A DNA stretch of 64,000 nt, taken from Lachnospiraceae bacterium. Its GTDB lineage: Bacteria; Bacillota; Clostridia; Lachnospirales; Lachnospiraceae. Below, piece after piece: positions 1-64,000 of the stretch. The translations under genes were made by a program, and so were the position numbers. Each line of letters starts with the position of its first letter. The first letter of the stretch is position 1. Location of the stretch: NCBI GenBank assembly GCA_022647575.1, contig JALCKY010000003.1:62001-126000 (forward strand), given 5' to 3'. The notes under the pieces are model-generated. The model did no database searches. It had not been told where the DNA came from and saw only the letters and a program-made list of their open reading frames with translations.

Positions 1-311
1 GCGGCAGCCACTATGAAGCAGTCATCATGGATCCGCCTTCCTACGGCCGCGGCCCGAAGGGAGAAATCTGGAAAATCGAGGATGAGATTCATTCCCTGAT
101 TCTTTCCTGCGCCGGCCTGCTTTCAGATGAGCCGCTTTTCTTCCTGGTCAATTCCTATACGACCGGCCTGCAGCCAGGCGTTCTGACTTATCTGCTCTCC
201 GATTCCCTGAAGGGACGCGGTGCGGAAATCACTTCCGGTGAACTCGGACTTCCGGTCCGGAGTTCCAGCCTGATTCTGCCGTGCGGCTGTGCGGGACGCG
301 CCGTTTTCTGA
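1..311 (+). CDS. Class I SAM-dependent rRNA methyltransferase (3' part only)
   Basis: The gene runs in from beyond the left edge; its frame is open from base 3 and stops at 309-311. About 102 residues are visible. They include DPPSYGRGPKGEIW, the substrate-binding D-P-P-[SY] loop of Rossmann-fold methyltransferases of the RlmI/PF10672 type that modify a base in 23S rRNA. The ATG at 27 lies inside this domain and is not the true start. It is one of only a few plus-strand genes here and faces mntP across a shared terminator. The family assignment rests on the motif and its C-terminal position; the exact target is unknown. Confidence 0.7.
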   Translation, partial: GSHYEAVIMDPPSYGRGPKGEIWKIEDEIHSLILSCAGLLSDEPLFFLVNSYTTGLQPGVLTYLLSDSLKGRGAEITSGELGLPVRSSSLILPCGCAGRAVF

Positions 312-354
312 ACGGATTCCCCTGTGCTCAAGGTGAGCCTCCTGACACAAAAAA

Positions 355-400
355 GACTCCGGATCCTGACAGTCTGTCAGATACCGGAGTCATTTTTTTC
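355..400. terminator. Bidirectional intrinsic terminator
   Basis: An inverted repeat (gactccgg...ccggagtc, extended inward by cctgaca/tgtcaga) spans 355-391. It has an A-run at its left and a T-run at 393-399, so it can end both the plus-strand methyltransferase transcript and the minus-strand mntP transcript. Confidence 0.85.
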
Positions 401-403
401 AGA

Positions 404-973
404 TTAAAAGGTGATTACGCCCAGATGTTCCAGCAGGATCTTCGTTCCGATCAGGATCAGAATGCATCCTCCGATCAGCTCGGCCGATGAACGGAAACGG
501 TCGCCGAAAATCTTTCCGATCCAGATTCCCAGAAAACCAAAAACAAAAGTCGTGCAGCCGATGATCAGAATGGCTTCCCAGATATTGACCTGAAGGAAGG
601 CAAAAGAAATGCCGACCGCCAGAGCGTCGATGCTGGTTGCCAGTGCCAGCGGCAGCATCCTTTTCGGAGAAAAATCACCGCCGGCTTTTGCGTCGCAGGT
701 CTTGGAACGTGATTCGCGGATCATCTGAATGCCGATCAGGCACAGAAGCGCAAAGACGATCCAATGATCGATGCTCTGGATATAGGCATAAAATCCGGTC
801 CCAGCAAAGTAGCCGATCAGCGGCATCAGGGCCTGGAAACCGCCGAAATAAATTCCTGCTATGCAGGCATTCTTCCAGCTCATTTTTTTCATGGAAAGGC
901 CCTTGCAGACGGAAACCGCAAAGGCATCCATTGACAGGCCGATGCCCATCAGAAACAGTTCAAGCAGTGTCAT
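404..973 (-). CDS. mntP: Manganese efflux pump MntP
   Basis: A 189-residue integral membrane protein that exports Mn2+ and protects against manganese excess. Two internally similar halves are visible. The first carries GIGLSMDAFAVSVCKGL near the N-terminus and the second LALATSIDALAVGISFAFL around residue 110. Each has the conserved Asp in a membrane helix that is typical of the family. Length matches the usual 180-195. It lies 11 bp downstream of the SH3 lipoprotein gene and probably shares its transcript. No yybP-ykoY manganese riboswitch is visible directly upstream, although many Firmicutes homologues have one. Confidence 0.92.
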   Translation of the reverse strand: MTLLELFLMGIGLSMDAFAVSVCKGLSMKKMSWKNACIAGIYFGGFQALMPLIGYFAGTGFYAYIQSIDHWIVFALLCLIGIQMIRESRSKTCDAKAGGDFSPKRMLPLALATSIDALAVGISFAFLQVNIWEAILIIGCTTFVFGFLGIWIGKIFGDRFRSSAELIGGCILILIGTKILLEHLGVITF

Positions 974-984
974 GATTCAATCCT

Positions 985-1557
985 TTATGATGAGACGTAG
1001 TCCGATTCGATGTAAGCTGTCTGTCCGAAATAGTCAATCTGCGTCCAGCCGTCCGAAGTTCCCGTAACCGTAATGCTGCTTCCCGCGCTCAGTGAGCCGA
1101 TGACCAGACTTGTTGTGGCATTCGGTTCATTTCTGACATTGACGTCCTGCGTGACCTTCGCATTGCCGGCAGTCGAAGATGTACTTTCCGTCACAGAGGC
1201 AGTGCTCGATGCCGATTCCGCCGGAACGGGAGTCGGTTCAGGAGATGCCGTCGGCGTCGGATCAGGCGTCGGAGTAGCCGTCGGTGTCGGAGTCGGGGTC
1301 GGCGTAACGGTCACGGCCGGAATGACAGCCGGTATCACCGTCGGGGTCGGCGTCGGAGTAGGGGTCGGTGTTTTTTTCGGTGTAGCGGTCGGAACAGGAG
1401 TTTTTACCGGAGTCGGCGTCGCCGCCGGTACAGACATGACTGATGAGGCAGCCGAAGATGCCGCTCTGTCCGTTCTGCTGCTTCCGCAGGCAGAAAGCAT
1501 CAGCATCGCCGAAAGAGAAAAAGCAAAGACCGCTGCAAGCGTCTTCATTTTCTTCAT
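985..1557 (-). CDS. Exported SH3-domain lipoprotein with Pro/Thr-rich stalk
   Basis: 190 residues. I start it at the ATG of MKKMKTL because GGGGAGAA lies nine bases upstream; a longer in-frame ATG has no ribosome site and would bury the signal peptide. A type II signal with lipobox LSAC predicts a lipid-anchored surface protein. A Ser/Ala patch and a PTPTPT-type stalk (about residues 45-120) follow, then a C-terminal bacterial SH3 domain ([25 protein letters not shown]), a fold that often binds peptidoglycan. No catalytic domain is present, so it may be a wall-binding or adaptor protein. It lies between tuf and mntP. Confidence 0.8.
1230..1425 (-). repeat. Degenerate GTCGG-type short tandem repeat
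   Basis: The plus strand shows many close repeats of gtcgg(g/c/a). Read on the minus strand they encode the Pro-Thr stalk of the SH3 lipoprotein. The units are 6-12 bp and keep the reading frame, so copy-number change would alter stalk length without breaking the gene. Confidence 0.7.
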
Positions 1558-1600
1558 CGTATTGTTCTCCCCTGAAAACCTGAAAGCTTCTCCCCTGGTG

Positions 1601-1640
1601 TTTAAAAAAGAGTGGGGGAGAAAAACTCGCCCCACTCTTT
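1601..1640 (-). terminator. Intrinsic terminator after tuf
   Basis: An 11-bp stem aaagagtgggg (1607-1617) pairs with ccccactcttt (1630-1640). On the minus strand it is followed by a T-run. It lies 16 bp after the tuf stop codon. Confidence 0.9.
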
Positions 1641-1655
1641 GAAAGATGCCGATGA

Positions 1656-2855
1656 TTACTCGATGATTGTAGCAACACGGCCTGATCCGACCGTACGTCC
1701 GCCTTCACGGATAGCGAAGGTAAGACCCTGCTCCATAGCGATCGGGTGAATCAGTTCAATCGTCATTTCGATGTTATCGCCGGGCATGCACATCTCAGTT
1801 CCTTCCGGAAGATTGATGACACCAGTCACATCCGTTGTACGGAAGTAGAACTGCGGACGATAGTTGTTGAAGAACGGTGTATGACGTCCGCCTTCATCTT
1901 TTGTCAGGACGTAGACCTGAGCCGTAAATTTCTTGTGGCAGGTAACGGTTCCCGGCTTTGCGACGATCTGTCCTCTGACGATGCCCGTACGATCGATGCC
2001 GCGGAGAAGAATACCGATGTTGTCGCCTGCTTCTGCCATATCCAGCAGTTTGTGGAACATTTCAATACCGGTTGCAACAGATGTCTCTTTGCCTTCCTTG
2101 ATACCAAGGATTTCAACCGGATCATTCAGCTTCAGGGTTCCTCTCTCGACACGGCCTGTAGCAACAGTGCCACGTCCGGAAATCGTGAAGACGTCTTCGA
2201 CAGGCATCAGGAACGGCTTATCCGTATCACGGACCGGTTCCGGAATGTAGGAGTCTACAGCATCCATCAGTTCCATGATGTTGTCAGCCCACTTGCTGTC
2301 CGGATCTTCCAGTGCTTTCAGAGCAGATCCGCGGATGATCGGAATATCATCTCCCGGGAAGTCATACTCGCTGAGCAGTTCACGGATTTCCATTTCGACA
2401 AGGTCAAGAAGTTCATCATCATCAACCATATCGCATTTGTTCATGAAAACGACGATTGACGGAACACCGACCTGACGAGCCAGAAGAACGTGCTCTTTTG
2501 TCTGAGCCATGACACCGTCTGTAGCAGCGACGACAAGGATTGCGCCGTCCATCTGTGCAGCACCTGTGATCATGTTCTTGACGTAGTCAGCATGCCCTGG
2601 GCAGTCGACGTGAGCGTAATGTCTCTTCGTCGTCTCGTACTCGACATGAGCTGTCTGGATGGTTATACCACGTGCTCTCTCTTCGGGAGCTTTATCAATA
2701 TGAGCGAAATCGACGAACTGGTTGCCCGGGCACGGAACTCTCTTTGCCAGAACTTCCGTGATAGCAGCGGTCAGCGTCGTTTTGCCGTGATCGACATGGC
2801 CGATCGTACCGATATTGCAATGCGGTTTCGTTCTTTCAAATTTCTGCTTAGCCAT
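1656..2855 (-). CDS. tuf: Translation elongation factor Tu
   Basis: 399 residues, the usual length. This GTPase carries aminoacyl-tRNA to the ribosomal A site. G-motifs are present: GHVDHGKT at residues 19-26, DCPGH in switch II with the catalytic His, and NKCD. The C-terminus [10 protein letters not shown] is typical. The start follows AAGGAGG. It is the last gene of the str cluster, after fusA, but has a promoter of its own in the 110-bp gap, consistent with its high expression. Confidence 0.99.
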
Positions 2856-2928
2856 TTCTATAAATCCTCCTTAAAGTTTCACCCTGCGGGTGTACAAATC
2901 ATTCAGGTTATATGGGACGCTAATGTTG

Positions 2929-2957
2929 ATTTTATATCATAACTGCCGTATTTGCAA
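2929..2957 (-). promoter_or_regulatory. Sigma-A promoter for tuf
   Basis: Minus-strand -35 TTGCAA (2952-2957) and -10 TAAAAT (2929-2934), 17 bp apart. The 5' leader then holds a small hairpin (caccc/gggtg, 2880-2892) just before the AAGGAGG. Confidence 0.65.
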
Positions 2958-2965
2958 GCGTTTTG

Positions 2966-5098
2966 TTATGACTCGTCGCCCTTGCTGGAGAGCACTTTTT
3001 CCATGACATTCTTCGGAACTTTTTCGTATCTTTCGAAGAACATGGAGTAGTTGCCTCTGCCCTGCGTCTTGGAACGAAGGTCCGTCGCATAGCCGAACAT
3101 TTCAGCCAGCGGGACGAAAGCCTTGATCAGCTTGCCGCCGCCTGCGTCTTCCATTCCTTCGATCCTGCCTCTTCTGGAGTTCACATCGCCGATGACATCT
3201 CCCATGTACTGCTCCGGAGTCGTGATCTCGACTTTCATGATCGGTTCCAGAAGGACCGGTGCCGCCTTGGCCATTGCATCCTTGAATGCCATGGATCCGG
3301 CGATATGGAATGCCATTTCCGAAGAGTCGACTTCATGGTAGGATCCGTCGTAGCAGTCAGCTGAAATTCCGATGACCGGATAGCCTCCGAGAATACCGGA
3401 CTTCATTGCTTCCTGAATACCGTCATCAACAGGCTGGATGTATTCCTTCGGGATGCTTCCTCCGACGATGGAGCTCTTGAACTCGTAGAGGTTTTCTCCG
3501 TTCGGATCCATCGGTGCGAAGCGAACCTTGCAGTGACCGTACTGGCCCTTTCCGCCGGACTGCTTGATATACTTGCTGTCGACATCCGCTTCTTTTGTAA
3601 ATGTCTCCTTGTATGCAACCTGCGGAGCACCGACATTGGCTTCCACATGGAACTCTCTTAAAAGTCTGTCGACGATGATTTCCAGATGGAGCTCTCCCAT
3701 TCCTGCAATGATGGTCTGTCCCGTTTCCGTATCGGTATGCTGGCGGAACGTCGGATCTTCTTCTGCAAGCTTGGCAAGTGCCGCACCCAGCTTATCCTGT
3801 CCGGCTTTCGTCTTCGGCTCGATTGCGAGCTCGATAACCGGCTCCGGGAATTCCATGGATTCGAGAATGATCGGATGCTGTTCATCGGAAAGAGTATCGC
3901 CTGTCGTCGTGAAACGAAGGCCGATTGCTGCCGCAATATCTCCCGAATAGACTTTATCCAGCTCCATTCTCTTGTTCGCATGCATCTGAAGGATACGTGC
4001 AACACGCTCCTTCTTATTCTTTGTAGCATTGAGGACATAGGAACCTGAGTTCATCGTTCCGGAATATACACGGAAATAAGCCAGTTTTCCGACAAACGGA
4101 TCCGTCATGATCTTGAAAGCCAGAGCCGCGAACGGCTCTTCATCCGATGAATCACGGGTCTGCGGATTTCCGTCTTCATCCGTACCTTCCACAGGCGGGA
4201 TGTCGAGCGGGCTCGGCATATATTCGATGACTGCGTCAAGGAGTTTCTGAACGCCCTTGTTGCGGTAAGCTGTTCCGCAGGCAACCGGAATTGCCGTGCC
4301 TTCACAGCAGCCCTTGCGAAGGACTCTCTTCATATCCTCTACGGACGGTTCCTTTCCGTCCAGGTACTGCATCATCAGATCCTCGTCCAGATCGCAGATC
4401 TGTTCAACGAGTTTCGTATGATATTCATCTGCAAGGTCCTTCATATCATCCGGGATCGGCTCAAGCGAAATGTCTTCGCCCTTTTCATCATTATAGATGT
4501 ACGCCTGCATCTCAAACAGATCGATCAGTCCCTTGAAGGTGTCTTCCTTTCCGATCGGCAGCTGGATGCAGACCGGGTTCTTGCCCAGACGGGTCCTGAT
4601 CTGATCGACGGAATTGTAGAAATCCGCACCGATGACATCCATCTTGTTGATGAACGCCATACGCGGGACATTGTACTTATCCGCCTGATGCCAGACATTT
4701 TCCGACTGCGGCTCGACACCGCCTTTTGCATCGAACACGCCGACTGCGCCGTCAAGGACGCGGAGGGAACGTTCAACTTCTACTGTGAAATCAACATGTC
4801 CGGGTGTGTCAATGATGTTGATACGGTGTTCCAGGGCACCCGGCATCGGCTTCGTCTCTTTTTCAAGGGTCCAGTGGCAGGTCGTCGCGGCGGACGTAAT
4901 GGTAATGCCGCGTTCCTGCTCCTGCTCCATCCAATCCATGGTAGCAGTGCCGTCATGCGTTTCACCGATTTTGTAATTGACCCCTGTATAGAACAGGATA
5001 CGCTCTGTCAGTGTCGTCTTTCCGGCATCGATATGAGCCATGATTCCTATATTCCTTGTTCGTTCCAGAGGGTATTGACGTTTTTCGGTATCAGCCAT
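2966..5098 (-). CDS. fusA: Translation elongation factor G
   Basis: 710 residues. This GTPase drives tRNA-mRNA translocation and, with RRF, ribosome recycling. AHIDAGKTT forms the P-loop near residue 20, DTPGHVDF is switch II and NKMD is G4. Domain IV and V signatures follow ([19 protein letters not shown] near the C-terminus). It lies 14 bp downstream of rpsG in the classic str order rpsL-rpsG-fusA-tuf. Nothing unusual is seen. Confidence 0.99.
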
Positions 5099-5112
5099 TG
5101 GATATCCTTTCT

Positions 5113-5583
5113 TTAGAATCTGTAATGCGAGAATGCCTTGTTCGCATCAGCCATCTTATGCATGTCTTCTTTACGTTTCACTGCTCCGCCGGTGTTGTTC
5201 ATGGCATCGAGGAGCTCGCCGGCCAGTTTGTCTTCCATGGTCTTTTCAGACCTGTTCCTGGAAAATGAAGTCAGCCAGCGAAGAGCGAGAGCCTGTCTTC
5301 TTTCCGGACGGACCTCAACGGGAACCTGATAGGTTGCGCCGCCGATTCGTCTTGCCTTGACTTCGATTACCGGCATGATATTGTTCATTGCTTCCTGGAA
5401 AATCTCAAGAGCCGGCTTTCCCGCCTTCTCTTCTGCCTGCTTGAATGCTCCGTATACGATCTTCTGGGCTACGCCCTTTTTGCCGTCAAGCATGATATTG
5501 TTGATCAGCTTTGTGACGATCTTGTCGTTATACAGAGGATCAGCAAGGATTTCTCTTTTCTGTGCATGTCCTTTACGTGGCAC
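5113..5583 (-). CDS. rpsG: 30S ribosomal protein S7
   Basis: 156 residues, standard length, beginning [11 protein letters not shown]. It nucleates the 3' head domain of 16S rRNA. The start codon is GTG (cac at 5581-5583), not ATG, with GGAGGG eight bases upstream. The gap of about 180 bp to rpsL is longer than usual for this operon. It holds an AAATCAT/ATGATTT inverted repeat directly before the ribosome site, a possible place for S7 autoregulation. Confidence 0.98.
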
Positions 5584-5762
5584 GTTACTTCCCTCCTAAA
5601 TCATAATGATTTATTCTCAGGTACTCACATTGGAATCATGTGTTCGCACGGACGCAGTCACTATTGTCCACAGCCGAACGGACGATAGGAATACCGTACT
5701 GATAACTTCAAAATTCCTGTGAATCTATTGACGGGTTTCTTTATTTCCTGATAAAGGAATCT

Positions 5763-6176
5763 TTACTTCTTGGGTCTCTTGGCGCCGTATTTCGAACGCG
5801 CTTTTTTGCGGTTCGCAACACCTGCTGTATCAAGAGTTCCGCGGATGATATGATATCTGGTTCCCGGAAGGTCCTTGACACGGCCGCCGCGGATCATGAC
5901 GACGCTATGTTCCTGAAGGTTGTGGCCTTCACCCGGGATATAGCTCGTGACTTCGATTCCGTTGGAAAGACGTACCCTGGCAATTTTACGAAGTGCGGAA
6001 TTCGGCTTCTTCGGTGTAGCGGTCTTGACCGCTGTGCAGACGCCTCTCTTCTGCGGGCTGGATGCATCTACAGAACGTTTCTTCAGAGAATTGAATGTTT
6101 TCTGCAGAGCCGGAGCCTTCGGCTTCCTGACGGAAGTCTGTCTGCCGTTCTTGACTAACTGATTAAATGTAGGCAT
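5763..6176 (-). CDS. rpsL: 30S ribosomal protein S12
   Basis: 137 residues from [11 protein letters not shown], which follows AAAGGAGG; a longer in-frame ATG at 6266 has no ribosome site. It is part of the decoding centre. The streptomycin-sensitive loop [11 protein letters not shown] is present with the wild-type Lys, as is the second loop ending GGRVKDLPG. It is the first gene of the str operon, behind its own promoter. The 5' UTR of about 105 nt carries a ccgcgc/gcgcgg hairpin (about 6208-6224). Confidence 0.98.
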
Positions 6177-6289
6177 TCCTAAACGTTTTCCTCCTTTTTT
6201 CTGAGTCCGCGCACACGCGCGGCAGTTCGGCTGTAAGTTGTTATTTTTTACGCGCAAAGAAAACAAGCGTTCTCGGAGCGCGCCTTGTC

Positions 6290-6319
6290 ATTATATATCC
6301 AGTTCCGTATTCAAGTCAA
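6290..6319 (-). promoter_or_regulatory. Sigma-A promoter of the str operon
   Basis: Minus-strand -35 TTGACT (6314-6319), 18-bp spacer, -10 TATAAT (6290-6295). The -35 box abuts the T-run of the terminator of the exporter operon, so the two transcription units are tightly separated. Confidence 0.85.
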
Positions 6320-6350
6320 GAAAAATCGCGCAGAGCGGAGGCTCTGCGCG
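6320..6350 (-). terminator. Intrinsic terminator of the MacAB-type operon
   Basis: A ten-bp perfect stem cgcgcagagc (6327-6336) / gctctgcgcg (6341-6350) with a 4-nt loop, followed on the minus strand by ATTTTTCTT. A separate 18-bp perfect palindrome (gtcagacggccgtctgac) lies next to it at 6350-6367. Confidence 0.9.
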
Positions 6351-6394
6351 TCAGACGGCCGTCTGACAGCTGTCGGGAAGCCGGATGTCCGGCA

Positions 6395-7576
6395 TCAGCC
6401 GGTATAGTGGAGCGCATCGATCGGCTTCTTCCGGGCTGCCTTTCTTGCCGGATACAGTCCGAAGATCAGGCCGATTGCCAGGGAAAAGAGCGTCGCGATG
6501 ACGACAACCCTGCTGTCCAGCGGATAATCGTATCCGGCGACCAGGTTGACGATCCGCAGCGCGACCCATGAGAAAATGACGCCGAAGGCATCTCCCAAAA
6601 GGGATACCATCAGGGCCTCGATCAGGAACTGCGTCAGGATGCTTCCCTGTCCGGCTCCGATGGCCTTGCGGATTCCGATTTCCCGCGTGCGTTCCGTTAC
6701 GGAGACCAGCATGATATTCATGATGCCGATGCCGCCGACCAGCAGGGAAATAGCTGCGATGCCGCCCAGGACGATTGCCATTGTATTCATGACGCTGCTC
6801 ATCGTATCGGCGATTTCACTCTGGTTGGTGATCGTGAAGGCATCGCTGTCGTCCTCAAAGCGGCCCAGCATGTATGTATCCAGGTTTGCTTCCGCCTGCG
6901 TCAGGTCCGCGTCGCTGTCCGCGTTCGCGACAAAGCTGGTGACATCCGCTACGGAATCGGAAAGTCTCTCCAGCGATGTATAGGGAATATAGGCCGCATA
7001 GGAAGAATTCGTCATGGTCACCGCATCGCTTGCGGCAATGACGCCGATGACCGTATAGGGAACTCCGTCCAGCGCCACGGTCGTGCCGACGGCATCTGCG
7101 GTATTTGTCGCACCCAAAAGGTCATAAGCCAGATCTTCATTGATGATCACGACATTGGTATGGTTATCGACATCCGCTGTCCGGATCTCGCGGCCGGAAG
7201 CGATATCGTCGCCTTCAATCGTAAAATAGCCGGCCGTGATGCCCGTGACCGAAACGCTTTCCGAATTCCGTTCGTACTTCACCGTAAAGCTTCCCGTTGC
7301 GACCGGTGAAACTTCCGAAATGTCGCCCAGATCCCGGATGTCGGAGATTTCCGACAGCTTCAGAGGATTTTCCTTGTCATCGCTGATGGACACCGTGAGC
7401 AAATTCGTTCCCATGGAAGAGATCTTCTCGGAAATGGAATTCGTTGCGCCGTTTACGATGGAGACCAAAACGACCAGGGCAAGGACGCCGATGATGATTC
7501 CGAGCATCGTAAGAAATGACCGCATTTTATTGGAAATGATTGAGCTCCATGCCATCTTGACAGACTGCCAGAACAT
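6395..7576 (-). CDS. MacB/FtsX-type ABC transporter permease
   Basis: 393 residues. One N-terminal membrane helix (about 18-42, ending in a GIIIGV motif) is followed by a large extracytoplasmic domain (about 43-270) and three C-terminal helices. These are joined by the cytoplasmic loop TERTREIGIRKAIGA, the coupling motif of this family. It forms the membrane part of a tripartite-like exporter with the two genes upstream. Its start overlaps the ATPase stop by one base (TGATG), so translation is probably coupled. Substrates of such systems include peptides, macrolides and lipoproteins; none can be named here. Confidence 0.92.
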   Translation of the reverse strand: MFWQSVKMAWSSIISNKMRSFLTMLGIIIGVLALVVLVSIVNGATNSISEKISSMGTNLLTVSISDDKENPLKLSEISDIRDLGDISEVSPVATGSFTVKYERNSESVSVTGITAGYFTIEGDDIASGREIRTADVDNHTNVVIINEDLAYDLLGATNTADAVGTTVALDGVPYTVIGVIAASDAVTMTNSSYAAYIPYTSLERLSDSVADVTSFVANADSDADLTQAEANLDTYMLGRFEDDSDAFTITNQSEIADTMSSVMNTMAIVLGGIAAISLLVGGIGIMNIMLVSVTERTREIGIRKAIGAGQGSILTQFLIEALMVSLLGDAFGVIFSWVALRIVNLVAGYDYPLDSRVVVIATLFSLAIGLIFGLYPARKAARKKPIDALHYTG

Positions 7577-8271
7577 CAGACCACCTCCTTGATTTCGGAT
7601 GCATCGTCGATGTCTTCCACATGACCGTCCAGAATCTTGATGCTCCTGGCCGCCTGCTGCGCAACATGCGCATCATGCGTAATCAGCACGATGGTATTGC
7701 CCTGTTCGTGCAGTTCATGGAAAAGATCCATGATTTCCTGACCGGTCTTCGAATCCAGGTTGCCGGTCGGCTCATCGGCAAGGAAAAGCGACGGCCGCGT
7801 GGCCAGTGCCCTCGCAATGGCCACCCTCTGCTGCTGCCCGCCCGAAAGTTCCGTCGGCCTGTGGTTGCGCCTGTCCCAGAGTCCCACTTTATTCAGCGCT
7901 TCCTCCGTCTGGATCCTGCGCTGCGCCAGAGGAAGCCTCTGGTAAATCAGCGGAAGCTCGACATTTTCATAGGCCGTCATTTTCCCGATCAGGTTGAAGT
8001 CCTGGAAAATGAACCCGATTTTCTTATTGCGTATTTTTGCCAGCTCGCGCTCGGAATAGTCCTCGATCTCCTGGCCGTCAAGAAGGTACTCTCCTTCATC
8101 CGCCAGATCAAGGCATCCGATGATGTTCATCAGCGTCGACTTGCCGGAGCCGGAAGGTCCTATGACGGATACGAATTCTCCTTTTCGGATATGCATATTC
8201 GCATGGTCAAGAGCCCGGACTTCCGTATCGCCGATCTGATAGATTTTCGATACGTCCCTGAAAATGATCAT
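7576..8271 (-). CDS. ABC transporter ATP-binding protein, MacB/LolD type
   Basis: 231 residues with all ABC motifs in order: Walker [10 protein letters not shown] (about 38), Q-loop FQDFNLI, signature [14 protein letters not shown], Walker [13 protein letters not shown], and H-loop ITHD. It powers the permease encoded next. Its start overlaps the adaptor stop (ATGA), and its stop overlaps the permease start. Length fits the short MacB/LolD-type ATPases. No accessory domain is seen. Confidence 0.96.
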
Positions 8272-10952
8272 CCGTTTCCTCCCGGGCCGCCCTGACCGCC
8301 GCCGGAAGGCATGTTACCGCCGCCGGAAGGCATGGTTCCTCCGCCTCCCATATTTCCGCCGCCTCCCATCATGTTTCCGAAGCTGGAAGTACTTTCATCG
8401 CTTGCGGAAATATCTTCTCCGGCTGACTGCTTGTAATAAACCGTCTGGCCTTCCGTAAGGCCGCTCGTGATCTCCACGGTGCTGTCATTGGAAAGTCCGG
8501 TCTCGACCGTCGTTTTGCCGGAAAGGTTTCCGTCGGAATCCTCGCTGGTATAGACATAGCTTTCTCCGCCGGATTCCTGAAGTGCCGCGGCCGGAATCGT
8601 CAGGACATTGTCCGCGGAACTGATGATGATGGAAGCTGATGCGCTCATGCCCGGAAGCATGTCGTCTTCCTTCGGAACGGTAATCGTAACCGTGAATTTT
8701 GAAACGCCGCCGCTGTTGGAGCCGGTTGTGTCAATCGCCGTCACCGTTCCGGTAAAGGTCTGGTTTTCCAGGGCATCCAGCGTGATGTCGGCTTCCTCGC
8801 CTTCACTGACGGAAAGGATGTCCAGCTCATCGACGCTGATCGTGATTTTCATGTTCTTGTTTGTCTGGACCGTAAAGCCCGTCGTCTCATACTGGCTGTA
8901 CAGGTCTGACGACGAAGATGTCCCGGTCGAAGAGCTCGTCCCGGAGGATGACGAAGCCGAAGTCCCGCCGCTTACCGACGATCCGCTGCCTGCGGACGAA
9001 GAAATGCCCGCTGTGCTGCCGGCTGCAGATGCATTGTTTCCGGAAGTGTTTCCCGTCATATTGTCCGTCGTGCCGGAAGTGCCCGCTGTTCCTGATGTTC
9101 CCGCCGTTCCGGATGCATTTGATGAAGCCGGAGACCCGGAAGATGAAGAAGAGGTATCGGCAGACGTAAACTTCATCGTCACGGTCATGGTGTCATAGTA
9201 TCCGTCGCCATCTGAATCGCTCAGGTAATAAGTATAGGAATAATTCGACCCGGCACTGTCCTTTACGGTAAGCGTATTATTTCCCGAACCGTCGAAGCAG
9301 TATCCGTCTGCCGCTTTCAGGCTGAAGGTCGCGGAAGTTCCTGCCGCATCCCAGGAAATGGTGTCTTTCGTACTGTCGTCTGAATCCACGGCTGCTGAAT
9401 AAGAGGAAATCTTTGCCGAGGCAAGAGCCGCATTCAGCTGCTGCGACGTCATCTTGACGCCGTTGATCGGAGAGGTAAGGGGAATGTTCAGCTCTCCCTT
9501 GATCACGGTGTATCCGGACTCCGTACCTGCCGAAGAAGTATCGGAAGAAGTATTGGAAGAAGTGTCTGAAGATGTGCCGGACGCTGCCTCTCCGCTTTCC
9601 GCCAGAATGCCGGACACCGTCTCCGTACTGCTGCCCGAAGAAAGTACATCGGAAGAATCCGAAGACTCCGTTCCTGCAGAGCCGGAGCTGTTCATCGCTG
9701 CACTGAATTCAGAGAGACTCTCCGAACTTAATTTCAGGGCAGAGGCAGAAGTACTTCCGGCTGTCAGGTAAGTGAAGCCGCTGACGGAAGATCCGGTGCT
9801 GCCTGAAGATGCACTGCCTGCAGATGCCGCATCCGAACCGCTGCCGGAAATGGTGCCGGTCTCATAGGATGTCTTGGTCGCACTTCCGGCGGTCGTGCCT
9901 CCCGTCGTGGAAGAAGAGGATGTGGAAGAAGAACTCTTGGTCACTTCCGTGCCTTCCTCCACATTGATGCTTTCAATCGTACCGGCAGCTGTCGCAGTGA
10001 TTTCACCTTTCTGTTCCAGCTGCATCATATCGTTCATGGCCTTCGTCAGGTCTTCTCTTTCCGCAAGCAGTTCATCCTTCTGGGTCGTATCTGCCACGTC
10101 ATCCAGATAGAAAAGGCTGTCTCCCTGATCGACTTCTTCATTTTCCGAAACATAGATGTCGGAAACCGTACCGGAAGTCCCGGTCACCTGATAGGGCTGA
10201 TGCACATAAAGGACACCGGAGCCTACCGCCGTGCCGGATGAATTTTTCACGGAAACCGTATCGCCCGCTTCGGGTCCGTCATCCGTCAGGATGATCGTCA
10301 CCGTGTCCCCGGCTGCCGATGCCACCGTGCCGGCTTCTTCCGTGCCGTCTGACAGAGTCACCGTAACGCTGTCGCCGGTGGAAAGAACTCCGCTGTTGTT
10401 GAGATCGACTGCCATCTTGCCGTCTGCTGAAATCACCATCAGCGAGCTGAACTGCAGCATGACGTCGGAAACATTGTCACCGGAAGCAATATAAATCTGT
10501 TTGACCCTGCCGGAAACCGTTGCCGTGACTGTTTCATCTTCCGTGCTGTCCCCGATTGCCTCGATCTGTGTATCAATGTCCGACAGGGAAGTCTGGATTT
10601 CGGCAATGGCTGTCTTCACGGATGTTTCATCAACCGTCGCCAGCGCCTGTCCGACCGTGACGGTATCCCCGCTTTCAACCAGGATCTTGTCGATCGTGAT
10701 TCCGGTCGGAACGGAAATGTCTTCTGCATCATCTTCCGCAAGCGTTCCGGTTCCGGTAACGCTGTTGCTGATGCTTCCCGTCGCTGCCTGTGCACTCTGG
10801 ACGGTTTTCGTCATGGAAGCAGCCATAGCAGCCGCTGCACGGTAGCGGATAAAGAAAAAGGCGGCAACTCCGGCAGCGGCAACTCCGGCCGTGATCGAAG
10901 CAATTAAGATGATTTTTTTCTTCTTGGACATTTTCTTCCTGATTTTAGCCAT
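8268..10952 (-). CDS. Membrane-fusion (HlyD/MacA-type) exporter adaptor, unusually long
   Basis: 894 residues from MAKIRKK, chosen because TCCGGAGG lies upstream. A lysine-rich cytoplasmic start, one membrane helix (about 20-40), biotinyl-lipoyl/HlyD parts and a short coiled coil (AEREDLTKAMNDMM) precede Ser/Gly-rich linkers (about 350-475 and 596-690). Between the linkers is a separate domain (about 479-596) ending in the acidic loop DSDGDGYYDT. The HlyD beta-barrel then resumes (about 695-850), and the protein ends in a GGGNM/PSGGG tail. Usual relatives have 350-500 residues. It is the first gene of the exporter operon. The inserted domain is not one I recognise. Confidence 0.85.
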   Translation of the reverse strand: MAKIRKKMSKKKKIILIASITAGVAAAGVAAFFFIRYRAAAAMAASMTKTVQSAQAATGSISNSVTGTGTLAEDDAEDISVPTGITIDKILVESGDTVTVGQALATVDETSVKTAIAEIQTSLSDIDTQIEAIGDSTEDETVTATVSGRVKQIYIASGDNVSDVMLQFSSLMVISADGKMAVDLNNSGVLSTGDSVTVTLSDGTEEAGTVASAAGDTVTIILTDDGPEAGDTVSVKNSSGTAVGSGVLYVHQPYQVTGTSGTVSDIYVSENEEVDQGDSLFYLDDVADTTQKDELLAEREDLTKAMNDMMQLEQKGEITATAAGTIESINVEEGTEVTKSSSSTSSSSTTGGTTAGSATKTSYETGTISGSGSDAASAGSASSGSTGSSVSGFTYLTAGSTSASALKLSSESLSEFSAAMNSSGSAGTESSDSSDVLSSGSSTETVSGILAESGEAASGTSSDTSSNTSSDTSSAGTESGYTVIKGELNIPLTSPINGVKMTSQQLNAALASAKISSYSAAVDSDDSTKDTISWDAAGTSATFSLKAADGYCFDGSGNNTLTVKDSAGSNYSYTYYLSDSDGDGYYDTMTVTMKFTSADTSSSSSGSPASSNASGTAGTSGTAGTSGTTDNMTGNTSGNNASAAGSTAGISSSAGSGSSVSGGTSASSSSGTSSSTGTSSSSDLYSQYETTGFTVQTNKNMKITISVDELDILSVSEGEEADITLDALENQTFTGTVTAIDTTGSNSGGVSKFTVTITVPKEDDMLPGMSASASIIISSADNVLTIPAAALQESGGESYVYTSEDSDGNLSGKTTVETGLSNDSTVEITSGLTEGQTVYYKQSAGEDISASDESTSSFGNMMGGGGNMGGGGTMPSGGGNMPSGGGQGGPGGNG

Positions 10953-11012
10953 GACTTGAAAGCCTCCGGATTTTAGATACACATGCTATCAATATTCGAA
11001 AATAACAGAAGT

Positions 11013-11052
11013 TTGTGTCTGACTTGTGTCCGCCGCCTGAAGAAAATGTGTC
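11013..11052 (-). promoter_or_regulatory. Phased direct repeats upstream of the exporter operon
   Basis: On the plus strand tgtgtc occurs at 11014-11019, 11025-11030 and 11047-11052, that is 11 and 22 bp apart, each on the same helix face; the first two share ttgtgtc. On the minus strand (GACACAA repeats) they cover the -35 region of the only plausible -10 (TATTTT, 10999-11004), which has no good -35 box. This layout is typical of an activator such as an OmpR-family response regulator. The regulator is not identified. Confidence 0.5.
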
Positions 11053-11080
11053 TCTTCTGTGTTCTGCATGATTTTGGGAT

Positions 11081-11113
11081 ATAAAAAGGCCGGAGCCTTT
11101 CGGTTCCGGCCTT
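11081..11113 (-). terminator. Intrinsic terminator of rpoBC
   Basis: Stem aaggccgga (11086-11094) pairs with tccggcctt (11105-11113). On the minus strand the stem is followed by TTTTTAT. It lies about 40 bp after the rpoC stop and separates rpoBC from the exporter operon. Confidence 0.85.
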
Positions 11114-11151
11114 CTTCTGCCATGCTTTCTGTTTTCCCGGAAAGAAAAGTT

Positions 11152-14100
11152 TTATTCCTCTTTCGTCGTGACGGATTCCGTTTCTTCGTCTTCCGTCTCT
11201 TCGATGATGTCTTCCTCTTCTTCCTCGTAATGCGTTTCCTTCGGCTTGTCCGCTTCTTCCTTTGCGCGGGCTGCCTCTTCCGCTTTTCTCCGCTCGATCT
11301 TTGCATCCGTATCGAGCTTGATATTGCGGTATCTCTTGAGGCCGGTGCCGGCAGGAATCAGCTGTCCGATGATGACATTTTCCTTGAGGCCGATCAGCGG
11401 ATCCAGCTTGCCTTTAATAGCCGCATCTGTCAGGACCTTTGTGGTCTCCTGGAAAGAGGCTGCCGACAGGAAGGAATTTGTCGCAAGGGCTGCCTTTGTA
11501 ATACCGAGGACGATTCTCTCGCCTTCTGCCGGTTCCTTGCCTTCCTTCTTCAGTTCTTCATTCAGGTCTTCAAACTCCAGGTAGTCAACCAGGGTTCCCG
11601 GCAGATACTCTGTATCGCCCGCTTTTTCAATGCGGACTTTCTTCAGCATCTGACGGACAATGACCTCGATATGCTTATCGTTGATTTCAACGCCCTGCAG
11701 ACGGTAAACCCTCTGGACTTCCCGCAGCAGATAATCCTGTACAGCCCCGATTCCCTTGATGTTCATGATATCATGCGGGTCGACGGAACCTTCGATGATT
11801 TCATCGCCGGCTTCCAGGACCTGTCCTTCGGAAACCTTCAGCTGCGACCCGTAAGGAATCAGGTACGTCTTGGAAGAATCTTTGGTTCCTTCCTTTGCAT
11901 CCGGATTCGTAATGATGACGTTGCGTTTCTTCTTCTGGTCATCAATATGAACGGTGCCCGGGATCTCCGTGATAATGGCAAGGCCCTTCGGCTTGCGTGC
12001 CTCGAAAAGTTCCTCGACACGGGGAAGACCCTGTGTAATATCTCCGCCGGCAACACCGCCGGTATGGAAGGTTCTCATGGTCAGCTGTGTGCCCGGTTCG
12101 CCGATGGACTGTGCGGCAATGATGCCGACTGCCTCGCCTACCTGGACCGCTTCTCCTGTCGCCATGTTGGCGCCGTAGCATTTCACGCAGATGCCCAGCT
12201 TGGAACGGCACGTCAGGATCGTACGGATCTTGACCCGTTCAAGCGGATTCCCGTTCTTGTCGACACCGTGCTTCATGACATTTTCCGCACGGCGCGGCGT
12301 GATCATATGGTTTGCCTTGACGATGATGTTTCCGTCCTTGTCGACGATCGTCTCTGCAGCGAAACGGCCTGTGATTCTTTCCTGCAGGCCTTCCGTTTCT
12401 TCCCTGCCGTTCATGAATGCCTTGACATACATGCCCGGGATTTCATCTTTGCCTTCGCAGCAGTCCGTCTCGCGGATGATCAGTTCCTGGGAGACATCGA
12501 CCAGACGTCTTGTCAGGTAGCCGGAGTCAGCCGTACGGAGTGCCGTATCGGAAAGTCCCTTGCGGGCGCCGTGGGCGGACATGAAGTATTCCAGAACGTC
12601 CAGTCCTTCACGGAAGTTCGACTTGATCGGCAGCTCGATCGTATGTCCGGTCGTATCCGCCATCAGGCCTCGCATGCCGGCCAGCTGTTTGATCTGCTTG
12701 TCGGAACCACGGGCTCCTGAGTCAGCCATCATGTAAATATTGTTGTATTTATCGAGGCCGGCCATCAGTTTCTTGGTCAGCGCGGCATCCATTTCCTTCC
12801 AGGTATCGATGACTTCCTGATAGCGCTCTTCGTCGGTCAGAAGTCCTCTCTTGTAATTCTCCTTGATCTTGTCAACCTGTTCCTGCGCTTCTTCGATCAT
12901 CTGCGGTTTTTCCGGCGGGACGGTCATGTCAGAAATGGAAACCGTCATGGCTGAAAGCGTGGAGTACTTGTATCCCATCGACTTGATGTGGTCAAGGACT
13001 TCCGCCGTCACGGTAGCGCCGTGGATGTTGATGACGCGCTCGATGATCTTCTTCAGCATTTTCTTGTCGGTCAGGAAGTCGATTTCCAGAACCAGGTCGT
13101 TGTCGTGGTTCTCACGGTCAACGAATCCCAGATCCTGCGGAATCACTTCATTGAACAGGAACCTGCCGAGCGTGCTGCTGACGAAGCCGGTCTTGACCGT
13201 GCCGTCCGGCATCTTCTTGCTCGTGCGGACATTGATTCTCGTCTGAAGCGTAATGTATTTATTTTCATAAGCAAGGATTGCCTCGCTTACGCTCTTGAAA
13301 TAACTGCCCTCACCGATGGCTCCCTCGCGCTCCTGCGTCAGGTAGTAAATGCCGAGGACCATATCCTGCGTCGGAACGGTAACCGGTCCGCCGTCAGACG
13401 GCTTTAAGAGGTTGTTCGGAGAAAGCATCAGGAAACGGCATTCTGCCTGTGCCTCAACGGACAGAGGAAGATGGACGGCCATCTGGTCGCCGTCGAAGTC
13501 TGCGTTAAATGCGGTGCAGGCAAGCGGATGCAGTTTGATTGCTTTTCCTTCGACCAGGACAGGCTCGAATGCCTGGATGCCCAGTCTGTGCAGTGTCGGT
13601 GCACGGTTCAGCATGACCGGATGCTCCGTAATGACTTCTTCCAGCACATCCCAGACTTCCGGTTCAAGACGCTCAACCATCTTCTTCGCATTCTTGACGT
13701 TGTGGGCCATTCCGTTGCTGATCAGTTCCTTCATGACGAACGGCTTGAAAAGTTCGATGGCCATTTCCTTCGGAAGACCGCACTGATAGATCTTCAGTTC
13801 CGGTCCGACGACGATAACGGAACGTCCGGAATAATCGACACGCTTGCCGAGCAGGTTCTGACGGAAACGTCCGGATTTGCCTTTCAGCATATCGGAAAGA
13901 GACTTCAGGGCACGGTTGCCCGGGCCTGTGACAGGACGTCCGCGGCGGCCGTTGTCAATCAGGGCATCAACCGCTTCCTGCAGCATTCTCTTTTCATTTC
14001 GCACGATGATTTCCGGAGCTCCCAGCTCAAGCAGTCTCTTCAGACGGTTGTTCCGGTTGATGATTCTTCTGTAAAGGTCGTTCAGATCGGAAGTCGCGAA

Positions 14101-14880
14101 ACGTCCGCCGTCCAGCTGGACCATCGGGCGAAGATCCGGCGGGATGACCGGGATGACGTTCATGATCATCCATTCCGGTTTATTTCCCGACTCACGGAAG
14201 GATTCCACAACTTCAAGCCTCTTGATGATGCGGGCCCTCTTCTGTCCGGTCGATTCCTTGAGTCCCTGCTTCAGTTCCTTGAACTCTTTTTCAAGGTCGA
14301 TGGATTTCAGCAGTTCCTGAACAGCCTCCGCGCCCATTCCGACACGGAAGTTCCATCCGTACTGTTCGCGCATGTCCTGATATTCCTTCTCGGAAAGGAC
14401 CTGCTTGTACTCCAGCGCGCCTTTGGCATCCGCCGGATCCAGTACGATATAGCTGACAAAATACAGTACTCTTTCAAGAGTTCTCGGAGAAAGGTCCAGG
14501 ATCAGGCCCATTCTCGACGGGATTCCCTTGAAGTACCAGATGTGGGACACCGGTGCCGCCAGCTCGATATGGCCCATGCGCTCACGGCGCACGCAGGCCT
14601 TCGTGACTTCAACGCCGCAGCGGTCGCAGATAATGCCCTTGAAACGCGGCTTCTTGTATTTTCCGCAGTGGCATTCATAGTCTTTGCTGGGTCCGAAAAT
14701 CCTTTCGCAGAAAAGACCGTCCCTCTCCGGCTTCAGCGTCCGGTAATTGATCGTTTCCGGCTTCTTGACTTCTCCGTGAGACCACTCACGGATCTTCTCG
14801 GGAGAAGCGAGGCCGATACGGATCGCATCGAACGTAGAAGACTTTTCGATTTCTTCATTTTTCACAACTGAATCTGGCAT
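11152..14880 (-). CDS. rpoC: RNA polymerase beta' subunit
   Basis: 1242 residues. It contains the N-terminal zinc ribbon (CHCGKYKK...CDRCGVE), the catalytic Mg-binding loop [10 protein letters not shown], the bridge-helix/trigger-loop region ([20 protein letters not shown]), and the second zinc site with [13 protein letters not shown]. The C-terminus is a long acidic tail rich in Glu, followed by TTKEE. Length fits Clostridia, which lack the large insertion found in Gram-negatives. It begins 44 bp after rpoB and ends at a strong terminator. In most Firmicutes rpsL would follow; here an exporter operon intervenes. Confidence 0.99.
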
Positions 14881-14924
14881 AGATACCTCCTATAACAGTT
14901 GGTCGTCTGTTTTTTCGTCAATCA

Positions 14925-18803
<3,879 letters not shown>

Positions 18804-18897
18804 TAGACATTTACCCCTGTTTTCCATTGAATTTACTATGGTTTCACTGCAGAATCAAAAGGGATTGGGCAATCTCCGCCATAATAGTGCATTCTTT

Positions 18898-18926
18898 AGA
18901 ATATCACGGGGAAGTCAAGGTGTCAA
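18898..18926 (-). promoter_or_regulatory. Sigma-A promoter for rpoBC
   Basis: Minus-strand -35 TTGACA (18921-18926), 17-bp spacer, -10 TATTCT (18898-18903). Transcription would start near 18891, leaving a leader of about 90 nt before rpoB. This allows rpoBC to be expressed independently of the ribosomal genes upstream. Confidence 0.8.
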
Positions 18927-18977
18927 ACATTTTTATGGATTTTTCAGAAATAAATCGGGATTGGGATATAGACAGGG

Positions 18978-19033
18978 CAGAGGCTGTACGCCTTTTCCCG
19001 GTTCCTGACCGGGCTTTCGGCGAACAGCCTCTG
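18978..19033 (-). promoter_or_regulatory. Branched hairpin between rplL and rpoB
   Basis: An outer 10-bp perfect stem (cagaggctgt 18978-18987 / acagcctctg 19024-19033) encloses an inner stem (cccggt/accggg, 18997-19013). There is no T-run on either strand, so it is not a standard terminator. In E. coli the same intergenic region carries an attenuator and an RNase III site; an analogous processing role is an inference. Confidence 0.6.
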
Positions 19034-19056
19034 ATAAAATTCTCTGGAAATGAAGA

Positions 19057-19443
19057 TTATTTCAGGGTAACCTTAGCGCCTGCTTCTTCAAGCTTTGCCT
19101 TGAGAGCGTCAGCATCTTCCTTGCTCATTGCGTCTTTGACAACCTTCGGAGCTGCGTCGACAAGGTCTTTTGCTTCCTTCAGGCCAAGGCCTGTAACTTC
19201 ACGGACAACCTTGATGACCTTAACCTTGGACGGGCCGACTTCTGTCAGCTCGACATCAAACTCGGTCTTCTCTTCAGCTGCTTCTCCGGCACCTGCTCCG
19301 GCGCCTGCGCCAGCTGCTACAACGACGCCCGCTGCTGCGGAAACGCCAAACTCTTCTTCACATGCCTTGACGAGGTCATTCAATTCCATAACCGACAGCT
19401 CTTTGATTGCTGCGATGAATTCCTCTGTGGTTAATTTCGCCAT
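19057..19443 (-). CDS. rplL: 50S ribosomal protein L7/L12
   Basis: 128 residues. The N-terminal dimerisation helix pair is followed by a flexible hinge of Ala/Gly repeats ([14 protein letters not shown], about 40-54) and the C-terminal factor-binding domain ([20 protein letters not shown]). It forms the stalk that recruits elongation factor GTPases. It lies 41 bp after rplJ. The hinge has slightly more Ala-Gly repeats than usual; the protein is otherwise ordinary. Confidence 0.98.
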
Positions 19444-19484
19444 TTTTATTTTCCTCCGTTATGATTTGGTGAGCTTCAGGGTAA

Positions 19485-20081
19485 TTATTCCTGCGTTTTT
19501 TCTTCTGCTGCCGGAGCTTCTTCAGCTGCCGGTGCTTCCTCTGCTGTCGGTGCTTCTGCTGCAGGTGCCGCTTCTTCAGGCGCAGCACCGTTTTCCTCGC
19601 CGGACTTCTCCGCGATCTGCTTGATGACGCGTGCGAAGTTTGCAATCGGAGACTGCATGCTTCCAAGCAGTCTGCCCAGCAGGACTTCCCTTGACGGGAT
19701 GTTTGCGATTTCAGCCAGGCTTGCCGCATCGTAGTACTTGCCTTCCACGATACCGCCTACCAGCTTCAGGCTCTTCATTGCTTTTGCGTTCTTCATGATG
19801 ATCCTGGCCGGTGCCGACGGATCGTCAACAGAAACCGCAAGTGCATTCGGGCCGTTCAGGTCTTTCGAGAGTTCCTCGAATTCCGTTCCCTGGAACGCAC
19901 GGTTCATCAGCGTGTTCTTGAAGACTTTGTACTTCACGCCTGCTTCGCGGAGCTCCTTGCGGAGTGCCGTATCCTGCTCAACCGTAAGTCCGAGGTACTG
20001 GATCAGCATAACCGCTTTTGCATCTTTGATTACAGCGGATACTTCATCAACGATTGGCTGTTTCAGTTCAACTTTTGGCAT
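19485..20081 (-). CDS. rplJ: 50S ribosomal protein L10
   Basis: 198 residues from MPKVELKQPIV; AAGGAGG lies upstream, while a longer in-frame ATG at 20150 falls inside the leader RNA. L10 anchors the L7/L12 stalk to 23S rRNA. The core is followed by an Ala/Glu-rich tail of about 35 residues with EEAPAAEEAPAAEE repeats, longer than the usual 165-175-residue protein. Expression is probably autoregulated through the L10 leader immediately upstream. Confidence 0.97.
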   Translation of the reverse strand: MPKVELKQPIVDEVSAVIKDAKAVMLIQYLGLTVEQDTALRKELREAGVKYKVFKNTLMNRAFQGTEFEELSKDLNGPNALAVSVDDPSAPARIIMKNAKAMKSLKLVGGIVEGKYYDAASLAEIANIPSREVLLGRLLGSMQSPIANFARVIKQIAEKSGEENGAAPEEAAPAAEAPTAEEAPAAEEAPAAEEKTQE

Positions 20082-20246
20082 TGACTCATTTTCCTCCTTC
20101 TTTGTAAGATGGCCGAATAAAATGAAAAACCCCTCATGCCGCAAAGACACGAGGGGATTCTTTCGCTTTGAAAGATCATTTTGTCCTCGGCAGGCGCTGC
20201 GCTTACGTCCTTTCGGACACCTGCTGTCTTCGGCTTACTGCAATGT
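20082..20246 (-). ncRNA. Ribosomal protein L10 leader RNA with intrinsic terminator
   Basis: The leader between promoter and rplJ contains CCTGCCGAGGACAAA (minus strand), matching the conserved core of the Firmicutes L10 leader as I know it. An intrinsic terminator follows: CCCCTC/GAGGGG stem at 20130-20156, then TTTTT at 20125-20129. The complex of L10 with L7/L12 is known to bind such leaders and promote termination, which limits rplJL synthesis. Confidence 0.8.
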
Positions 20247-20276
20247 ATCTTAACACGCGCTTGCGCGCGGTGTCAA
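20247..20276 (-). promoter_or_regulatory. Sigma-A promoter for rplJL
   Basis: Minus-strand -35 TTGACA (20271-20276), 18-bp spacer, -10 TAAGAT (20247-20252). The spacer holds a CGCGC-rich inverted repeat that may also serve as the end of the rplKA transcript. Confidence 0.7.
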
Positions 20277-20280
20277 CGGA

Positions 20281-20973
20281 TTACTGGAACTTGACCGGAT
20301 TGACGCGGACGCCCGGGCCCATGGTCGGTGCCAGCGTGACGGTCTTCATGTAAGTTCCCTTCAGGGTGCTCGGACGTGCCTTGTTGAGTGCGTCCATCAG
20401 AGCCTTCAGGTTCTGGCCAAGCTGTTCTTCGGAGAAGGAAGCTTTTCCGACCGGTACGTGTACGATGTTCGCCTTGTCCAGACGGTACTCGATCTTACCT
20501 GCTTTAATTTCCTGAATGGCCTTCGTGACATCCATCGTGACGGTTCCGGCCTTCGGGTTCGGCATGAGGCCTTTCGGTCCGAGGACACGGCCGAGACGTC
20601 CGACAACACCCATCATGTCCGGTGTTGCGACGACAACGTCGAATTCAAACCATCCTTCATTCTGGATCTTCGGAATCAGTTCTTCTGCTCCGACATAATC
20701 TGCGCCTGCTGCCTTGGCTTCATCAGCCTTGGCGTTTTTTGCGAATACCAGGACGCGGACTTTCTTTCCTGTTCCATTCGGAAGGACAACCGCGCCGCGG
20801 ATCTGCTGATCTGCATGACGTCCGTCACAGCCTGTGCGGATATGGACTTCGATCGTTTCATCAAATTTTGCAGTGGATGCTGCCTTTACTAATTTAACTG
20901 CTTCTTCCGGATCGTACAGCGTTGAATGGTCGATCGCCTTAGCTGCTTCCGTATACTTCTTGCCGTGTTTCAT
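20281..20973 (-). CDS. rplA: 50S ribosomal protein L1
   Basis: 230 residues, typical length. It binds 23S rRNA in the L1 stalk and helps release deacylated tRNA. The family signature is visible around residues 120-140 ([20 protein letters not shown]). It follows rplK by 52 bp. In many bacteria L1 also represses its own mRNA, but no L1-binding site was resolved here. The stop lies a few bases from the rplJL promoter. Confidence 0.98.
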
Positions 20974-21025
20974 TTTTCAAATACCTCCATGTGGTAATAT
21001 CGGGTTTCGTCCCTTCCACCTATGA

Positions 21026-21454
21026 TCAGTCGTCAGCTACCGTTACGCCCATGCTTCTGCATGTTCCGGCGATAATGCTCATTGCCGCTTCAACCGAAGC
21101 CGCATTGAGATCCGGCATCTTTGTCTCCGCAATTTCCTTCAGCTGTGCCTTGGTGATCTTCGCCACTTTCGTTTTGTTCGGTACACCGGAGCCAGACTTC
21201 AGATTCAGCGTCTTTTTGATCAGAACTGCTGCGGGCGGTGTCTTCGTAATGAAAGTAAAGCTTCTGTCCGCATAAACCGTGATCACGACCGGGATGATGT
21301 AATCACCCTTATCCGCCGTACGGGCGTTGAACTGCTTCGTGAAATCAACGATGTTGACGCCGTGCTGTCCAAGAGCAGGACCTACCGGCGGTGCCGGAGT
21401 TGCCTTGCCGGCCGGAATCTGTAACTTGATGTAGCCTGTAATCTTTTTTGCCAT
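21026..21454 (-). CDS. rplK: 50S ribosomal protein L11
   Basis: 142 residues, standard length, beginning [16 protein letters not shown] with the [14 protein letters not shown] motif of the N-terminal domain. It binds the GTPase-associated centre of 23S rRNA, the thiostrepton site. The C-terminal rRNA-binding signature ([12 protein letters not shown]) is intact. It follows nusG by 63 bp in the conserved order secE-nusG-rplK-rplA. Confidence 0.98.
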
Positions 21455-21517
21455 AATAGACCTCCTATGTGGTGATGGCGGGCTTATGCCCTTCCACTTA
21501 ATACACCGTGTAAAATG

Positions 21518-22060
21518 CTACCTTTTCTTGACTTCCGCGAAGTTGATCTCCACCGGCGTTGCGCGCCCGAAGAGTTCGACATCGATCGTGACCGTCTGTT
21601 TCTGCGCATTGACGCTCTTGATGACGCCCTGCGTATCTTCCCAGGCACCGGCAATGACCACCACGGTATCGCCCGGTTCGAAATCGACAAGGACCTTCGG
21701 CTTCGGAGCGTTGGTAACGACCCCGCCGTTGATGCCGAGCGGTCTCATTTCATCCGCCGTCAGCGGAACCGGCTTGCTGCCCGGTCCGACAAATCCGGTG
21801 ACGCCGCGCGTATTGCGGACGACATACCAGGTATCGTCGTTCATGATCATGTTGACGAGAACATAGCCCGGAAACATTTTCTTCTGCGTCTGCTTGACGA
21901 CGCCCTTCTCCGTGACTTCCGTGACATCCTGCATAGGGACCCTCACTTCCAGGATCTCCTCTTCCAAATGACGGTTCTCGATCGTCTTCTCGATATTCGC
22001 TTTTACTTTATTTTCGTACCCCGAGTAGGTGTGTACGACATACCAGTTAGCTTCTGCCAT
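21518..22060 (-). CDS. nusG: Transcription elongation/antitermination factor NusG
   Basis: 180 residues from MAEANWYVVHTYSGYENK; GGGG lies six bases upstream, while a longer in-frame ATG overlaps secE. The N-terminal NGN domain contacts RNA polymerase (FPGYVLVNMIM) and the C-terminal KOW domain (FEPGDTVVVIAGAWEDTQG) can bind S10 or Rho. It lies 10 bp after secE. No insertion is seen. Confidence 0.98.
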   Translation of the reverse strand: MAEANWYVVHTYSGYENKVKANIEKTIENRHLEEEILEVRVPMQDVTEVTEKGVVKQTQKKMFPGYVLVNMIMNDDTWYVVRNTRGVTGFVGPGSKPVPLTADEMRPLGINGGVVTNAPKPKVLVDFEPGDTVVVIAGAWEDTQGVIKSVNAQKQTVTIDVELFGRATPVEINFAEVKKR

Positions 22061-22070
22061 GTTTACCCCA

Positions 22071-22289
22071 TTATTTCCCGATGCCGATGAGGAAATCCAC
22101 AAGCTGCTGCCCCGCCCTGTCGACAACAACAATCATGACCCCCATAATAATGGAAATCACGACAACGAGGATTGTCTGCTTCAGCAGAGTAGCGCGGTCT
22201 GTCCAGATGATCTTCTGCCATTCCTGCTTGACACCCTGCCAGAAACTGGTTTTCTTCTCTTTGACTACTGTTTTTTCATCTGCCATCAT
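22071..22289 (-). CDS. secE: Preprotein translocase subunit SecE
   Basis: 72 residues: a basic amphipathic segment with the family motif (WQGVKQEWQKIIWTDR) and one C-terminal membrane helix (LVVVISIIMGVMIVVVD). It clamps SecY in the translocon. This short single-helix form is typical of Firmicutes. Position between rpmG and nusG supports the call. Confidence 0.96.
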   Translation of the reverse strand: MMADEKTVVKEKKTSFWQGVKQEWQKIIWTDRATLLKQTILVVVISIIMGVMIVVVDRAGQQLVDFLIGIGK

Positions 22290-22307
22290 TCAATACCTGC
22301 TCTTTCT

Positions 22308-22457
22308 TTATTTCGTTTCCTTGTGCAGAGTATGTTTCTTGCAGAATTTGCAGTATTTCTTTGTTTCCATACGCTCCGGATGCTCTTTCTTGTCCTTTGT
22401 CGTATTGTAATTCCTGTTCTTGCATTCTGTGCACTCTAAAGTGATTCTCGTACGCAC
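22308..22457 (-). CDS. rpmG: 50S ribosomal protein L33, zinc-binding form
   Basis: 49 residues starting at a GTG codon (cac at 22455-22457), with GGAGG eight bases upstream. Upstream in-frame ATGs have no ribosome site and would add a non-homologous stretch. Two Cys pairs (CTEC near residue 9, CKFC near 36) mark the zinc-containing form, which some bacteria replace with a Cys-free paralogue under zinc shortage. It is the first gene of the rpmG-secE-nusG-rplK-rplA run. Confidence 0.95.
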
Positions 22458-22525
22458 GGTAATTACCTCCAAAATAGACGCAAAATTAGCGCAAAAAAAA
22501 AGACCTTGAATCTTGTCGCCCATAC

Positions 22526-22555
22526 AATATAGCACAGCCTCTCCGGCAAAGTCAA
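22526..22555 (-). promoter_or_regulatory. Sigma-A promoter for rpmG-secE-nusG-rplKA
   Basis: Minus-strand -35 TTGACT (22550-22555), 18-bp spacer, -10 TATATT (22526-22531). The start would be near 22519; a run of nine T lies about 20-28 nt into the transcript (22492-22500). Confidence 0.8.
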
Positions 22556-22575
22556 GGAAAATGAAGAGGACTTTC

Positions 22576-22613
22576 AAAAGAAAAGACAGGGAACTGACTC
22601 ATTCCCTGCCTTT
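22576..22613 (-). terminator. Intrinsic terminator after rubredoxin
   Basis: Stem aagacagggaa (22583-22593) / ttccctgcctt (22602-22612), one mismatch, followed on the minus strand by TCTTTTCTTTTG. It precedes the rpmG promoter. A second small hairpin (gaaattc-ttcg-gaatttc, 22618-22635) lies just upstream in the same 3' UTR. Confidence 0.75.
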
Positions 22614-22661
22614 TCCGGAAATTCTTCGGAATTTCACCGATGATGCGGTTCTTCAGCCGGA

Positions 22662-22835
22662 TCAGTCCTCCGCCGGGCTGAACTGGTCTTTTCCTACTCC
22701 GCAGTCCGGGCAGACCCATTCAATCGGGACTTTCTCCCACGGGGTTCCTGCAGGAACATCGTTTTCAGGATCGCCGACTTCCGGATCATAAACATAGCCG
22801 CAGATATCGCAGACATATTTCTTCATCGCTTGCAT
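22662..22835 (-). CDS. Rubredoxin
   Basis: 57 residues from [14 protein letters not shown], with AAGGAGG seven bases upstream. Two Cys pairs (CDICGY, about residue 9; [11 protein letters not shown], about residue 42) coordinate a single iron in a Fe-Cys4 site. Rubredoxins pass electrons to oxygen- and peroxide-detoxifying enzymes in anaerobes. No partner reductase or rubrerythrin gene is adjacent. It is monocistronic, with its own -10 box and terminator. Confidence 0.96.
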
Positions 22836-22866
22836 GGTATTTCCTCCTTGAGATTTCATTTTTCTT

Positions 22867-22872
22867 ATTATA
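22867..22872 (-). promoter_or_regulatory. Probable promoter (-10 box) for the rubredoxin gene
   Basis: A perfect minus-strand TATAAT preceded by GG, 32 bp before the start codon. The -35 region (about 22890) is AT-rich but poor. A transcription start near 22860 leaves a 25-nt leader. Confidence 0.5.
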
Positions 22873-22970
22873 CCATACATCAAATAGGATAAATATGAAT
22901 TTTATGTAACTTTGGCAGCCGCATCCGGTGCCTGACTTCCATGACTTCCATGCCGCCATGGCTCCTGCTT

Positions 22971-24506
22971 CTATGATTCTTTATTGTCCATGCAGCGGAG
23001 CGTCGGGAAAAGGAGCACGTCGCGGATGGCTTCCGCTCCGGTAAACAGCATGACCATGCGGTCGATGCCGTAGCCGATGCCTCCGGTCGGCGGCATGCCG
23101 ATCTCCAGCGCGTTCAGGAAGTCCTCATCGGTATGGTTCGCTTCCTCGTCGCCCTGGGCCAGCAGCTCTTCCTGTGCCCTGAAGCGTTCTCTCTGATCGA
23201 TCGGATCATTGAGCTCGGAATAAGCATTGCACATTTCCCAGCCGTTCATGAACATTTCGAAGCGGAGCACATGCTCCGGATCGCCCGGGATCTTCTTTGT
23301 CAGAGGCGAGATCTCGATCGGATGATTCGTGATGAAGGTCGGCTGGATCAGCTTGTCCTCGACAAAGGTCTCAAAGAAGGCATTCAGGATATCGCCCTTC
23401 TTGTGGCGCTTTTCATATTCGACGCCCTTTTCGTCGGCAATTTTCCGTGCCTCCTCCAGCGTTCCGATTTCATCAAAATCGACGCCGCTGTATTTCTTCA
23501 CGGCCTCGGTCATCGTCATTTTCGGGAACGGCTTGGAAAGATCCATCTCCACGCCCTTATAGGTAATGACCGTCGTGCCGAGGACTTCCTGCGCCACCGT
23601 GCGGTACATGTCTTCCGTCAGGCGCATCATGCCGTTGTAATCCGTATAGGCCTGATAGAGTTCCATCAGGGTGAATTCCGGATTGTGCTTGATGTCCAGG
23701 CCTTCGTTGCGGAACACGCGGCCGATTTCATAGACTCTCTCCATCCCGCCGACAATCAGCCTCTTCAGGTACAGTTCGAGGGAAATACGGAGCTTCTTGT
23801 CTTCGTCCAGCGCATTGAAATGAGTCGTGAACGGACGGGCGGACGCGCCTCCGGCATTGTCCACCAGCATCGGCGTCTCGACTTCCATGAATCCCTGTCC
23901 GTCCATATAGCGGCGGATGGCGCTGATGATTTTCGAACGCTTGATGAAGACATCCTTGACTTCCGGATTCATGATCAGGTCGACATATCTCTGGCGGTAT
24001 CGGAGATCCGTATCCGTCAGGCCGTGATATTTCTCCGGAAGGATCTGAAGGCTCTTGGAAAGAAGGGTGATTTCTTTGGCATGGATCGTGATCTCGCCCA
24101 TCTTGGTGGTAAAGACATATCCCTTTACGCCGATGATGTCCCCGACATCCAGATGCTTGAAGTCCTTGTACGGCTCCTCACCGAGGGAATCGCGGCTTAC
24201 ATAGACCTGGATATTTCCCTTCAGGTCCTGGACATTGCAGAAAGAAGCCTTGCCCATGATCCGCTTGGCCATCATCCTGCCGGCAATGGAGACATCCCTG
24301 TTCTCCAGTTCCGCATAATGGTCGCGGATATCCTGCGTATGCTGATCGACGTCATAGGTGACGATTTCATAGGGATTCTTTCCTGCAGCAATCAGTTCCG
24401 CCAGTTTTTCCCTGCGGACCTTGCGGAGCTGGTTGAGATCCGGCTCCTGCTGGGGGCCGCCTCCCTGACGGCTGCTGTTCTGATTTCCGTTGTTCTCCTC
24501 GGCCAT
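22971..24506 (-). CDS. lysS: Lysyl-tRNA synthetase, class II
   Basis: 511 residues from MAEENNGNQ, with AAAGGAG eight bases upstream; the ATG seven codons earlier is part of the ribosome site itself. It charges tRNA-Lys. The N-terminal OB anticodon-binding domain (SIAGRMMAKRIMGKASF) is followed by the class II catalytic core with motif 2 (VFRNEGLDIKHNPEFTLME) and motif 3 (GIGYGIDRMVMLFT). The first 30 residues are Asn/Gln/Gly-rich and non-conserved. It follows greA across a terminator hairpin, so read-through or attenuation may link them. Confidence 0.98.
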   Translation of the reverse strand: MAEENNGNQNSSRQGGGPQQEPDLNQLRKVRREKLAELIAAGKNPYEIVTYDVDQHTQDIRDHYAELENRDVSIAGRMMAKRIMGKASFCNVQDLKGNIQVYVSRDSLGEEPYKDFKHLDVGDIIGVKGYVFTTKMGEITIHAKEITLLSKSLQILPEKYHGLTDTDLRYRQRYVDLIMNPEVKDVFIKRSKIISAIRRYMDGQGFMEVETPMLVDNAGGASARPFTTHFNALDEDKKLRISLELYLKRLIVGGMERVYEIGRVFRNEGLDIKHNPEFTLMELYQAYTDYNGMMRLTEDMYRTVAQEVLGTTVITYKGVEMDLSKPFPKMTMTEAVKKYSGVDFDEIGTLEEARKIADEKGVEYEKRHKKGDILNAFFETFVEDKLIQPTFITNHPIEISPLTKKIPGDPEHVLRFEMFMNGWEMCNAYSELNDPIDQRERFRAQEELLAQGDEEANHTDEDFLNALEIGMPPTGGIGYGIDRMVMLFTGAEAIRDVLLFPTLRCMDNKES

Positions 24507-24523
24507 TTCATGATCTCCTTTTT

Positions 24524-24553
24524 TCAAAAAAGCTCCTCACGGATGAGGAGCTT
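24524..24553 (-). terminator. Terminator/attenuator between greA and lysS
   Basis: A perfect 10-bp stem aagctcctca (24530-24539) / tgaggagctt (24544-24553) with a CGGA loop, followed on the minus strand by TTTTTTG. It ends only 18 bp before the lysS start. I saw no T-box, so lysS must rely on read-through or an unseen promoter. Confidence 0.8.
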
Positions 24554-24584
24554 CTTATCTTCTTATACTTCTGGTCTCAGTCTG

Positions 24585-25079
24585 TTATACGTTGCGCATG
24601 ATCTTCAGGATCTGGTACTCAATCTCTCCTGCCGGCGTGGAAACTTTCACCGTCTGGTTTTTCTTCGCGCCGATCAGGGCACGTCCCACCGGAGATTCAT
24701 TGGAGATTTTATTCTGAAGGCTGTTCGCTTCCGTCGAACCGACGATGGCATACTCAAGCTCTTCATTGGTCTTCACGTCCAGAAGCTTGACTTTGCATCC
24801 GACGCTGACGGTTCTCGTGCTGGCTTCATCCTCAACGACAACTTCCGCGTTCTTCAGGATCTCTTCGATTTCTTCAATCCTCGCCTCAACATCGCGCTGC
24901 TCATCTTTAGCCGCATCGTATTCGGCGTTCTCGGAAATGTCTCCCTGATCCCTTGCTTCCTTGATCTTTTCCGATATTTCCCTGCGTTTATTGACCTTCA
25001 GGTCTTCCAGTTCGTCTTCGAGCTTCTTAAGTCCAGCATATGTCAGAATATTCTTCTTTACTGCCTGAGTTTCCGCCAT
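24585..25079 (-). CDS. greA: Transcription elongation factor GreA
   Basis: 164 residues. The N-terminal coiled coil carries the acidic tip (EARDQGDISENAEYDAAKDE) that enters the polymerase secondary channel and stimulates transcript cleavage in backtracked complexes. A C-terminal FKBP-like domain follows (SPVGRALIGAKKNQTVKV). Length is slightly above the usual 157-160 because of a short N-terminal extension. It has a consensus promoter of its own and precedes lysS, an order common in Clostridia. Confidence 0.98.
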   Translation of the reverse strand: MAETQAVKKNILTYAGLKKLEDELEDLKVNKRREISEKIKEARDQGDISENAEYDAAKDEQRDVEARIEEIEEILKNAEVVVEDEASTRTVSVGCKVKLLDVKTNEELEYAIVGSTEANSLQNKISNESPVGRALIGAKKNQTVKVSTPAGEIEYQILKIMRNV

Positions 25080-25132
25080 GGCCTTCCTGAGCCTCCTGTT
25101 ACGGGTGCCTTTGCGGCACGCTATGCTTTGGT

Positions 25133-25161
25133 ATTATAAGCACGCCCATAAGAAATGTCAA
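25133..25161 (-). promoter_or_regulatory. Perfect consensus sigma-A promoter for greA
   Basis: Minus-strand TTGACA (25156-25161), exactly 17 bp, TATAAT (25133-25138). Both boxes match consensus completely, the strongest promoter sequence in the window. Confidence 0.92.
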
Positions 25162-25196
25162 GAAAAGGGCTGCTCAGAAAAATCCGGCCGCTCTCT

Positions 25197-26114
25197 TCAG
25201 AAAGCTTCAATCAGTCCGCGGAGTTCCTCATAGCTGTCCGCCTCATTGATTTTTTTGCGGAGAGCTGCCGATTCCGGATAGCCCGCCGTATACCAGGCAA
25301 CGTGCTTTCTCATCTGGCAGACGCTCATGCGGTCGCCCTTGCATTCCATCTGCATGGCCGCATGCCGGAGCATCATCGCTTTCAGTTCTTCCTTGTCCGG
25401 TTTATTTCCGGAAAAGATCCAGGGATTCCCGCGGGCGGCACGGCAGATCATGACTGCATCGCACCCGCTCTCCGCCATGCGCCTTTGCGCTTCCTCCTTC
25501 GAGGAAATGTCCCCGTTTCCGATCACCGGAATCCGGACTGCCTCTTTCACCTGACGGATGATTTCCCAGTCGGCATGACCGGAATAGTACTGCGTCCTTG
25601 TCCGTCCGTGGACGGCAACGGCAGATGCCCCGGCATCCTCGATCACCTTTGCCGCTTCAGTCGCATTGACTTCATTTTCCGAAAAGCCCTTGCGGATCTT
25701 CACGGTCACGGGGCGCGTGCTTTCCCTGACGGCGGCACGGACGATGTCCCCCATCAGAGGCAGGTTCTTCATCAGAGCGGAGCCCTCGCCGTTATTGACG
25801 ATTTTCGGCACGGGGCAGCCCATGTTGAGATCCAGGATGTCATAGGGATAATCGGAAAGGATCCCGACCGCGGCGGCGATCGTATCCGGATCCGGACCGA
25901 AAAGCTGAAGGGAAACCGGATGCTCCTCCGGCCCGATGTCAATGAATTCCTCTGTCTTCCGGTTATGGTATTTCAGCGCATTTGCGCTGACCATCTCCAT
26001 GCACACGAGGGAAGCCCCCTGTTCGCGGCACAGGGTGCGGAACGGACGGTCCGTGACGCCGGCCATCGGTCCCAGCACAAGCGGACCGGAAAGTTCGATG
26101 TTTCCGATCTTCAT
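25197..26114 (-). CDS. dus: tRNA-dihydrouridine synthase, DusB type
   Basis: 305 residues. FMN-dependent TIM-barrel enzyme that reduces uridines in tRNA to dihydrouridine. Visible motifs: GPMAGVTDRPFR at the N-terminus, the catalytic-Cys loop LDLNMGCPVPKI near residue 93, and the FMN-binding segment VIGNGDISS. Slightly short for the family (about 320). The start overlaps the stop of the upstream small gene by four bases. It is the last gene of the long cvfB-to-dus run. Confidence 0.94.
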   Translation of the reverse strand: MKIGNIELSGPLVLGPMAGVTDRPFRTLCREQGASLVCMEMVSANALKYHNRKTEEFIDIGPEEHPVSLQLFGPDPDTIAAAVGILSDYPYDILDLNMGCPVPKIVNNGEGSALMKNLPLMGDIVRAAVRESTRPVTVKIRKGFSENEVNATEAAKVIEDAGASAVAVHGRTRTQYYSGHADWEIIRQVKEAVRIPVIGNGDISSKEEAQRRMAESGCDAVMICRAARGNPWIFSGNKPDKEELKAMMLRHAAMQMECKGDRMSVCQMRKHVAWYTAGYPESAALRKKINEADSYEELRGLIEAF

Positions 26115-26443
26115 ACCTTTTCTCCGAGCACGACCGCCCGGTAGTACAGCGTCAGTTCCTGCAGGAGTTCCTGCTTTTCATGGATCAGCTTCTTCGCCTG
26201 CAGCGCAGAGCCGATTTCATCGAACCGCTGATCCCCTTCCGCAGAGCGCACCTTGAATTCGGGTTCTTTCTCTTCATTGAACTCGATCGTCAGGACGCCT
26301 CCGACGTTTTCGGTAAACTCGACGCACATGATCTGAAGCTCGTCCCTTACCTTCTTCGGCAGACGGTCAAACGCCGGATTCAGATAATATTTCTGATTGT
26401 AATAGCTCGACCCGCAGAGGGTCACTCTTTCAGGTATATCCAT
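26111..26443 (-). CDS. Small conserved protein, probably DUF6145
   Basis: 110 residues, soluble, no signal peptide. The core runs YYLNPAF, then LPKKVRDELQIMCVEFTENV, then the acidic/Gly mix GGVLTIEFNEEKEPEF, and ends in a helix. From memory this resembles a small family of unknown function seen near birA and dus in Lachnospiraceae (DUF6145); I could not check it. It overlaps birA by 14 bp upstream and dus by 4 bp downstream, so it is clearly translated with them. Function unknown. Confidence 0.65.
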   Translation of the reverse strand: MDIPERVTLCGSSYYNQKYYLNPAFDRLPKKVRDELQIMCVEFTENVGGVLTIEFNEEKEPEFKVRSAEGDQRFDEIGSALQAKKLIHEKQELLQELTLYYRAVVLGEKV

Positions 26444-27191
26444 ACAGCCCCCTGACGGAAACTTCCCCGGAGGAAACAGCCTCGGTGGTTCCGTCTTCTT
26501 TTTCTATGATCAGTGCCCCCGTCCGGTCGATTCCGCGGGCTGTCGCCCTCACGGTCATATCTTTTCCGGTAATCAGCACTTCCCTGTCCCGGTTGATCAG
26601 TTCCCGGTTGTACCGTCCGGCAAGACTTTGCAGATCCCCGTCCCTGAGGAACTGCCGGTAATCCGCCAGAAAAATGTTCAGGACTTTTTCCAGCACTTCT
26701 CCGCGGTCCGCTTTTCTTCCTGTTTCCAGAAGGATCGACGTTGCACGGTCCTTCAGCTCTTCCGGGAACTCCCGGCTTCCGTTGTTGATTCCGGTCCCGA
26801 TGATGACATAAGGCTCTTCGTCATTTTCCATGATCAGTTCGGTCAGGATGCCGCAGATTTTCTTTCCGGAAATGACGACGTCGTTCGGCCATTTGATCTG
26901 TGCTTTCTTTCCCGTGATTTCACTGAGGGCATCGCAGACGGCAAGTCCCATGACCGGCGAAAGCATCGGCGTCCGTTCGGGAGGAACCGAAGGCTTCAAG
27001 AGGATGGAGAACGGAATGCTTTCCCCTTTGGGGGAAATCCAGCTCCGCCCCCTTCTGCCGCGTCCTGCCGTCTGGCAGTCAGCCACGGCCGTCGTTCCTT
27101 CCGGAGCGCCTTCCTCATGGAGCCTTTTAATCCAAAGATTCGTGGAATCGATTTCTTCCGCATAGCGAACGGAATAGAAAGGATCGATCAT
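26430..27191 (-). CDS. birA: Biotin--[acetyl-CoA-carboxylase] ligase without DNA-binding domain
   Basis: 253 residues. Attaches biotin to carboxylase carrier domains. The ATP/biotin loop reads GRGRRGRSW (about residue 43), KWPNDV is near 98, and GTGINN stands in place of the common GIGINN. The protein starts directly with the catalytic domain and lacks the N-terminal winged helix of E. coli and B. subtilis BirA. It should therefore be a monofunctional ligase and not a repressor. It lies 11 bp after the small membrane gene and overlaps the next gene. Confidence 0.93.
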   Translation of the reverse strand: MIDPFYSVRYAEEIDSTNLWIKRLHEEGAPEGTTAVADCQTAGRGRRGRSWISPKGESIPFSILLKPSVPPERTPMLSPVMGLAVCDALSEITGKKAQIKWPNDVVISGKKICGILTELIMENDEEPYVIIGTGINNGSREFPEELKDRATSILLETGRKADRGEVLEKVLNIFLADYRQFLRDGDLQSLAGRYNRELINRDREVLITGKDMTVRATARGIDRTGALIIEKEDGTTEAVSSGEVSVRGLYGYT

Positions 27192-27202
27192 ATCCGCCTC
27201 TC

Positions 27203-27490
27203 TTACAGAAATTTCAGATAGCTGTTCAGGATAAACAGGGTGCAGACTGCGGCACCCGCGATATAGGCCCAGCCGATTTTTTCTTCCCGCGTAAAATGCC
27301 AGGCTGCCGCCAGGGCGTTCAGCATGAACCCGAGGACCATGAGCCCCGTAAAAAGAACCGGACGGATACCCGGCAGAAGAAAAAGGAGCACGAAGAGGAC
27401 GACGATCAGTGCGCAGAGACCGATCGCGATGATCCGGAACATGATTTCAGCTGTCCGGTCTTCCTCCGGTTTTTTTTCTTCTTCTTTCAT
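27203..27490 (-). CDS. Small three-helix membrane protein of unknown function
   Basis: 95 residues. A charged cytoplasmic head (KEEEKKPEEDRTAE) is followed by three hydrophobic helices (about 17-38, 42-64, 73-93). The middle loop contains HFTREEKIGW. I do not recognise the family. A weak ribosome site precedes ATG. It lies between argF and birA in the same direction with short gaps (48 and 11 bp), so it is probably co-transcribed. Confidence 0.6.
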   Translation of the reverse strand: MKEEEKKPEEDRTAEIMFRIIAIGLCALIVVLFVLLFLLPGIRPVLFTGLMVLGFMLNALAAAWHFTREEKIGWAYIAGAAVCTLFILNSYLKFL

Positions 27491-27538
27491 TCCGTTTTCT
27501 CCGCTTCGGCCGTCCGCCGGCCTGCCGGCATGTCCTCT

Positions 27539-28477
27539 TTACTCTTCGCCCAGCGTGGCGACCATAACTGCCTTGATGGTGTGCATGCGGTTTTCCGCTT
27601 CATCAAATACGACGCTCTGCTGCGACTCGAAGACTTCTTCCGTCACTTCATTTCCCTTGACCGCCGGCAGGCAGTGCATGAAAATGGTGCTGTCTTTTCC
27701 GGTCTTCTTCATCAGTTCCGCGTTGACCTGATACGGCTTCAGAAGCGCAATGCGCTCCGCCGCCTTGTCTTCCTCTCCCATGGAAGCCCAGACATCGGTA
27801 TAGAGGACATCTGCTCCCTTCACGGAATCCACCGAATCGGAAAGGGTGATGGTCGAGCCTGCTTCCGCTGCCCAGACTTTGCACTCTTCCACGAGTTCTT
27901 CCTTCGGCCACAGGGACTTCGGCGCAATGATCGTGATGTTCACGCCCATCTTGGCAGAGCCGATCATCAGGGAATTTGCCATATTGTTGCGGCCGTCTCC
28001 GAGGAAGCAGAAGTTCTTTCCCTTAAGACCGCCCAGATGCTCTTCCATGGTCAGGAAGTCCGCAAGGATCTGCGTCGGATGGTAGTCATCCGTCAGGCCG
28101 TTCCAGACCGGGACGCCGGAATACTTGGCCAGAGCTTCCACATTTGACTGCTTGAAGCCGCGGAATTCGATTCCGTCGAACATGCGGCCGAGGACGCGGG
28201 CCGTATCCGGTACGTCTTCCTTTTTCCCCAGCTGGATGTCATGCACGCCGAGGTATTCCGGATGGCCTCCTTCATCGATGGCTGCCACCGTGAAGCTGCA
28301 GCGCGTACGCGTCGAAGGCTTTTCGAAAATCAGGGCGATATTCTTATGTGCCAGGGAATGTCCGTAGATTCCCTTTTTCTTTTTGGCTTTCAGGTCCGCT
28401 GCCAGATCCAGCATTTCCTGAATCTCTTCCGGTGTAAAATCTTTCAGTGTCAGAAATGAACGTCCTTTTAGATTCAT
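27539..28477 (-). CDS. argF: Ornithine carbamoyltransferase
   Basis: 312 residues. Forms citrulline from ornithine and carbamoyl phosphate, or runs in reverse in arginine fermentation. Carbamoyl-phosphate site STRTRCSF (about 54), HPTQ (about 132), and ornithine/catalytic loop MHCLPA near residue 267 are all present. No other arg or arc gene is adjacent, so the sequence does not decide between biosynthetic ArgF and catabolic ArcB. It overlaps the patatin gene stop/start by four bases. Confidence 0.95.
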
Positions 28478-29733
28478 GTGTAGTCTCCTTCCAGTTCCTG
28501 TCTGACATCATTCGAAATCGAATCATGAATGACGCCGTTTTCGTTAAGGGTTTCCGTTTCGGTCAGGACTTTCACCATCTTCACATGCTTCGTGAAAGTC
28601 GCGGGATCAGCAAGTTCCATCGCTTTTTTTACAGCGCTCAGGATGCCTTCCACCGTATAAATGTTCCATTTGCTGATAGCCAGAAATTCCGCTGCATCCT
28701 CAATGAGACCGAGGAAGAGATCCTGGTAGTTCCAGTCCTCCGGAAGCTGCAGCTCCCTGGCCAGATCAGGGATATCTGTTTCGTAAAGATGCCGCAGCCA
28801 GGATCTTCGCTTCTCACCGCCCGGCAGATATTCCGGGGCAATGGCTTCCTTCTGCGTTTTGTCGATCATCTTCAGGATTTTGCCCAGATAGACCGTTTCT
28901 CCGCGGTCCTCTTCATCAAAGTAGAAGATCCTGCCCTTCAGTCCGTAGAGGACGCGCATGCCGGAATAGTATCCGTAGATGATATTCTTCCTGCTGTTCT
29001 CTTCCGTGAAGGCCATGATGGAGCCGAGATCCTTGTGCGGTGCGATTTCCGTCACATGCACGTCGTCGGGAATCTTCGTATTCCGGACAAAACCGACTCC
29101 GTAAATGCGGATCACGATCAGGTCTTTGTAATTCCTTCTGATGAGTGCATCGACCGGTACGTTGTCGCCGAACCCGCCGTCGATGTAATGGGCTCCCTGC
29201 AGGGGCTCTGTCTTAAAGACCGGTGCCATGTAGGCAGTCGCCAGGAGAAAGTCGTGGATCTGTTCGTCCGTCTTGTCCTTGAGGGAAATCTCCTCTTCCT
29301 TCTTCGTATCAAGATTGAAGCTCATGACGACGATGTCTCCCGGCCAGGAGCGGATTCTGTCTCCGTCCACATTGTCCGCGATCAGCTCCTTGAGCGGCGT
29401 GACATCATAGCCCTTGTTTTTAATGAAAGCAACCGTTGTCTGCCAGGCTTTTCCGAGAGGCAGGCGGCCTTTCAGGAACTTGTCCATGGTCAAATCATCG
29501 GTTGACATAATCTTGCTGTAGGTCAGGTTCTCCCAGCAATGTCTTGCCTTTTCCCAGTCGCCCATGCAGATGAAAGCGGCATTGAGGCCTCCGACGGAAG
29601 TTCCCGCAAGTCCCCGGATCCGGATGCCCGCTTCGATCAGTGCTCTCCAGACTCCGATCTGATAAGCTCCCTTTGCCCCGCCGCCCTCCAGGACGACTCC
29701 GTATTCTTTTGCGGCGTCGATTTTCAGTTTCAT
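28474..29733 (-). CDS. Patatin-like phospholipase
   Basis: 419 residues. The N-terminal patatin domain has the oxyanion motif GGGAKGAY (about residue 18), the nucleophile elbow GTSVGG (Ser near 46) and the DGG of the catalytic dyad (about 190). It is thus probably an active serine lipid acylhydrolase. There is no signal peptide, so it acts in the cytoplasm or at the inner membrane face. The C-terminal 200 residues form a helical region I do not recognise. It is coupled by 4-bp overlaps to the SpoU methyltransferase upstream and argF downstream. Confidence 0.88.
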
Positions 29734-30485
29734 TCTGCGCCTCTCTGTCTTGCTGCTTCAAACATCAGGATCCCGGCGGCCATTGCCGCGTTCAGCGATT
29801 CGACGCTTCCTTTCATGGGAATGGAAATCACCCGGTCCGAGAGATTCACCAGTTCCGGCGTCAGCCCGCTGCTCTCATTTCCGATCAGGAACGCCGTGCC
29901 TTCCCGGTAGTCCCCGGAAAGATAGCCGGCCGGCGCATCCAGAAATGCCGCGTAGGTCCGGACGTCCTTCATCATGAACATTTCCAGGAGTCCGCGGACG
30001 TCGTCGACGTAGACGTGCGGCATCCGGTATACCGATCCCATCGTCGAGCGGATCGTCTTGGGATTGTAGATATCGACGGAACCTTTTGTCAGGAAGACGC
30101 CGTCCGCCCCCGCCGCTTCCGCGGTACGGAGAATCGTGCCGGCATTTCCCGGGTCCTGCAGATTTTCAAGCAGCAGCACGAACGGGTTTTTCTTTGAAAG
30201 GATTTCCTCCGCCGTCCAGGCCTTCTGCTTCAGGACCGTCAGGATTCCCTGCGGCGTCCTCGTGTCGCTGAGGCCGGCGAAGCGTTCATCCGGCACGGAA
30301 ATGAATCCCGTCCCGGCAAGGGCTGCTTCATTTTCCGCAGCAAAGGTTTCGGAAGCATAGACCGCCTCGATATCCTCTTTCGGCGCCTCCCGGAACATCT
30401 TGATTCCTTCCGCAATAAAAAGGCCCAGCATTCTGCGGGCCTTTGAATCTTTCTGAAGTTCCCTGATGTCTTTGAAAGAAAACAT
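29730..30485 (-). CDS. SpoU-family (TrmH/RlmB-like) RNA 2'-O-methyltransferase
   Basis: 251 residues. An N-terminal substrate-binding part is followed by the knotted SPOUT domain with all three motifs: DPGNAGTILRTAEAAG, FLIGNESSGL and IPMKGSVESLNAAMA. The target is a ribose 2'-OH in rRNA or tRNA; sequence alone cannot say which. It starts two bases after the pfkA stop, with its ribosome site inside pfkA, and overlaps the patatin gene. Confidence 0.9.
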   Translation of the reverse strand: MFSFKDIRELQKDSKARRMLGLFIAEGIKMFREAPKEDIEAVYASETFAAENEAALAGTGFISVPDERFAGLSDTRTPQGILTVLKQKAWTAEEILSKKNPFVLLLENLQDPGNAGTILRTAEAAGADGVFLTKGSVDIYNPKTIRSTMGSVYRMPHVYVDDVRGLLEMFMMKDVRTYAAFLDAPAGYLSGDYREGTAFLIGNESSGLTPELVNLSDRVISIPMKGSVESLNAAMAAGILMFEAARQRGAE

Positions 30486-30487
30486 CC

Positions 30488-31489
30488 TTACTCCGATTTC
30501 TTGAAATAATTATGCGAAAGCGATACGGCAATTTCATACTGGTATTCCCAGATGCCCTTGTGCATCGCCAGTGCCTCTTCGATATCGAAGTCCTGGAACT
30601 GTCCGTTCATGTACCCGACGACTCTCTTGTTCTTGCCTGCGACCAGAAGGTCCACGGCAATGCAGCCCATCGTCGAACCGTAGACACGGTCCTTTGCTGT
30701 CGGCGAACCGCCTCTCTGCATGTGGCCGAGAATGGTGGCACGGGTCTCGATGCCGGTAGCGGCTTCGATACGCCTTGCCATGGATGCTGAATGGCCGATG
30801 CCTTCCGCATTCACGATGATATGATGCTTCTTTCCCCTGCGCCTGTTCTCAATGATGTTGTCGATGATTTTCTGCTCGTCATAGTCATATTTTTCCGGAA
30901 GCAGAATATCCTCGGCGCCGTTTGCGATGCCGCACCACAGGGCCAGGTATCCGGCATTTCTGCCCATGACTTCGATAATCGAGCATCTCTCATGGGACGT
31001 CGACGTATCGCGTACTTTATCAATGGCTTCCATGGCGGTATTGACTGCCGTATCAAAGCCGATCGTGTATTCCGTGCAGGAAATGTCGAGGTCGATCGTC
31101 CCCGGAATGCCGATGACGTTGATCCCTTTTTCTGCCAGCTTTCCGGCGCCGCGGTAGGAGCCGTCGCCGCCGATGACGACCAGGCCGTCAATGCCGTGCT
31201 TTTTGCAGGTCTCGACCGCAAGGTCGATGCCTTCCGGCGTCCTCATTTCCGGGCAGCGCGCCGTATAGAGGATGGTTCCGCCCCGTTCGATGATGTCGGA
31301 AACGTCCTGCGCCTGCATATCCTTTATGTTGTCTTCAATTAATCCGTCATAGCCCTGAAGAATTCCCTTGACGTTCAGGCCGTATCCCAGACCCCTCCGG
31401 ACGACGGCACGGATGGCCGCATTCATTCCCGGTGAATCTCCGCCTGATGTCAGTACTCCGATTGTCTTGATTTTCTTATTTGCCGGCAT
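30488..31489 (-). CDS. pfkA: ATP-dependent 6-phosphofructokinase
   Basis: 333 residues. Phosphorylates fructose 6-phosphate in glycolysis. TSGGDSPGMNAAIR starts the nucleotide site, GGDGS marks the ATP-using type, PGTID holds the catalytic Asp, and the substrate loop is EVMGRNAGYLAL. The residue after the catalytic Asp is Leu (TIDLDI), where E. coli has Asn. I believe this is common in clostridial paralogues. CGGAGG precedes the start. The gene is 30 bp from dnaE. Confidence 0.96.
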   Translation of the reverse strand: MPANKKIKTIGVLTSGGDSPGMNAAIRAVVRRGLGYGLNVKGILQGYDGLIEDNIKDMQAQDVSDIIERGGTILYTARCPEMRTPEGIDLAVETCKKHGIDGLVVIGGDGSYRGAGKLAEKGINVIGIPGTIDLDISCTEYTIGFDTAVNTAMEAIDKVRDTSTSHERCSIIEVMGRNAGYLALWCGIANGAEDILLPEKYDYDEQKIIDNIIENRRRGKKHHIIVNAEGIGHSASMARRIEAATGIETRATILGHMQRGGSPTAKDRVYGSTMGCIAVDLLVAGKNKRVVGYMNGQFQDFDIEEALAMHKGIWEYQYEIAVSLSHNYFKKSE

Positions 31490-31519
31490 ATTTTTTCCTC
31501 CGAATATACAGCCATTATT

Positions 31520-34500
31520 TTATAGCATACCCTCAATTTTTTCAACACTCTTTTCCGTTACCCGGACGCGGTCGGGTCCGTAGGCCGTTTTCAGCTCCGT
31601 CAGCAGCGCATCCGAGATCTTCACATTCCTGCTCCGCGGAAGCTTCCGTATCGATTTCGGCTTCCGGATATAGATGATGACCGAGTCGATTCCTTCGGAA
31701 TCGTGAAGCAGGTCCAGCAACTCATCCTGTGAGGCAAGATACTCATCCTTGGTCTCAAACGCGATCCAGAGTTCCCTCGGCACATCCGAAAATTCCGTCA
31801 TGCGGTCAAGGATCAGCTTGCTCGGCTTATCATCTTCCGCCGAGACATGTCCTTCCACAAAGACCTTTGCATCTTCCGTCAGCTTCTGGGAATACTGCTC
31901 ATACAGCTTGGGAAATACCAGCACCTCGACGGAGCCCACCAGGTCTTCCACGGTAATGAACGCCATGACCTTATTGTTCTTCGTATACTTGATCGTCTTG
32001 CCGGTGATCATGCCGCCGACGATTTCGCGGGCGCCGTTCGCCACTTTCGGCTCCCCCGTCTCTTCGGTCGGCAGAAAGTCCGTGGACAGAGCGGTGATGC
32101 CGTTTCTCCAGGTCTTCTCGTATTCTTCCAGCGGATGTCCGCTCAGGTACACTCCGAGCACTTCCTTCTCCAGTGCCAGCTTCGTCTCTTTCGAATACTC
32201 CCCTACTTCCGGCATGCGGATTTCGTACTCTTTTTTCTCCGTCGGCGCCATCATGTCGAACAGGTTCATCTGCCCGGTCATCGACTCCTTGCGTTCTCTT
32301 GCCGCTTCATCCAGGATGACCGCGTAGACCTGCATCAGCTGTCTCCGCGTCCCGTCCATCCCGTCGAAGGCTCCGGCCTTGATCAGGTTTTCAATCGCCC
32401 GTTTATTCATATCCTTTCCGTACGTACGGGTCAGGAAATCGCGCAGCGAAGTATAGACTCCGTGCTCTTCCCGTTCCCTGACGATTCCGTCGATGACCGA
32501 ACGTCCGACCGACTTGACGGCATACATGCCGTAGCGGATGGCGTTGCCCTCCGTCGTGAAAGCCCCGTCGCCGGAGTTGACGGAAGGCGGGAGAATGTCG
32601 ATGTTCATTTCCCGGCAGTGCAGGATGTACTCGGAGCACTTGTCCGGATTGTCGATGACGGACGTCATGAGCGCGGCCATGAATTCGACCGGATGATAAT
32701 ATTTCAGGTACGCTGTCTGGAAGCTCACGACCGCATAGGCCGCGGCGTGGGACTTGTTGAAAGCGTAATTGGCAAAATCAGACATTTCATCGAAGATCCG
32801 GTCGGCAACTTCTTCCTTGATTCCGCGGCTGATGCAGCCCGGCACGCCTTCCTCCGGATTGCCGTGAACGAAATTCCGGCGCTCCTTCTCCATGACGGAA
32901 GCTTTCTTCTTCGACATGGCACGGCGGACAAGGTCCGCACGCCCGAGCGAATAGCCGCCCAGATCCTGCACGATCTGCATGACCTGTTCCTGATAGACGA
33001 TGCAGCCGTACGTCGCCTTGAGGATCGGCTCCATCTGCCTGCATTCATAGGTGATGGTTTCCGGATGGTTCTTTCCTTCAATGTATTTCGGAATGAAGTC
33101 CATCGGTCCCGGCCGGTACAGGGCGATGCCGGCGATGATGTCTTCGAGCGTCTGCGGCTTCAGTTCTTTCATGAAGGATTTCATGCCCGCGGATTCCAGC
33201 TGGAAAACGCCTTCGTCCTTGCCCCTGCCGATCATGTCCATGACCTTCGGATCGTTGTAGTCGATCTTCGACATGTCGAGCATGACATCGCCGACGCTTC
33301 TTCCGGCATTGACGAGCCTGACCGCATTCTGGATGACCGTCAGCGTACGGAGCCCCAGGAAATCCATTTTCAGAAGTCCCAGCTCCTCGAGCGTCGTCAT
33401 CGTATACTGCGTCGTGATGGAACCGTCCTGCGCCCTGGAAAGAGGCACATATTCATCTACCGATTTCTGGGAAATGACGATGCCTGCGGCATGCATGGAC
33501 GTATTTCTCGGGAGCCCTTCCAGCCGCTTTGCCATATTGATCAGGTATTTCACCTGCTCATCGGATTCATAAAGCGCCCGGAGGTCCGGGTTCATTTCCA
33601 GAGACTTGTCCAGCGTGATGTTCAGTTCCTTGGGCACCATCTTGGCAATTTTGTCCACGTCGGAATACGGCATGTCCAATGCGCGCCCCACGTCGCGGAT
33701 GACGCCGCGCGCAGCCATCGTACCGAAAGTCACGATCTGGACGACCCGGTCCTTGCCGTATTTCCGTACGACATAGTCGATGACTTCCTGTCTTCTTTCA
33801 TAGCAGAAATCCACATCGATATCCGGCATGGAAATGCGTTCCGGATTCAGGAAACGTTCAAACAGCAGATTGTATTTGATCGGGTCCAGTTCCGTGATTC
33901 CCAGCGTATAGGAAACGATCGAACCGGCTGCCGAGCCTCTTCCGGGCCCGACCATGATGTCATGGTCTTTTGCAAATTTCACATAGTCCCAGACGATCAG
34001 GAAATAATCGACGAAGCCCATGTTGCGGATGGTCGTAAGCTCGTAGTCGAGACGTTCGGTCAGTTCCGCCGTGATCTTCGGATAATGCGATTTCAGTCCG
34101 TCGCGGCAGAGCTTGTTCAGGTATTCCCAGGAATTGTAGCCTTCCGGGACATCGTATTTCGGAAGCTTGCGCTCTCCGAAGACAATCTCGACATTGCAGC
34201 GGTCGGCTATCTTTCCGGTATTTTCAAGCGCCTCCGGAATATAGCCGAAGAGCTTTTTCATTTCCTCTTCGGATTTGACGTAATACTGTCCGCCCTCATA
34301 TCTCATGCGGTCTTCATCGGAGACTTTCTTGCCTGTCTGGATGCACAGAAGGATATCGTGCGAATCCACATCCTCCGCATACGTATAGTGGACGTCGTTC
34401 GTGCAGATCAGCGGGATGCCCGTCTCCTCGTGGAGGCGGATCAGCTGGCGGTCCACGGTCTTCTGTTCCGGGATGCCGTGGTCCTGCAGCTCCAGGAAGA

Positions 34501-35011
34501 AATTCCCCTCGCCGAAAATGTTACCGTATTCAATCGCGGCAAGACGCGCCGCCGCATAATCGCCCTTCAGGATGTCCTGCGGGATTTCCCCCGCAAGACA
34601 GGCTGAAGAAGCAATGATTCCTTCATGGTATTTCCTCAGCACGTCCTTGTCGACTCTCGGCTTGTAATAAAACCCTTCGACAAAGCCTGCCGAGACGATT
34701 TTCATGAGGTTGGCATACCCCTTGTTGTTTTCGGCAAGCAGGACCAGATGATAATAGCGTTCCTCTCCGGTATTCGATTCCTTGTCGAACCTCGATCCCG
34801 GCGCGACATAGACTTCGCATCCGATGATCGGCTTGATTCCGGCATCCCTGGCCGCCCGGTAAAAATCAATGCAGCCGTACATCGCGCCGTGATCGGTGAT
34901 CGCCGCGCTTGTCATGCCGAGCTCTTTCACCCGGGCTACATATTCTTTGATTTTATTCGAGCCGTCCAGAAGCGAATATTCGGTATGGACGTGCAGATGC
35001 GTAAAGGACAT
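31520..35011 (-). CDS. dnaE: DNA polymerase III alpha subunit, DnaE1 type
   Basis: 1163 residues. N-terminal PHP domain (HLHVHTEYSLLDG, ITDHGAMYG), polymerase core with catalytic PDIDVDF (around residue 395) and KMDFLGLRTL, helix-hairpin-helix (GAFDGM) and a C-terminal OB domain (GGMITGKTIKYTKNNKVMAF). Low-GC Gram-positives use DnaE with PolC, DnaE extending primers. The gap to the upstream DUF4203 gene is six bases. No intein or insertion is seen. Confidence 0.97.
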   Translation of the reverse strand: MSFTHLHVHTEYSLLDGSNKIKEYVARVKELGMTSAAITDHGAMYGCIDFYRAARDAGIKPIIGCEVYVAPGSRFDKESNTGEERYYHLVLLAENNKGYANLMKIVSAGFVEGFYYKPRVDKDVLRKYHEGIIASSACLAGEIPQDILKGDYAAARLAAIEYGNIFGEGNFFLELQDHGIPEQKTVDRQLIRLHEETGIPLICTNDVHYTYAEDVDSHDILLCIQTGKKVSDEDRMRYEGGQYYVKSEEEMKKLFGYIPEALENTGKIADRCNVEIVFGERKLPKYDVPEGYNSWEYLNKLCRDGLKSHYPKITAELTERLDYELTTIRNMGFVDYFLIVWDYVKFAKDHDIMVGPGRGSAAGSIVSYTLGITELDPIKYNLLFERFLNPERISMPDIDVDFCYERRQEVIDYVVRKYGKDRVVQIVTFGTMAARGVIRDVGRALDMPYSDVDKIAKMVPKELNITLDKSLEMNPDLRALYESDEQVKYLINMAKRLEGLPRNTSMHAAGIVISQKSVDEYVPLSRAQDGSITTQYTMTTLEELGLLKMDFLGLRTLTVIQNAVRLVNAGRSVGDVMLDMSKIDYNDPKVMDMIGRGKDEGVFQLESAGMKSFMKELKPQTLEDIIAGIALYRPGPMDFIPKYIEGKNHPETITYECRQMEPILKATYGCIVYQEQVMQIVQDLGGYSLGRADLVRRAMSKKKASVMEKERRNFVHGNPEEGVPGCISRGIKEEVADRIFDEMSDFANYAFNKSHAAAYAVVSFQTAYLKYYHPVEFMAALMTSVIDNPDKCSEYILHCREMNIDILPPSVNSGDGAFTTEGNAIRYGMYAVKSVGRSVIDGIVREREEHGVYTSLRDFLTRTYGKDMNKRAIENLIKAGAFDGMDGTRRQLMQVYAVILDEAARERKESMTGQMNLFDMMAPTEKKEYEIRMPEVGEYSKETKLALEKEVLGVYLSGHPLEEYEKTWRNGITALSTDFLPTEETGEPKVANGAREIVGGMITGKTIKYTKNNKVMAFITVEDLVGSVEVLVFPKLYEQYSQKLTEDAKVFVEGHVSAEDDKPSKLILDRMTEFSDVPRELWIAFETKDEYLASQDELLDLLHDSEGIDSVIIYIRKPKSIRKLPRSRNVKISDALLTELKTAYGPDRVRVTEKSVEKIEGML

Positions 35012-35017
35012 AGACTC

Positions 35018-35620
35018 CTACTTCTGTTTCTTGCTGGTCTTGAACTGGAAAAGGATGCCGAGGATGCCGATGGCCAGACCGAGGGCAAAGACCACGACCT
35101 GCGAATAGGAAGACTGCCATTTGATCAGGTCGCTGACCAGTGCCATGGAGAAGGACATGCCTCCGCAGAGTCCCGACGTAAGGATGACGACCGGCCTTAC
35201 GAAGATGACGGCAAGGATGCCTGCAGCCAGACCGACGATAACGGCGATGACCGGCGGCCACGGTGCCGGAAGCTTTTCGCACAGCTGGAAGACGAGCGCC
35301 AGCACCACGAAGAATGTCACAAGGAAAACGCCTGCCTTGTAAATGAAGAAGGAAACAGCAGCCAGGGCAATGGCGATGACGACTGCCAGGATCCATTTCA
35401 CGACATCATTGGCACCGACGCGCACGCCGATCAGATAGCCGATGCCCAGGCCTGCCAGAAATCCGATGACCGTGATGAAGACCCTCAGGAATTTATATCC
35501 GAAGAAACAGTAAAGTATGGCAATAACCAGTGTAATGATGACCCCGATCATTCCGAACTGCGTAAAATTCGGTGCTTCCCCTCCGACACTCGTAACCAGA
35601 TTTGAGAAAAACTGCTGCAT
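35018..35620 (-). CDS. DUF4203/TMEM198-like polytopic membrane protein
   Basis: 200 residues with about seven hydrophobic helices and small-residue motifs (FLAGLGIGYLIG, GLAAGILAVIF). The topology resembles the TMEM198/DUF4203 family, whose bacterial function is unknown. AAGGAGGG precedes the start. It lies 33 bp after feoB and six bases before dnaE, and is probably co-transcribed with both. The family call is from memory and moderate. Confidence 0.7.
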   Translation of the reverse strand: MQQFFSNLVTSVGGEAPNFTQFGMIGVIITLVIAILYCFFGYKFLRVFITVIGFLAGLGIGYLIGVRVGANDVVKWILAVVIAIALAAVSFFIYKAGVFLVTFFVVLALVFQLCEKLPAPWPPVIAVIVGLAAGILAVIFVRPVVILTSGLCGGMSFSMALVSDLIKWQSSYSQVVVFALGLAIGILGILFQFKTSKKQK

Positions 35621-35653
35621 AATTGATACCCTCCTTATTCTTCTGAAAAGAAC

Positions 35654-37765
35654 TTAAAGAATGCTGCCTATCTGAAACACCAGGAACGATGCAAGATATG
35701 CCACCGCAATCTGGAAAAAGATAACGAACACCGTATACTTCGTGCTTCCCGATTCCCGCCGGATGGTTGCCATCGACGCGATGCACGGGACATACAGCAG
35801 ACAGAAAATCATCAGGCAGTAGGCATTGAGCGCCCCGAAGCCGATTCCGGAAAGTGCGGTGACCATTTCGCTCATGCCGGCTGCGGAATTGATGCTGGAA
35901 ATTCCGAACAGCACCGCACAGCTCGATACCACGACCTCTTTTGCGGAAATGCCCGCAATCAGCGCCACGATGATCTGCCAGTAGCCGAGTCCGATCGGTG
36001 CAAAGACCGGGACGATCGCCTGTCCGACAATCGAGCCGAAGCTCTCTGCCGTACCGGATCCGACGTAGCCCGCCGGCCCGAAATTCAGGATGAACCACAT
36101 GACGATCGAGGAAATGAAGATGATCGTGCCGGCCCTCTGAAGATAATCCTTGATCTTCGTCCAGACGTAAATGAAGATGGTATTCGCACTCGGACGCTTA
36201 TATTCCGGAAGCTCGATCAGCAGCTGGTTGTCATTCTTATCCCTGTCCAGGATATGGGAAATCCAGGCGATGAAAATGCCGATGGCAAATCCGATGACGT
36301 AAAGGGAAAAGGCGACCAGCGCCGAATTCTTCGGGAAGAACATCCCTGCAAACAGCACGTAGATCGGGATCTTGGCGCTGCAGGAGAAGAACGGCGTAAC
36401 CAGCATGGTGCGGAAGCGGTCCTTCTTCGTCGCCAGAGCCCGGGAAGCCATCACGGCCGGAACCGTGCAGCCGAAGCCCAGGATCATCGGAATAAAGGAT
36501 TTTCCCGACAGGCCCAGCTTTCCCATGATGCCGTCCATGACGTAAGCCACACGCGACATATATCCCGAATCCTCCAGAAACGCCAGTGCCAGGAACAGGA
36601 TAAAAATATTCGGCAGGAAGGTCAGGATGCCTCCGACGCCGGCCACAATGCCGTCGGAAATCAGAGAGGTGACCGCCTGCGAAACTCCCGTTGCACCGAG
36701 TCCCTTGGAAATGAGCATCTGCAGCCATTCAAACAGGATCTCAAAATATCCTTTCAGCCAGTTCCCGACCGTAAAGGTCAGGACAAAAATCAGGGCCATG
36801 ATGACCAGGAAGATCGGAAGGCCGAGCCACTTGTTTGTCAGGATCCGGTCTGCCCGGTCCGTCTTGGCTTCCTTTGTTGCCTTGTTGACCAGGCACTCTT
36901 CGACAATCTCTTCGATGAAATCGTACTTCTGGGTAATGATGTCATCCTCGTAGCTCCGGTCAATGACATCGGGCATTTCAACCGGATACTTGGACGAGAT
37001 CTCGCGGTCCTTCTCCAGCTGCTTGATGGCATACCAGCGGTAATTCTTCAGGTTCGGATAAAGCACCTTCATCTTATCGATGATGAGGTCGATCTTATCC
37101 TCGATTTCATCCGAATACACCATGACGTATTCCTGATGATGGTGATGGCGGTGATGTCCTTCTTCCTCGAATTTATGCGTATGCTGGTGGATCAGGGGGG
37201 ACTGCTTCTGGGCGTTGTCGCCGTGGTGCGCGGCGGCATGCATCAGGACCTTGGTTCCCTCTTTGGTCCGTGCGGAAATCGGTATGCAGGGGATGCCGAG
37301 CATTTCCGGCAGACGGTGGATATCGATCTCCATTCCTCTCTTCTTGACGATATCCATCATGTTGAGCGCCAGGATGACCGGCTTGCCCAGCTCGATCAGC
37401 TGAAGCGTCAGGTACAGATTCCGTTCAAGGGAAGAGGCATCGGCGATGTCGATGATCAGATCGACTTCGTCGCTCATGATGTAATTCCGGGTGACGGTCT
37501 CCTCCATCGTATAGGAGGTCAGCGAATAGGTGCCGGGAAGGTCGACGAGCTTGAACGTATCGTCATGATACTTCATCGCTCCTTCTTTTTTCTCGACCGT
37601 GACGCCCGGCCAGTTGGCAACCTTCAGGTTGGCGCCGGTATAGCCGTTGAATAAAGTCGTCTTGCCGCAGTTCGGGTTTCCCGCAAAAGCAATGGTCAGG
37701 TTCTGATGGTGGGTACCGGTATCGGCATCGATCAGCGTCTGCTGACTGTTTTCATCAATGCTCAT
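35654..37765 (-). CDS. feoB: Ferrous iron transporter FeoB with His-rich insertion
   Basis: 703 residues. Imports Fe2+. The N-terminal G-domain has GNPNCGKTTLFN (about 29), the switch segment WPGVTVEKKEG and DLPGTYS. Two Gate regions and a helical membrane core follow. Unusually, a His-dense stretch (HQHTHKFEEEGHHRHHHH) lies between the G-domain and the GDI-like helical region at about residues 176-212. Its start overlaps feoA by 11 bp. Confidence 0.97.
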   Translation of the reverse strand: MSIDENSQQTLIDADTGTHHQNLTIAFAGNPNCGKTTLFNGYTGANLKVANWPGVTVEKKEGAMKYHDDTFKLVDLPGTYSLTSYTMEETVTRNYIMSDEVDLIIDIADASSLERNLYLTLQLIELGKPVILALNMMDIVKKRGMEIDIHRLPEMLGIPCIPISARTKEGTKVLMHAAAHHGDNAQKQSPLIHQHTHKFEEEGHHRHHHHQEYVMVYSDEIEDKIDLIIDKMKVLYPNLKNYRWYAIKQLEKDREISSKYPVEMPDVIDRSYEDDIITQKYDFIEEIVEECLVNKATKEAKTDRADRILTNKWLGLPIFLVIMALIFVLTFTVGNWLKGYFEILFEWLQMLISKGLGATGVSQAVTSLISDGIVAGVGGILTFLPNIFILFLALAFLEDSGYMSRVAYVMDGIMGKLGLSGKSFIPMILGFGCTVPAVMASRALATKKDRFRTMLVTPFFSCSAKIPIYVLFAGMFFPKNSALVAFSLYVIGFAIGIFIAWISHILDRDKNDNQLLIELPEYKRPSANTIFIYVWTKIKDYLQRAGTIIFISSIVMWFILNFGPAGYVGSGTAESFGSIVGQAIVPVFAPIGLGYWQIIVALIAGISAKEVVVSSCAVLFGISSINSAAGMSEMVTALSGIGFGALNAYCLMIFCLLYVPCIASMATIRRESGSTKYTVFVIFFQIAVAYLASFLVFQIGSIL

Positions 37766-37991
37766 GGACAGCCACCTCCTTCACTTCGATGTGGCTGGTA
37801 ATGCCCCTTCCCAGCGCAAAGCGGCTGCCGCGCAGCTTGATGATGACTGTTCCGTGTTCCTTTGCATTCATAACATCCAGGTCGGTGCCGTTCGTCATGC
37901 CGAGTGCCTCCAGCCGGATATCCAGCTCCTGGGGAAGATCGACATTTTCGACTTCGTATGTCTTTCCTATCTGTGCCTGATCAAGTGTCAT
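37755..37991 (-). CDS. feoA: Ferrous iron transport accessory protein FeoA
   Basis: 78 residues, an SH3-like beta-barrel of the FeoA family (LDIRLEALGMTNGTDLDVMN, then GRGITSHIEV), which assists FeoB at the cytoplasmic face. It overlaps feoB downstream and the cvfB-like gene upstream by 11 bp each, so the three are translationally linked. No Fur-type box was recognised upstream. Confidence 0.93.
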   Translation of the reverse strand: MTLDQAQIGKTYEVENVDLPQELDIRLEALGMTNGTDLDVMNAKEHGTVIIKLRGSRFALGRGITSHIEVKEVAVHEH

Positions 37992-38829
37992 TCGCTTTTA
38001 TGAACCCTTTCCCGATTTCGATTTTCCTCTCTTTATAAAGATGGCCTGCCGCCCGTTTGAAAGCAGCCTTGGAAAGCCCGAAAACTTCCTTGATTTTTTC
38101 GGGATCCGCTTTATCGTCAAACGGCAGCGTGCCGTTGAAATCGTCTCTGATCTTCTTCAGGACTTTTTCCGCATCCGGCTCCAGCTGCTCGAAGGCTTTC
38201 TTCTTGGCAGACAGGTTCAGTTTTCCGTCCTCCAGGACCCTCGTCACGCGGAACGTCAGCGTCTGTCCGATCTGGAAGCCGGACTGCGCTTCGCGGATCG
38301 GGACCATTCCCGAATATTTTCTGTCGACAGCTACAAAATAGCCGAAGTTATGCGCGAACTGGTAAACCAGTCCGTCCGCGCTGTCTCCCTCATGATAGGG
38401 CGAATCCGTCGAAAGGTACGGATATACATTCATCGTCGCCGCCAGGCGGCCGCTCTTGTCGATATAGAGCGCAGCCAGGACTTCTTCTCCCTTATGGACA
38501 TCTTTTGTCTGTTCCGCATAGGGAAGCAGAAGGTCCTTCTCCAGACCCCAGCTGAGGAATGCCCCGATTTTCGTGACCTCCGCCACCTTCAGCACCGCGA
38601 CTTCGTGCAGCGCAATCAGCGGTCTGCTGACTGTCGCGATCATCCTGTCCTCCGAATCCCGGTATACAAAGACGGAAATTTTGTTCCCCATTTCCGTGCC
38701 CGCCGGGACCTGTCTCTTCGGCAGCAGAATGCGCTCATCGGGGCCTGCCGCCCTCGACTCGCCCAGATATACGCCGAATTCTTCTTTTCTGACGACCGTC
38801 AGTTCCTGATATTTCCCCAGTTCAATCAT
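37981..38829 (-). CDS. CvfB-like S1 RNA-binding protein
   Basis: 282 residues. Several S1-like/OB beta-barrels (about 1-62, 68-133, 140-215; e.g. EVTKIGAFLSWGLEKDLLLP) are followed by a C-terminal winged helix (VFGLSKAAFKRAAGHLYKER). This is the architecture of CvfB/YitL, an RNA-binding protein that affects virulence genes in Staphylococcus. AAAGGAG precedes ATG. It is the first gene of the Feo run. Confidence 0.88.
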   Translation of the reverse strand: MIELGKYQELTVVRKEEFGVYLGESRAAGPDERILLPKRQVPAGTEMGNKISVFVYRDSEDRMIATVSRPLIALHEVAVLKVAEVTKIGAFLSWGLEKDLLLPYAEQTKDVHKGEEVLAALYIDKSGRLAATMNVYPYLSTDSPYHEGDSADGLVYQFAHNFGYFVAVDRKYSGMVPIREAQSGFQIGQTLTFRVTRVLEDGKLNLSAKKKAFEQLEPDAEKVLKKIRDDFNGTLPFDDKADPEKIKEVFGLSKAAFKRAAGHLYKERKIEIGKGFIKANDT

Positions 38830-38855
38830 AAAAAATCTCCTTTATATTCAGAGAC

Positions 38856-38861
38856 ATTATA
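38856..38861 (-). promoter_or_regulatory. Probable -10 box for the cvfB-feoAB run
   Basis: Perfect minus-strand TATAAT 27 bp before the start codon, but no convincing -35 box at 16-18 bp. It lies in the 133-bp gap shared with the plus-strand Cys-rich gene. Confidence 0.45.
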
Positions 38862-38962
38862 ACATGCAAAGAGATTTTCTGCGGGAGAATTTATACGGGA
38901 ACTGGATTTTGTTTCATTTCCGGCGTACACTGTTTAAGAAGACAAGAAAGGAAAGGTGACAA

Positions 38963-39151
38963 ATGAATCTGCCTACTCTCATCGTCCTGATCGTCGTGGC
39001 TGCCGCGGCAGCCGCCGTCATCACGTACATGGTCCGCAGGCGCAGGTTCGGCGGCTGCGGATGCGGCTGTTCCGACTGCCCGATGAAAAACAGCTGCGGA
39101 AAACCAAAAAAGACCAAAAACCAGATTCCGGGAGGTAAGACAAATGAGTGA
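38963..39151 (+). CDS. FeoB-associated Cys-rich membrane protein
   Basis: 62 residues. One N-terminal membrane helix (LIVLIVVAAAAAAVITYMV), then RRRR and a compact Cys cluster (CGCGCSDC, CPMKNSC), then a Lys-rich tail. This is the layout of the small FeoB-associated Cys-rich family (PF12669 as I recall it), which usually follows feoB. Here it is divergent from cvfB-feoA-feoB, about 1.2 kb from feoB. GAAAGGAAAGG precedes ATG. The Cys cluster could bind iron or act in redox. Confidence 0.82.
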   Translation: MNLPTLIVLIVVAAAAAAVITYMVRRRRFGGCGCGCSDCPMKNSCGKPKKTKNQIPGGKTNE

Positions 39152-40751
39152 AAAAATCTGTCCAAGCTGCGGTGCTTCCATGAAGGAAGATGCAAAATTC
39201 TGTCCTGAATGCGGAGCTCCTGCACCGGATCAGGTCCTGTATGACGCTTCCGATCCCAATCCGCAGCCGATGCCGGAGCAGCCGGCTCAGCCGGACAGCA
39301 CCGTTCCGTATACTTCACAGAATCAGCAGCCATCTTCCGGCCAGAACGGTCCGCAGGCTGAGCAGAATTTCTCTCAGAACGGCCCGCAGGCTCAGCAGAA
39401 TTTCTCTCAGAACGGTCCGCAGGCCCAGCAGAATTTCTCTCAGAACGGCCCGCAGAACCAGCAGCCTTACTATCAGCCGAAAGCACCGGATCATCGCGGG
39501 AAAAAGGGTGCGTTCCCGGTGCTGGCTCTCATTTCCCTGATCTGCGGCATCCTGGCCTTCATCTTCGGATTCACGCAGCAGGCGTTCGGAATCGTCGCAG
39601 GAATTGCCGCGATTGTTCTCGGCATTATCGCCCTCGCCCTGAAACAGCGGCTGAAAGTTCTCTCCATCGCCGGCATTGTCTGCGGCGTCCTCGGCTTCCT
39701 GATCAGCCTCCTGATAATCATCGCCCTGATTCTCGGAAGCAGCCTGCTTTCGGATTACGGTGACAGCAGCTGGAATACGCTGAATCCGGTTGAAAGCAAT
39801 GACGGCAGCAATCCTGCCCTGCATGATTTCGGGCCCGGCCCAGCCAGCATGCCTTCCGGCCTCACGGACAGCAGCCTTGAAGAGTCCGGCGCTGACATCA
39901 GTGATGACAGCACCGATGACAGCAGCGAAGATACGGATGATGAATACGTCCTGAAAAATATCCAGTCGCTGCCCACGATCAGTGAAACCGTTCTCCTGGA
40001 TCAGAACGGCATCAAAATCACCGCAACCGGCATCGATGATTCGGAAATGTACATGGGGCCGTCTGTTGAAGTCTCCATTGAGAACAATACGGACAAGGAC
40101 ATCAGCATCATGTCCAGTTCCGCCGGCGTCAACGGATACCTGGTCGACTGCCTGCTGAGCACCGATGTTTCTGCCGGGAAGAAGGGCAATGATAAAATGT
40201 ACCTTTACCTCGACAGCCTCAATCTGAGCGGCGTAAAAAATATCGGCCTGATCGAGACGCATTTCCAGATTTACGACCCGTCGACTTTTGATGTTCTTCT
40301 GGAAGCGGACGGTGCTCCTCTTCAGACCTCCGACTACGCACAGATGGATACGTCCGAAGATGACAGCGGAGTCGTCCTGGCCGACAAAGACGGTTTATTT
40401 GCCGCCGCACGCAGCATCGGTTCCGATGAAATGGGGACCTACCTGATCTGCTTCGTGAAGAATTCCACGGACAAGACCGTCGAAGCAATGCCGGAAAGCC
40501 TTTCCGTCAACGGCGTCATGGTCAATACCTATTACAGCGAGACCCTTCCGTCCGGAAAGATGCGTGTCAGCAAGCTCTACCTTGAAAAAAGCGATTTAGA
40601 AAAGGCCGGCATCTCTTCGATTACCGACCTTGAACTTCAGATGGAATTCTATGACGAGGAAACCTACGATGTGGTGCTGGAGACCGCCAAAGTTCCGATG
40701 ACTGTCGGCAGCGATCAGACACTGGCCGCCGCATCGGCTTCTTCTTCCTGA
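39144..40751 (+). CDS. Zinc-ribbon membrane protein with tandem C-terminal domains
   Basis: 535 residues. N-terminal zinc ribbon (CPSCGAS...CPECGAP, residues 6-25), a Gln/Asn/Pro-rich linker with an 11-residue repeat (about 65-108), then three closely spaced membrane helices of DUF4190 type (about 122-205). After an acidic Ser/Asp linker, two similar extracytoplasmic beta-rich domains of about 100 residues follow (GIKITATGID..., GLFAAARSIG...). Its start overlaps the Cys-rich gene stop by eight bases. Function is unknown; sensing or scaffolding at the membrane is a guess. Confidence 0.75.
   Translation: MSEKICPSCGASMKEDAKFCPECGAPAPDQVLYDASDPNPQPMPEQPAQPDSTVPYTSQNQQPSSGQNGPQAEQNFSQNGPQAQQNFSQNGPQAQQNFSQNGPQNQQPYYQPKAPDHRGKKGAFPVLALISLICGILAFIFGFTQQAFGIVAGIAAIVLGIIALALKQRLKVLSIAGIVCGVLGFLISLLIIIALILGSSLLSDYGDSSWNTLNPVESNDGSNPALHDFGPGPASMPSGLTDSSLEESGADISDDSTDDSSEDTDDEYVLKNIQSLPTISETVLLDQNGIKITATGIDDSEMYMGPSVEVSIENNTDKDISIMSSSAGVNGYLVDCLLSTDVSAGKKGNDKMYLYLDSLNLSGVKNIGLIETHFQIYDPSTFDVLLEADGAPLQTSDYAQMDTSEDDSGVVLADKDGLFAAARSIGSDEMGTYLICFVKNSTDKTVEAMPESLSVNGVMVNTYYSETLPSGKMRVSKLYLEKSDLEKAGISSITDLELQMEFYDEETYDVVLETAKVPMTVGSDQTLAAASASSS
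39342..39461 (+). repeat. 33-bp tandem repeat, about 3.6 copies
   Basis: Near-identical 33-bp units begin at 39363, 39396 and 39429 (cagaatttctctcagaacgg then a variable c/t-ccgcag end). A partial unit lies at 39342-39362. They encode QNFSQNGPQAQ in frame. The few differences sit mostly in the last third of the unit. Confidence 0.9.
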
Positions 40752-41461
40752 GTCTTCTGAATGAATTCGGCAATCGCGTAGGGGATCCCTTCTTCATTAT
40801 CCAGGGAGACCACGTAGCCTTTTCCGGTTCTGCCCACCTTCGGGCAGATGATGTCGCCCAGCTTTGCCTGCCGGTGATAAATGACCCGGAGTTCGTGCGT
40901 CACGAATCCCAGAGGCAGATACCCGGCCGCCATGCTGATGTACTGCTCGTTATTCACATGTTTGTTCGTATCTAAATGAGTCGGCCTTACCTTAAAAGTG
41001 CGCCTGACGGCACTGTCTTCCGGAAGGAGGATGCGCCGGGGCGCACTTTCCATTTCCAGTTTTTCCTCGATTCCGTAGCCGTCGATTTCCGCCTGCGGGA
41101 TATGCACAGGACGCTGCTTCTGCATGTCAAAGAAAAACCATTTCGAATCGACATAGGCGATCAGTCGGCCGTCGCTTCCCTTGATGGTGAAATTCCGGCG
41201 TCCTTCCATGCCCGCCAGGAAATACGACCAGGTCTTCGTCGTCACTTCTTCGGCAAGCTTCGGAAATTCATTGATGACGATCTGCCAGGAAGTAATGATC
41301 CAGGAAGCCTGCCGCCTGGCCCACACTTCGGGTCCGTATCCGATGGATTCCGAATGGAAAACAGCGCAGTCCTGAAGATAATTGACCAGTCCTGAAAGCG
41401 TCAGCCTGCCGTCCGGACCGATTTCGCTGTAGCGTACGCGTGACGTAAATTCATAACTCAT
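40715..41461 (-). CDS. Acyl-[acyl-carrier-protein] thioesterase
   Basis: 248 residues, double hot-dog fold of the plant FatA/FatB-like family (PF01643). It releases fatty acids from ACP. The N-terminal hot-dog contains YSEIGPDGRLTLSGLVNYLQ, and the second has the catalytic THLDTNKHVNNEQY. Common in Clostridia as a stand-alone gene. Its 3' end overlaps that of the zinc-ribbon gene by 37 bp, and no terminator lies between them. A tRNA gene with its own terminator precedes it. Confidence 0.92.
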   Translation of the reverse strand: MSYEFTSRVRYSEIGPDGRLTLSGLVNYLQDCAVFHSESIGYGPEVWARRQASWIITSWQIVINEFPKLAEEVTTKTWSYFLAGMEGRRNFTIKGSDGRLIAYVDSKWFFFDMQKQRPVHIPQAEIDGYGIEEKLEMESAPRRILLPEDSAVRRTFKVRPTHLDTNKHVNNEQYISMAAGYLPLGFVTHELRVIYHRQAKLGDIICPKVGRTGKGYVVSLDNEEGIPYAIAEFIQKTQEEEADAAASV

Positions 41462-41487
41462 AAAAACACCCGCCTGTCTTTCAGAGA

Positions 41488-41524
41488 AATAAAAAACCGT
41501 CCGCGAAGGATTCCCTGCAGACGG
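41488..41524 (-). terminator. Terminator of the tRNA-Gln gene
   Basis: Stem ccgtccgc (41497-41504) / gcagacgg (41517-41524), one G-U pair, followed on the minus strand by TTTTTTATTTC. It lies 26 bp after the tRNA 3' end. Confidence 0.8.
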
Positions 41525-41550
41525 CTATGCACATGTGCTTTCACACTGAA

Positions 41551-41622
41551 CTGGGCTACCAGGATTCGAACCTGGAGATGACGGAGTCAGAGTCCGTTGC
41601 CTTACCATTTGGCGATAGCCCA
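41551..41622 (-). tRNA. tRNA-Gln (anticodon CTG)
   Basis: On the minus strand the cloverleaf is complete in 72 nt: acceptor TGGGCTA/TAGCCCA, D-arm with AAATGGTAAGGC, anticodon stem ACGGA/TCCGT with loop CTCTGAC (anticodon CTG, reading CAG), and T-arm CCAGGTTCGAATCCTGG. The discriminator is G. CCA is not encoded and must be added by the CCA enzyme. Confidence 0.95.
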
Positions 41623-41639
41623 AAGTTGATGCAAGAGGT

Positions 41640-41668
41640 ATTATAACTTAACAGCCGGCCGATTTCAA
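41640..41668 (-). promoter_or_regulatory. Sigma-A promoter of tRNA-Gln
   Basis: Minus-strand -35 TTGAAA (41663-41668), 17-bp spacer, -10 TATAAT (41640-41645). The -35 box overlaps the stop codon of the CDF gene. The distance to the mature tRNA 5' end is only 18 bp, so the 5' leader is short. Confidence 0.8.
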
Positions 41669-42885
41669 CCTTTTTCTTGTCCCTTTTCCCGTACTTCCTT
41701 CTTCGGCTCTTCTTCCTGGACAAAACTCCGGTCAACCGTGATGACGCATTCATACCTTTTATCGATATCCTTCATCTGCCTGCGGATGTTGTGCAGAAGC
41801 CCTGCTGTCTTTTCTTTATCGTAGACAAAAGGCGTCACCAGATCAAAAATCAGGTTGATCTGTCTTTGGCCGTTCACCATGCGGAAATCATGGAAGGAAA
41901 GTTCTGCATCAATGTTCTTCAGGACTCCCGCCACCTGCGACTTGGCCGCAAGTGTCTTCTCATCCTTTGTTTCCACCGGATCCATATGGATGACCAGCAC
42001 GATTCCGAGCTTCTTCGATACTTCCTTTTCCGCCCGGTCGATGATCTCATGGGAAACTTCGATGCTGACATCGTTCGGAACTTCCGCATGGATGGAAGCC
42101 ATGGAGCGGTTCGGCCCGTAATTGTGGACGATCAGGTCATGCGTCCCGACGATGCCGTCGTACGAACCCACCATTTCCGCAATCTGCCGGCACATTTCCG
42201 GATCCTCCGATTCTCCGATCAAAGGCTCAATCGTATCTTTTGCCACGGAAAATCCGGCATACATAACGACAAGCGAAACGACGACGCCTGCCCAGCCGTC
42301 GATGTTGATGCCGATGAAATAATCAACCAGGATGGACACCATCGTGATTCCCGTCACCACGACATCCCCGATGGAATCGGTGGCGGCGGCGATCAGGACT
42401 TTGGAACTGATCTTCCTGCCGATTTTTCCGTTAAAGACTCCCATCCACAGCTTTACAAGGACCGACACGCCGAGGATGATGAAAAGCACCAGATCGAAGG
42501 AAATCTCTTCGGGTGTCCGGATCTTGCCGACGGCTTCCTTCAAAAGCGAGAAACCGACTTCCAGAATGATGAAGGCAACCACCAGCGCGGAAATGTATTC
42601 GATGCGTCCGTGCCCGAACGGATGCTCCTCATCCGCAGGACGGCTCGCCATCTTCACTCCGACCAGGCTGATGATGTTGGACGCCGCATCCGAAAGGTTA
42701 TTGAAAGAATCCGCCGTAACGGCAATGGAATGCATGATGAAGCCTGCGACGAACTTCCCCGCAAAGAGAAGAACGTTGCAGAAGATTCCCACGATGGATG
42801 CCATAATGCCGTATCTCGTGCGCACGTCATTGTTCGTCACGTCTTCGGGATTCTTTATGAATTTACGAATCAGTAATTTTGTCAT
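41665..42885 (-). CDS. Cation diffusion facilitator efflux transporter
   Basis: 406 residues. Exports divalent metals, usually Zn2+, Mn2+ or Fe2+, by proton antiport. Six membrane helices carry paired Asp sites (TADSFNNLSD about residue 58; AATDSIGDV about 170) and HPFGHGR. A C-terminal cytoplasmic metal-sensing domain of about 110 residues is followed by a charged Lys/Glu tail. The D-N/D-D pattern suggests Zn, Mn or Fe but does not settle it. Its promoter start point appears only a few bases before ATG. Confidence 0.92.
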   Translation of the reverse strand: MTKLLIRKFIKNPEDVTNNDVRTRYGIMASIVGIFCNVLLFAGKFVAGFIMHSIAVTADSFNNLSDAASNIISLVGVKMASRPADEEHPFGHGRIEYISALVVAFIILEVGFSLLKEAVGKIRTPEEISFDLVLFIILGVSVLVKLWMGVFNGKIGRKISSKVLIAAATDSIGDVVVTGITMVSILVDYFIGINIDGWAGVVVSLVVMYAGFSVAKDTIEPLIGESEDPEMCRQIAEMVGSYDGIVGTHDLIVHNYGPNRSMASIHAEVPNDVSIEVSHEIIDRAEKEVSKKLGIVLVIHMDPVETKDEKTLAAKSQVAGVLKNIDAELSFHDFRMVNGQRQINLIFDLVTPFVYDKEKTAGLLHNIRRQMKDIDKRYECVITVDRSFVQEEEPKKEVREKGQEKG

Positions 42886-42896
42886 GTTTAACGCCT

Positions 42897-42926
42897 ATCA
42901 TAAACTTTCGTCCCCTTCTTCGTCAA
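42897..42926 (-). promoter_or_regulatory. Sigma-A promoter for the CDF gene
   Basis: Minus-strand -35 TTGACG (42921-42926), 18-bp spacer, -10 TATGAT (42897-42902). Predicted start near 42890, about five bases before the ATG, with no AGGAGG-like site. Confidence 0.65.
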
Positions 42927-43018
42927 CAGGAAAAACTTGCACTCCGGCATGGTGCAGAACTCCCGCGCTCCGGCCGGGAGCCTGCTGATGCCTGCCGGAA
43001 TCTGCCTGCGTCCGGCAA

Positions 43019-43048
43019 TTTACAAGCCGAAAAGGTGGGTGTATAATT
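43019..43048 (+). promoter_or_regulatory. Sigma-A promoter for pncB
   Basis: -35 TTTACA (43019-43024), 18-bp spacer, -10 TATAAT (43043-43048). The ribosome site CGGAGG follows, eight bases before the pncB ATG. Confidence 0.8.
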
Positions 43049-43069
43049 CTGCTCAACGGAGGACGTGAA

Positions 43070-44539
43070 ATGAAAAGAGCAGAGAACCTCACTTTACTGA
43101 CGGATTTATATGAACTGACGATGATGCAGGGTTATTTCAAGAACCCCACCGACCAGGTCGTCGTCTTTGATGCTTTTTACAGGAACAACCCCTGCGACGG
43201 CGGCTACGCCATCAGCTGCGGGCTGAGCCAGGTCATCGATTACGTGAAAGATCTTCATTTCACTTATGAAGACATCGATTATCTGCGGAAGCTGAAAATC
43301 TTCGACGATGATTTTCTGGAATATCTGGCCGGCTTCCATTTTACGGGAGACATCTACGGCATTCCGGAAGGAACCGTCATCTTCCCGCGCGAGCCGATGC
43401 TGAAAGTCATTGCCCCGATCATGCAGGCACAGCTGCTGGAAACGGCCGTCCTCAACATGATGAACCATCAGTCCCTCATCGCGACAAAAGCAGCGCGTGT
43501 CTGCTATGCGGCAAAGGGCGACGGCGTCATGGAATTCGGTCTCCGCAGGGCGCAGGGTCCTGATGCCGGCATTTACGGTGCACGGGCTGCCGTCATCGGA
43601 GGCTGCGTCGGAACCTCGAATGTCCTCTGCGGCCAGATGTTCGACGTCCCGGTTCTCGGAACGCATGCGCACAGCTGGATCATGAGTTTCCCGACAGAGT
43701 ACGATGCCTTCAAGGCTTATGCAAACCTCTATCCGAACTCCTGCACGCTGCTGGTCGATACCTACGATACGCTGAACTCCGGCGTTCCCAATGCCATCCG
43801 CGTCTTTAAGGAAATGAGGAAGGACGGCATCAAGCTGACGCATTACGGAATCCGCATGGACAGCGGCGACCTTGCGTACCTGTCCAAGGAAGCCTACAAG
43901 ATGCTCAGCAAGGCAGGCTTTGCCGATGCGACGATTTCCGCTTCCTCGGATCTTGATGAATATCTGATTGATTCCCTGAAGCAGCAGGGCGCCAAGATCA
44001 ATTCCTGGGGCGTCGGCACGAACCTGATTACTTCCAAAGGCAATCCCGCCTTCGGCGGCGTTTACAAACTGGCAGCAATCCGCAATGCCAATGCAAAGAA
44101 ATTCACTCCGAAGATCAAGCTTTCGGAGAACTCCGAAAAGATCACGAATCCGGGAAATAAAACCATTTACCGGATTTATGACAAAGAGACCGGCAAGATC
44201 CGCGCCGATCTGATCTGCCTTGTCGGAGAGAAATATGACGAATCCAAGGATATGGTCATTTTCGATCCGGTTGAGACCTGGAAGAAAACCAAGTTCCACG
44301 GAGGAACCTACAAGCTCCGCGAGCTGCTTGTCCCGGTCTTCCGGAACGGCGAATGCGTTTACGACGATCCTCTGACAACCATGCAGCTGCGCGATCGCTG
44401 CCGCAAAGAACAGGAATCGATGTGGGATGAAACCCGCCGTCTGATGAACCCTCACCAGATGTACGTCGACCTTTCTCCGAAGCTTTACAAAATGAAGTCA
44501 GAGCTGCTGGAACAGATGAGCGTCAATTCCCTGAAATAA
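43070..44539 (+). CDS. pncB: Nicotinate phosphoribosyltransferase
   Basis: 489 residues, the long clostridial/Bacillus type. Makes nicotinate mononucleotide from nicotinate and PRPP in NAD salvage. Motifs: LTDLYELTMMQGYF at the N-terminus, EFGLRRAQGPD (about 160), the active-site His segment GTHAHSWIMSF (about 205), and GIRMDSGDLAYLS. It has its own promoter and a strong terminator, with no NAD-pathway neighbours. No nicotinate-repressor (NiaR) operator was recognised. Confidence 0.96.
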   Translation: MKRAENLTLLTDLYELTMMQGYFKNPTDQVVVFDAFYRNNPCDGGYAISCGLSQVIDYVKDLHFTYEDIDYLRKLKIFDDDFLEYLAGFHFTGDIYGIPEGTVIFPREPMLKVIAPIMQAQLLETAVLNMMNHQSLIATKAARVCYAAKGDGVMEFGLRRAQGPDAGIYGARAAVIGGCVGTSNVLCGQMFDVPVLGTHAHSWIMSFPTEYDAFKAYANLYPNSCTLLVDTYDTLNSGVPNAIRVFKEMRKDGIKLTHYGIRMDSGDLAYLSKEAYKMLSKAGFADATISASSDLDEYLIDSLKQQGAKINSWGVGTNLITSKGNPAFGGVYKLAAIRNANAKKFTPKIKLSENSEKITNPGNKTIYRIYDKETGKIRADLICLVGEKYDESKDMVIFDPVETWKKTKFHGGTYKLRELLVPVFRNGECVYDDPLTTMQLRDRCRKEQESMWDETRRLMNPHQMYVDLSPKLYKMKSELLEQMSVNSLK

Positions 44540-44574
44540 AATTCCGGTCAGCATTCCTGCCGGAAGGAAGACAT

Positions 44575-44607
44575 GAAAAAACCCGCGGAGCACTTCCGCG
44601 GGTTTTC
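44575..44607. terminator. Bidirectional terminator between pncB and the PPK2 gene
   Basis: Stem aacccgcgga/tccgcgggtt at 44579-44604 with A-run on the left and T-run on the right, serving the two convergent genes. A second hairpin ttccgg/ccggaa (about 44542-44565) precedes it on the pncB side. Confidence 0.88.
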
Positions 44608-44613
44608 TGCTGC

Positions 44614-45792
44614 TCAGATTTTTGCAGCCGATTTTTTCACGGTTTTCTTCACCGGCTTCTTCTCCGGCTTCTTCTCCAATTTCTTCACCGGCTTCTTCTC
44701 CGGTTTCTTCTCCGCTTTTTTCGCCGGTTTCTTTACCGGCTTTTCTGCGGAAAGCACCTGTCCGGCAGATGCGCCGTTCTTCCCGGCTTTTTCATTTTTC
44801 TCAGCCTTTTTATCCGTCTTCTTTTTATCTTTCTTCATGGCCTTTTTCGCGGCCCTGGCTTCTTTTTCGGTTTCCTTCTGAGCCTTCCTGCTTTCTTTCT
44901 CCGCTTCTTTTATGGCTGCCTCATCCAGCGCACCGGAAGTGAGTTCCTTCTTGTTGTCCGCCAGAAGCGCTTTCTGCTCATCCGGAAGTTCCGGGTACTG
45001 CGGATCGATGTCTTCCAGCACTTTCAGGATTGCCTCAGATACGAGATATCTTGTATACCATTTTTGATCCGCCGGCAGGACATACCAGGGAGCTTCCGGA
45101 GTGGCGGTCGCATTGACGGCATCTTCATAAGCCTTGTGATAATCATCCCAGCGGGCACGTTCCTTCAGGTCTGATGACGAGAACTTCCAGTTCTTTTCCG
45201 GATCGTCAATTCTTTCCAGGAAACGCTTCTTCTGTTCATCCAGCGAAACATTCAGGAAGATCTTGATGACACGGTAGCTGTTTTCATAAAGATAGCGTTC
45301 ATAATCGCAGATCTGGCGGTATCTTTTCTCAAAGAAATCCGGATCATCAATGACTCTTTTGGCCATATGGTACGTCTTGTTGATTTCATGCACTTTCACG
45401 ACCAGGACGTCCTCATAATAGGAGCGGTTGAACATCGCGATTTTTCCGCGGACCGGAAGGCAGCGGTTGACCCGCCATAAAAAGTCATGGGCCAGTTCGG
45501 TGCTGGTCGGCTGCTTGAAACTGTAGACATCGATTCCCTGCGGGTTGACGCCGCTCATGACATGCTTGACCGTGCTGTCCTTCCCTGCCGCATCCATTGC
45601 CTGAAGAACGATCAGCAGCCCTTCGTGTCCGTCCGCATAGAACTTATCCTGAAGCGCGAAGATTTTCTCGTGGTTTTTCTTTGTCTTCGCAGCGATATCC
45701 TCTTTGACAATACCGTCTTTTTTTCCGTCCGTCGGCATCTTTCCGAGGTCCAGTTTCTTCGATCCGTCGAAACAATAATCTTTTAATGACAT
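44614..45792 (-). CDS. PPK2-family polyphosphate kinase with Lys-rich tail
   Basis: 392 residues. Residues 1-285 are a PPK2 domain that moves phosphate between polyphosphate and nucleotides: Walker A-like QAMDAAGKDSTVKHV, GVNPQGIDVYSFKQPT, lid motif FNRSYYEDVLVVKVHE, and ERARWDDYHKAYEDA. The pattern resembles class III enzymes, but substrate class is not proven. The last 110 or so residues are not part of PPK2: a charged helix and then KKP/EKKP repeats with Ala, like histone H1 tails. It ends at a shared terminator with pncB. Confidence 0.9.
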   Translation of the reverse strand: MSLKDYCFDGSKKLDLGKMPTDGKKDGIVKEDIAAKTKKNHEKIFALQDKFYADGHEGLLIVLQAMDAAGKDSTVKHVMSGVNPQGIDVYSFKQPTSTELAHDFLWRVNRCLPVRGKIAMFNRSYYEDVLVVKVHEINKTYHMAKRVIDDPDFFEKRYRQICDYERYLYENSYRVIKIFLNVSLDEQKKRFLERIDDPEKNWKFSSSDLKERARWDDYHKAYEDAVNATATPEAPWYVLPADQKWYTRYLVSEAILKVLEDIDPQYPELPDEQKALLADNKKELTSGALDEAAIKEAEKESRKAQKETEKEARAAKKAMKKDKKKTDKKAEKNEKAGKNGASAGQVLSAEKPVKKPAKKAEKKPEKKPVKKLEKKPEKKPVKKTVKKSAAKI

Positions 45793-45850
45793 CTTTTTTG
45801 CTCCTTTTCGGAAATCCGTTTACATTTCCCGATGCTGCTGTAAAATTGAT

Positions 45851-48100
45851 TTAAGCATCTTTCGTGCAGAGATACGATGCGGCTGCATCGGATACCGCAG
45901 CTGTTCCTCCGAGGACGTAAAGATGCGTCGCTCCTGCTCCCGGAAACGTACTGCGGATAAACTGAAAACTCAGGCCGTTCATGTCTTTGCTGTTCACGAG
46001 CAGGACCGGTACCCCCAGCATCGCCCCGTACATGCCTCCGACAAGCGCATCCGGGAAATTCTCCCCGTTCGCGATCAATGTATTATTATATCCCGTCCCG
46101 GCTGAATCAGCAAATTCTTTCGCAATTTCCACACTCGTCCCGTAGCGGTCAGCGCCGAAAATTCTTTGTACCGTTCTGCCGGATGCCCGGATCGTATCCT
46201 CAATCGACTGGCTGACGACACCGGTTCCTCCGACAATATAAACCTTGCTGTATTTCTCAGCGACTGCCAGCACCGCCGGATCAATCTCCTTGTTCGTCAG
46301 CAGAATCGGCATTTTCAGTTTATAGCTCCATGGGGAAACAGACAGGGCATCTGCAAAGTTCTCCCCGTATGCAAGGACACAGGCATCCGTGCTGAAATCA
46401 ACGGCTGCTTCCAGTTTCTCCGCCGTCTCGTAGCGGCTGTCTCCGTAGATCCTCTCCGTCCGGACTTCGCTCTGTGCCAGCTGACTTTCGACTTCCTGGC
46501 TGATGACGCCGGGCCCGCCGATAATCACGACCTGCGAAATGCCCATTTTCCGGATCAGGCTGAGCGTTTCGTTCGGAAGCGAATTTTTCGCCGTCATCAG
46601 AATCGGCAGGTTCAGGCTTCCGGCATAGCCGCTGGCCGCAAGGCTGTCCGGAAAATTCTCACCGGAAACCAGGACTGCCTTCGCTGCCCCGTCCGGGAAC
46701 GCTGCCTCGGCAATTGCGGCGGCGGTACTGTAGCGCCCATCACCGAACACCCTGTCAAAAGAGGCATACTTTATGGTCGCTTTTGGCTTTGTCTTTCCGT
46801 AAATGATGCCGTCGGTCCAGCTGCTGATTCCGATTGCATTCAGATACCGGCTTTCATCGATACCCGATGACTCTGTCATGTTCTTGAAAACAGAATAAAT
46901 TTCGCGCTTTGTTCCGTTCGCCGAGGCCTCCACGCCGTTTAACCGGAAATCCGCCGGATTATCCGCCCACGGCTGGTAGATGCAGGCATCAATCATGTCA
47001 TTGCGTTCCGCTGCTTTATAGGTATACAGCAGTTCCGCTGCCTGGGCCGTTTCACCGGCACGGGCGTCATAACCGAATTCCGTCAGGATGACGCGGTGCG
47101 TCGAGCCGTATTGGTTCCTGATGTGGTCCGTCAGGACATCCAGATTGGCTGCCGTCAGGAATCCGGTATCGTCGTCATAGGTCTGATACGAATACTGCGC
47201 CGCGGACGGTCCCCAGAGCGTCCACTTTACAGGATCATCTTCCGCCGTGTAAGGCACCGGATAGGGATGGAATGCAAGATTCCAGCTCTTTCCTGTTTCG
47301 ATTGCCGCAAAACGGTCCAGCAGTTCCCGGGATGTTAACTCCTGTTTGTCCGTCCTTGCCGTATTCCAGACATTGTCAAGACAGATATAGGCCTTTGCCA
47401 GCGGCTGCTCTTCTTCGACAGCCTTCTCCATCTGCTCAAAAGACTGAGCGGCAATAATGGCATTCGTGCTGAGATCTCCGCTTCCGGTATAATTCCATTC
47501 CGCCTGACTGTTGATTTCGTTTCCGACTACCCAGTTATTGACCCATGGCATTTTTTGAACCAGGTAATGGAACAAAGCCCCCAGCCTGTTGGCTGAAGCG
47601 CTGTCACTGGCGTTCAGGGCATAGTAGGGTGCGTTGGTATGAGTTCTGGCCCCCGGATAAATATACTGCTGGACAGCCGCGTCATCCGACCACGGCAGAA
47701 GCAGCTGGACCGTAATCGCCGCACCTGCCTGCCGGTACTCCTGCGCTCTCAGGTAAGTCCAGCGCCAGGTATTGGAAGAAATATCATTTTCAGAACGGAA
47801 TTTATAACTCGTTCCATTGTAAGAAAAGTTTTCGCTCTGGGTTCCCGGAGTAATGACCGTATCAAGATTCAGATTAAAAAAGACATGTCCCAGTTTCAGG
47901 GAAGATACGCTGTCCCCTTCCGCCGTCCAGGTATTTCCTCCTTCAACCGTGCCTTTCTTGTTGACCGGACTTTCTACCGGTCCGTCCGCTGCCTGCAGCC
48001 TTTCCTGTGATCCGGCAGCGGATACCTGCTGCCAGCCTGCCGTTGAAAAAATCAGTGACAGAACCAGTATCTCAATCAAGATGTTCCTCAGTGTCCTCAT
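45851..48100 (-). CDS. Surface-anchored DUF5722-like glycosidase-type protein with CWB2 repeats
   Basis: About 749 residues from MRTLRNILIEILVLSL, which begins a Sec signal peptide ending near VSAAG; an alternative ATG at 48163 adds 21 residues. Residues about 75-395 form a TIM-barrel-like domain with two spaced acid motifs, VVGNEIN (Glu near 195) and ILTEFGYD (Glu near 341). This is the clan GH-A arrangement; the closest family I recall is DUF5722. Three CWB2 repeats follow (RVFGDGRYSTA, RIYGDSRYETA, RIFGADRYGTS), which bind secondary wall polymers. Probably an extracellular carbohydrate-active enzyme; substrate unknown. Confidence 0.78.
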   Translation of the reverse strand: MRTLRNILIEILVLSLIFSTAGWQQVSAAGSQERLQAADGPVESPVNKKGTVEGGNTWTAEGDSVSSLKLGHVFFNLNLDTVITPGTQSENFSYNGTSYKFRSENDISSNTWRWTYLRAQEYRQAGAAITVQLLLPWSDDAAVQQYIYPGARTHTNAPYYALNASDSASANRLGALFHYLVQKMPWVNNWVVGNEINSQAEWNYTGSGDLSTNAIIAAQSFEQMEKAVEEEQPLAKAYICLDNVWNTARTDKQELTSRELLDRFAAIETGKSWNLAFHPYPVPYTAEDDPVKWTLWGPSAAQYSYQTYDDDTGFLTAANLDVLTDHIRNQYGSTHRVILTEFGYDARAGETAQAAELLYTYKAAERNDMIDACIYQPWADNPADFRLNGVEASANGTKREIYSVFKNMTESSGIDESRYLNAIGISSWTDGIIYGKTKPKATIKYASFDRVFGDGRYSTAAAIAEAAFPDGAAKAVLVSGENFPDSLAASGYAGSLNLPILMTAKNSLPNETLSLIRKMGISQVVIIGGPGVISQEVESQLAQSEVRTERIYGDSRYETAEKLEAAVDFSTDACVLAYGENFADALSVSPWSYKLKMPILLTNKEIDPAVLAVAEKYSKVYIVGGTGVVSQSIEDTIRASGRTVQRIFGADRYGTSVEIAKEFADSAGTGYNNTLIANGENFPDALVGGMYGAMLGVPVLLVNSKDMNGLSFQFIRSTFPGAGATHLYVLGGTAAVSDAAASYLCTKDA

Positions 48101-48108
48101 TTTTTCTG

Positions 48109-48137
48109 CCGGGATTCTGCTCCCGGTTTCCCCTCCT
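48109..48137 (-). promoter_or_regulatory. Distant Shine-Dalgarno with intervening hairpin for the CWB2 gene
   Basis: On the minus strand AGGAGGGG (48130-48137) is 29 nt before the ATG at 48100. Between them lies a perfect hairpin CCGGGA-GCAGAA-TCCCGG (48109-48126). Folding would shorten the effective spacing to about 11 nt. A TATAAT -10 box for this gene is at 48182-48187. Confidence 0.5.
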
Positions 48138-48219
48138 TTTTTTCTGAGCCTCTGCGGAGCCATTATTTAAATGTCTGTTTAATTATACCACCTTTTCCTC
48201 ATGCAAAGGAGACTCTGCC

Positions 48220-49779
48220 ATGAAGGATGCCCATTCAATCCTGAATACCGTCTTCGGCTACGATTCCTTCCGCCCCGGCCAGGAAAAAATCATCGATGCG
48301 GTACTCCGCGGCCGGGACGTTCTCGGCATCATGCCGACCGGTGCCGGCAAATCCCTCTGCTATCAGGTCCCTGCACTTCTGTTTCCGGGGATCACGCTCG
48401 TCCTGTCCCCGCTGATTTCCCTGATGCGCGACCAGGTAGAGACCCTCAACCGGAAAAATGTACATGCGGCCTGGCTCAATTCTTCCCTGACTCCTTCCCA
48501 GCTGCGCCGTGCCTATCAGCTTGCTGCCGAAGGCGCTTACCGTCTGATCTATCTTTCACCGGAGCGTCTCCTGACCCCGGCCTTCCTGTCTTTTGCCGCA
48601 TCCGTGCGTATTTCCATGCTGTGCGTGGATGAAGCGCACTGCATTTCCCAGTGGGGCGAGGAATTCCGTCCCGCTTACCGCCGGATTCCCGAATTCATTT
48701 CCCGGCTCCCGGAGCGTCCCGTCGTGTGCGCCTTCACCGCCACGGCGACTTTCGGCGTGCGCGATGATATCATCCGCTGTCTCGGCCTGAAGAATCCGGT
48801 ATGCATGACGACCGGTTTCGACCGTCCGAATCTTTATTTTGAAGTCCGCCATCCGCAGGACAAATTCGAAGCGCTGAATACTCTTCTGAAAAAATACCGC
48901 GGAGAATGCGGCATCATTTACTGCCTCACCAGGCGCAGCGTCGAGACCCTCACCAGGCGTCTCATCCGGCAGGGCCTGGCAGCGGCTCCTTATCACGCCG
49001 GTCTCCCGAAAGAAGAACGGGAACGGAACCAGGCCTCCTGGCTTGCCGACGAGACTCCGGTCATCGTCGCGACAAACGCCTTCGGCATGGGCATCGACAA
49101 GCCGGACGTCCGCTTCGTCATCCATTACAACATGCCCGGCGACATGGAGGCCTATTATCAGGAGGCCGGACGCGCCGGGCGGGACGGTCTTCCCTCCGAC
49201 TGCATCCTCCTTTTCCATTACCGGGACATTGTCATCAATGAATTCTTCCTGAAGCAGAGTGAAAAGGACATCGAAAAAAGACAGGCGGATTCGGGAGAGA
49301 ATCTGCCTGCCCAGAGAAAAGAACGGGAACGCATGAAAGAAGATTTTCTCAGCCTCCGCCGGGAGAAGCTCCGGGAAATGATGCGGTATGCCGGTGCGAA
49401 GACGTGTCTCCGTGCCTTCATGCTGAACTACTTCGGCGAGCACGCTCCCCGCTTCTGCGGCAAATGCTCCGTTTGCCTTCAGGCTCCTTCGCCGCAGGAT
49501 GTCCCCGTGCAGAAAAAGAAACGGTTCCGGATGAATCTTCCTCAGGAAGACGGAGATCTGTATAAGCATCTCCGTGCCCTGCGGCTTCGCCTTTCACGGG
49601 AAAAGAAGCTGATCCCCGGGGACATTTTTTCAGATGAGCTTCTGCACCGGCTGGCAGCATCGGTGCCCGTTACCTGGTTCAGCCTCTTCCTCATTTCCGG
49701 AATGAACCCTGTGAACTGCATAAAATACGGCCCGGATTTCCTGACGGAACTCCGGGCCTGGAAAGATTCCCATTCCTGA
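48220..49779 (+). CDS. recQ: ATP-dependent DNA helicase RecQ family
   Basis: 519 residues. Helicase motifs: I MPTGAGKSLCYQ, II DEAHCISQWG, III FTATAT, VI QEAGRAGRDG. The RecQ zinc-binding domain has four Cys (CLRAFMLNYF, CGKCSVC). The C-terminal 110 residues form an HRDC-like helical domain. The loop after DEAH reads SQWGEEFRPAY where most RecQ proteins have SQWGHDFRPxY. AAAGGAG precedes ATG. Shorter than E. coli RecQ (609). Works in recombination repair. Confidence 0.95.
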   Translation: MKDAHSILNTVFGYDSFRPGQEKIIDAVLRGRDVLGIMPTGAGKSLCYQVPALLFPGITLVLSPLISLMRDQVETLNRKNVHAAWLNSSLTPSQLRRAYQLAAEGAYRLIYLSPERLLTPAFLSFAASVRISMLCVDEAHCISQWGEEFRPAYRRIPEFISRLPERPVVCAFTATATFGVRDDIIRCLGLKNPVCMTTGFDRPNLYFEVRHPQDKFEALNTLLKKYRGECGIIYCLTRRSVETLTRRLIRQGLAAAPYHAGLPKEERERNQASWLADETPVIVATNAFGMGIDKPDVRFVIHYNMPGDMEAYYQEAGRAGRDGLPSDCILLFHYRDIVINEFFLKQSEKDIEKRQADSGENLPAQRKERERMKEDFLSLRREKLREMMRYAGAKTCLRAFMLNYFGEHAPRFCGKCSVCLQAPSPQDVPVQKKKRFRMNLPQEDGDLYKHLRALRLRLSREKKLIPGDIFSDELLHRLAASVPVTWFSLFLISGMNPVNCIKYGPDFLTELRAWKDSHS

Positions 49780-49786
49780 TGAAATT

Positions 49787-50536
49787 TCAGCCGACCGGCT
49801 GGCCGCAGAATTCGCAGCAGCCTCTTGCATCCGGCGTGGTCGTTGCGCCGCAGTGCGGGCACACGACTGCTTTTTTCGGCGCTGCGGCTGCTGCCGCGTC
49901 CTGCCGTACATCCTTCTGAATCGTCATGAGTGCATTCTTTATTTCCTGGCCGAGCTTTTCGCACTCTGCATAATCGACATCCGAATGCGGATTCACATTG
50001 TGTCCGATTACGTCATTGATGGTAATGGACGTGCTGTTCAGCGGAAAACGGATTTCGTCAAAATACGGACTGTTGACGTTGATGATCATGGTGAAGCTGT
50101 AATCATAATTATAGTGAGGCGGATTGTAGGAAACTTCTTCATTGTTCGGTCCCTGCTTCCTGACTTCCATCTGATTCTCGCTGACGTCGACATTGCAGCC
50201 CGTGACGTCCGAGAAATTCAGGACATCCGGATTGGCTGCCGCAAGATCCCTCGCCGAAGTCACCATGAACTTTTTGCTGTCTTCATCCAGAAGTACTTTG
50301 GTATCCCTGCCGAGCGTCCGCGTTGTCTTGAATTCCGCCACCGCTTTTTTATTCTCTTCCCGGTAAGCCAGCTGCTCCTTGATTTCCGCCACCGTACTCT
50401 TGCGCCTGTCTGAAAACCAGGGTGAAAGCTTGGCCGCGCAGTTCTTGCACAGATTGCCGTCTTCCAGTTTCCGGTTCCCCAGAAATCCGATCTTGTCTCC
50501 GCAGACATCGCAGTATTTCTTATCAAAAAGTCCCAT
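49787..50536 (-). CDS. DUF4428 zinc-ribbon protein
   Basis: 249 residues. N-terminal DUF4428-type Cys pairs (CDVCGDKIGF, LCKNCAAKL), a coiled linker, a central beta-rich domain of about 110 residues (DTKVLLDEDSKKFMV to the Asn/Tyr/Phe strands), and a C-terminal second ribbon (CPHCGATTT, CEFCGQPVG). No signal or membrane helix. Function is unknown. GGAGGAGG precedes ATG. It faces recQ with a 7-bp gap and no visible terminator. Confidence 0.82.
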   Translation of the reverse strand: MGLFDKKYCDVCGDKIGFLGNRKLEDGNLCKNCAAKLSPWFSDRRKSTVAEIKEQLAYREENKKAVAEFKTTRTLGRDTKVLLDEDSKKFMVTSARDLAAANPDVLNFSDVTGCNVDVSENQMEVRKQGPNNEEVSYNPPHYNYDYSFTMIINVNSPYFDEIRFPLNSTSITINDVIGHNVNPHSDVDYAECEKLGQEIKNALMTIQKDVRQDAAAAAAPKKAVVCPHCGATTTPDARGCCEFCGQPVG

Positions 50537-50659
50537 GCTGCTTCCTCCTCTCCGTTTGAAAGCAAATCCTTCTGTTTCTATTTTATCAGCAATTTCGTTT
50601 CTTTCATAGATACGATTCGAAGAATCCGGAAAGACTCCCGGAAGAACGCACGTGCCTTC

Positions 50660-50965
50660 TCAGATAAAAAATTCTGCGGCAAATACGACAACGCAGCAGA
50701 CTCCTGCCACGGTGAACAGGCTCTTTCCGAGAAGCGAAAGAATGATACCGGCTGCCAGTGCCAGGATGCCGGCCGCCGGTGTCTGCGTCGCATCGATAAT
50801 CGCCGGGAAGGTCATGACCGCCAGTGTCACATACGGAACATAAAACAGGAACGAACGGATATAGGGATTCCTGATCTGCCTGCGGATCAGCGTCAGCGGA
50901 AGCACGCGGATGGCATAGGAGACGCCGGCCATGACAAGAATATAAAGATAGATATTATGAGTCAT
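50660..50965 (-). CDS. azlD: Branched-chain amino acid exporter subunit AzlD
   Basis: 101 residues from MTHNIYLYILVMAG, with AAAGGAGG upstream; a longer ATG at 51001 lies inside azlC. Four hydrophobic helices and the family pattern GVSYAIRVLPL...FLFYVPYVTLAVMTFPAI. It pairs with AzlC to export branched-chain amino acids or analogues. Overlaps azlC by 11 bp. Confidence 0.93.
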   Translation of the reverse strand: MTHNIYLYILVMAGVSYAIRVLPLTLIRRQIRNPYIRSFLFYVPYVTLAVMTFPAIIDATQTPAAGILALAAGIILSLLGKSLFTVAGVCCVVVFAAEFFI

Positions 50966-51704
50966 TTCCCGCCTCCTTTTCCGGAGTTTCCTCAAAGGCA
51001 TCTTCCTTCACCGGGAAGAAAAGGGCGGCGATTCCCGCAATGACGACAGTCAGGATAATGGTTCTGGTACCTGCCGAAATTCCGGACACGACCGGCAGCC
51101 GTGCCATCAGGAACGAGGAAATGAAGCAGATCGGAATCAGGAAGGCAATGACCCTGTTCTTCCTGGTCGGCGGAACAATGATGGCCAGGAACATGCCGTA
51201 CAGGGCAACCGACAGGGCACTCAGAATCCGTTCGGGCAGAACGCTTCCCGCCATGACGCCGGCCATCGTGCCGAGCGACCAGCCGGGCAGGGCAACCAGC
51301 ATGACCCCGTACGTATAGAAGGGGTCGAGGATTCCCGGCCTGGCAATCGTAACGCCGAAGATCTCATCGGTCACGTCATAGCCGACAAGAAGCCGGTGGA
51401 AGAATTTTGTATCAGGAGAAAATTTCTGTGAAAGCGCGCAGCTCATCAGAAGATAGCGCGCATTGGCAATCAGGGTAATGAGGGCAACTTCGGCATAGGT
51501 GGCATCGGAGGCGATCATCGTGAAGGCGGCATATTCACCGGCAGAAGCATTGTTCAGGAAACTCGCCAGAAAACCCTGAAACGCCGTCATGTGCGCACTT
51601 CTTGCCGCGATGCCCAGCGAAAAGCCTACTGCCAGATAGCCCAGCATAATCGGCAGACCGTCATGCGCACCTTTTGTCAGAGCCTGTGAATGGGAAAGTT
51701 TCAT
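50955..51704 (-). CDS. azlC: Branched-chain amino acid exporter subunit AzlC
   Basis: 249 residues, about seven to eight helices, with the AzlC segments IMLGYLAVGFSLGIAA near the N-terminus and LNNASAGEYAAFTMI (about 52). The C-terminus ends in a short Glu-rich cytoplasmic tail. In B. subtilis azlCD confers 4-azaleucine resistance. It starts six bases after the TetR gene, so the regulator and both exporter subunits form one operon. Confidence 0.93.
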   Translation of the reverse strand: MKLSHSQALTKGAHDGLPIMLGYLAVGFSLGIAARSAHMTAFQGFLASFLNNASAGEYAAFTMIASDATYAEVALITLIANARYLLMSCALSQKFSPDTKFFHRLLVGYDVTDEIFGVTIARPGILDPFYTYGVMLVALPGWSLGTMAGVMAGSVLPERILSALSVALYGMFLAIIVPPTRKNRVIAFLIPICFISSFLMARLPVVSGISAGTRTIILTVVIAGIAALFFPVKEDAFEETPEKEAGNDS

Positions 51705-51710
51705 ACGGCG

Positions 51711-52334
51711 TCAGTTCCTGTCTTCCTCCGCTTCGGTAATCTCAGCCATTCCGATGACGCCTTTTGCAAACAGGGTAAACATCTGTTTCCTGTTTTCTTC
51801 CGTATCCTCAAGACCTTTCGTTATGACACGGAAGGCAAATGCCAGGGTGGTATCGATCAGATAGACCCAGATCATATTCTCCGTCAGATGAGTGATCAGA
51901 CCGGTTTCCTCATTGAATTCCCGGACAATGGAAATAAAATCCTGGAAATAAACAATCTGCCCTGCCTGGACTTCCTGCGTGTAGCGGGTTGACGTACGGA
52001 AACGGTAATAATAAAGCGTTGCTTCCGGGTTGTCAATCAGATGGCCGTAATAAGCATACCACAGTTCGCGCATCAGGCGGTAATTGTCCAGAGGTTTTTT
52101 CATGTTCTGCGCAAATGATGTAAAGCACCCTGCAATCCCCTTATCAATCATGGTAAAGGTTTTTTCCAGAAGATCATCCTTGCTTTTAAAATGATAATAG
52201 AGGGATCCTTCCGCAACTCCTGCCTGGGCTGCCCATTTTTTTGTCGTAAACCCTTCAAAGCCTTCGTTCGCAACCAGCTTGACAGCGGCATCCATCATCA
52301 GCTTCTGACTGTCTTCTTCACGTGCTGTTATCAT
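51711..52334 (-). CDS. TetR/AcrR-family transcriptional regulator
   Basis: 207 residues. N-terminal helix-turn-helix (AAVKLVANEGFEGFTTKKWAAQAGVAEGSLYYHFKSKDDLLE segment, about residues 15-55) and a divergent ligand-binding helical domain. It is the first gene of the operon with azlC and azlD and probably autoregulates it. The region between the promoter and ATG has an imperfect inverted repeat (about 52363-52378) that may be its operator. Inducer unknown; amino acids or toxic analogues are a reasonable guess. Confidence 0.9.
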   Translation of the reverse strand: MITAREEDSQKLMMDAAVKLVANEGFEGFTTKKWAAQAGVAEGSLYYHFKSKDDLLEKTFTMIDKGIAGCFTSFAQNMKKPLDNYRLMRELWYAYYGHLIDNPEATLYYYRFRTSTRYTQEVQAGQIVYFQDFISIVREFNEETGLITHLTENMIWVYLIDTTLAFAFRVITKGLEDTEENRKQMFTLFAKGVIGMAEITEAEEDRN

Positions 52335-52384
52335 TTGCAGTGCTCCTCTTTAACAGAATCGAAATGAACATATACTTATTTTAA

Positions 52385-52413
52385 ATTGTAGCATTCTGCC
52401 GGAAATAACGCAA
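52385..52413 (-). promoter_or_regulatory. Promoter of tetR-azlCD
   Basis: Minus-strand -35 TTGCGT (52408-52413), 17-bp spacer, -10 TACAAT (52385-52390), giving a leader of about 45 nt. Confidence 0.6.
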
Positions 52414-52507
52414 CCTTCCTTCAAAGAATTTCGAACTTTTTCCGGTCCTTATGATAAAATAGTATCAGGAAATGAACCGTTCTGTTTCCGCCGAAAGGAG
52501 GTCTGTT

Positions 52508-53113
52508 ATGGAACTTTCAAAAAAAATACTCATTACCATCGGACGTGAAGAGGGAAGCGGCGGCCGTGCCGTCGCGGAAGCGCTCGGAAAAGATCTGAAC
52601 ATCCCCGTATTCGATAAAAACATGATTGAAAGAATCGCAAAGGAACACGGCTACGATGAAGACGTGCTCTCTTCGGAAGATGAAAAACTGACGAATCCGT
52701 TCTTTGAACCGTACACGAAATACGGCATGGACACGGCACTTTCCGAAAAGCTTTTCATCATGGAATCCAAAATCATCCGTGAAGAAGCCGAAAAGGGCTC
52801 CGCAATTTTCATCGGCCGCTGTGCCGACGATGTCCTGAGCGAATTCCCCGATCTTCTGAACGTCTTTATCTTCGCTCCGAAGGCTGACCGCATCCGGCGC
52901 GTCGCAGCTTCTGAAGGCTTTACCGCCGAAGAAGCCGAACGCCAGATCAAGCGGATCGACAAGCAGCGCCGTGCCTATTACCAGTTCTACACGGACAGGA
53001 AATGGGGCATGAGCGACGGCATGGACCTGATGCTCAACAGCTCATCCCTGACGCTCGAAGGATGCGCGGCCGCGGTCGAAGCCTGCCTGAAGACAAAGGG
53101 ATATCTGGCCTGA
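52508..53113 (+). CDS. Cytidylate kinase-like family protein
   Basis: 201 residues from MELSKKILITIGREEGSGG; GAAAGGAGG lies just upstream, and an earlier ATG has none. The P-loop is the atypical GREEGSGGRAVAEALG form of the AAA/cytidylate-kinase-like family (PF13189), with RCADDVL and a lid-like Arg-rich segment (RQIKRIDKQRRAYYQFYT). Substrate and role are unknown; such genes are common and scattered in Clostridia. True CMP kinase is usually a separate gene. It faces rsmI with a 17-bp gap. Confidence 0.85.
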   Translation: MELSKKILITIGREEGSGGRAVAEALGKDLNIPVFDKNMIERIAKEHGYDEDVLSSEDEKLTNPFFEPYTKYGMDTALSEKLFIMESKIIREEAEKGSAIFIGRCADDVLSEFPDLLNVFIFAPKADRIRRVAASEGFTAEEAERQIKRIDKQRRAYYQFYTDRKWGMSDGMDLMLNSSSLTLEGCAAAVEACLKTKGYLA

Positions 53114-53130
53114 ACCGGCTAAGATGCTCT

Positions 53131-53982
53131 TCACTCGTCCCGGGTTTTCAGAAGCTCGCGGTAGATATCGGATTTTGTGACTCCCCTGTCGCGGGCTGCA
53201 GCTTTCATGGCTTCCTTGCGGGAAATGCCGCTGTCCTCATACATCTTCACGTGTTCGGCAGGGCTCATCCTTTCCCATTTTTCACGGCTGTCCCGGATCA
53301 GCTGTTCCGGATCCGCTCCGGAAAGGACCAGCACGAATTCACCGCGGGGAGCCTCTGCCGCATATGCGGCAATGGCTTCCGAAAGCTTCATGCTTTCAAC
53401 TGTCTCAAATTTTTTTGTCAGTTCCCGGCACAGGGTAATGTCCCGGTCGCCGAGAATATCTTGCAGAGTCTTCAGCGTCCGCACAAGGCGGTGCGGCGCT
53501 TCATAGAAAACGACGGTGCGGGTCTCTTCTCTGAGGCTTTCCAGCACCGCCGTTTTTTCTTTCTGGTCGGTCGGAAGAAAGCCTTCGAAAATGAACCGGC
53601 GGGTATCGGCGCCTGAAAGCGTCAGCGCCGTGACAGCCGCACAGGCACCGGGAACGGCAGTGACCGTGATTCCGTTCTCCCTGCATTCCCGGAGCAGGAT
53701 GCTGCCCGGATCGGAAATCAGCGGCATGCCTGCATCGGTAATCAGCGCGATGTCCTTCCCCGCCAGAAGCGAACTGACAAGCGATGCGCTTTTTTCCTGT
53801 TCATTGAATTTATGGTAGGAAGTGACCGGCGTCCCGATTTCATAATGCTTCAGGAGTTTTCCGCTCGTCCGCGTATCCTCGCACGCAATCAGGTCAGCGC
53901 TCTTCATGACTTCCAGGGCCCGCATCGTAATGTCTCCCAGATTGCCGATCGGCGTTGCGACCAGATATAAAGTTCCCGCCAT
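53131..53982 (-). CDS. rsmI: 16S rRNA (cytidine-1402 2'-O) methyltransferase
   Basis: 283 residues, tetrapyrrole-methylase fold. Motifs: LYLVATPIGNLGDIT at the N-terminus, ACEDTRTSGKLL, and ITDAGMPLISDPG. It methylates C1402 of 16S rRNA. The C-terminal 50 residues form a helical tail (REKWERMSPAEHV...). It is the last gene of the housekeeping cluster, 18 bp after the trmN-like gene. Confidence 0.96.
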   Translation of the reverse strand: MAGTLYLVATPIGNLGDITMRALEVMKSADLIACEDTRTSGKLLKHYEIGTPVTSYHKFNEQEKSASLVSSLLAGKDIALITDAGMPLISDPGSILLRECRENGITVTAVPGACAAVTALTLSGADTRRFIFEGFLPTDQKEKTAVLESLREETRTVVFYEAPHRLVRTLKTLQDILGDRDITLCRELTKKFETVESMKLSEAIAAYAAEAPRGEFVLVLSGADPEQLIRDSREKWERMSPAEHVKMYEDSGISRKEAMKAAARDRGVTKSDIYRELLKTRDE

Positions 53983-54000
53983 CTTCTTCTCCTTCCGCGC

Positions 54001-54717
54001 TCATCCGTAAATCTTCCGGATTTCCTCCGTGTAGACCCCTCTCTTTTCATAGATAATCAGAGGAGGCCCCACGCTGACTCTCGGTCTTCCGCCCTTTACG
54101 GCTTCCAGCAGCACCATTGTCGGCTCCCGGTCCGCATACGGATAAACGAGACGCATCTTCTTCATTTCCAGACCGTACTCGGAAAGATCCCTGACGATTT
54201 CCGCAAGACGGAACGGCCTGTGGATCATCGCGAATCTTCCGTTCGTCACAAGAAGCCTGGATGCCTGGGAAATGACATCCCGGAGGCTGCAGCGGATCTC
54301 ATGCCGGGCAATGGCCAGCGGCTCTTCCGGATTGAGGAGTCCGTGGTGCTCCGTCATATACGGCGGATTGCAGGTCACGAGCGTAAAGGAAGCCGCACCG
54401 AAAATCGAGACCGCCTCTTTCAGGTCGCCGTCGGCAATGTGCACCGAATCTCCGAGATGATTGTACTCTGTGCTTTTCCGCGCAAGATCAGCCGCCCTTT
54501 TCTGAATCTCCAGTCCGGTAAAAGTTACGCCTTCCGGGGCGCAGGCCTTCATGATCAGCGGAATCGCTCCGTTGCCCGTGCCGAGGTCCAGCACATGGTC
54601 CTTCGGCTTCATGACCGCGAAATGTGAAAGCAGGACCGCATCTATTCCGTAACAGAATAGATCGGGGTCCTGCCAGATTTTATATCCGTTCTGAAGGTCG
54701 TCAAGTCGGATGCTCAT
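54001..54717 (-). CDS. TrmN6-type tRNA1(Val) A37 N6-methyltransferase
   Basis: 238 residues. Class I methyltransferase with SAM motif VLDLGTGNGAIPL (about 43) and catalytic NPPY (about 117). The N-terminus YKIWQDPDLFCYGIDAVLLS is typical of the YabB/TrmN6 family, which methylates N6 of A37 in tRNA1(Val). Overlaps ricT by four bases, as in the yaaT-yabB neighbourhood of B. subtilis. Confidence 0.9.
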   Translation of the reverse strand: MSIRLDDLQNGYKIWQDPDLFCYGIDAVLLSHFAVMKPKDHVLDLGTGNGAIPLIMKACAPEGVTFTGLEIQKRAADLARKSTEYNHLGDSVHIADGDLKEAVSIFGAASFTLVTCNPPYMTEHHGLLNPEEPLAIARHEIRCSLRDVISQASRLLVTNGRFAMIHRPFRLAEIVRDLSEYGLEMKKMRLVYPYADREPTMVLLEAVKGGRPRVSVGPPLIIYEKRGVYTEEIRKIYG

Positions 54718-55901
54718 CCGGCGTCTTCTCCTCCGCCGGCTCCGGGATTTCCGCCGCCCTGGTTTTCACCGCTTTGGCTTTGACCGATTTGACTTTCGCC
54801 GTTTTGACTATCGCCGGCTCCCTGTGCCTGACCGCCTTTCTTTCTGTGGCGGCTTCTTCTGTGACGCTTCTTCTTTACCTCGCCGTCTTCTGCACCAGCT
54901 GCGCTGTTTCCGGCAGCCGCATTTTCTTTCTCTTCCTTGACGGCGTTCTGCTTCTCGATGGCTTTCTTGATCGCCTGCTGGTATTTCTCCTGCTCCGGCG
55001 TCTTTCTCTCCTGCTCCGCCGCTTTCTTTTCTCCGTTCTCCTGGCCCTTTTTGCCTTTCTGCATCTGGGGCTTTGCCTTTCTCGAATGAGGAATGAACGT
55101 AATGTCGGCAACCGGATATTCGATCAGTTCCTTTTCGTCGTCGTTCGTATAGACGATGACCTTTACGAGCTGACGCAGGATGTTGACCGACTGGACTTCT
55201 CCGTGGCGGCCGTCAGGAGTCGTGACCTGATCGCCTTTCCCCGGAAGCCCTTTATTGAGATATTCGTAAGTTTCCGCCTCATTTTTCAGGCAGCACATCA
55301 GCCTGCCGCACGTCCCGGAAATTTTGGTCGGGTTGAGGGACAGGTTCTGCTCTTTCGCCATCTTGATGGAAACCGGCGCAAAATCGGAAAGGTAGCTGTG
55401 ACAGCACAGAGGCCGTCCGCAGATGCCGATTCCTCCGAGGATCTTGGTTTCATCCCGGACGCCGATCTGCCTCAGCTCAATTCTCTTGCGGAAAATGCCG
55501 GCCAGATCCTTGACCAGGTCCCGGAAATCGATGCGTCCGTCCGCCGTGAAATAAAACAGCAGCTTGGAATCATCGAAGCTGTACTCCGCCGCAATCAGTT
55601 TCATTTCCAGATTGTGCTCGCGGATCTTTTCCTGGCAGATTTTATAGGCATCTTTTTCACGCCTGCGGTTGTTGATTTCTCTTTCATCGTCTTCCGGCGT
55701 CGCGATGCGGATGACTTCCTTGAGCGGCTGCGTAATCCGCTCGTCGGGAATCTCCATCGGCGTCACGATGACGGTCCCGTATTCGATGCCTCTTGCCGTC
55801 TCGACGATGACATGTTCATTGTAGCGGTAAACGGTGTCTTTCGGATCAAAATAATATACCTTGCCTGCGTCCCTGAATCGTACGCCGATGATTTTAGCCA
55901 T
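54714..55901 (-). CDS. ricT: PSP1-domain protein RicT (YaaT)
   Basis: 395 residues. PSP1 domain in the first 270 with the Cys clusters ICGRPLCCHSYLSDF and GTCGRLMCCLKNE, ligands for iron-sulphur clusters in the RicAFT complex, which promotes RNase Y-dependent mRNA maturation in B. subtilis. A long low-complexity tail (about 285-395) is Lys/Glu-rich, then HRRSRHRKK, then Gly/Ser/Gln repeats. The tail is absent from B. subtilis YaaT (275 residues). Overlaps holB by eight bases. Confidence 0.92.
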   Translation of the reverse strand: MAKIIGVRFRDAGKVYYFDPKDTVYRYNEHVIVETARGIEYGTVIVTPMEIPDERITQPLKEVIRIATPEDDEREINNRRREKDAYKICQEKIREHNLEMKLIAAEYSFDDSKLLFYFTADGRIDFRDLVKDLAGIFRKRIELRQIGVRDETKILGGIGICGRPLCCHSYLSDFAPVSIKMAKEQNLSLNPTKISGTCGRLMCCLKNEAETYEYLNKGLPGKGDQVTTPDGRHGEVQSVNILRQLVKVIVYTNDDEKELIEYPVADITFIPHSRKAKPQMQKGKKGQENGEKKAAEQERKTPEQEKYQQAIKKAIEKQNAVKEEKENAAAGNSAAGAEDGEVKKKRHRRSRHRKKGGQAQGAGDSQNGESQIGQSQSGENQGGGNPGAGGGEDAG

Positions 55902-56898
55902 TGCAGTTCTCCCTGATTGTCATAAAAAGCAATTCCATGGTAAGGTCGAAATTCACGTTCGCATGGAGACGCACCTTCGCGCGGTCGATCGAACTGAGGA
56001 TTTCCTCGATGCCTTCGTAGGAACTCTTTTCTGCCTGTTCCCGGATATCCATGATTTCGCGCTTGAAAACAAGATTGTCGATTTCCTTCGTCGCTTTGTA
56101 TAAAAGGACGTCGCGGAACCAAAGCGTCAGGATGTCCAGGTATTCATTGATGTTCTGTTTCTCTGCCGTCAGATTCTTGATGACTTCCGTCAGGTCCGAA
56201 ATGCTCATGTCATGGACATGGCGGATGAGGCTGACCGCATTTTTCGTCATTCTGTTCAGATCTTCACTCTCAGCCATTTCCCGGGCGCGCCCGATGTTGC
56301 CCTGGGCAAAGGCCGCAGCGATCTCTGCCTGATAGTCCGGCACGTTCATGCGCTGCATCAGATATTCCTTCACTTCCGAATCCCTGACGGATTTTACGTT
56401 CAGGACCACGCATCTGGAAACGATGGTCGGAAGAAGCGCATCCGCGCTGGTCGCCAGAAGACAGAAGACTGCATATTCCGGCGGCTCCTCAATGGTCTTC
56501 AGAATCGCATTCTGGGCCTGCGGGTTCATCTTCTCTGCATCGTCAATCACGTAAACCTTGTATCTGCCTTCGTACGGCAGAACGGATACCGTATCGACGA
56601 CCTGGCTGCGGATTTCATCGACCGTGATGACATTCGGTTTTTCATGCGTCACCGTAAGGATATCCGGATGGCTTCCGCTGAGTGCCTTCCTGCAGGACGA
56701 GCAGGTCATGCACGGTTCCGTGCCGCCTTCCGTGCATTCCAGCGTCATGGCAAACAGGTTCGCCAGCATTTTCTTTCCGGAGCCTTTTTCACCTGCGAAA
56801 AGATAGGCCTGCGAAACCTTGCCCGAAGAAATGGCATTCTTCAGATGCCGGATGATATCCTGATGGCCGATAACGCCTTCAAATCCCTGGTCGTACAT
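55894..56898 (-). CDS. holB: DNA polymerase III delta' subunit
   Basis: 334 residues. AAA+ clamp-loader subunit. Walker A-like GEKGSGKK (about 37), four-Cys zinc module (CTEGG...CMTCSSC), sensor/Walker B region VYVIDDAEKMNPQAQNA, and an SRC motif (TIVSRC). Part of the complex that loads the sliding clamp. It sits in the conserved order kinase-holB-ricT-trmN-rsmI. Confidence 0.93.
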   Translation of the reverse strand: MYDQGFEGVIGHQDIIRHLKNAISSGKVSQAYLFAGEKGSGKKMLANLFAMTLECTEGGTEPCMTCSSCRKALSGSHPDILTVTHEKPNVITVDEIRSQVVDTVSVLPYEGRYKVYVIDDAEKMNPQAQNAILKTIEEPPEYAVFCLLATSADALLPTIVSRCVVLNVKSVRDSEVKEYLMQRMNVPDYQAEIAAAFAQGNIGRAREMAESEDLNRMTKNAVSLIRHVHDMSISDLTEVIKNLTAEKQNINEYLDILTLWFRDVLLYKATKEIDNLVFKREIMDIREQAEKSSYEGIEEILSSIDRAKVRLHANVNFDLTMELLFMTIRENCNG

Positions 56899-56924
56899 GC
56901 TTCTCCTTTTTTACCGATGACCCA

Positions 56925-57515
56925 TTATAACATGCCGCGGATGTACTCTTCAACCTCGCCCATGCAGTCCGCCAGATCTCCGTTGTTGTCAAAGCGTTTT
57001 TCAATGCCCGCCTGCGCGATTTTCTCTTCCGAAAAATCATCGCAGTCCGCCAGAAAGCGCCGGCAGAGTTCCTTGTAATTCGGATTCTCCTGCTTCATTT
57101 CCCGCTTGATGGCCCGCTGCATCCTGTTCTCATCGCTGACTTCGATATAAATCGGCACGATGCGCCCGGGTCCGTAATACTCCCTGAGCTTCGAATAGGA
57201 TTCCAGCGTCCCGATGCCGAGATAATTGTCATGCTCCAGGTCGATGTTCACATTGTCCGCCGTGAAATAAGTCCAGGGACCGGCCGCGGTCTGATAGGTG
57301 CGTTCCTCGATGATCCGTCCGGCAGCCCTGAGTTCTTCCAGTTTCTTTTCATCCACGAAATAATACTGCTTCCCGTCCTGTTCGCTTACGCGGATCGGCC
57401 GGGTCGTGTATAAGACCATATTCTTCAGCTTCAGGGTTTCATCCTCGAGCAGCTGTCCGTAGATCTTGTCCTTCCCGGATGCGCTCTTGCCCATGATATA
57501 AAAGATTCTGCCCAT
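56925..57515 (-). CDS. Guanylate kinase-like P-loop protein
   Basis: 196 residues from MGRIFYIMGKSASGKD; GGCAGGAA lies six bases upstream, while a longer ATG has no site. P-loop GKSASGKD, then YTTRPIRVSEQDGKQYYFV, matching the GMP-binding TTRxxR...G..Y.F pattern of guanylate kinase, and ERTYQTAAGPWTYFT. The C-terminal half is divergent, so it may not be the main GMP kinase. In B. subtilis thymidylate kinase occupies this slot. Confidence 0.8.
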   Translation of the reverse strand: MGRIFYIMGKSASGKDKIYGQLLEDETLKLKNMVLYTTRPIRVSEQDGKQYYFVDEKKLEELRAAGRIIEERTYQTAAGPWTYFTADNVNIDLEHDNYLGIGTLESYSKLREYYGPGRIVPIYIEVSDENRMQRAIKREMKQENPNYKELCRRFLADCDDFSEEKIAQAGIEKRFDNNGDLADCMGEVEEYIRGML

Positions 57516-57593
57516 GAAAAATTCCTGCCTTTTTCCATTCAAAGTCTTTTCAAGTTTAGGCGCTTCCCTGCGGAAAAGCAAGTTTTTATTCCG

Positions 57594-58715
57594 TCACAGG
57601 GACTCGTCGATTTCCGTAAGCGCCTTCGTCAGACGTTCGAACCCTTCCGCCGTGTCTGCCGGCGAAGTCATCAGCAGCAGATATCCGGGCATCGCCTTTT
57701 CCGCAGCCAGATGATAGTTCTGATAAAGAATATCATAGAGCTGTGTACCTTTTATGTCCGTATCTGCCGCAGAGATCACGATTTTCGACGGTTCCGCGCA
57801 GGGAGCCTCAAACAGTTTCAGATGATGCAGCCCCTGAAGGCTCCTGCGGCATTTCCGGAGTTTCTGCACATAGGCCTCAAAATATTCTTCCCGGTGTTCC
57901 TGCAGGAAATGGATGCAGGATGTGATGGACGCCATGAGGATGTAGGACGGACTGGACGACTCGTAAATGTCCATCCATTTCATGAGCTCCTCCGTTTTCA
58001 CCCTGCCCGTCGCATTGTGGAGCAGGGAAGTCTGCGTCAGCGACGGCAGCGTTTTGTGGAGGCTCTGCACCGTGAGGTCCGCACCGCACCGGACAGACGA
58101 TTCCGGAAAATAAGGATGCATCGAAAGATGCGCGCCGTGCGCTTCATCGACAATCAGAACCGTGCCTTGCGTATGTGCCGCTTCCGCCAGGGCGGAAATG
58201 TCCGAAACGACCCCTTCATACGAAGGCGACGTCACGATCATGGCATCGAAGTGCTGTGCGGAAAGAAGCTTCTTGGCTTCTGAGACACCGACCGGGCCCG
58301 GGACATCCGGGATCATTTCCCCGGAAGTGATTTTCGTGACCTGAAGATCCAGCAGTTCCGCCGCGTGGAAAACCGAACGATGGCAGTTGGCCGCGGCAAG
58401 AAGCCTGCCGCCTCTTTTCACCGAAGCGCTGACGGCCGCCAGGTTCGAAGCCGTGCTTCCGTTGACCGAGAAAATCGTATCTTTCGTGCCGTAAAAGCGT
58501 GCGGCATTTTCCATCTCTTCCTTCAGGATTCCGTGCGGATCATGCAGGTCGTCGAAAGGAGGGATTTCCGTCACGTCGACGGACGCAAGCGGAAAATCTC
58601 CGCACAGAAAAGGATTGCCGGGGGAAGCAGTCTGCCTCTTGTGCCCCGGCATATGGAATCCGTAATAATCCGTCTGCGCGTATTTCTTCAGTTCCTCTTC
58701 CAGATGCATCGTCAT
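57594..58715 (-). CDS. PLP-dependent Orn/Lys/Arg decarboxylase-family protein, short form
   Basis: 373 residues. Fold-type I enzyme of the YaaO/SpeA group: FHMPGHKR at the N-terminus, NGSTASNLAAV, VDEAHGAH (cofactor Asp), and SLHKTLPSLTQ with the PLP Lys. The usual family length is 450-490; the C-terminal domain is largely missing, but the gene ends normally, so this looks like a natural short form. Substrate not assignable. Overlaps the response regulator by four bases. Confidence 0.85.
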   Translation of the reverse strand: MTMHLEEELKKYAQTDYYGFHMPGHKRQTASPGNPFLCGDFPLASVDVTEIPPFDDLHDPHGILKEEMENAARFYGTKDTIFSVNGSTASNLAAVSASVKRGGRLLAAANCHRSVFHAAELLDLQVTKITSGEMIPDVPGPVGVSEAKKLLSAQHFDAMIVTSPSYEGVVSDISALAEAAHTQGTVLIVDEAHGAHLSMHPYFPESSVRCGADLTVQSLHKTLPSLTQTSLLHNATGRVKTEELMKWMDIYESSSPSYILMASITSCIHFLQEHREEYFEAYVQKLRKCRRSLQGLHHLKLFEAPCAEPSKIVISAADTDIKGTQLYDILYQNYHLAAEKAMPGYLLLMTSPADTAEGFERLTKALTEIDESL

Positions 58716-59401
58716 ACCTTGAAGCGATAGCCGACACCCCAGATGGTTTCGATGTACTGCGGCTTCGCCGTATCAAATTCGATTTTCTCGCGGATCTTCT
58801 TGATGTGGACCGTGACGGTCGCGATATCGCCGATGGACTCCATGTTCCAGATTTTCCGGAACAGTTCCTCCTTCGTAAAGACGTGGTTCGGATTCTCGGC
58901 AAGGAAAGTCAGAAGATCGAACTCCTTGGTCGTAAACTGCGTCTCCTCCCCGTTCACCCATACGCGGCGCGCCGTCTTGTCAATCCGGATGCCCCGGATT
59001 TCAATGACATGATTCCGCTGCGTCTGCTGGCCGATCAGTCGCTCGTACTGAGCCAGATGCGCCTTGACGCGGGCCACGAGTTCCGACGGAGAAAACGGCT
59101 TCGTCATATAATCGTCCGCACCCAAACCGAGGCCTTTGATCTTATCGACGTCTTCCTTCTTGGCCGAGACCATGATGATCGGCGTGTTCTTCTGTTCGCG
59201 GATCTTCCGGCAGACCTCAAAGCCGTCGATGCCCGGAAGCATCAGGTCCAGGATAAAAAGATCGTAGTCCTTTTCCAGCGCCGCCTTCAGGCCCTTCTCG
59301 CCGTCGTATTCAATATCCACTGAAAAATTGGAAAGCTCAAGATAATCCTTCTCCAGATCGGCGATGGATTCCTCGTCTTCAATAATCAGAATCTTACTCA
59401 T
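58712..59401 (-). CDS. OmpR/PhoB-family response regulator
   Basis: 229 residues. Receiver domain with acidic pocket (IIEDEE), phospho-acceptor Asp in LFILDLMLPG (about 52), Thr/Ser switch (IIMVSAKK) and KPF; then a winged-helix DNA-binding domain (FTTKEFDLLTFLAENPNHVF...GVGYRF). It overlaps the kinase gene by eight bases. Family members bind direct repeats spaced 10-11 bp; such a repeat lies in the promoter region of this operon. Confidence 0.96.
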   Translation of the reverse strand: MSKILIIEDEESIADLEKDYLELSNFSVDIEYDGEKGLKAALEKDYDLFILDLMLPGIDGFEVCRKIREQKNTPIIMVSAKKEDVDKIKGLGLGADDYMTKPFSPSELVARVKAHLAQYERLIGQQTQRNHVIEIRGIRIDKTARRVWVNGEETQFTTKEFDLLTFLAENPNHVFTKEELFRKIWNMESIGDIATVTVHIKKIREKIEFDTAKPQYIETIWGVGYRFKV

Positions 59402-60515
59402 TTGCCTGACCCTCCCGGTACTTTCTCAAAACAAAATACATCGTTGTTCCTTCGCCTTCCCTGCTGGTTGCCCAGACACGGCCGCCGTGGTCTTCCATGA
59501 TCTTCCGGACGATCGACAGCCCGATTCCCGAACCGCCCTGTCCCGAATGCCTGGAGGAATCCGTGCGGTAGAACCGGTCGAAAATGTTTCCGATATCCTT
59601 CGGCGAAATTCCTTTTCCGTTGTCCTCGATCACCGCCTGCACGTCATCCCCCAGATCCATGACGCGCATGCTGATGCGCTTCTCCGGCTTGTCCATGTAC
59701 TTCACGGAATTGCTGATGATGTTGTTGATGACTCTCTTGATCTGCTCGACATCGGCAATGACTTCCGCGTCCGGCGATACATCACAGGAATAGCGGAACT
59801 CAATATTCTTCTGTTCCAGCTCCAGCTGAAGAGCATCGCTGGCGTCCCCGAAATAGCTGCAGACATTTACCTTCGTGAAGTTGTACGGAATCCGGTTTGT
59901 ATCAATCTTCGAATAAAACGTCAGCTCGTTGATAAGATTGTCCATCTCATTCGCTTTATTGTAAATCGTGCGGATGTATTTGTCCATTTTTTCGGGACTG
60001 TCCGCCACGCCGTCCATGATGCCTTCGCAGTAGCCCTTGACGGCAGTGATCGGCGTCTTCAGGTCATGCGAAATGTTCGAAATCAGTTCCCGGTTCTCTT
60101 TATCGAAGGCAACCGATTCCTCGTTCGCCGTTTTCAGCCGCGACCTCATTTCCTCAAAGTCTTCGCACAGCTCGCGGATTTCCTGCACGCCCTCCGGACG
60201 GATCGTAAAGTCCAGATTGCCGTCGCGGATATTCTTGGTCGCTTTTGTCAGATTGACAAGCGGAGCCGAAATTCCGCTGTTGATCCAGACGCTCAGGATG
60301 GCAGCCGTGACGACCAGGATGGCAACCATGCACGTCGTCAGCGTCACGAACAGTGACCGGATATCCGGCGAAAGGTTCGCGATATCGATGCCGAATTTTG
60401 ACTGGATCATGCTTGCCTGGAAGACGCCGACGCCGATGAGAAGCGTTACCGACAGAAGGACCGGGACCAGGATAATGATCAGGAAGGAAATGAACAGACG
60501 CGTTCTCAGTTTCAA
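59394..60515 (-). CDS. Sensor histidine kinase with short external loop
   Basis: 373 residues. Two membrane helices (about 7-30 and 57-80) flank an external loop of only about 26 residues, followed by HAMP, HisKA (ISNISHDLKTPITAVKGY, phospho-His about 150) and the ATPase domain (N-box NNIISNSVKY, DNGKGISPKD, FDRFYRTD, GGSGIGLSIV). Such a small loop suggests sensing within the membrane, as in envelope-stress or peptide-antibiotic sensors. First gene of the operon, divergent from the Nif11 peptide gene. Confidence 0.95.
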   Translation of the reverse strand: MKLRTRLFISFLIIILVPVLLSVTLLIGVGVFQASMIQSKFGIDIANLSPDIRSLFVTLTTCMVAILVVTAAILSVWINSGISAPLVNLTKATKNIRDGNLDFTIRPEGVQEIRELCEDFEEMRSRLKTANEESVAFDKENRELISNISHDLKTPITAVKGYCEGIMDGVADSPEKMDKYIRTIYNKANEMDNLINELTFYSKIDTNRIPYNFTKVNVCSYFGDASDALQLELEQKNIEFRYSCDVSPDAEVIADVEQIKRVINNIISNSVKYMDKPEKRISMRVMDLGDDVQAVIEDNGKGISPKDIGNIFDRFYRTDSSRHSGQGGSGIGLSIVRKIMEDHGGRVWATSREGEGTTMYFVLRKYREGQANE

Positions 60516-60539
60516 GGCATTCTACCTCCGTATGTTTTT

Positions 60540-60583
60540 ATTATATCATATAAAAAAGGATTGATTTGTTGTAGATTTGTTGT
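60540..60583. promoter_or_regulatory. Divergent control region: -10 box plus 10-bp direct repeat at 11-bp period
   Basis: On the minus strand TATAAT (60540-60545) serves the kinase operon. At the matching -35 position there is no -35 box but an exact direct repeat, gatttgttgt at 60563-60572 and again at 60574-60583 on the plus strand. The repeat lies 54-74 bp before the peptide ATG on the other side. The period of one helical turn fits a tandem OmpR-family dimer site. The regulator identity is inferred from adjacency. Confidence 0.65.
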
Positions 60584-60636
60584 TGCTTTTCTGCTATTTT
60601 AAAACTATCACTAAAATCAATCGGAGGTATGTCAGA

Positions 60637-60900
60637 ATGAATATAGATGAATTCCTGAAAAAAGCAGAAGCAGATGAAAAGCTCGCAAATGAATTCAAGG
60701 CAGCGGCCAGTGCAGACCGTCTGAATGAGTTCTTCAAATCCCATTCCATCGATACGACCAAAGAAGACTTTCTGAAATATGTTCAGGAATATGCCAGGAA
60801 CAATACCGAACTCAGCGATGAGGAACTCGATGCGGTAGCGGGCGGCAACAACAACGTCTTCATGCTGTTCACGGCAAAGCTCTTCTGCGCCAATCACTGA
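60637..60900 (+). CDS. Nif11-type leader peptide (RiPP precursor-like)
   Basis: 87 residues from MNIDEFLKKAEADEKL, with TCGGAGG six bases upstream. Residues 1-70 resemble the Nif11-derived leader class: amphipathic helical segments, then LSDEELDAVAGG with the double-Gly cleavage site at 69-70. The predicted core is the 17-mer NNNVFMLFTAKLFCANH, hydrophobic with one Cys. No modification enzyme, peptidase or dedicated transporter is in the window. It is followed by a strong terminator. An unmodified signal or bacteriocin is possible. Confidence 0.8.
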   Translation: MNIDEFLKKAEADEKLANEFKAAASADRLNEFFKSHSIDTTKEDFLKYVQEYARNNTELSDEELDAVAGGNNNVFMLFTAKLFCANH

Positions 60901-60923
60901 ACGGAAAGAGATTCTTCCAAACG

Positions 60924-60980
60924 AAAGACACTTCCCCCTGCGGTCAATCCTCTGCCGCTGAAGGAAGTGTCTTTTATTTT
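60924..60980 (+). terminator. Terminator of the Nif11-type gene
   Basis: A perfect 12-bp stem aaagacacttcc (60924-60935) / ggaagtgtcttt (60963-60974) with an inner gcggt/ccgc pairing, followed by TTTTATTTTG. Read on the minus strand it could also help end metK. Confidence 0.88.
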
Positions 60981-61017
60981 GCTTTTCTCTTCCTGCCGTG
61001 CCGGATAAATTTCCGGA

Positions 61018-62208
61018 TCAGGCCAGATATTTCTTCAGATCGTCCACGCGGTCCAGTTTCTCCCACGGAAGATCCAGGTCGCTGCGTCCGAAATGACCGT
61101 AAGCCGCGGTCTGACTGTAGATCGGACGGCGGAGATCCAGCGTCTTGATGATGGCCGCCGGACGGAAATCAAATTCCTTCATCACGATGTCTTCGATATC
61201 GCCGTCTGCAAGTTTTCCGGTGCCGCGGGTATTGATGTTGACGGAAGTCGGACGTGCTACGCCGATAGCATAAGAAACTTCAATTTCGCATTCATCGGCA
61301 AGACCGGCTGCCACCAGGTTCTTGGCAACATATCTTGCGAAATAAGTCGCAGAGCGGTCAACCTTTGTCGGATCTTTTCCGGAGAAGCAGCCGCCGCCGT
61401 GGCTGGCATAGCCGCCGTAGGTGTCGACGATGATCTTGCGTCCGGTCAGACCGGAATCCCCGTGAGGACCGCCGATGACGAAACGTCCGGTCGGGTTGAT
61501 GAAGACTTTCGTCTTGTCGTCAATCATTCCTTCCGGAACGACTGCGTCGATGACGTATTTGCGGATATCCTGATGAATCTGTTCCTGCGTGACATCCGGA
61601 TCATGCTGTGTGGAAACGACGACCGCTTCAAGGCGTGCCGGTTTTCCGTCTTCGCCGTATTCGACGGAGACCTGCGTCTTGCCGTCCGGACGGAGATATT
61701 TCAGTATTCCGTTCTTGCGGACTTCAGCCAGCTTCAGGGCCATTTTCTGGGCAAGGGCAATCGGGTACGGCATGTATTCGGAAGTGTGGTTGGATGCATA
61801 GCCGAACATCATTCCCTGATCGCCGGCACCGTTCTGTTCAATTTCCGCATCGGACATCTCATTTTCCTTGACTTCCAGAGCCTTGTCGACGCCCATCGCG
61901 ATATCGGCCGACTGCTTGTCGAGGCAGACCACGACGGAGCAGGTGTCCGCATCAAAACCGTAAGCGGCGTCCGTGTAGCCGATTCTGCGGATCGTATCAC
62001 GGGCGACCTGCTGAATGTCGACATTCGCCTTGGATGTGATCTCGCCCATAATAAAGACAATGCCTGTCGTCGTGCAGGTCTCGCATGCAACACGGCTCAT
62101 CGGATCCTGCGCAAGATATGCATCCAGCACAGCATCAGAGATCTGGTCGCAGACTTTGTCCGGATGACCTTCCGTCACGGACTCGGATGTGAAATACCTT
62201 TTACCCAT
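61018..62208 (-). CDS. metK: S-adenosylmethionine synthetase
   Basis: 396 residues from [18 protein letters not shown], the family start; AAAGGA lies upstream, and a longer ATG runs into the riboswitch terminator. Makes SAM from methionine and ATP. Signature [12 protein letters not shown] (about 117), the P-loop-like [16 protein letters not shown], and phosphate-site residues are intact. Expression is controlled by a SAM-I riboswitch. Monocistronic. Confidence 0.98.
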
Positions 62209-62268
62209 TTTCTGTTTTCCTTTCTCTGCCTTACGGCGATTTGTTTTTTTTTGCTTACCGTCGCCCAA

Positions 62269-62412
62269 TAAAAAGAGCCCGCAATAAGCGGACCCGAATC
62301 AACGTAATTCCCTTATTGTTCGATCGCTCGCTCAGGTTGGCACCATCCCCGCTGCGGGAGGTTGCCGCGGCTTCATCGACCCTCTGTGTCTCCACCGTCT
62401 CTTAATAAAGGT
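62269..62412 (-). ncRNA. SAM-I (S-box) riboswitch with terminator
   Basis: On the minus strand the aptamer (62309-62412) shows P1 CCTTTATT/AATAAGGG, AAGAGACGGTGGAG, GATGAAGCCGCGGCAACC and ATGGTGCCAA, all matching S-box consensus blocks. A terminator stem GGTCCGC-TTATT-GCGGGCT (62274-62292) followed by CTTTTT shares bases with the downstream flank. High SAM should therefore end transcription before metK. Confidence 0.94.
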
Positions 62413-62446
62413 AAGCAAACTGCCTATGGTTTTTTACAACAAAGAG

Positions 62447-62475
62447 AATGTACCAAATCCCGTCTGACTATTCAA
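62447..62475 (-). promoter_or_regulatory. Sigma-A promoter of riboswitch-metK
   Basis: Minus-strand -35 TTGAAT (62470-62475), 17-bp spacer, -10 TACATT (62447-62452). Transcription would start about 30 nt before the aptamer. Confidence 0.7.
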
Positions 62476-62480
62476 GATAC

Positions 62481-62510
62481 AAAACCGCCGGTTTGTCTAT
62501 ACCGGCGGTT
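62481..62510 (-). terminator. Terminator of hslO
   Basis: Ten-bp perfect stem aaccgccggt (62483-62492) / accggcggtt (62501-62510), followed on the minus strand by TTTTG. It directly precedes the metK -35 box. Confidence 0.85.
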
Positions 62511-62527
62511 CCCGAAGATTTTCTGTT

Positions 62528-63415
62528 TTACTTTTTCAGAGAAGCAGACTTCTCGATTTCCTTCAACTCATCAATTGAAAATGAATATTTCTTTTCGCAG
62601 AAGCCGCACGAGAGCGTGACTTCCTTTCCGTCCGCGATCATGGAATCCAGCTCCTTTTTCCCGATGGCAATCAGTGCCTTCGTCACCCGCTCCCGGCTGC
62701 AGTCGCAGTGGAAACGGACCGGCATCTTCTCATGGATCACCGGCTGCTGATCCCCGAGGATTTCCTGCAGGATGGATTCGGGCGTACCTCCGTTTTTCAA
62801 AAGATCCGTCACGGATTTGATTCCCTTCATTTTTGCTTCCAGACGGTCGATGCATTCCGCCGGCGCATCCGGCATCAGCTGGATAATGAATCCGCCGGCC
62901 TCACGCACCGTATTGTCGTGATTCATCAGAACACCCAGCCCGACTACCGACGGGGTCTGTTCACTGGAAGCAAAATAATAAGTGAGGTCATCTGCGATTT
63001 CCCCGGTCTGGATTTCAACCTCGCCGATATAGGGATCCTTCAGGCCGATGTCCCGGATCACCCGCAGCGTGCCGTGTCCGACCGCGCCGCCCACATCCAG
63101 TTTTCCCTGCGGGCTCGGCGGCAGCATCACGTCCGGGTTTTTCACATATCCTTTGACGTCCCCGTCAGAGCGTGCCGTCACGGTGATTCCGCCGATCGGG
63201 CCGTCCCCGTCGAAAGTAATCGTCAGGACATCCTTTTCCCCCTTCATCATGGCACCCATCATTCCGCCTGCCGTCAACGCCCTTCCCAAGGCTGCCGCAG
63301 CAACCGGACTCAGGCCGTGGACCCTTCTGCCCTCTTCTGCCATTTCCCTTGTCGTTGCCGCAAAGGCACGGATATGCTCTTCCGCCGCTGTTGCGCGGAC
63401 CATATAGTCGCTCAT
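62528..63415 (-). CDS. hslO: Redox-regulated chaperone Hsp33
   Basis: 295 residues from MSDYMVRATAAEEHIRAF; CAGGAGG lies upstream, while the frame open further upstream is low-complexity. Under oxidative stress its zinc-binding Cys form disulphides and turn it into a holdase. The four Cys are present at the C-terminus as CDC and CGFC. Motifs GRALTAGGMMGAM and EILGDQQP are typical. Useful to an anaerobe exposed to oxidants. It lies downstream of a radical SAM gene. Confidence 0.96.
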   Translation of the reverse strand: MSDYMVRATAAEEHIRAFAATTREMAEEGRRVHGLSPVAAAALGRALTAGGMMGAMMKGEKDVLTITFDGDGPIGGITVTARSDGDVKGYVKNPDVMLPPSPQGKLDVGGAVGHGTLRVIRDIGLKDPYIGEVEIQTGEIADDLTYYFASSEQTPSVVGLGVLMNHDNTVREAGGFIIQLMPDAPAECIDRLEAKMKGIKSVTDLLKNGGTPESILQEILGDQQPVIHEKMPVRFHCDCSRERVTKALIAIGKKELDSMIADGKEVTLSCGFCEKKYSFSIDELKEIEKSASLKK

Positions 63416-63526
63416 AAAAACCTCCTGACTGCTGATTGAAATTTTATGTTCTGCCGGTTCCTCCGGTTCTGCCCGGCCGGCAGGTTCTGCCGGTTCCGCG
63501 TTTCCCCCGGTTCGCATCTTCCGTCT

Positions 63527-64000
63527 TCAGATGCCTTCTCCGTCGAACGCGGGAATGAAGCTTTCCTTAGCCGTCCCGCCGCTCTGATAGTAGGCATTTT
63601 CCACGCCGAGATCGATGGCATAGCTGAGCACTTTGTCGTACTCCCGCTTCGTGACTTTCCTTGCCAGCTCCGGATAATCCTTTCCGATTCCTTCCATCGG
63701 CGTATACTGGTTCATGATGCTGATGAAAATCCTGCTGCCGTAGCTCTCATGCAGATAGCGGATAATGTCTTCCGAATCTTTCGTATGTCCCGGCAGGATC
63801 ATGTGACGGACGATCACGCCCTTCTGCATGATTCCGTCGGAATTGAATTCCGGTTCTCCCGCGATCCGCACCATTTCCCCGATGGCCCTGCACGCCGTCT
63901 CAAAATAATCCGGTGCGCCGGCATACCTTTCCGCAATCTTCGGATCACGGAATTTCAGATCCGGCAGGAAAATGTCCGCCGTTCCTTCCAGCATCGAGAT
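63527..64000 (-). CDS. Radical SAM protein, pyruvate formate-lyase activase-like (3' part)
   Basis: The gene is cut by the right edge; 157 C-terminal residues are visible and the frame is still open at base 64000, so the ATG at 63992-63994 is internal. The segment DIFLPDLKFRDPKIAERYAG, then VIVRHMILPGHTKDSEDI and ISIMNQYTP, resembles the uncharacterised PflA-like family COG1313. The CxxxCxxC cluster motif would be beyond the edge. Substrate unknown. Confidence 0.8.
   Translation of the reverse strand: MSMLEGTADIFLPDLKFRDPKIAERYAGAPDYFETACRAIGEMVRIAGEPEFNSDGIMQKGVIVRHMILPGHTKDSEDIIRYLHESYGSRIFISIMNQYTPMEGIGKDYPELARKVTKREYDKVLSYAIDLGVENAYYQSGGTAKESFIPAFDGEGI

Follow-up and report, generated by a model that had tools for sequence, protein, structure and literature searches.

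The 11-bp-phased repeat in front of a Nif11-type double-glycine peptide gene is, as judged from its sequence, part of a larger promoter (i.e., TTTGTTGY-N3-TTTGTTGY-N11-TANNNT) that is directed at this peptide. The resulting box is most likely one of at least 21 copies, within the host genome, of a putative switch over unlinked genes, and many rumen and gut bacteria share the same predicted switch. We consider it probable that these copies define a SARP-like regulon of scattered genes, including peptides exported in trans, with a SARP-like response regulator as its activator.

In the window (i.e., the whole stretch of 64 kb that was analysed), the exact 10-mer GATTTGTTGT was found twice, at 60563-60572 and 60574-60583, just as the sequence-only reading had reported. 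It is the sole exact 10-mer composed of more than two letters that recurs at 11 bp in the window, and exact 10-mer repeats at other spacings from 9 to 15 bp number 0 to 7. Moreover, an exact tandem 10-mer at a spacing of 10-12 appeared in only 1 of 2000 dinucleotide shuffles of the 60516-60636 region. Pattern searches delineated the box as two 11-bp-phased copies, TTTGTTGT-AGA-TTTGTTGT (60565..60583, plus strand, toward the peptide), located 54-72 bp ahead of the peptide ATG at 60637. It is followed by a predicted –10 element (TATTTT; 60595..60600, plus strand), 11 bp past the second 8-mer and thus 8 bp past the second 11-bp unit, and by a likely ribosome-binding site of the peptide gene (GGAGG; 60623..60627, plus strand). 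Because the TATTTT is situated at 60595-60600, the conserved distance between box and –10 falls on the peptide side. The repeat would then serve as activator box in the promoter of the peptide gene itself, where two TTTGTTGYNNN units end 8 bp before the –10 and replace the –35. The earlier idea of a tandem activator site substituting for a –35 thus looks right for the peptide gene. An RNA element was rejected as the cause, since a search of the 60300-62600 region against Rfam at gathering score revealed none besides the SAM riboswitch of metK. This riboswitch lies ahead of metK on the minus strand (window 62310-62411; RF00162, 65.5 bits).

An initial search of the host genome with the repeat itself, allowing up to 3 mismatches, yielded 10 places (versus 0 for the reversed pattern). 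Since a –10-like hexamer was found equidistantly on one side in most of these 10 places, the pattern was refined to TTTGTTGY-N3-TTTGTTGY-N11-TANNNT. At up to 2 mismatches, the refined pattern marked 21 sites in the host (versus 0 for the reversed control), so that the repeat is more than chance; at up to 3 mismatches there were 30 sites, one of which is a shifted copy of the window site, versus 3 in the control. When 22 host sites were aligned (the 21 with no more than 2 mismatches and a single 3-mismatch site, the remaining sites of that class being omitted), a G and a T outside the pattern proved to be conserved in 22 and 21 of them. Among 41 genus relatives, the refined pattern at up to 2 mismatches occurred 13 times in total, spread over 10 genomes, versus 5 times in the control. 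Further afield, an exact pattern scan of GTDB genomes retrieved at least 118 stretches; among the 80 stretches listed, most were titled as rumen or gut Lachnospiraceae, Ruminococcus, Eubacterium or other Clostridia, and a few came from unrelated phyla and may be due to chance. Twelve genomes, mostly from the rumen and hand-chosen from the box holders, gave 134 boxes in total when up to 1 mismatch was allowed, and none with the reversed control.

Double-glycine-leader peptides, one of them just 31 aa long, are located behind 10 of the 22 host sites. The other host targets include two proteins with cell-wall-binding repeats, one of them a papain-like protease, as well as two receiver-bearing sensor kinases, a TIR-domain protein, and a receiver-like protein scoring under the Pfam cut-off; out of nine further host targets scanned, five (four target proteins and one peptide) had no Pfam match. 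One activator would thereby govern at least 21 boxes, above all those of double-glycine peptides, but also those of surface and sensor proteins. In other genomes, 115 distinct boxes (boxes with less than 300 bp behind them being omitted) comprised 7 before double-glycine peptides and 35 before signal-peptide-like proteins, compared to 4 and 13, respectively, for 271 shifted control positions, with both classes assigned by crude rules.

Some of these host loci stood out in their own right. A TIR-domain protein of 1122 aa (G000:C1:691462-694899; L243:3463-6900) has a 3-mismatch box ahead of it and matches TIR_2 with 42.9 bits (cut-off 28). A cluster of double-glycine and Nif11 peptides carries several boxes (G000:C4:128062-131048; L235:6063-9049), and the peptide at L235:6858-7097 shows a cold-shock-domain-like part past its GG leader (CspE model, 42.6 bits, under the cut-off of 120). 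Finally, an NRPS-like protein with an amino acid adenylation domain of 319.8 bits (G000:C7:111922-116691; L246:1923-6692) adjoins a Nif11 peptide.

The window peptide itself (60637..60900, plus strand, 87 aa) scored 38.9 bits against TIGR03798, above the cut-off of 32.3, which bears out its earlier designation as a Nif11-type peptide; against the Pfam Nif11 model it scored 19.4 bits, under the cut-off of 23.8. Its leader (residues 1-70) ends in ELDAVAGG, and this Gly-Gly cleavage site is followed by the 17-residue core NNNVFMLFTAKLFCANH. In 40 other genomes, the peptide found a single weak match (G015, E 3.9e-4). The host possesses an NHLP-type C39 ABC exporter (G000:C3:323544-325712; NHLM_micro_ABC1 at 900.9 bits, cut-off 853.3, plus Peptidase_C39), encoded approximately 200 kb from the window peptide. 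It is accompanied by a second ABC subunit, of which the best match (NHLM_micro_ABC2, 614.6 bits) stays under the cut-off of 709.4, and has a radical-SAM-like gene and a further Nif11 peptide scoring over the cut-off in its neighbourhood. The window peptide would most likely be cut after Gly-Gly and exported in trans by this NHLP-type C39 exporter, judging from its leader family and from the precedent of Lachnospiraceae C6A11 in the accessible part of the source (PMC6363468). As far as that part describes the lah cluster of C6A11, the leader family, the Gly-Gly site and the C39 exporter are alike in the host, but several host precursors stand singly, each with its own box. The C6A11 genome (G059) contains 23 boxes.

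On the other side of the repeat, the window encodes a sensor histidine kinase (HAMP, HisKA, HATPase_c; 59394..60515, minus strand) that is probably outside the circuit, and an OmpR/VanR-like response regulator (58712..59401, minus strand) that is probably not the box regulator. The sequence-only reading had correctly noted that the kinase operon has a –10 without a good –35 (i.e., the extended –10 TGATATAAT at 60540..60548, read from 60548 to 60540 on the minus strand, with a best –35 match of 2/6). A short loop flanked by two hydrophobic segments is also visible, by eye, at the kinase N-terminus. At E 1e-60, the kinase has matches in 31 of the 42 genus genomes (the host being one of them). 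Its upstream region was read in 29 of the 30 relatives bearing it (G053, without a locus, was omitted), and no box was present within 400 bp upstream of the kinase in any of the 29, although for a few relatives (L020, L036) the kinase start is a crude placement and some contigs stop short of the full 400 bp. Conservation of the repeat with the gene pair, on which the sequence-only reading had staked its circuit, is thus not seen. In 18 of these 29 relatives, a metK stop is located 55-251 bp upstream of the kinase (crude motif). An extended –10 (TGNTAWAHT) lies within 150 bp of the kinase start in the window and in 14 of the 29 relatives, with –35 matches ranging from 1 to 4 of 6 (window 2/6). 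Since these 14 relatives carry it without a box, the weak –35 of the kinase operon is probably ancestral and the box unnecessary for it; the proposal that the repeat serves the kinase operon finds no support either in the conserved –10 distance, which is on the peptide side. Because the peptide is nearly absent from the 40 other genomes and the gap upstream of the kinase has no box in relatives, peptide and box look inserted between metK and the kinase, and the kinase/VanR-like pair looks like a bystander.

As to which regulator might act on the box, a response regulator combining a receiver with an unusual C-terminal part was noticed between two 3-mismatch sites on host contig C6, and relatives of this SARP-like protein were found in 11 of the 12 box-holding genomes at E 1e-15. 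In these 12 genomes, 13 of 29 SARP-like genes (38 matches minus 9 partial ones) lie within 5 kb of a box, where 1.25 were expected, as opposed to 5 of 145 OmpR-type genes, where 7.2 (7.21) were expected; the 145 are those used out of 151 matches, the rest being incomplete, unlisted or themselves SARP-like. Because several regulators occur in one cluster and the genomes were picked for their boxes, P values for these counts overstate independence. The at least 118 loci found by DNA pattern alone included 17 SARP-like and 5 OmpR-type genes, compared to about 0.9 and about 4.5, respectively, expected from the densities in the 12 genomes, and the two clustering tests overlap because some of the 118 loci stem from the 12 genomes. 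In four of the loci (L178, L118, L135 and L182) the order is regulator, box and target gene, the first two being 14 to 67 bp apart, and in L115 it is box, double-glycine peptide and regulator.

Proximity within the host alone does not favour the SARP-like genes. With up to 2 mismatches allowed, the two host SARP-like genes have no box in the 10 kb around them, and only when 3 mismatches are admitted does one of them gain two boxes, 1.6 and 2.5 kb away; on the other hand, 2 of 10 host OmpR-type genes, one of them that of the window pair, have a box of up to 2 mismatches no further than 2 kb away (0.29 expected, P 0.03). Near-full-length SARP-like matches were obtained in at least 19 genus relatives, although boxes there stay at control level.

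The activator would most likely be a response regulator composed of a receiver, a SARP-like winged helix and a short helical tail, and the host has two such proteins, either of which may bind and activate at the box: one at G000:C6:164472-165296 and one at G000:C3:239410-240210, the latter adjoining a multi-pass histidine kinase (Pfam His_kinase and HATPase_c). A receiver was recognised in one of the two host proteins (Response_reg, 70.8 bits) and in 14 of 14 relatives, and Pfam Trans_reg_C in 2 of the 14. Pfam BTAD had no match in the host genome at E 0.1 and none in the 14 relatives. The BTAD domain is used to define SARPs in the part of the source at hand (PMC10663231). A full SARP with BTAD was rejected on this ground, and the proteins are for the same reason called SARP-like response regulators rather than SARPs. 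A profile of the C-terminal half ranked EmbR first (E 0.0074) and AfsR fourth (E 0.31) among PDB entries, both being weak matches. A full-length structure search returned OmpR-type response regulators first, and a second look was filled by receiver domains. Because such matches dominated the full-length searches, the C-terminal half was modelled alone, with the L115 relative taken in place of the two host proteins (pLDDT 90). For this model, EmbR and AfsR matches rank above all OmpR-type domains, and its OmpR-type winged-helix DNA-binding domain, together with part of the following helical domain, aligns with AfsR and EmbR.

The geometry of the box points in the same direction. According to the portion of PMC10936776 available, the direct repeats of SARP promoters have a spacing of 11 or 22 bp, their 3′ copy lies 8 bp from the –10, and the box covers the –35; the present box has the same 11-bp direct repeats and the same 8 bp from 3′ repeat to –10, if the unit is taken as TTTGTTGYNNN. 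The host-type regulators nevertheless differ from SARPs such as AfsR and EmbR in that the winged helix is joined to a receiver, only a short helical tail follows, and the proteins occur in Clostridia; unlike in SARP systems, the boxes are distributed over scattered exported-peptide and surface-protein genes. PhoB/OmpR-type response regulators likewise combine a receiver with a winged helix, but Trans_reg_C was matched in just 2 of 14 SARP-like relatives, and there is no enrichment of OmpR-type genes around the boxes of the 12 genomes. Pho boxes are likewise 11-bp-phased tandems that replace a –35, and the distance to the –10 found here fits the SARP arrangement better. Literature titles, which in part made for a weak check, included none on the box or on receiver-SARP regulators in Clostridia.

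Next to SARP-like genes, variant 11-bp tandem words in a similar geometry were also encountered, i.e., TTTGTGTC (L305:5040, L306:4522), TTTGATG (L307:6035), and TGTTGGAC (L317:7047, L322:7225). When the surroundings of SARP-like genes were scanned for 11-bp tandem words in general, a period of 11 with a gap of 8 returned 16 non-TTTGTTG matches (including a few that are the box on the other strand), versus 2 to 18 for the other settings. As this is not above background, the variant boxes are suggestions only.

The sequence-only reading had proposed a circuit in which the VanR-like regulator binds the repeat, drives both its own operon and the peptide gene, and receives feedback through the kinase from the peptide. 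Tandem 11-bp sites do fit OmpR-type regulators, and adjacency as well as the host OmpR-type proximity weakly speak for this binder. In addition, the second of the two host OmpR-type cases (C1:474243) shows a similar arrangement at G000:C1:473762-474923 (L227:9763-10924), where a second box and a double-glycine peptide lie between an OmpR-type regulator and a kinase-like gene (by eye). Nevertheless, we regard the circuit as quite unlikely and the adjacent regulator as a disfavoured binder, since the relatives have no box upstream of the kinase, boxes in the genus are at control level only, the conserved –10 distance is on the peptide side, and OmpR-type genes near boxes fall below expectation in the 12 genomes, where the box clusters with SARP-like genes instead. 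Moreover, the kinase loop region looks alike, by eye, in relatives that are free of the peptide.

It is also unlikely that the box is bound by some other activator, be it one of the nine remaining OmpR-type regulators, a LytTR-type regulator or a factor that went unrecognised, with SARP-like genes being merely frequent members of its regulon. Such a reading draws on the fact that clustering cannot separate regulator from target, on recognition-helix regions that differ widely among box-linked regulators (that of L114 being, by eye, likest the host's), on a genome with 13 boxes and no SARP-like match at E 1e-15 (G061), and on the presence of at least one LytTR-type regulator in the host. However, a regulator should travel with its box, which OmpR-type genes do not; the box has the geometry of SARP promoters as far as these are described in the source part cited above, and the box-linked proteins have a predicted SARP fold. 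LytTR-type regulators were set aside, as their repeat spacing of ~21 bp does not fit the box. Although short AT-rich tandem repeats arise through slippage, a chance or mutational tandem duplication without regulatory role is very improbable indeed given the 21 sites versus 0, the fixed –10 distance, the conservation of columns that were not selected for, and the same promoter in many genomes.

With a SARP-like response regulator as the probable activator, the chances are about even that rumen and gut Clostridia possess an undescribed regulator class, the receiver-SARP response regulators, whose tandem TTTGTTGY promoter recruits scattered, trans-exported double-glycine peptides and surface proteins. 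If so, a new peptide gene would join the exported arsenal simply through insertion together with a box, as would have happened between metK and the kinase, and the coordination of double-glycine peptides remote from their exporter or biosynthetic cluster would be explained. The SARP mode of promoter activation, known from actinomycetes, would be extended to Clostridia, and an output domain mostly missed by Pfam would get a name. In rumen and gut genomes that lack annotation, a one-line DNA search would then reveal orphan exported peptides along with the regulator likely to control them.
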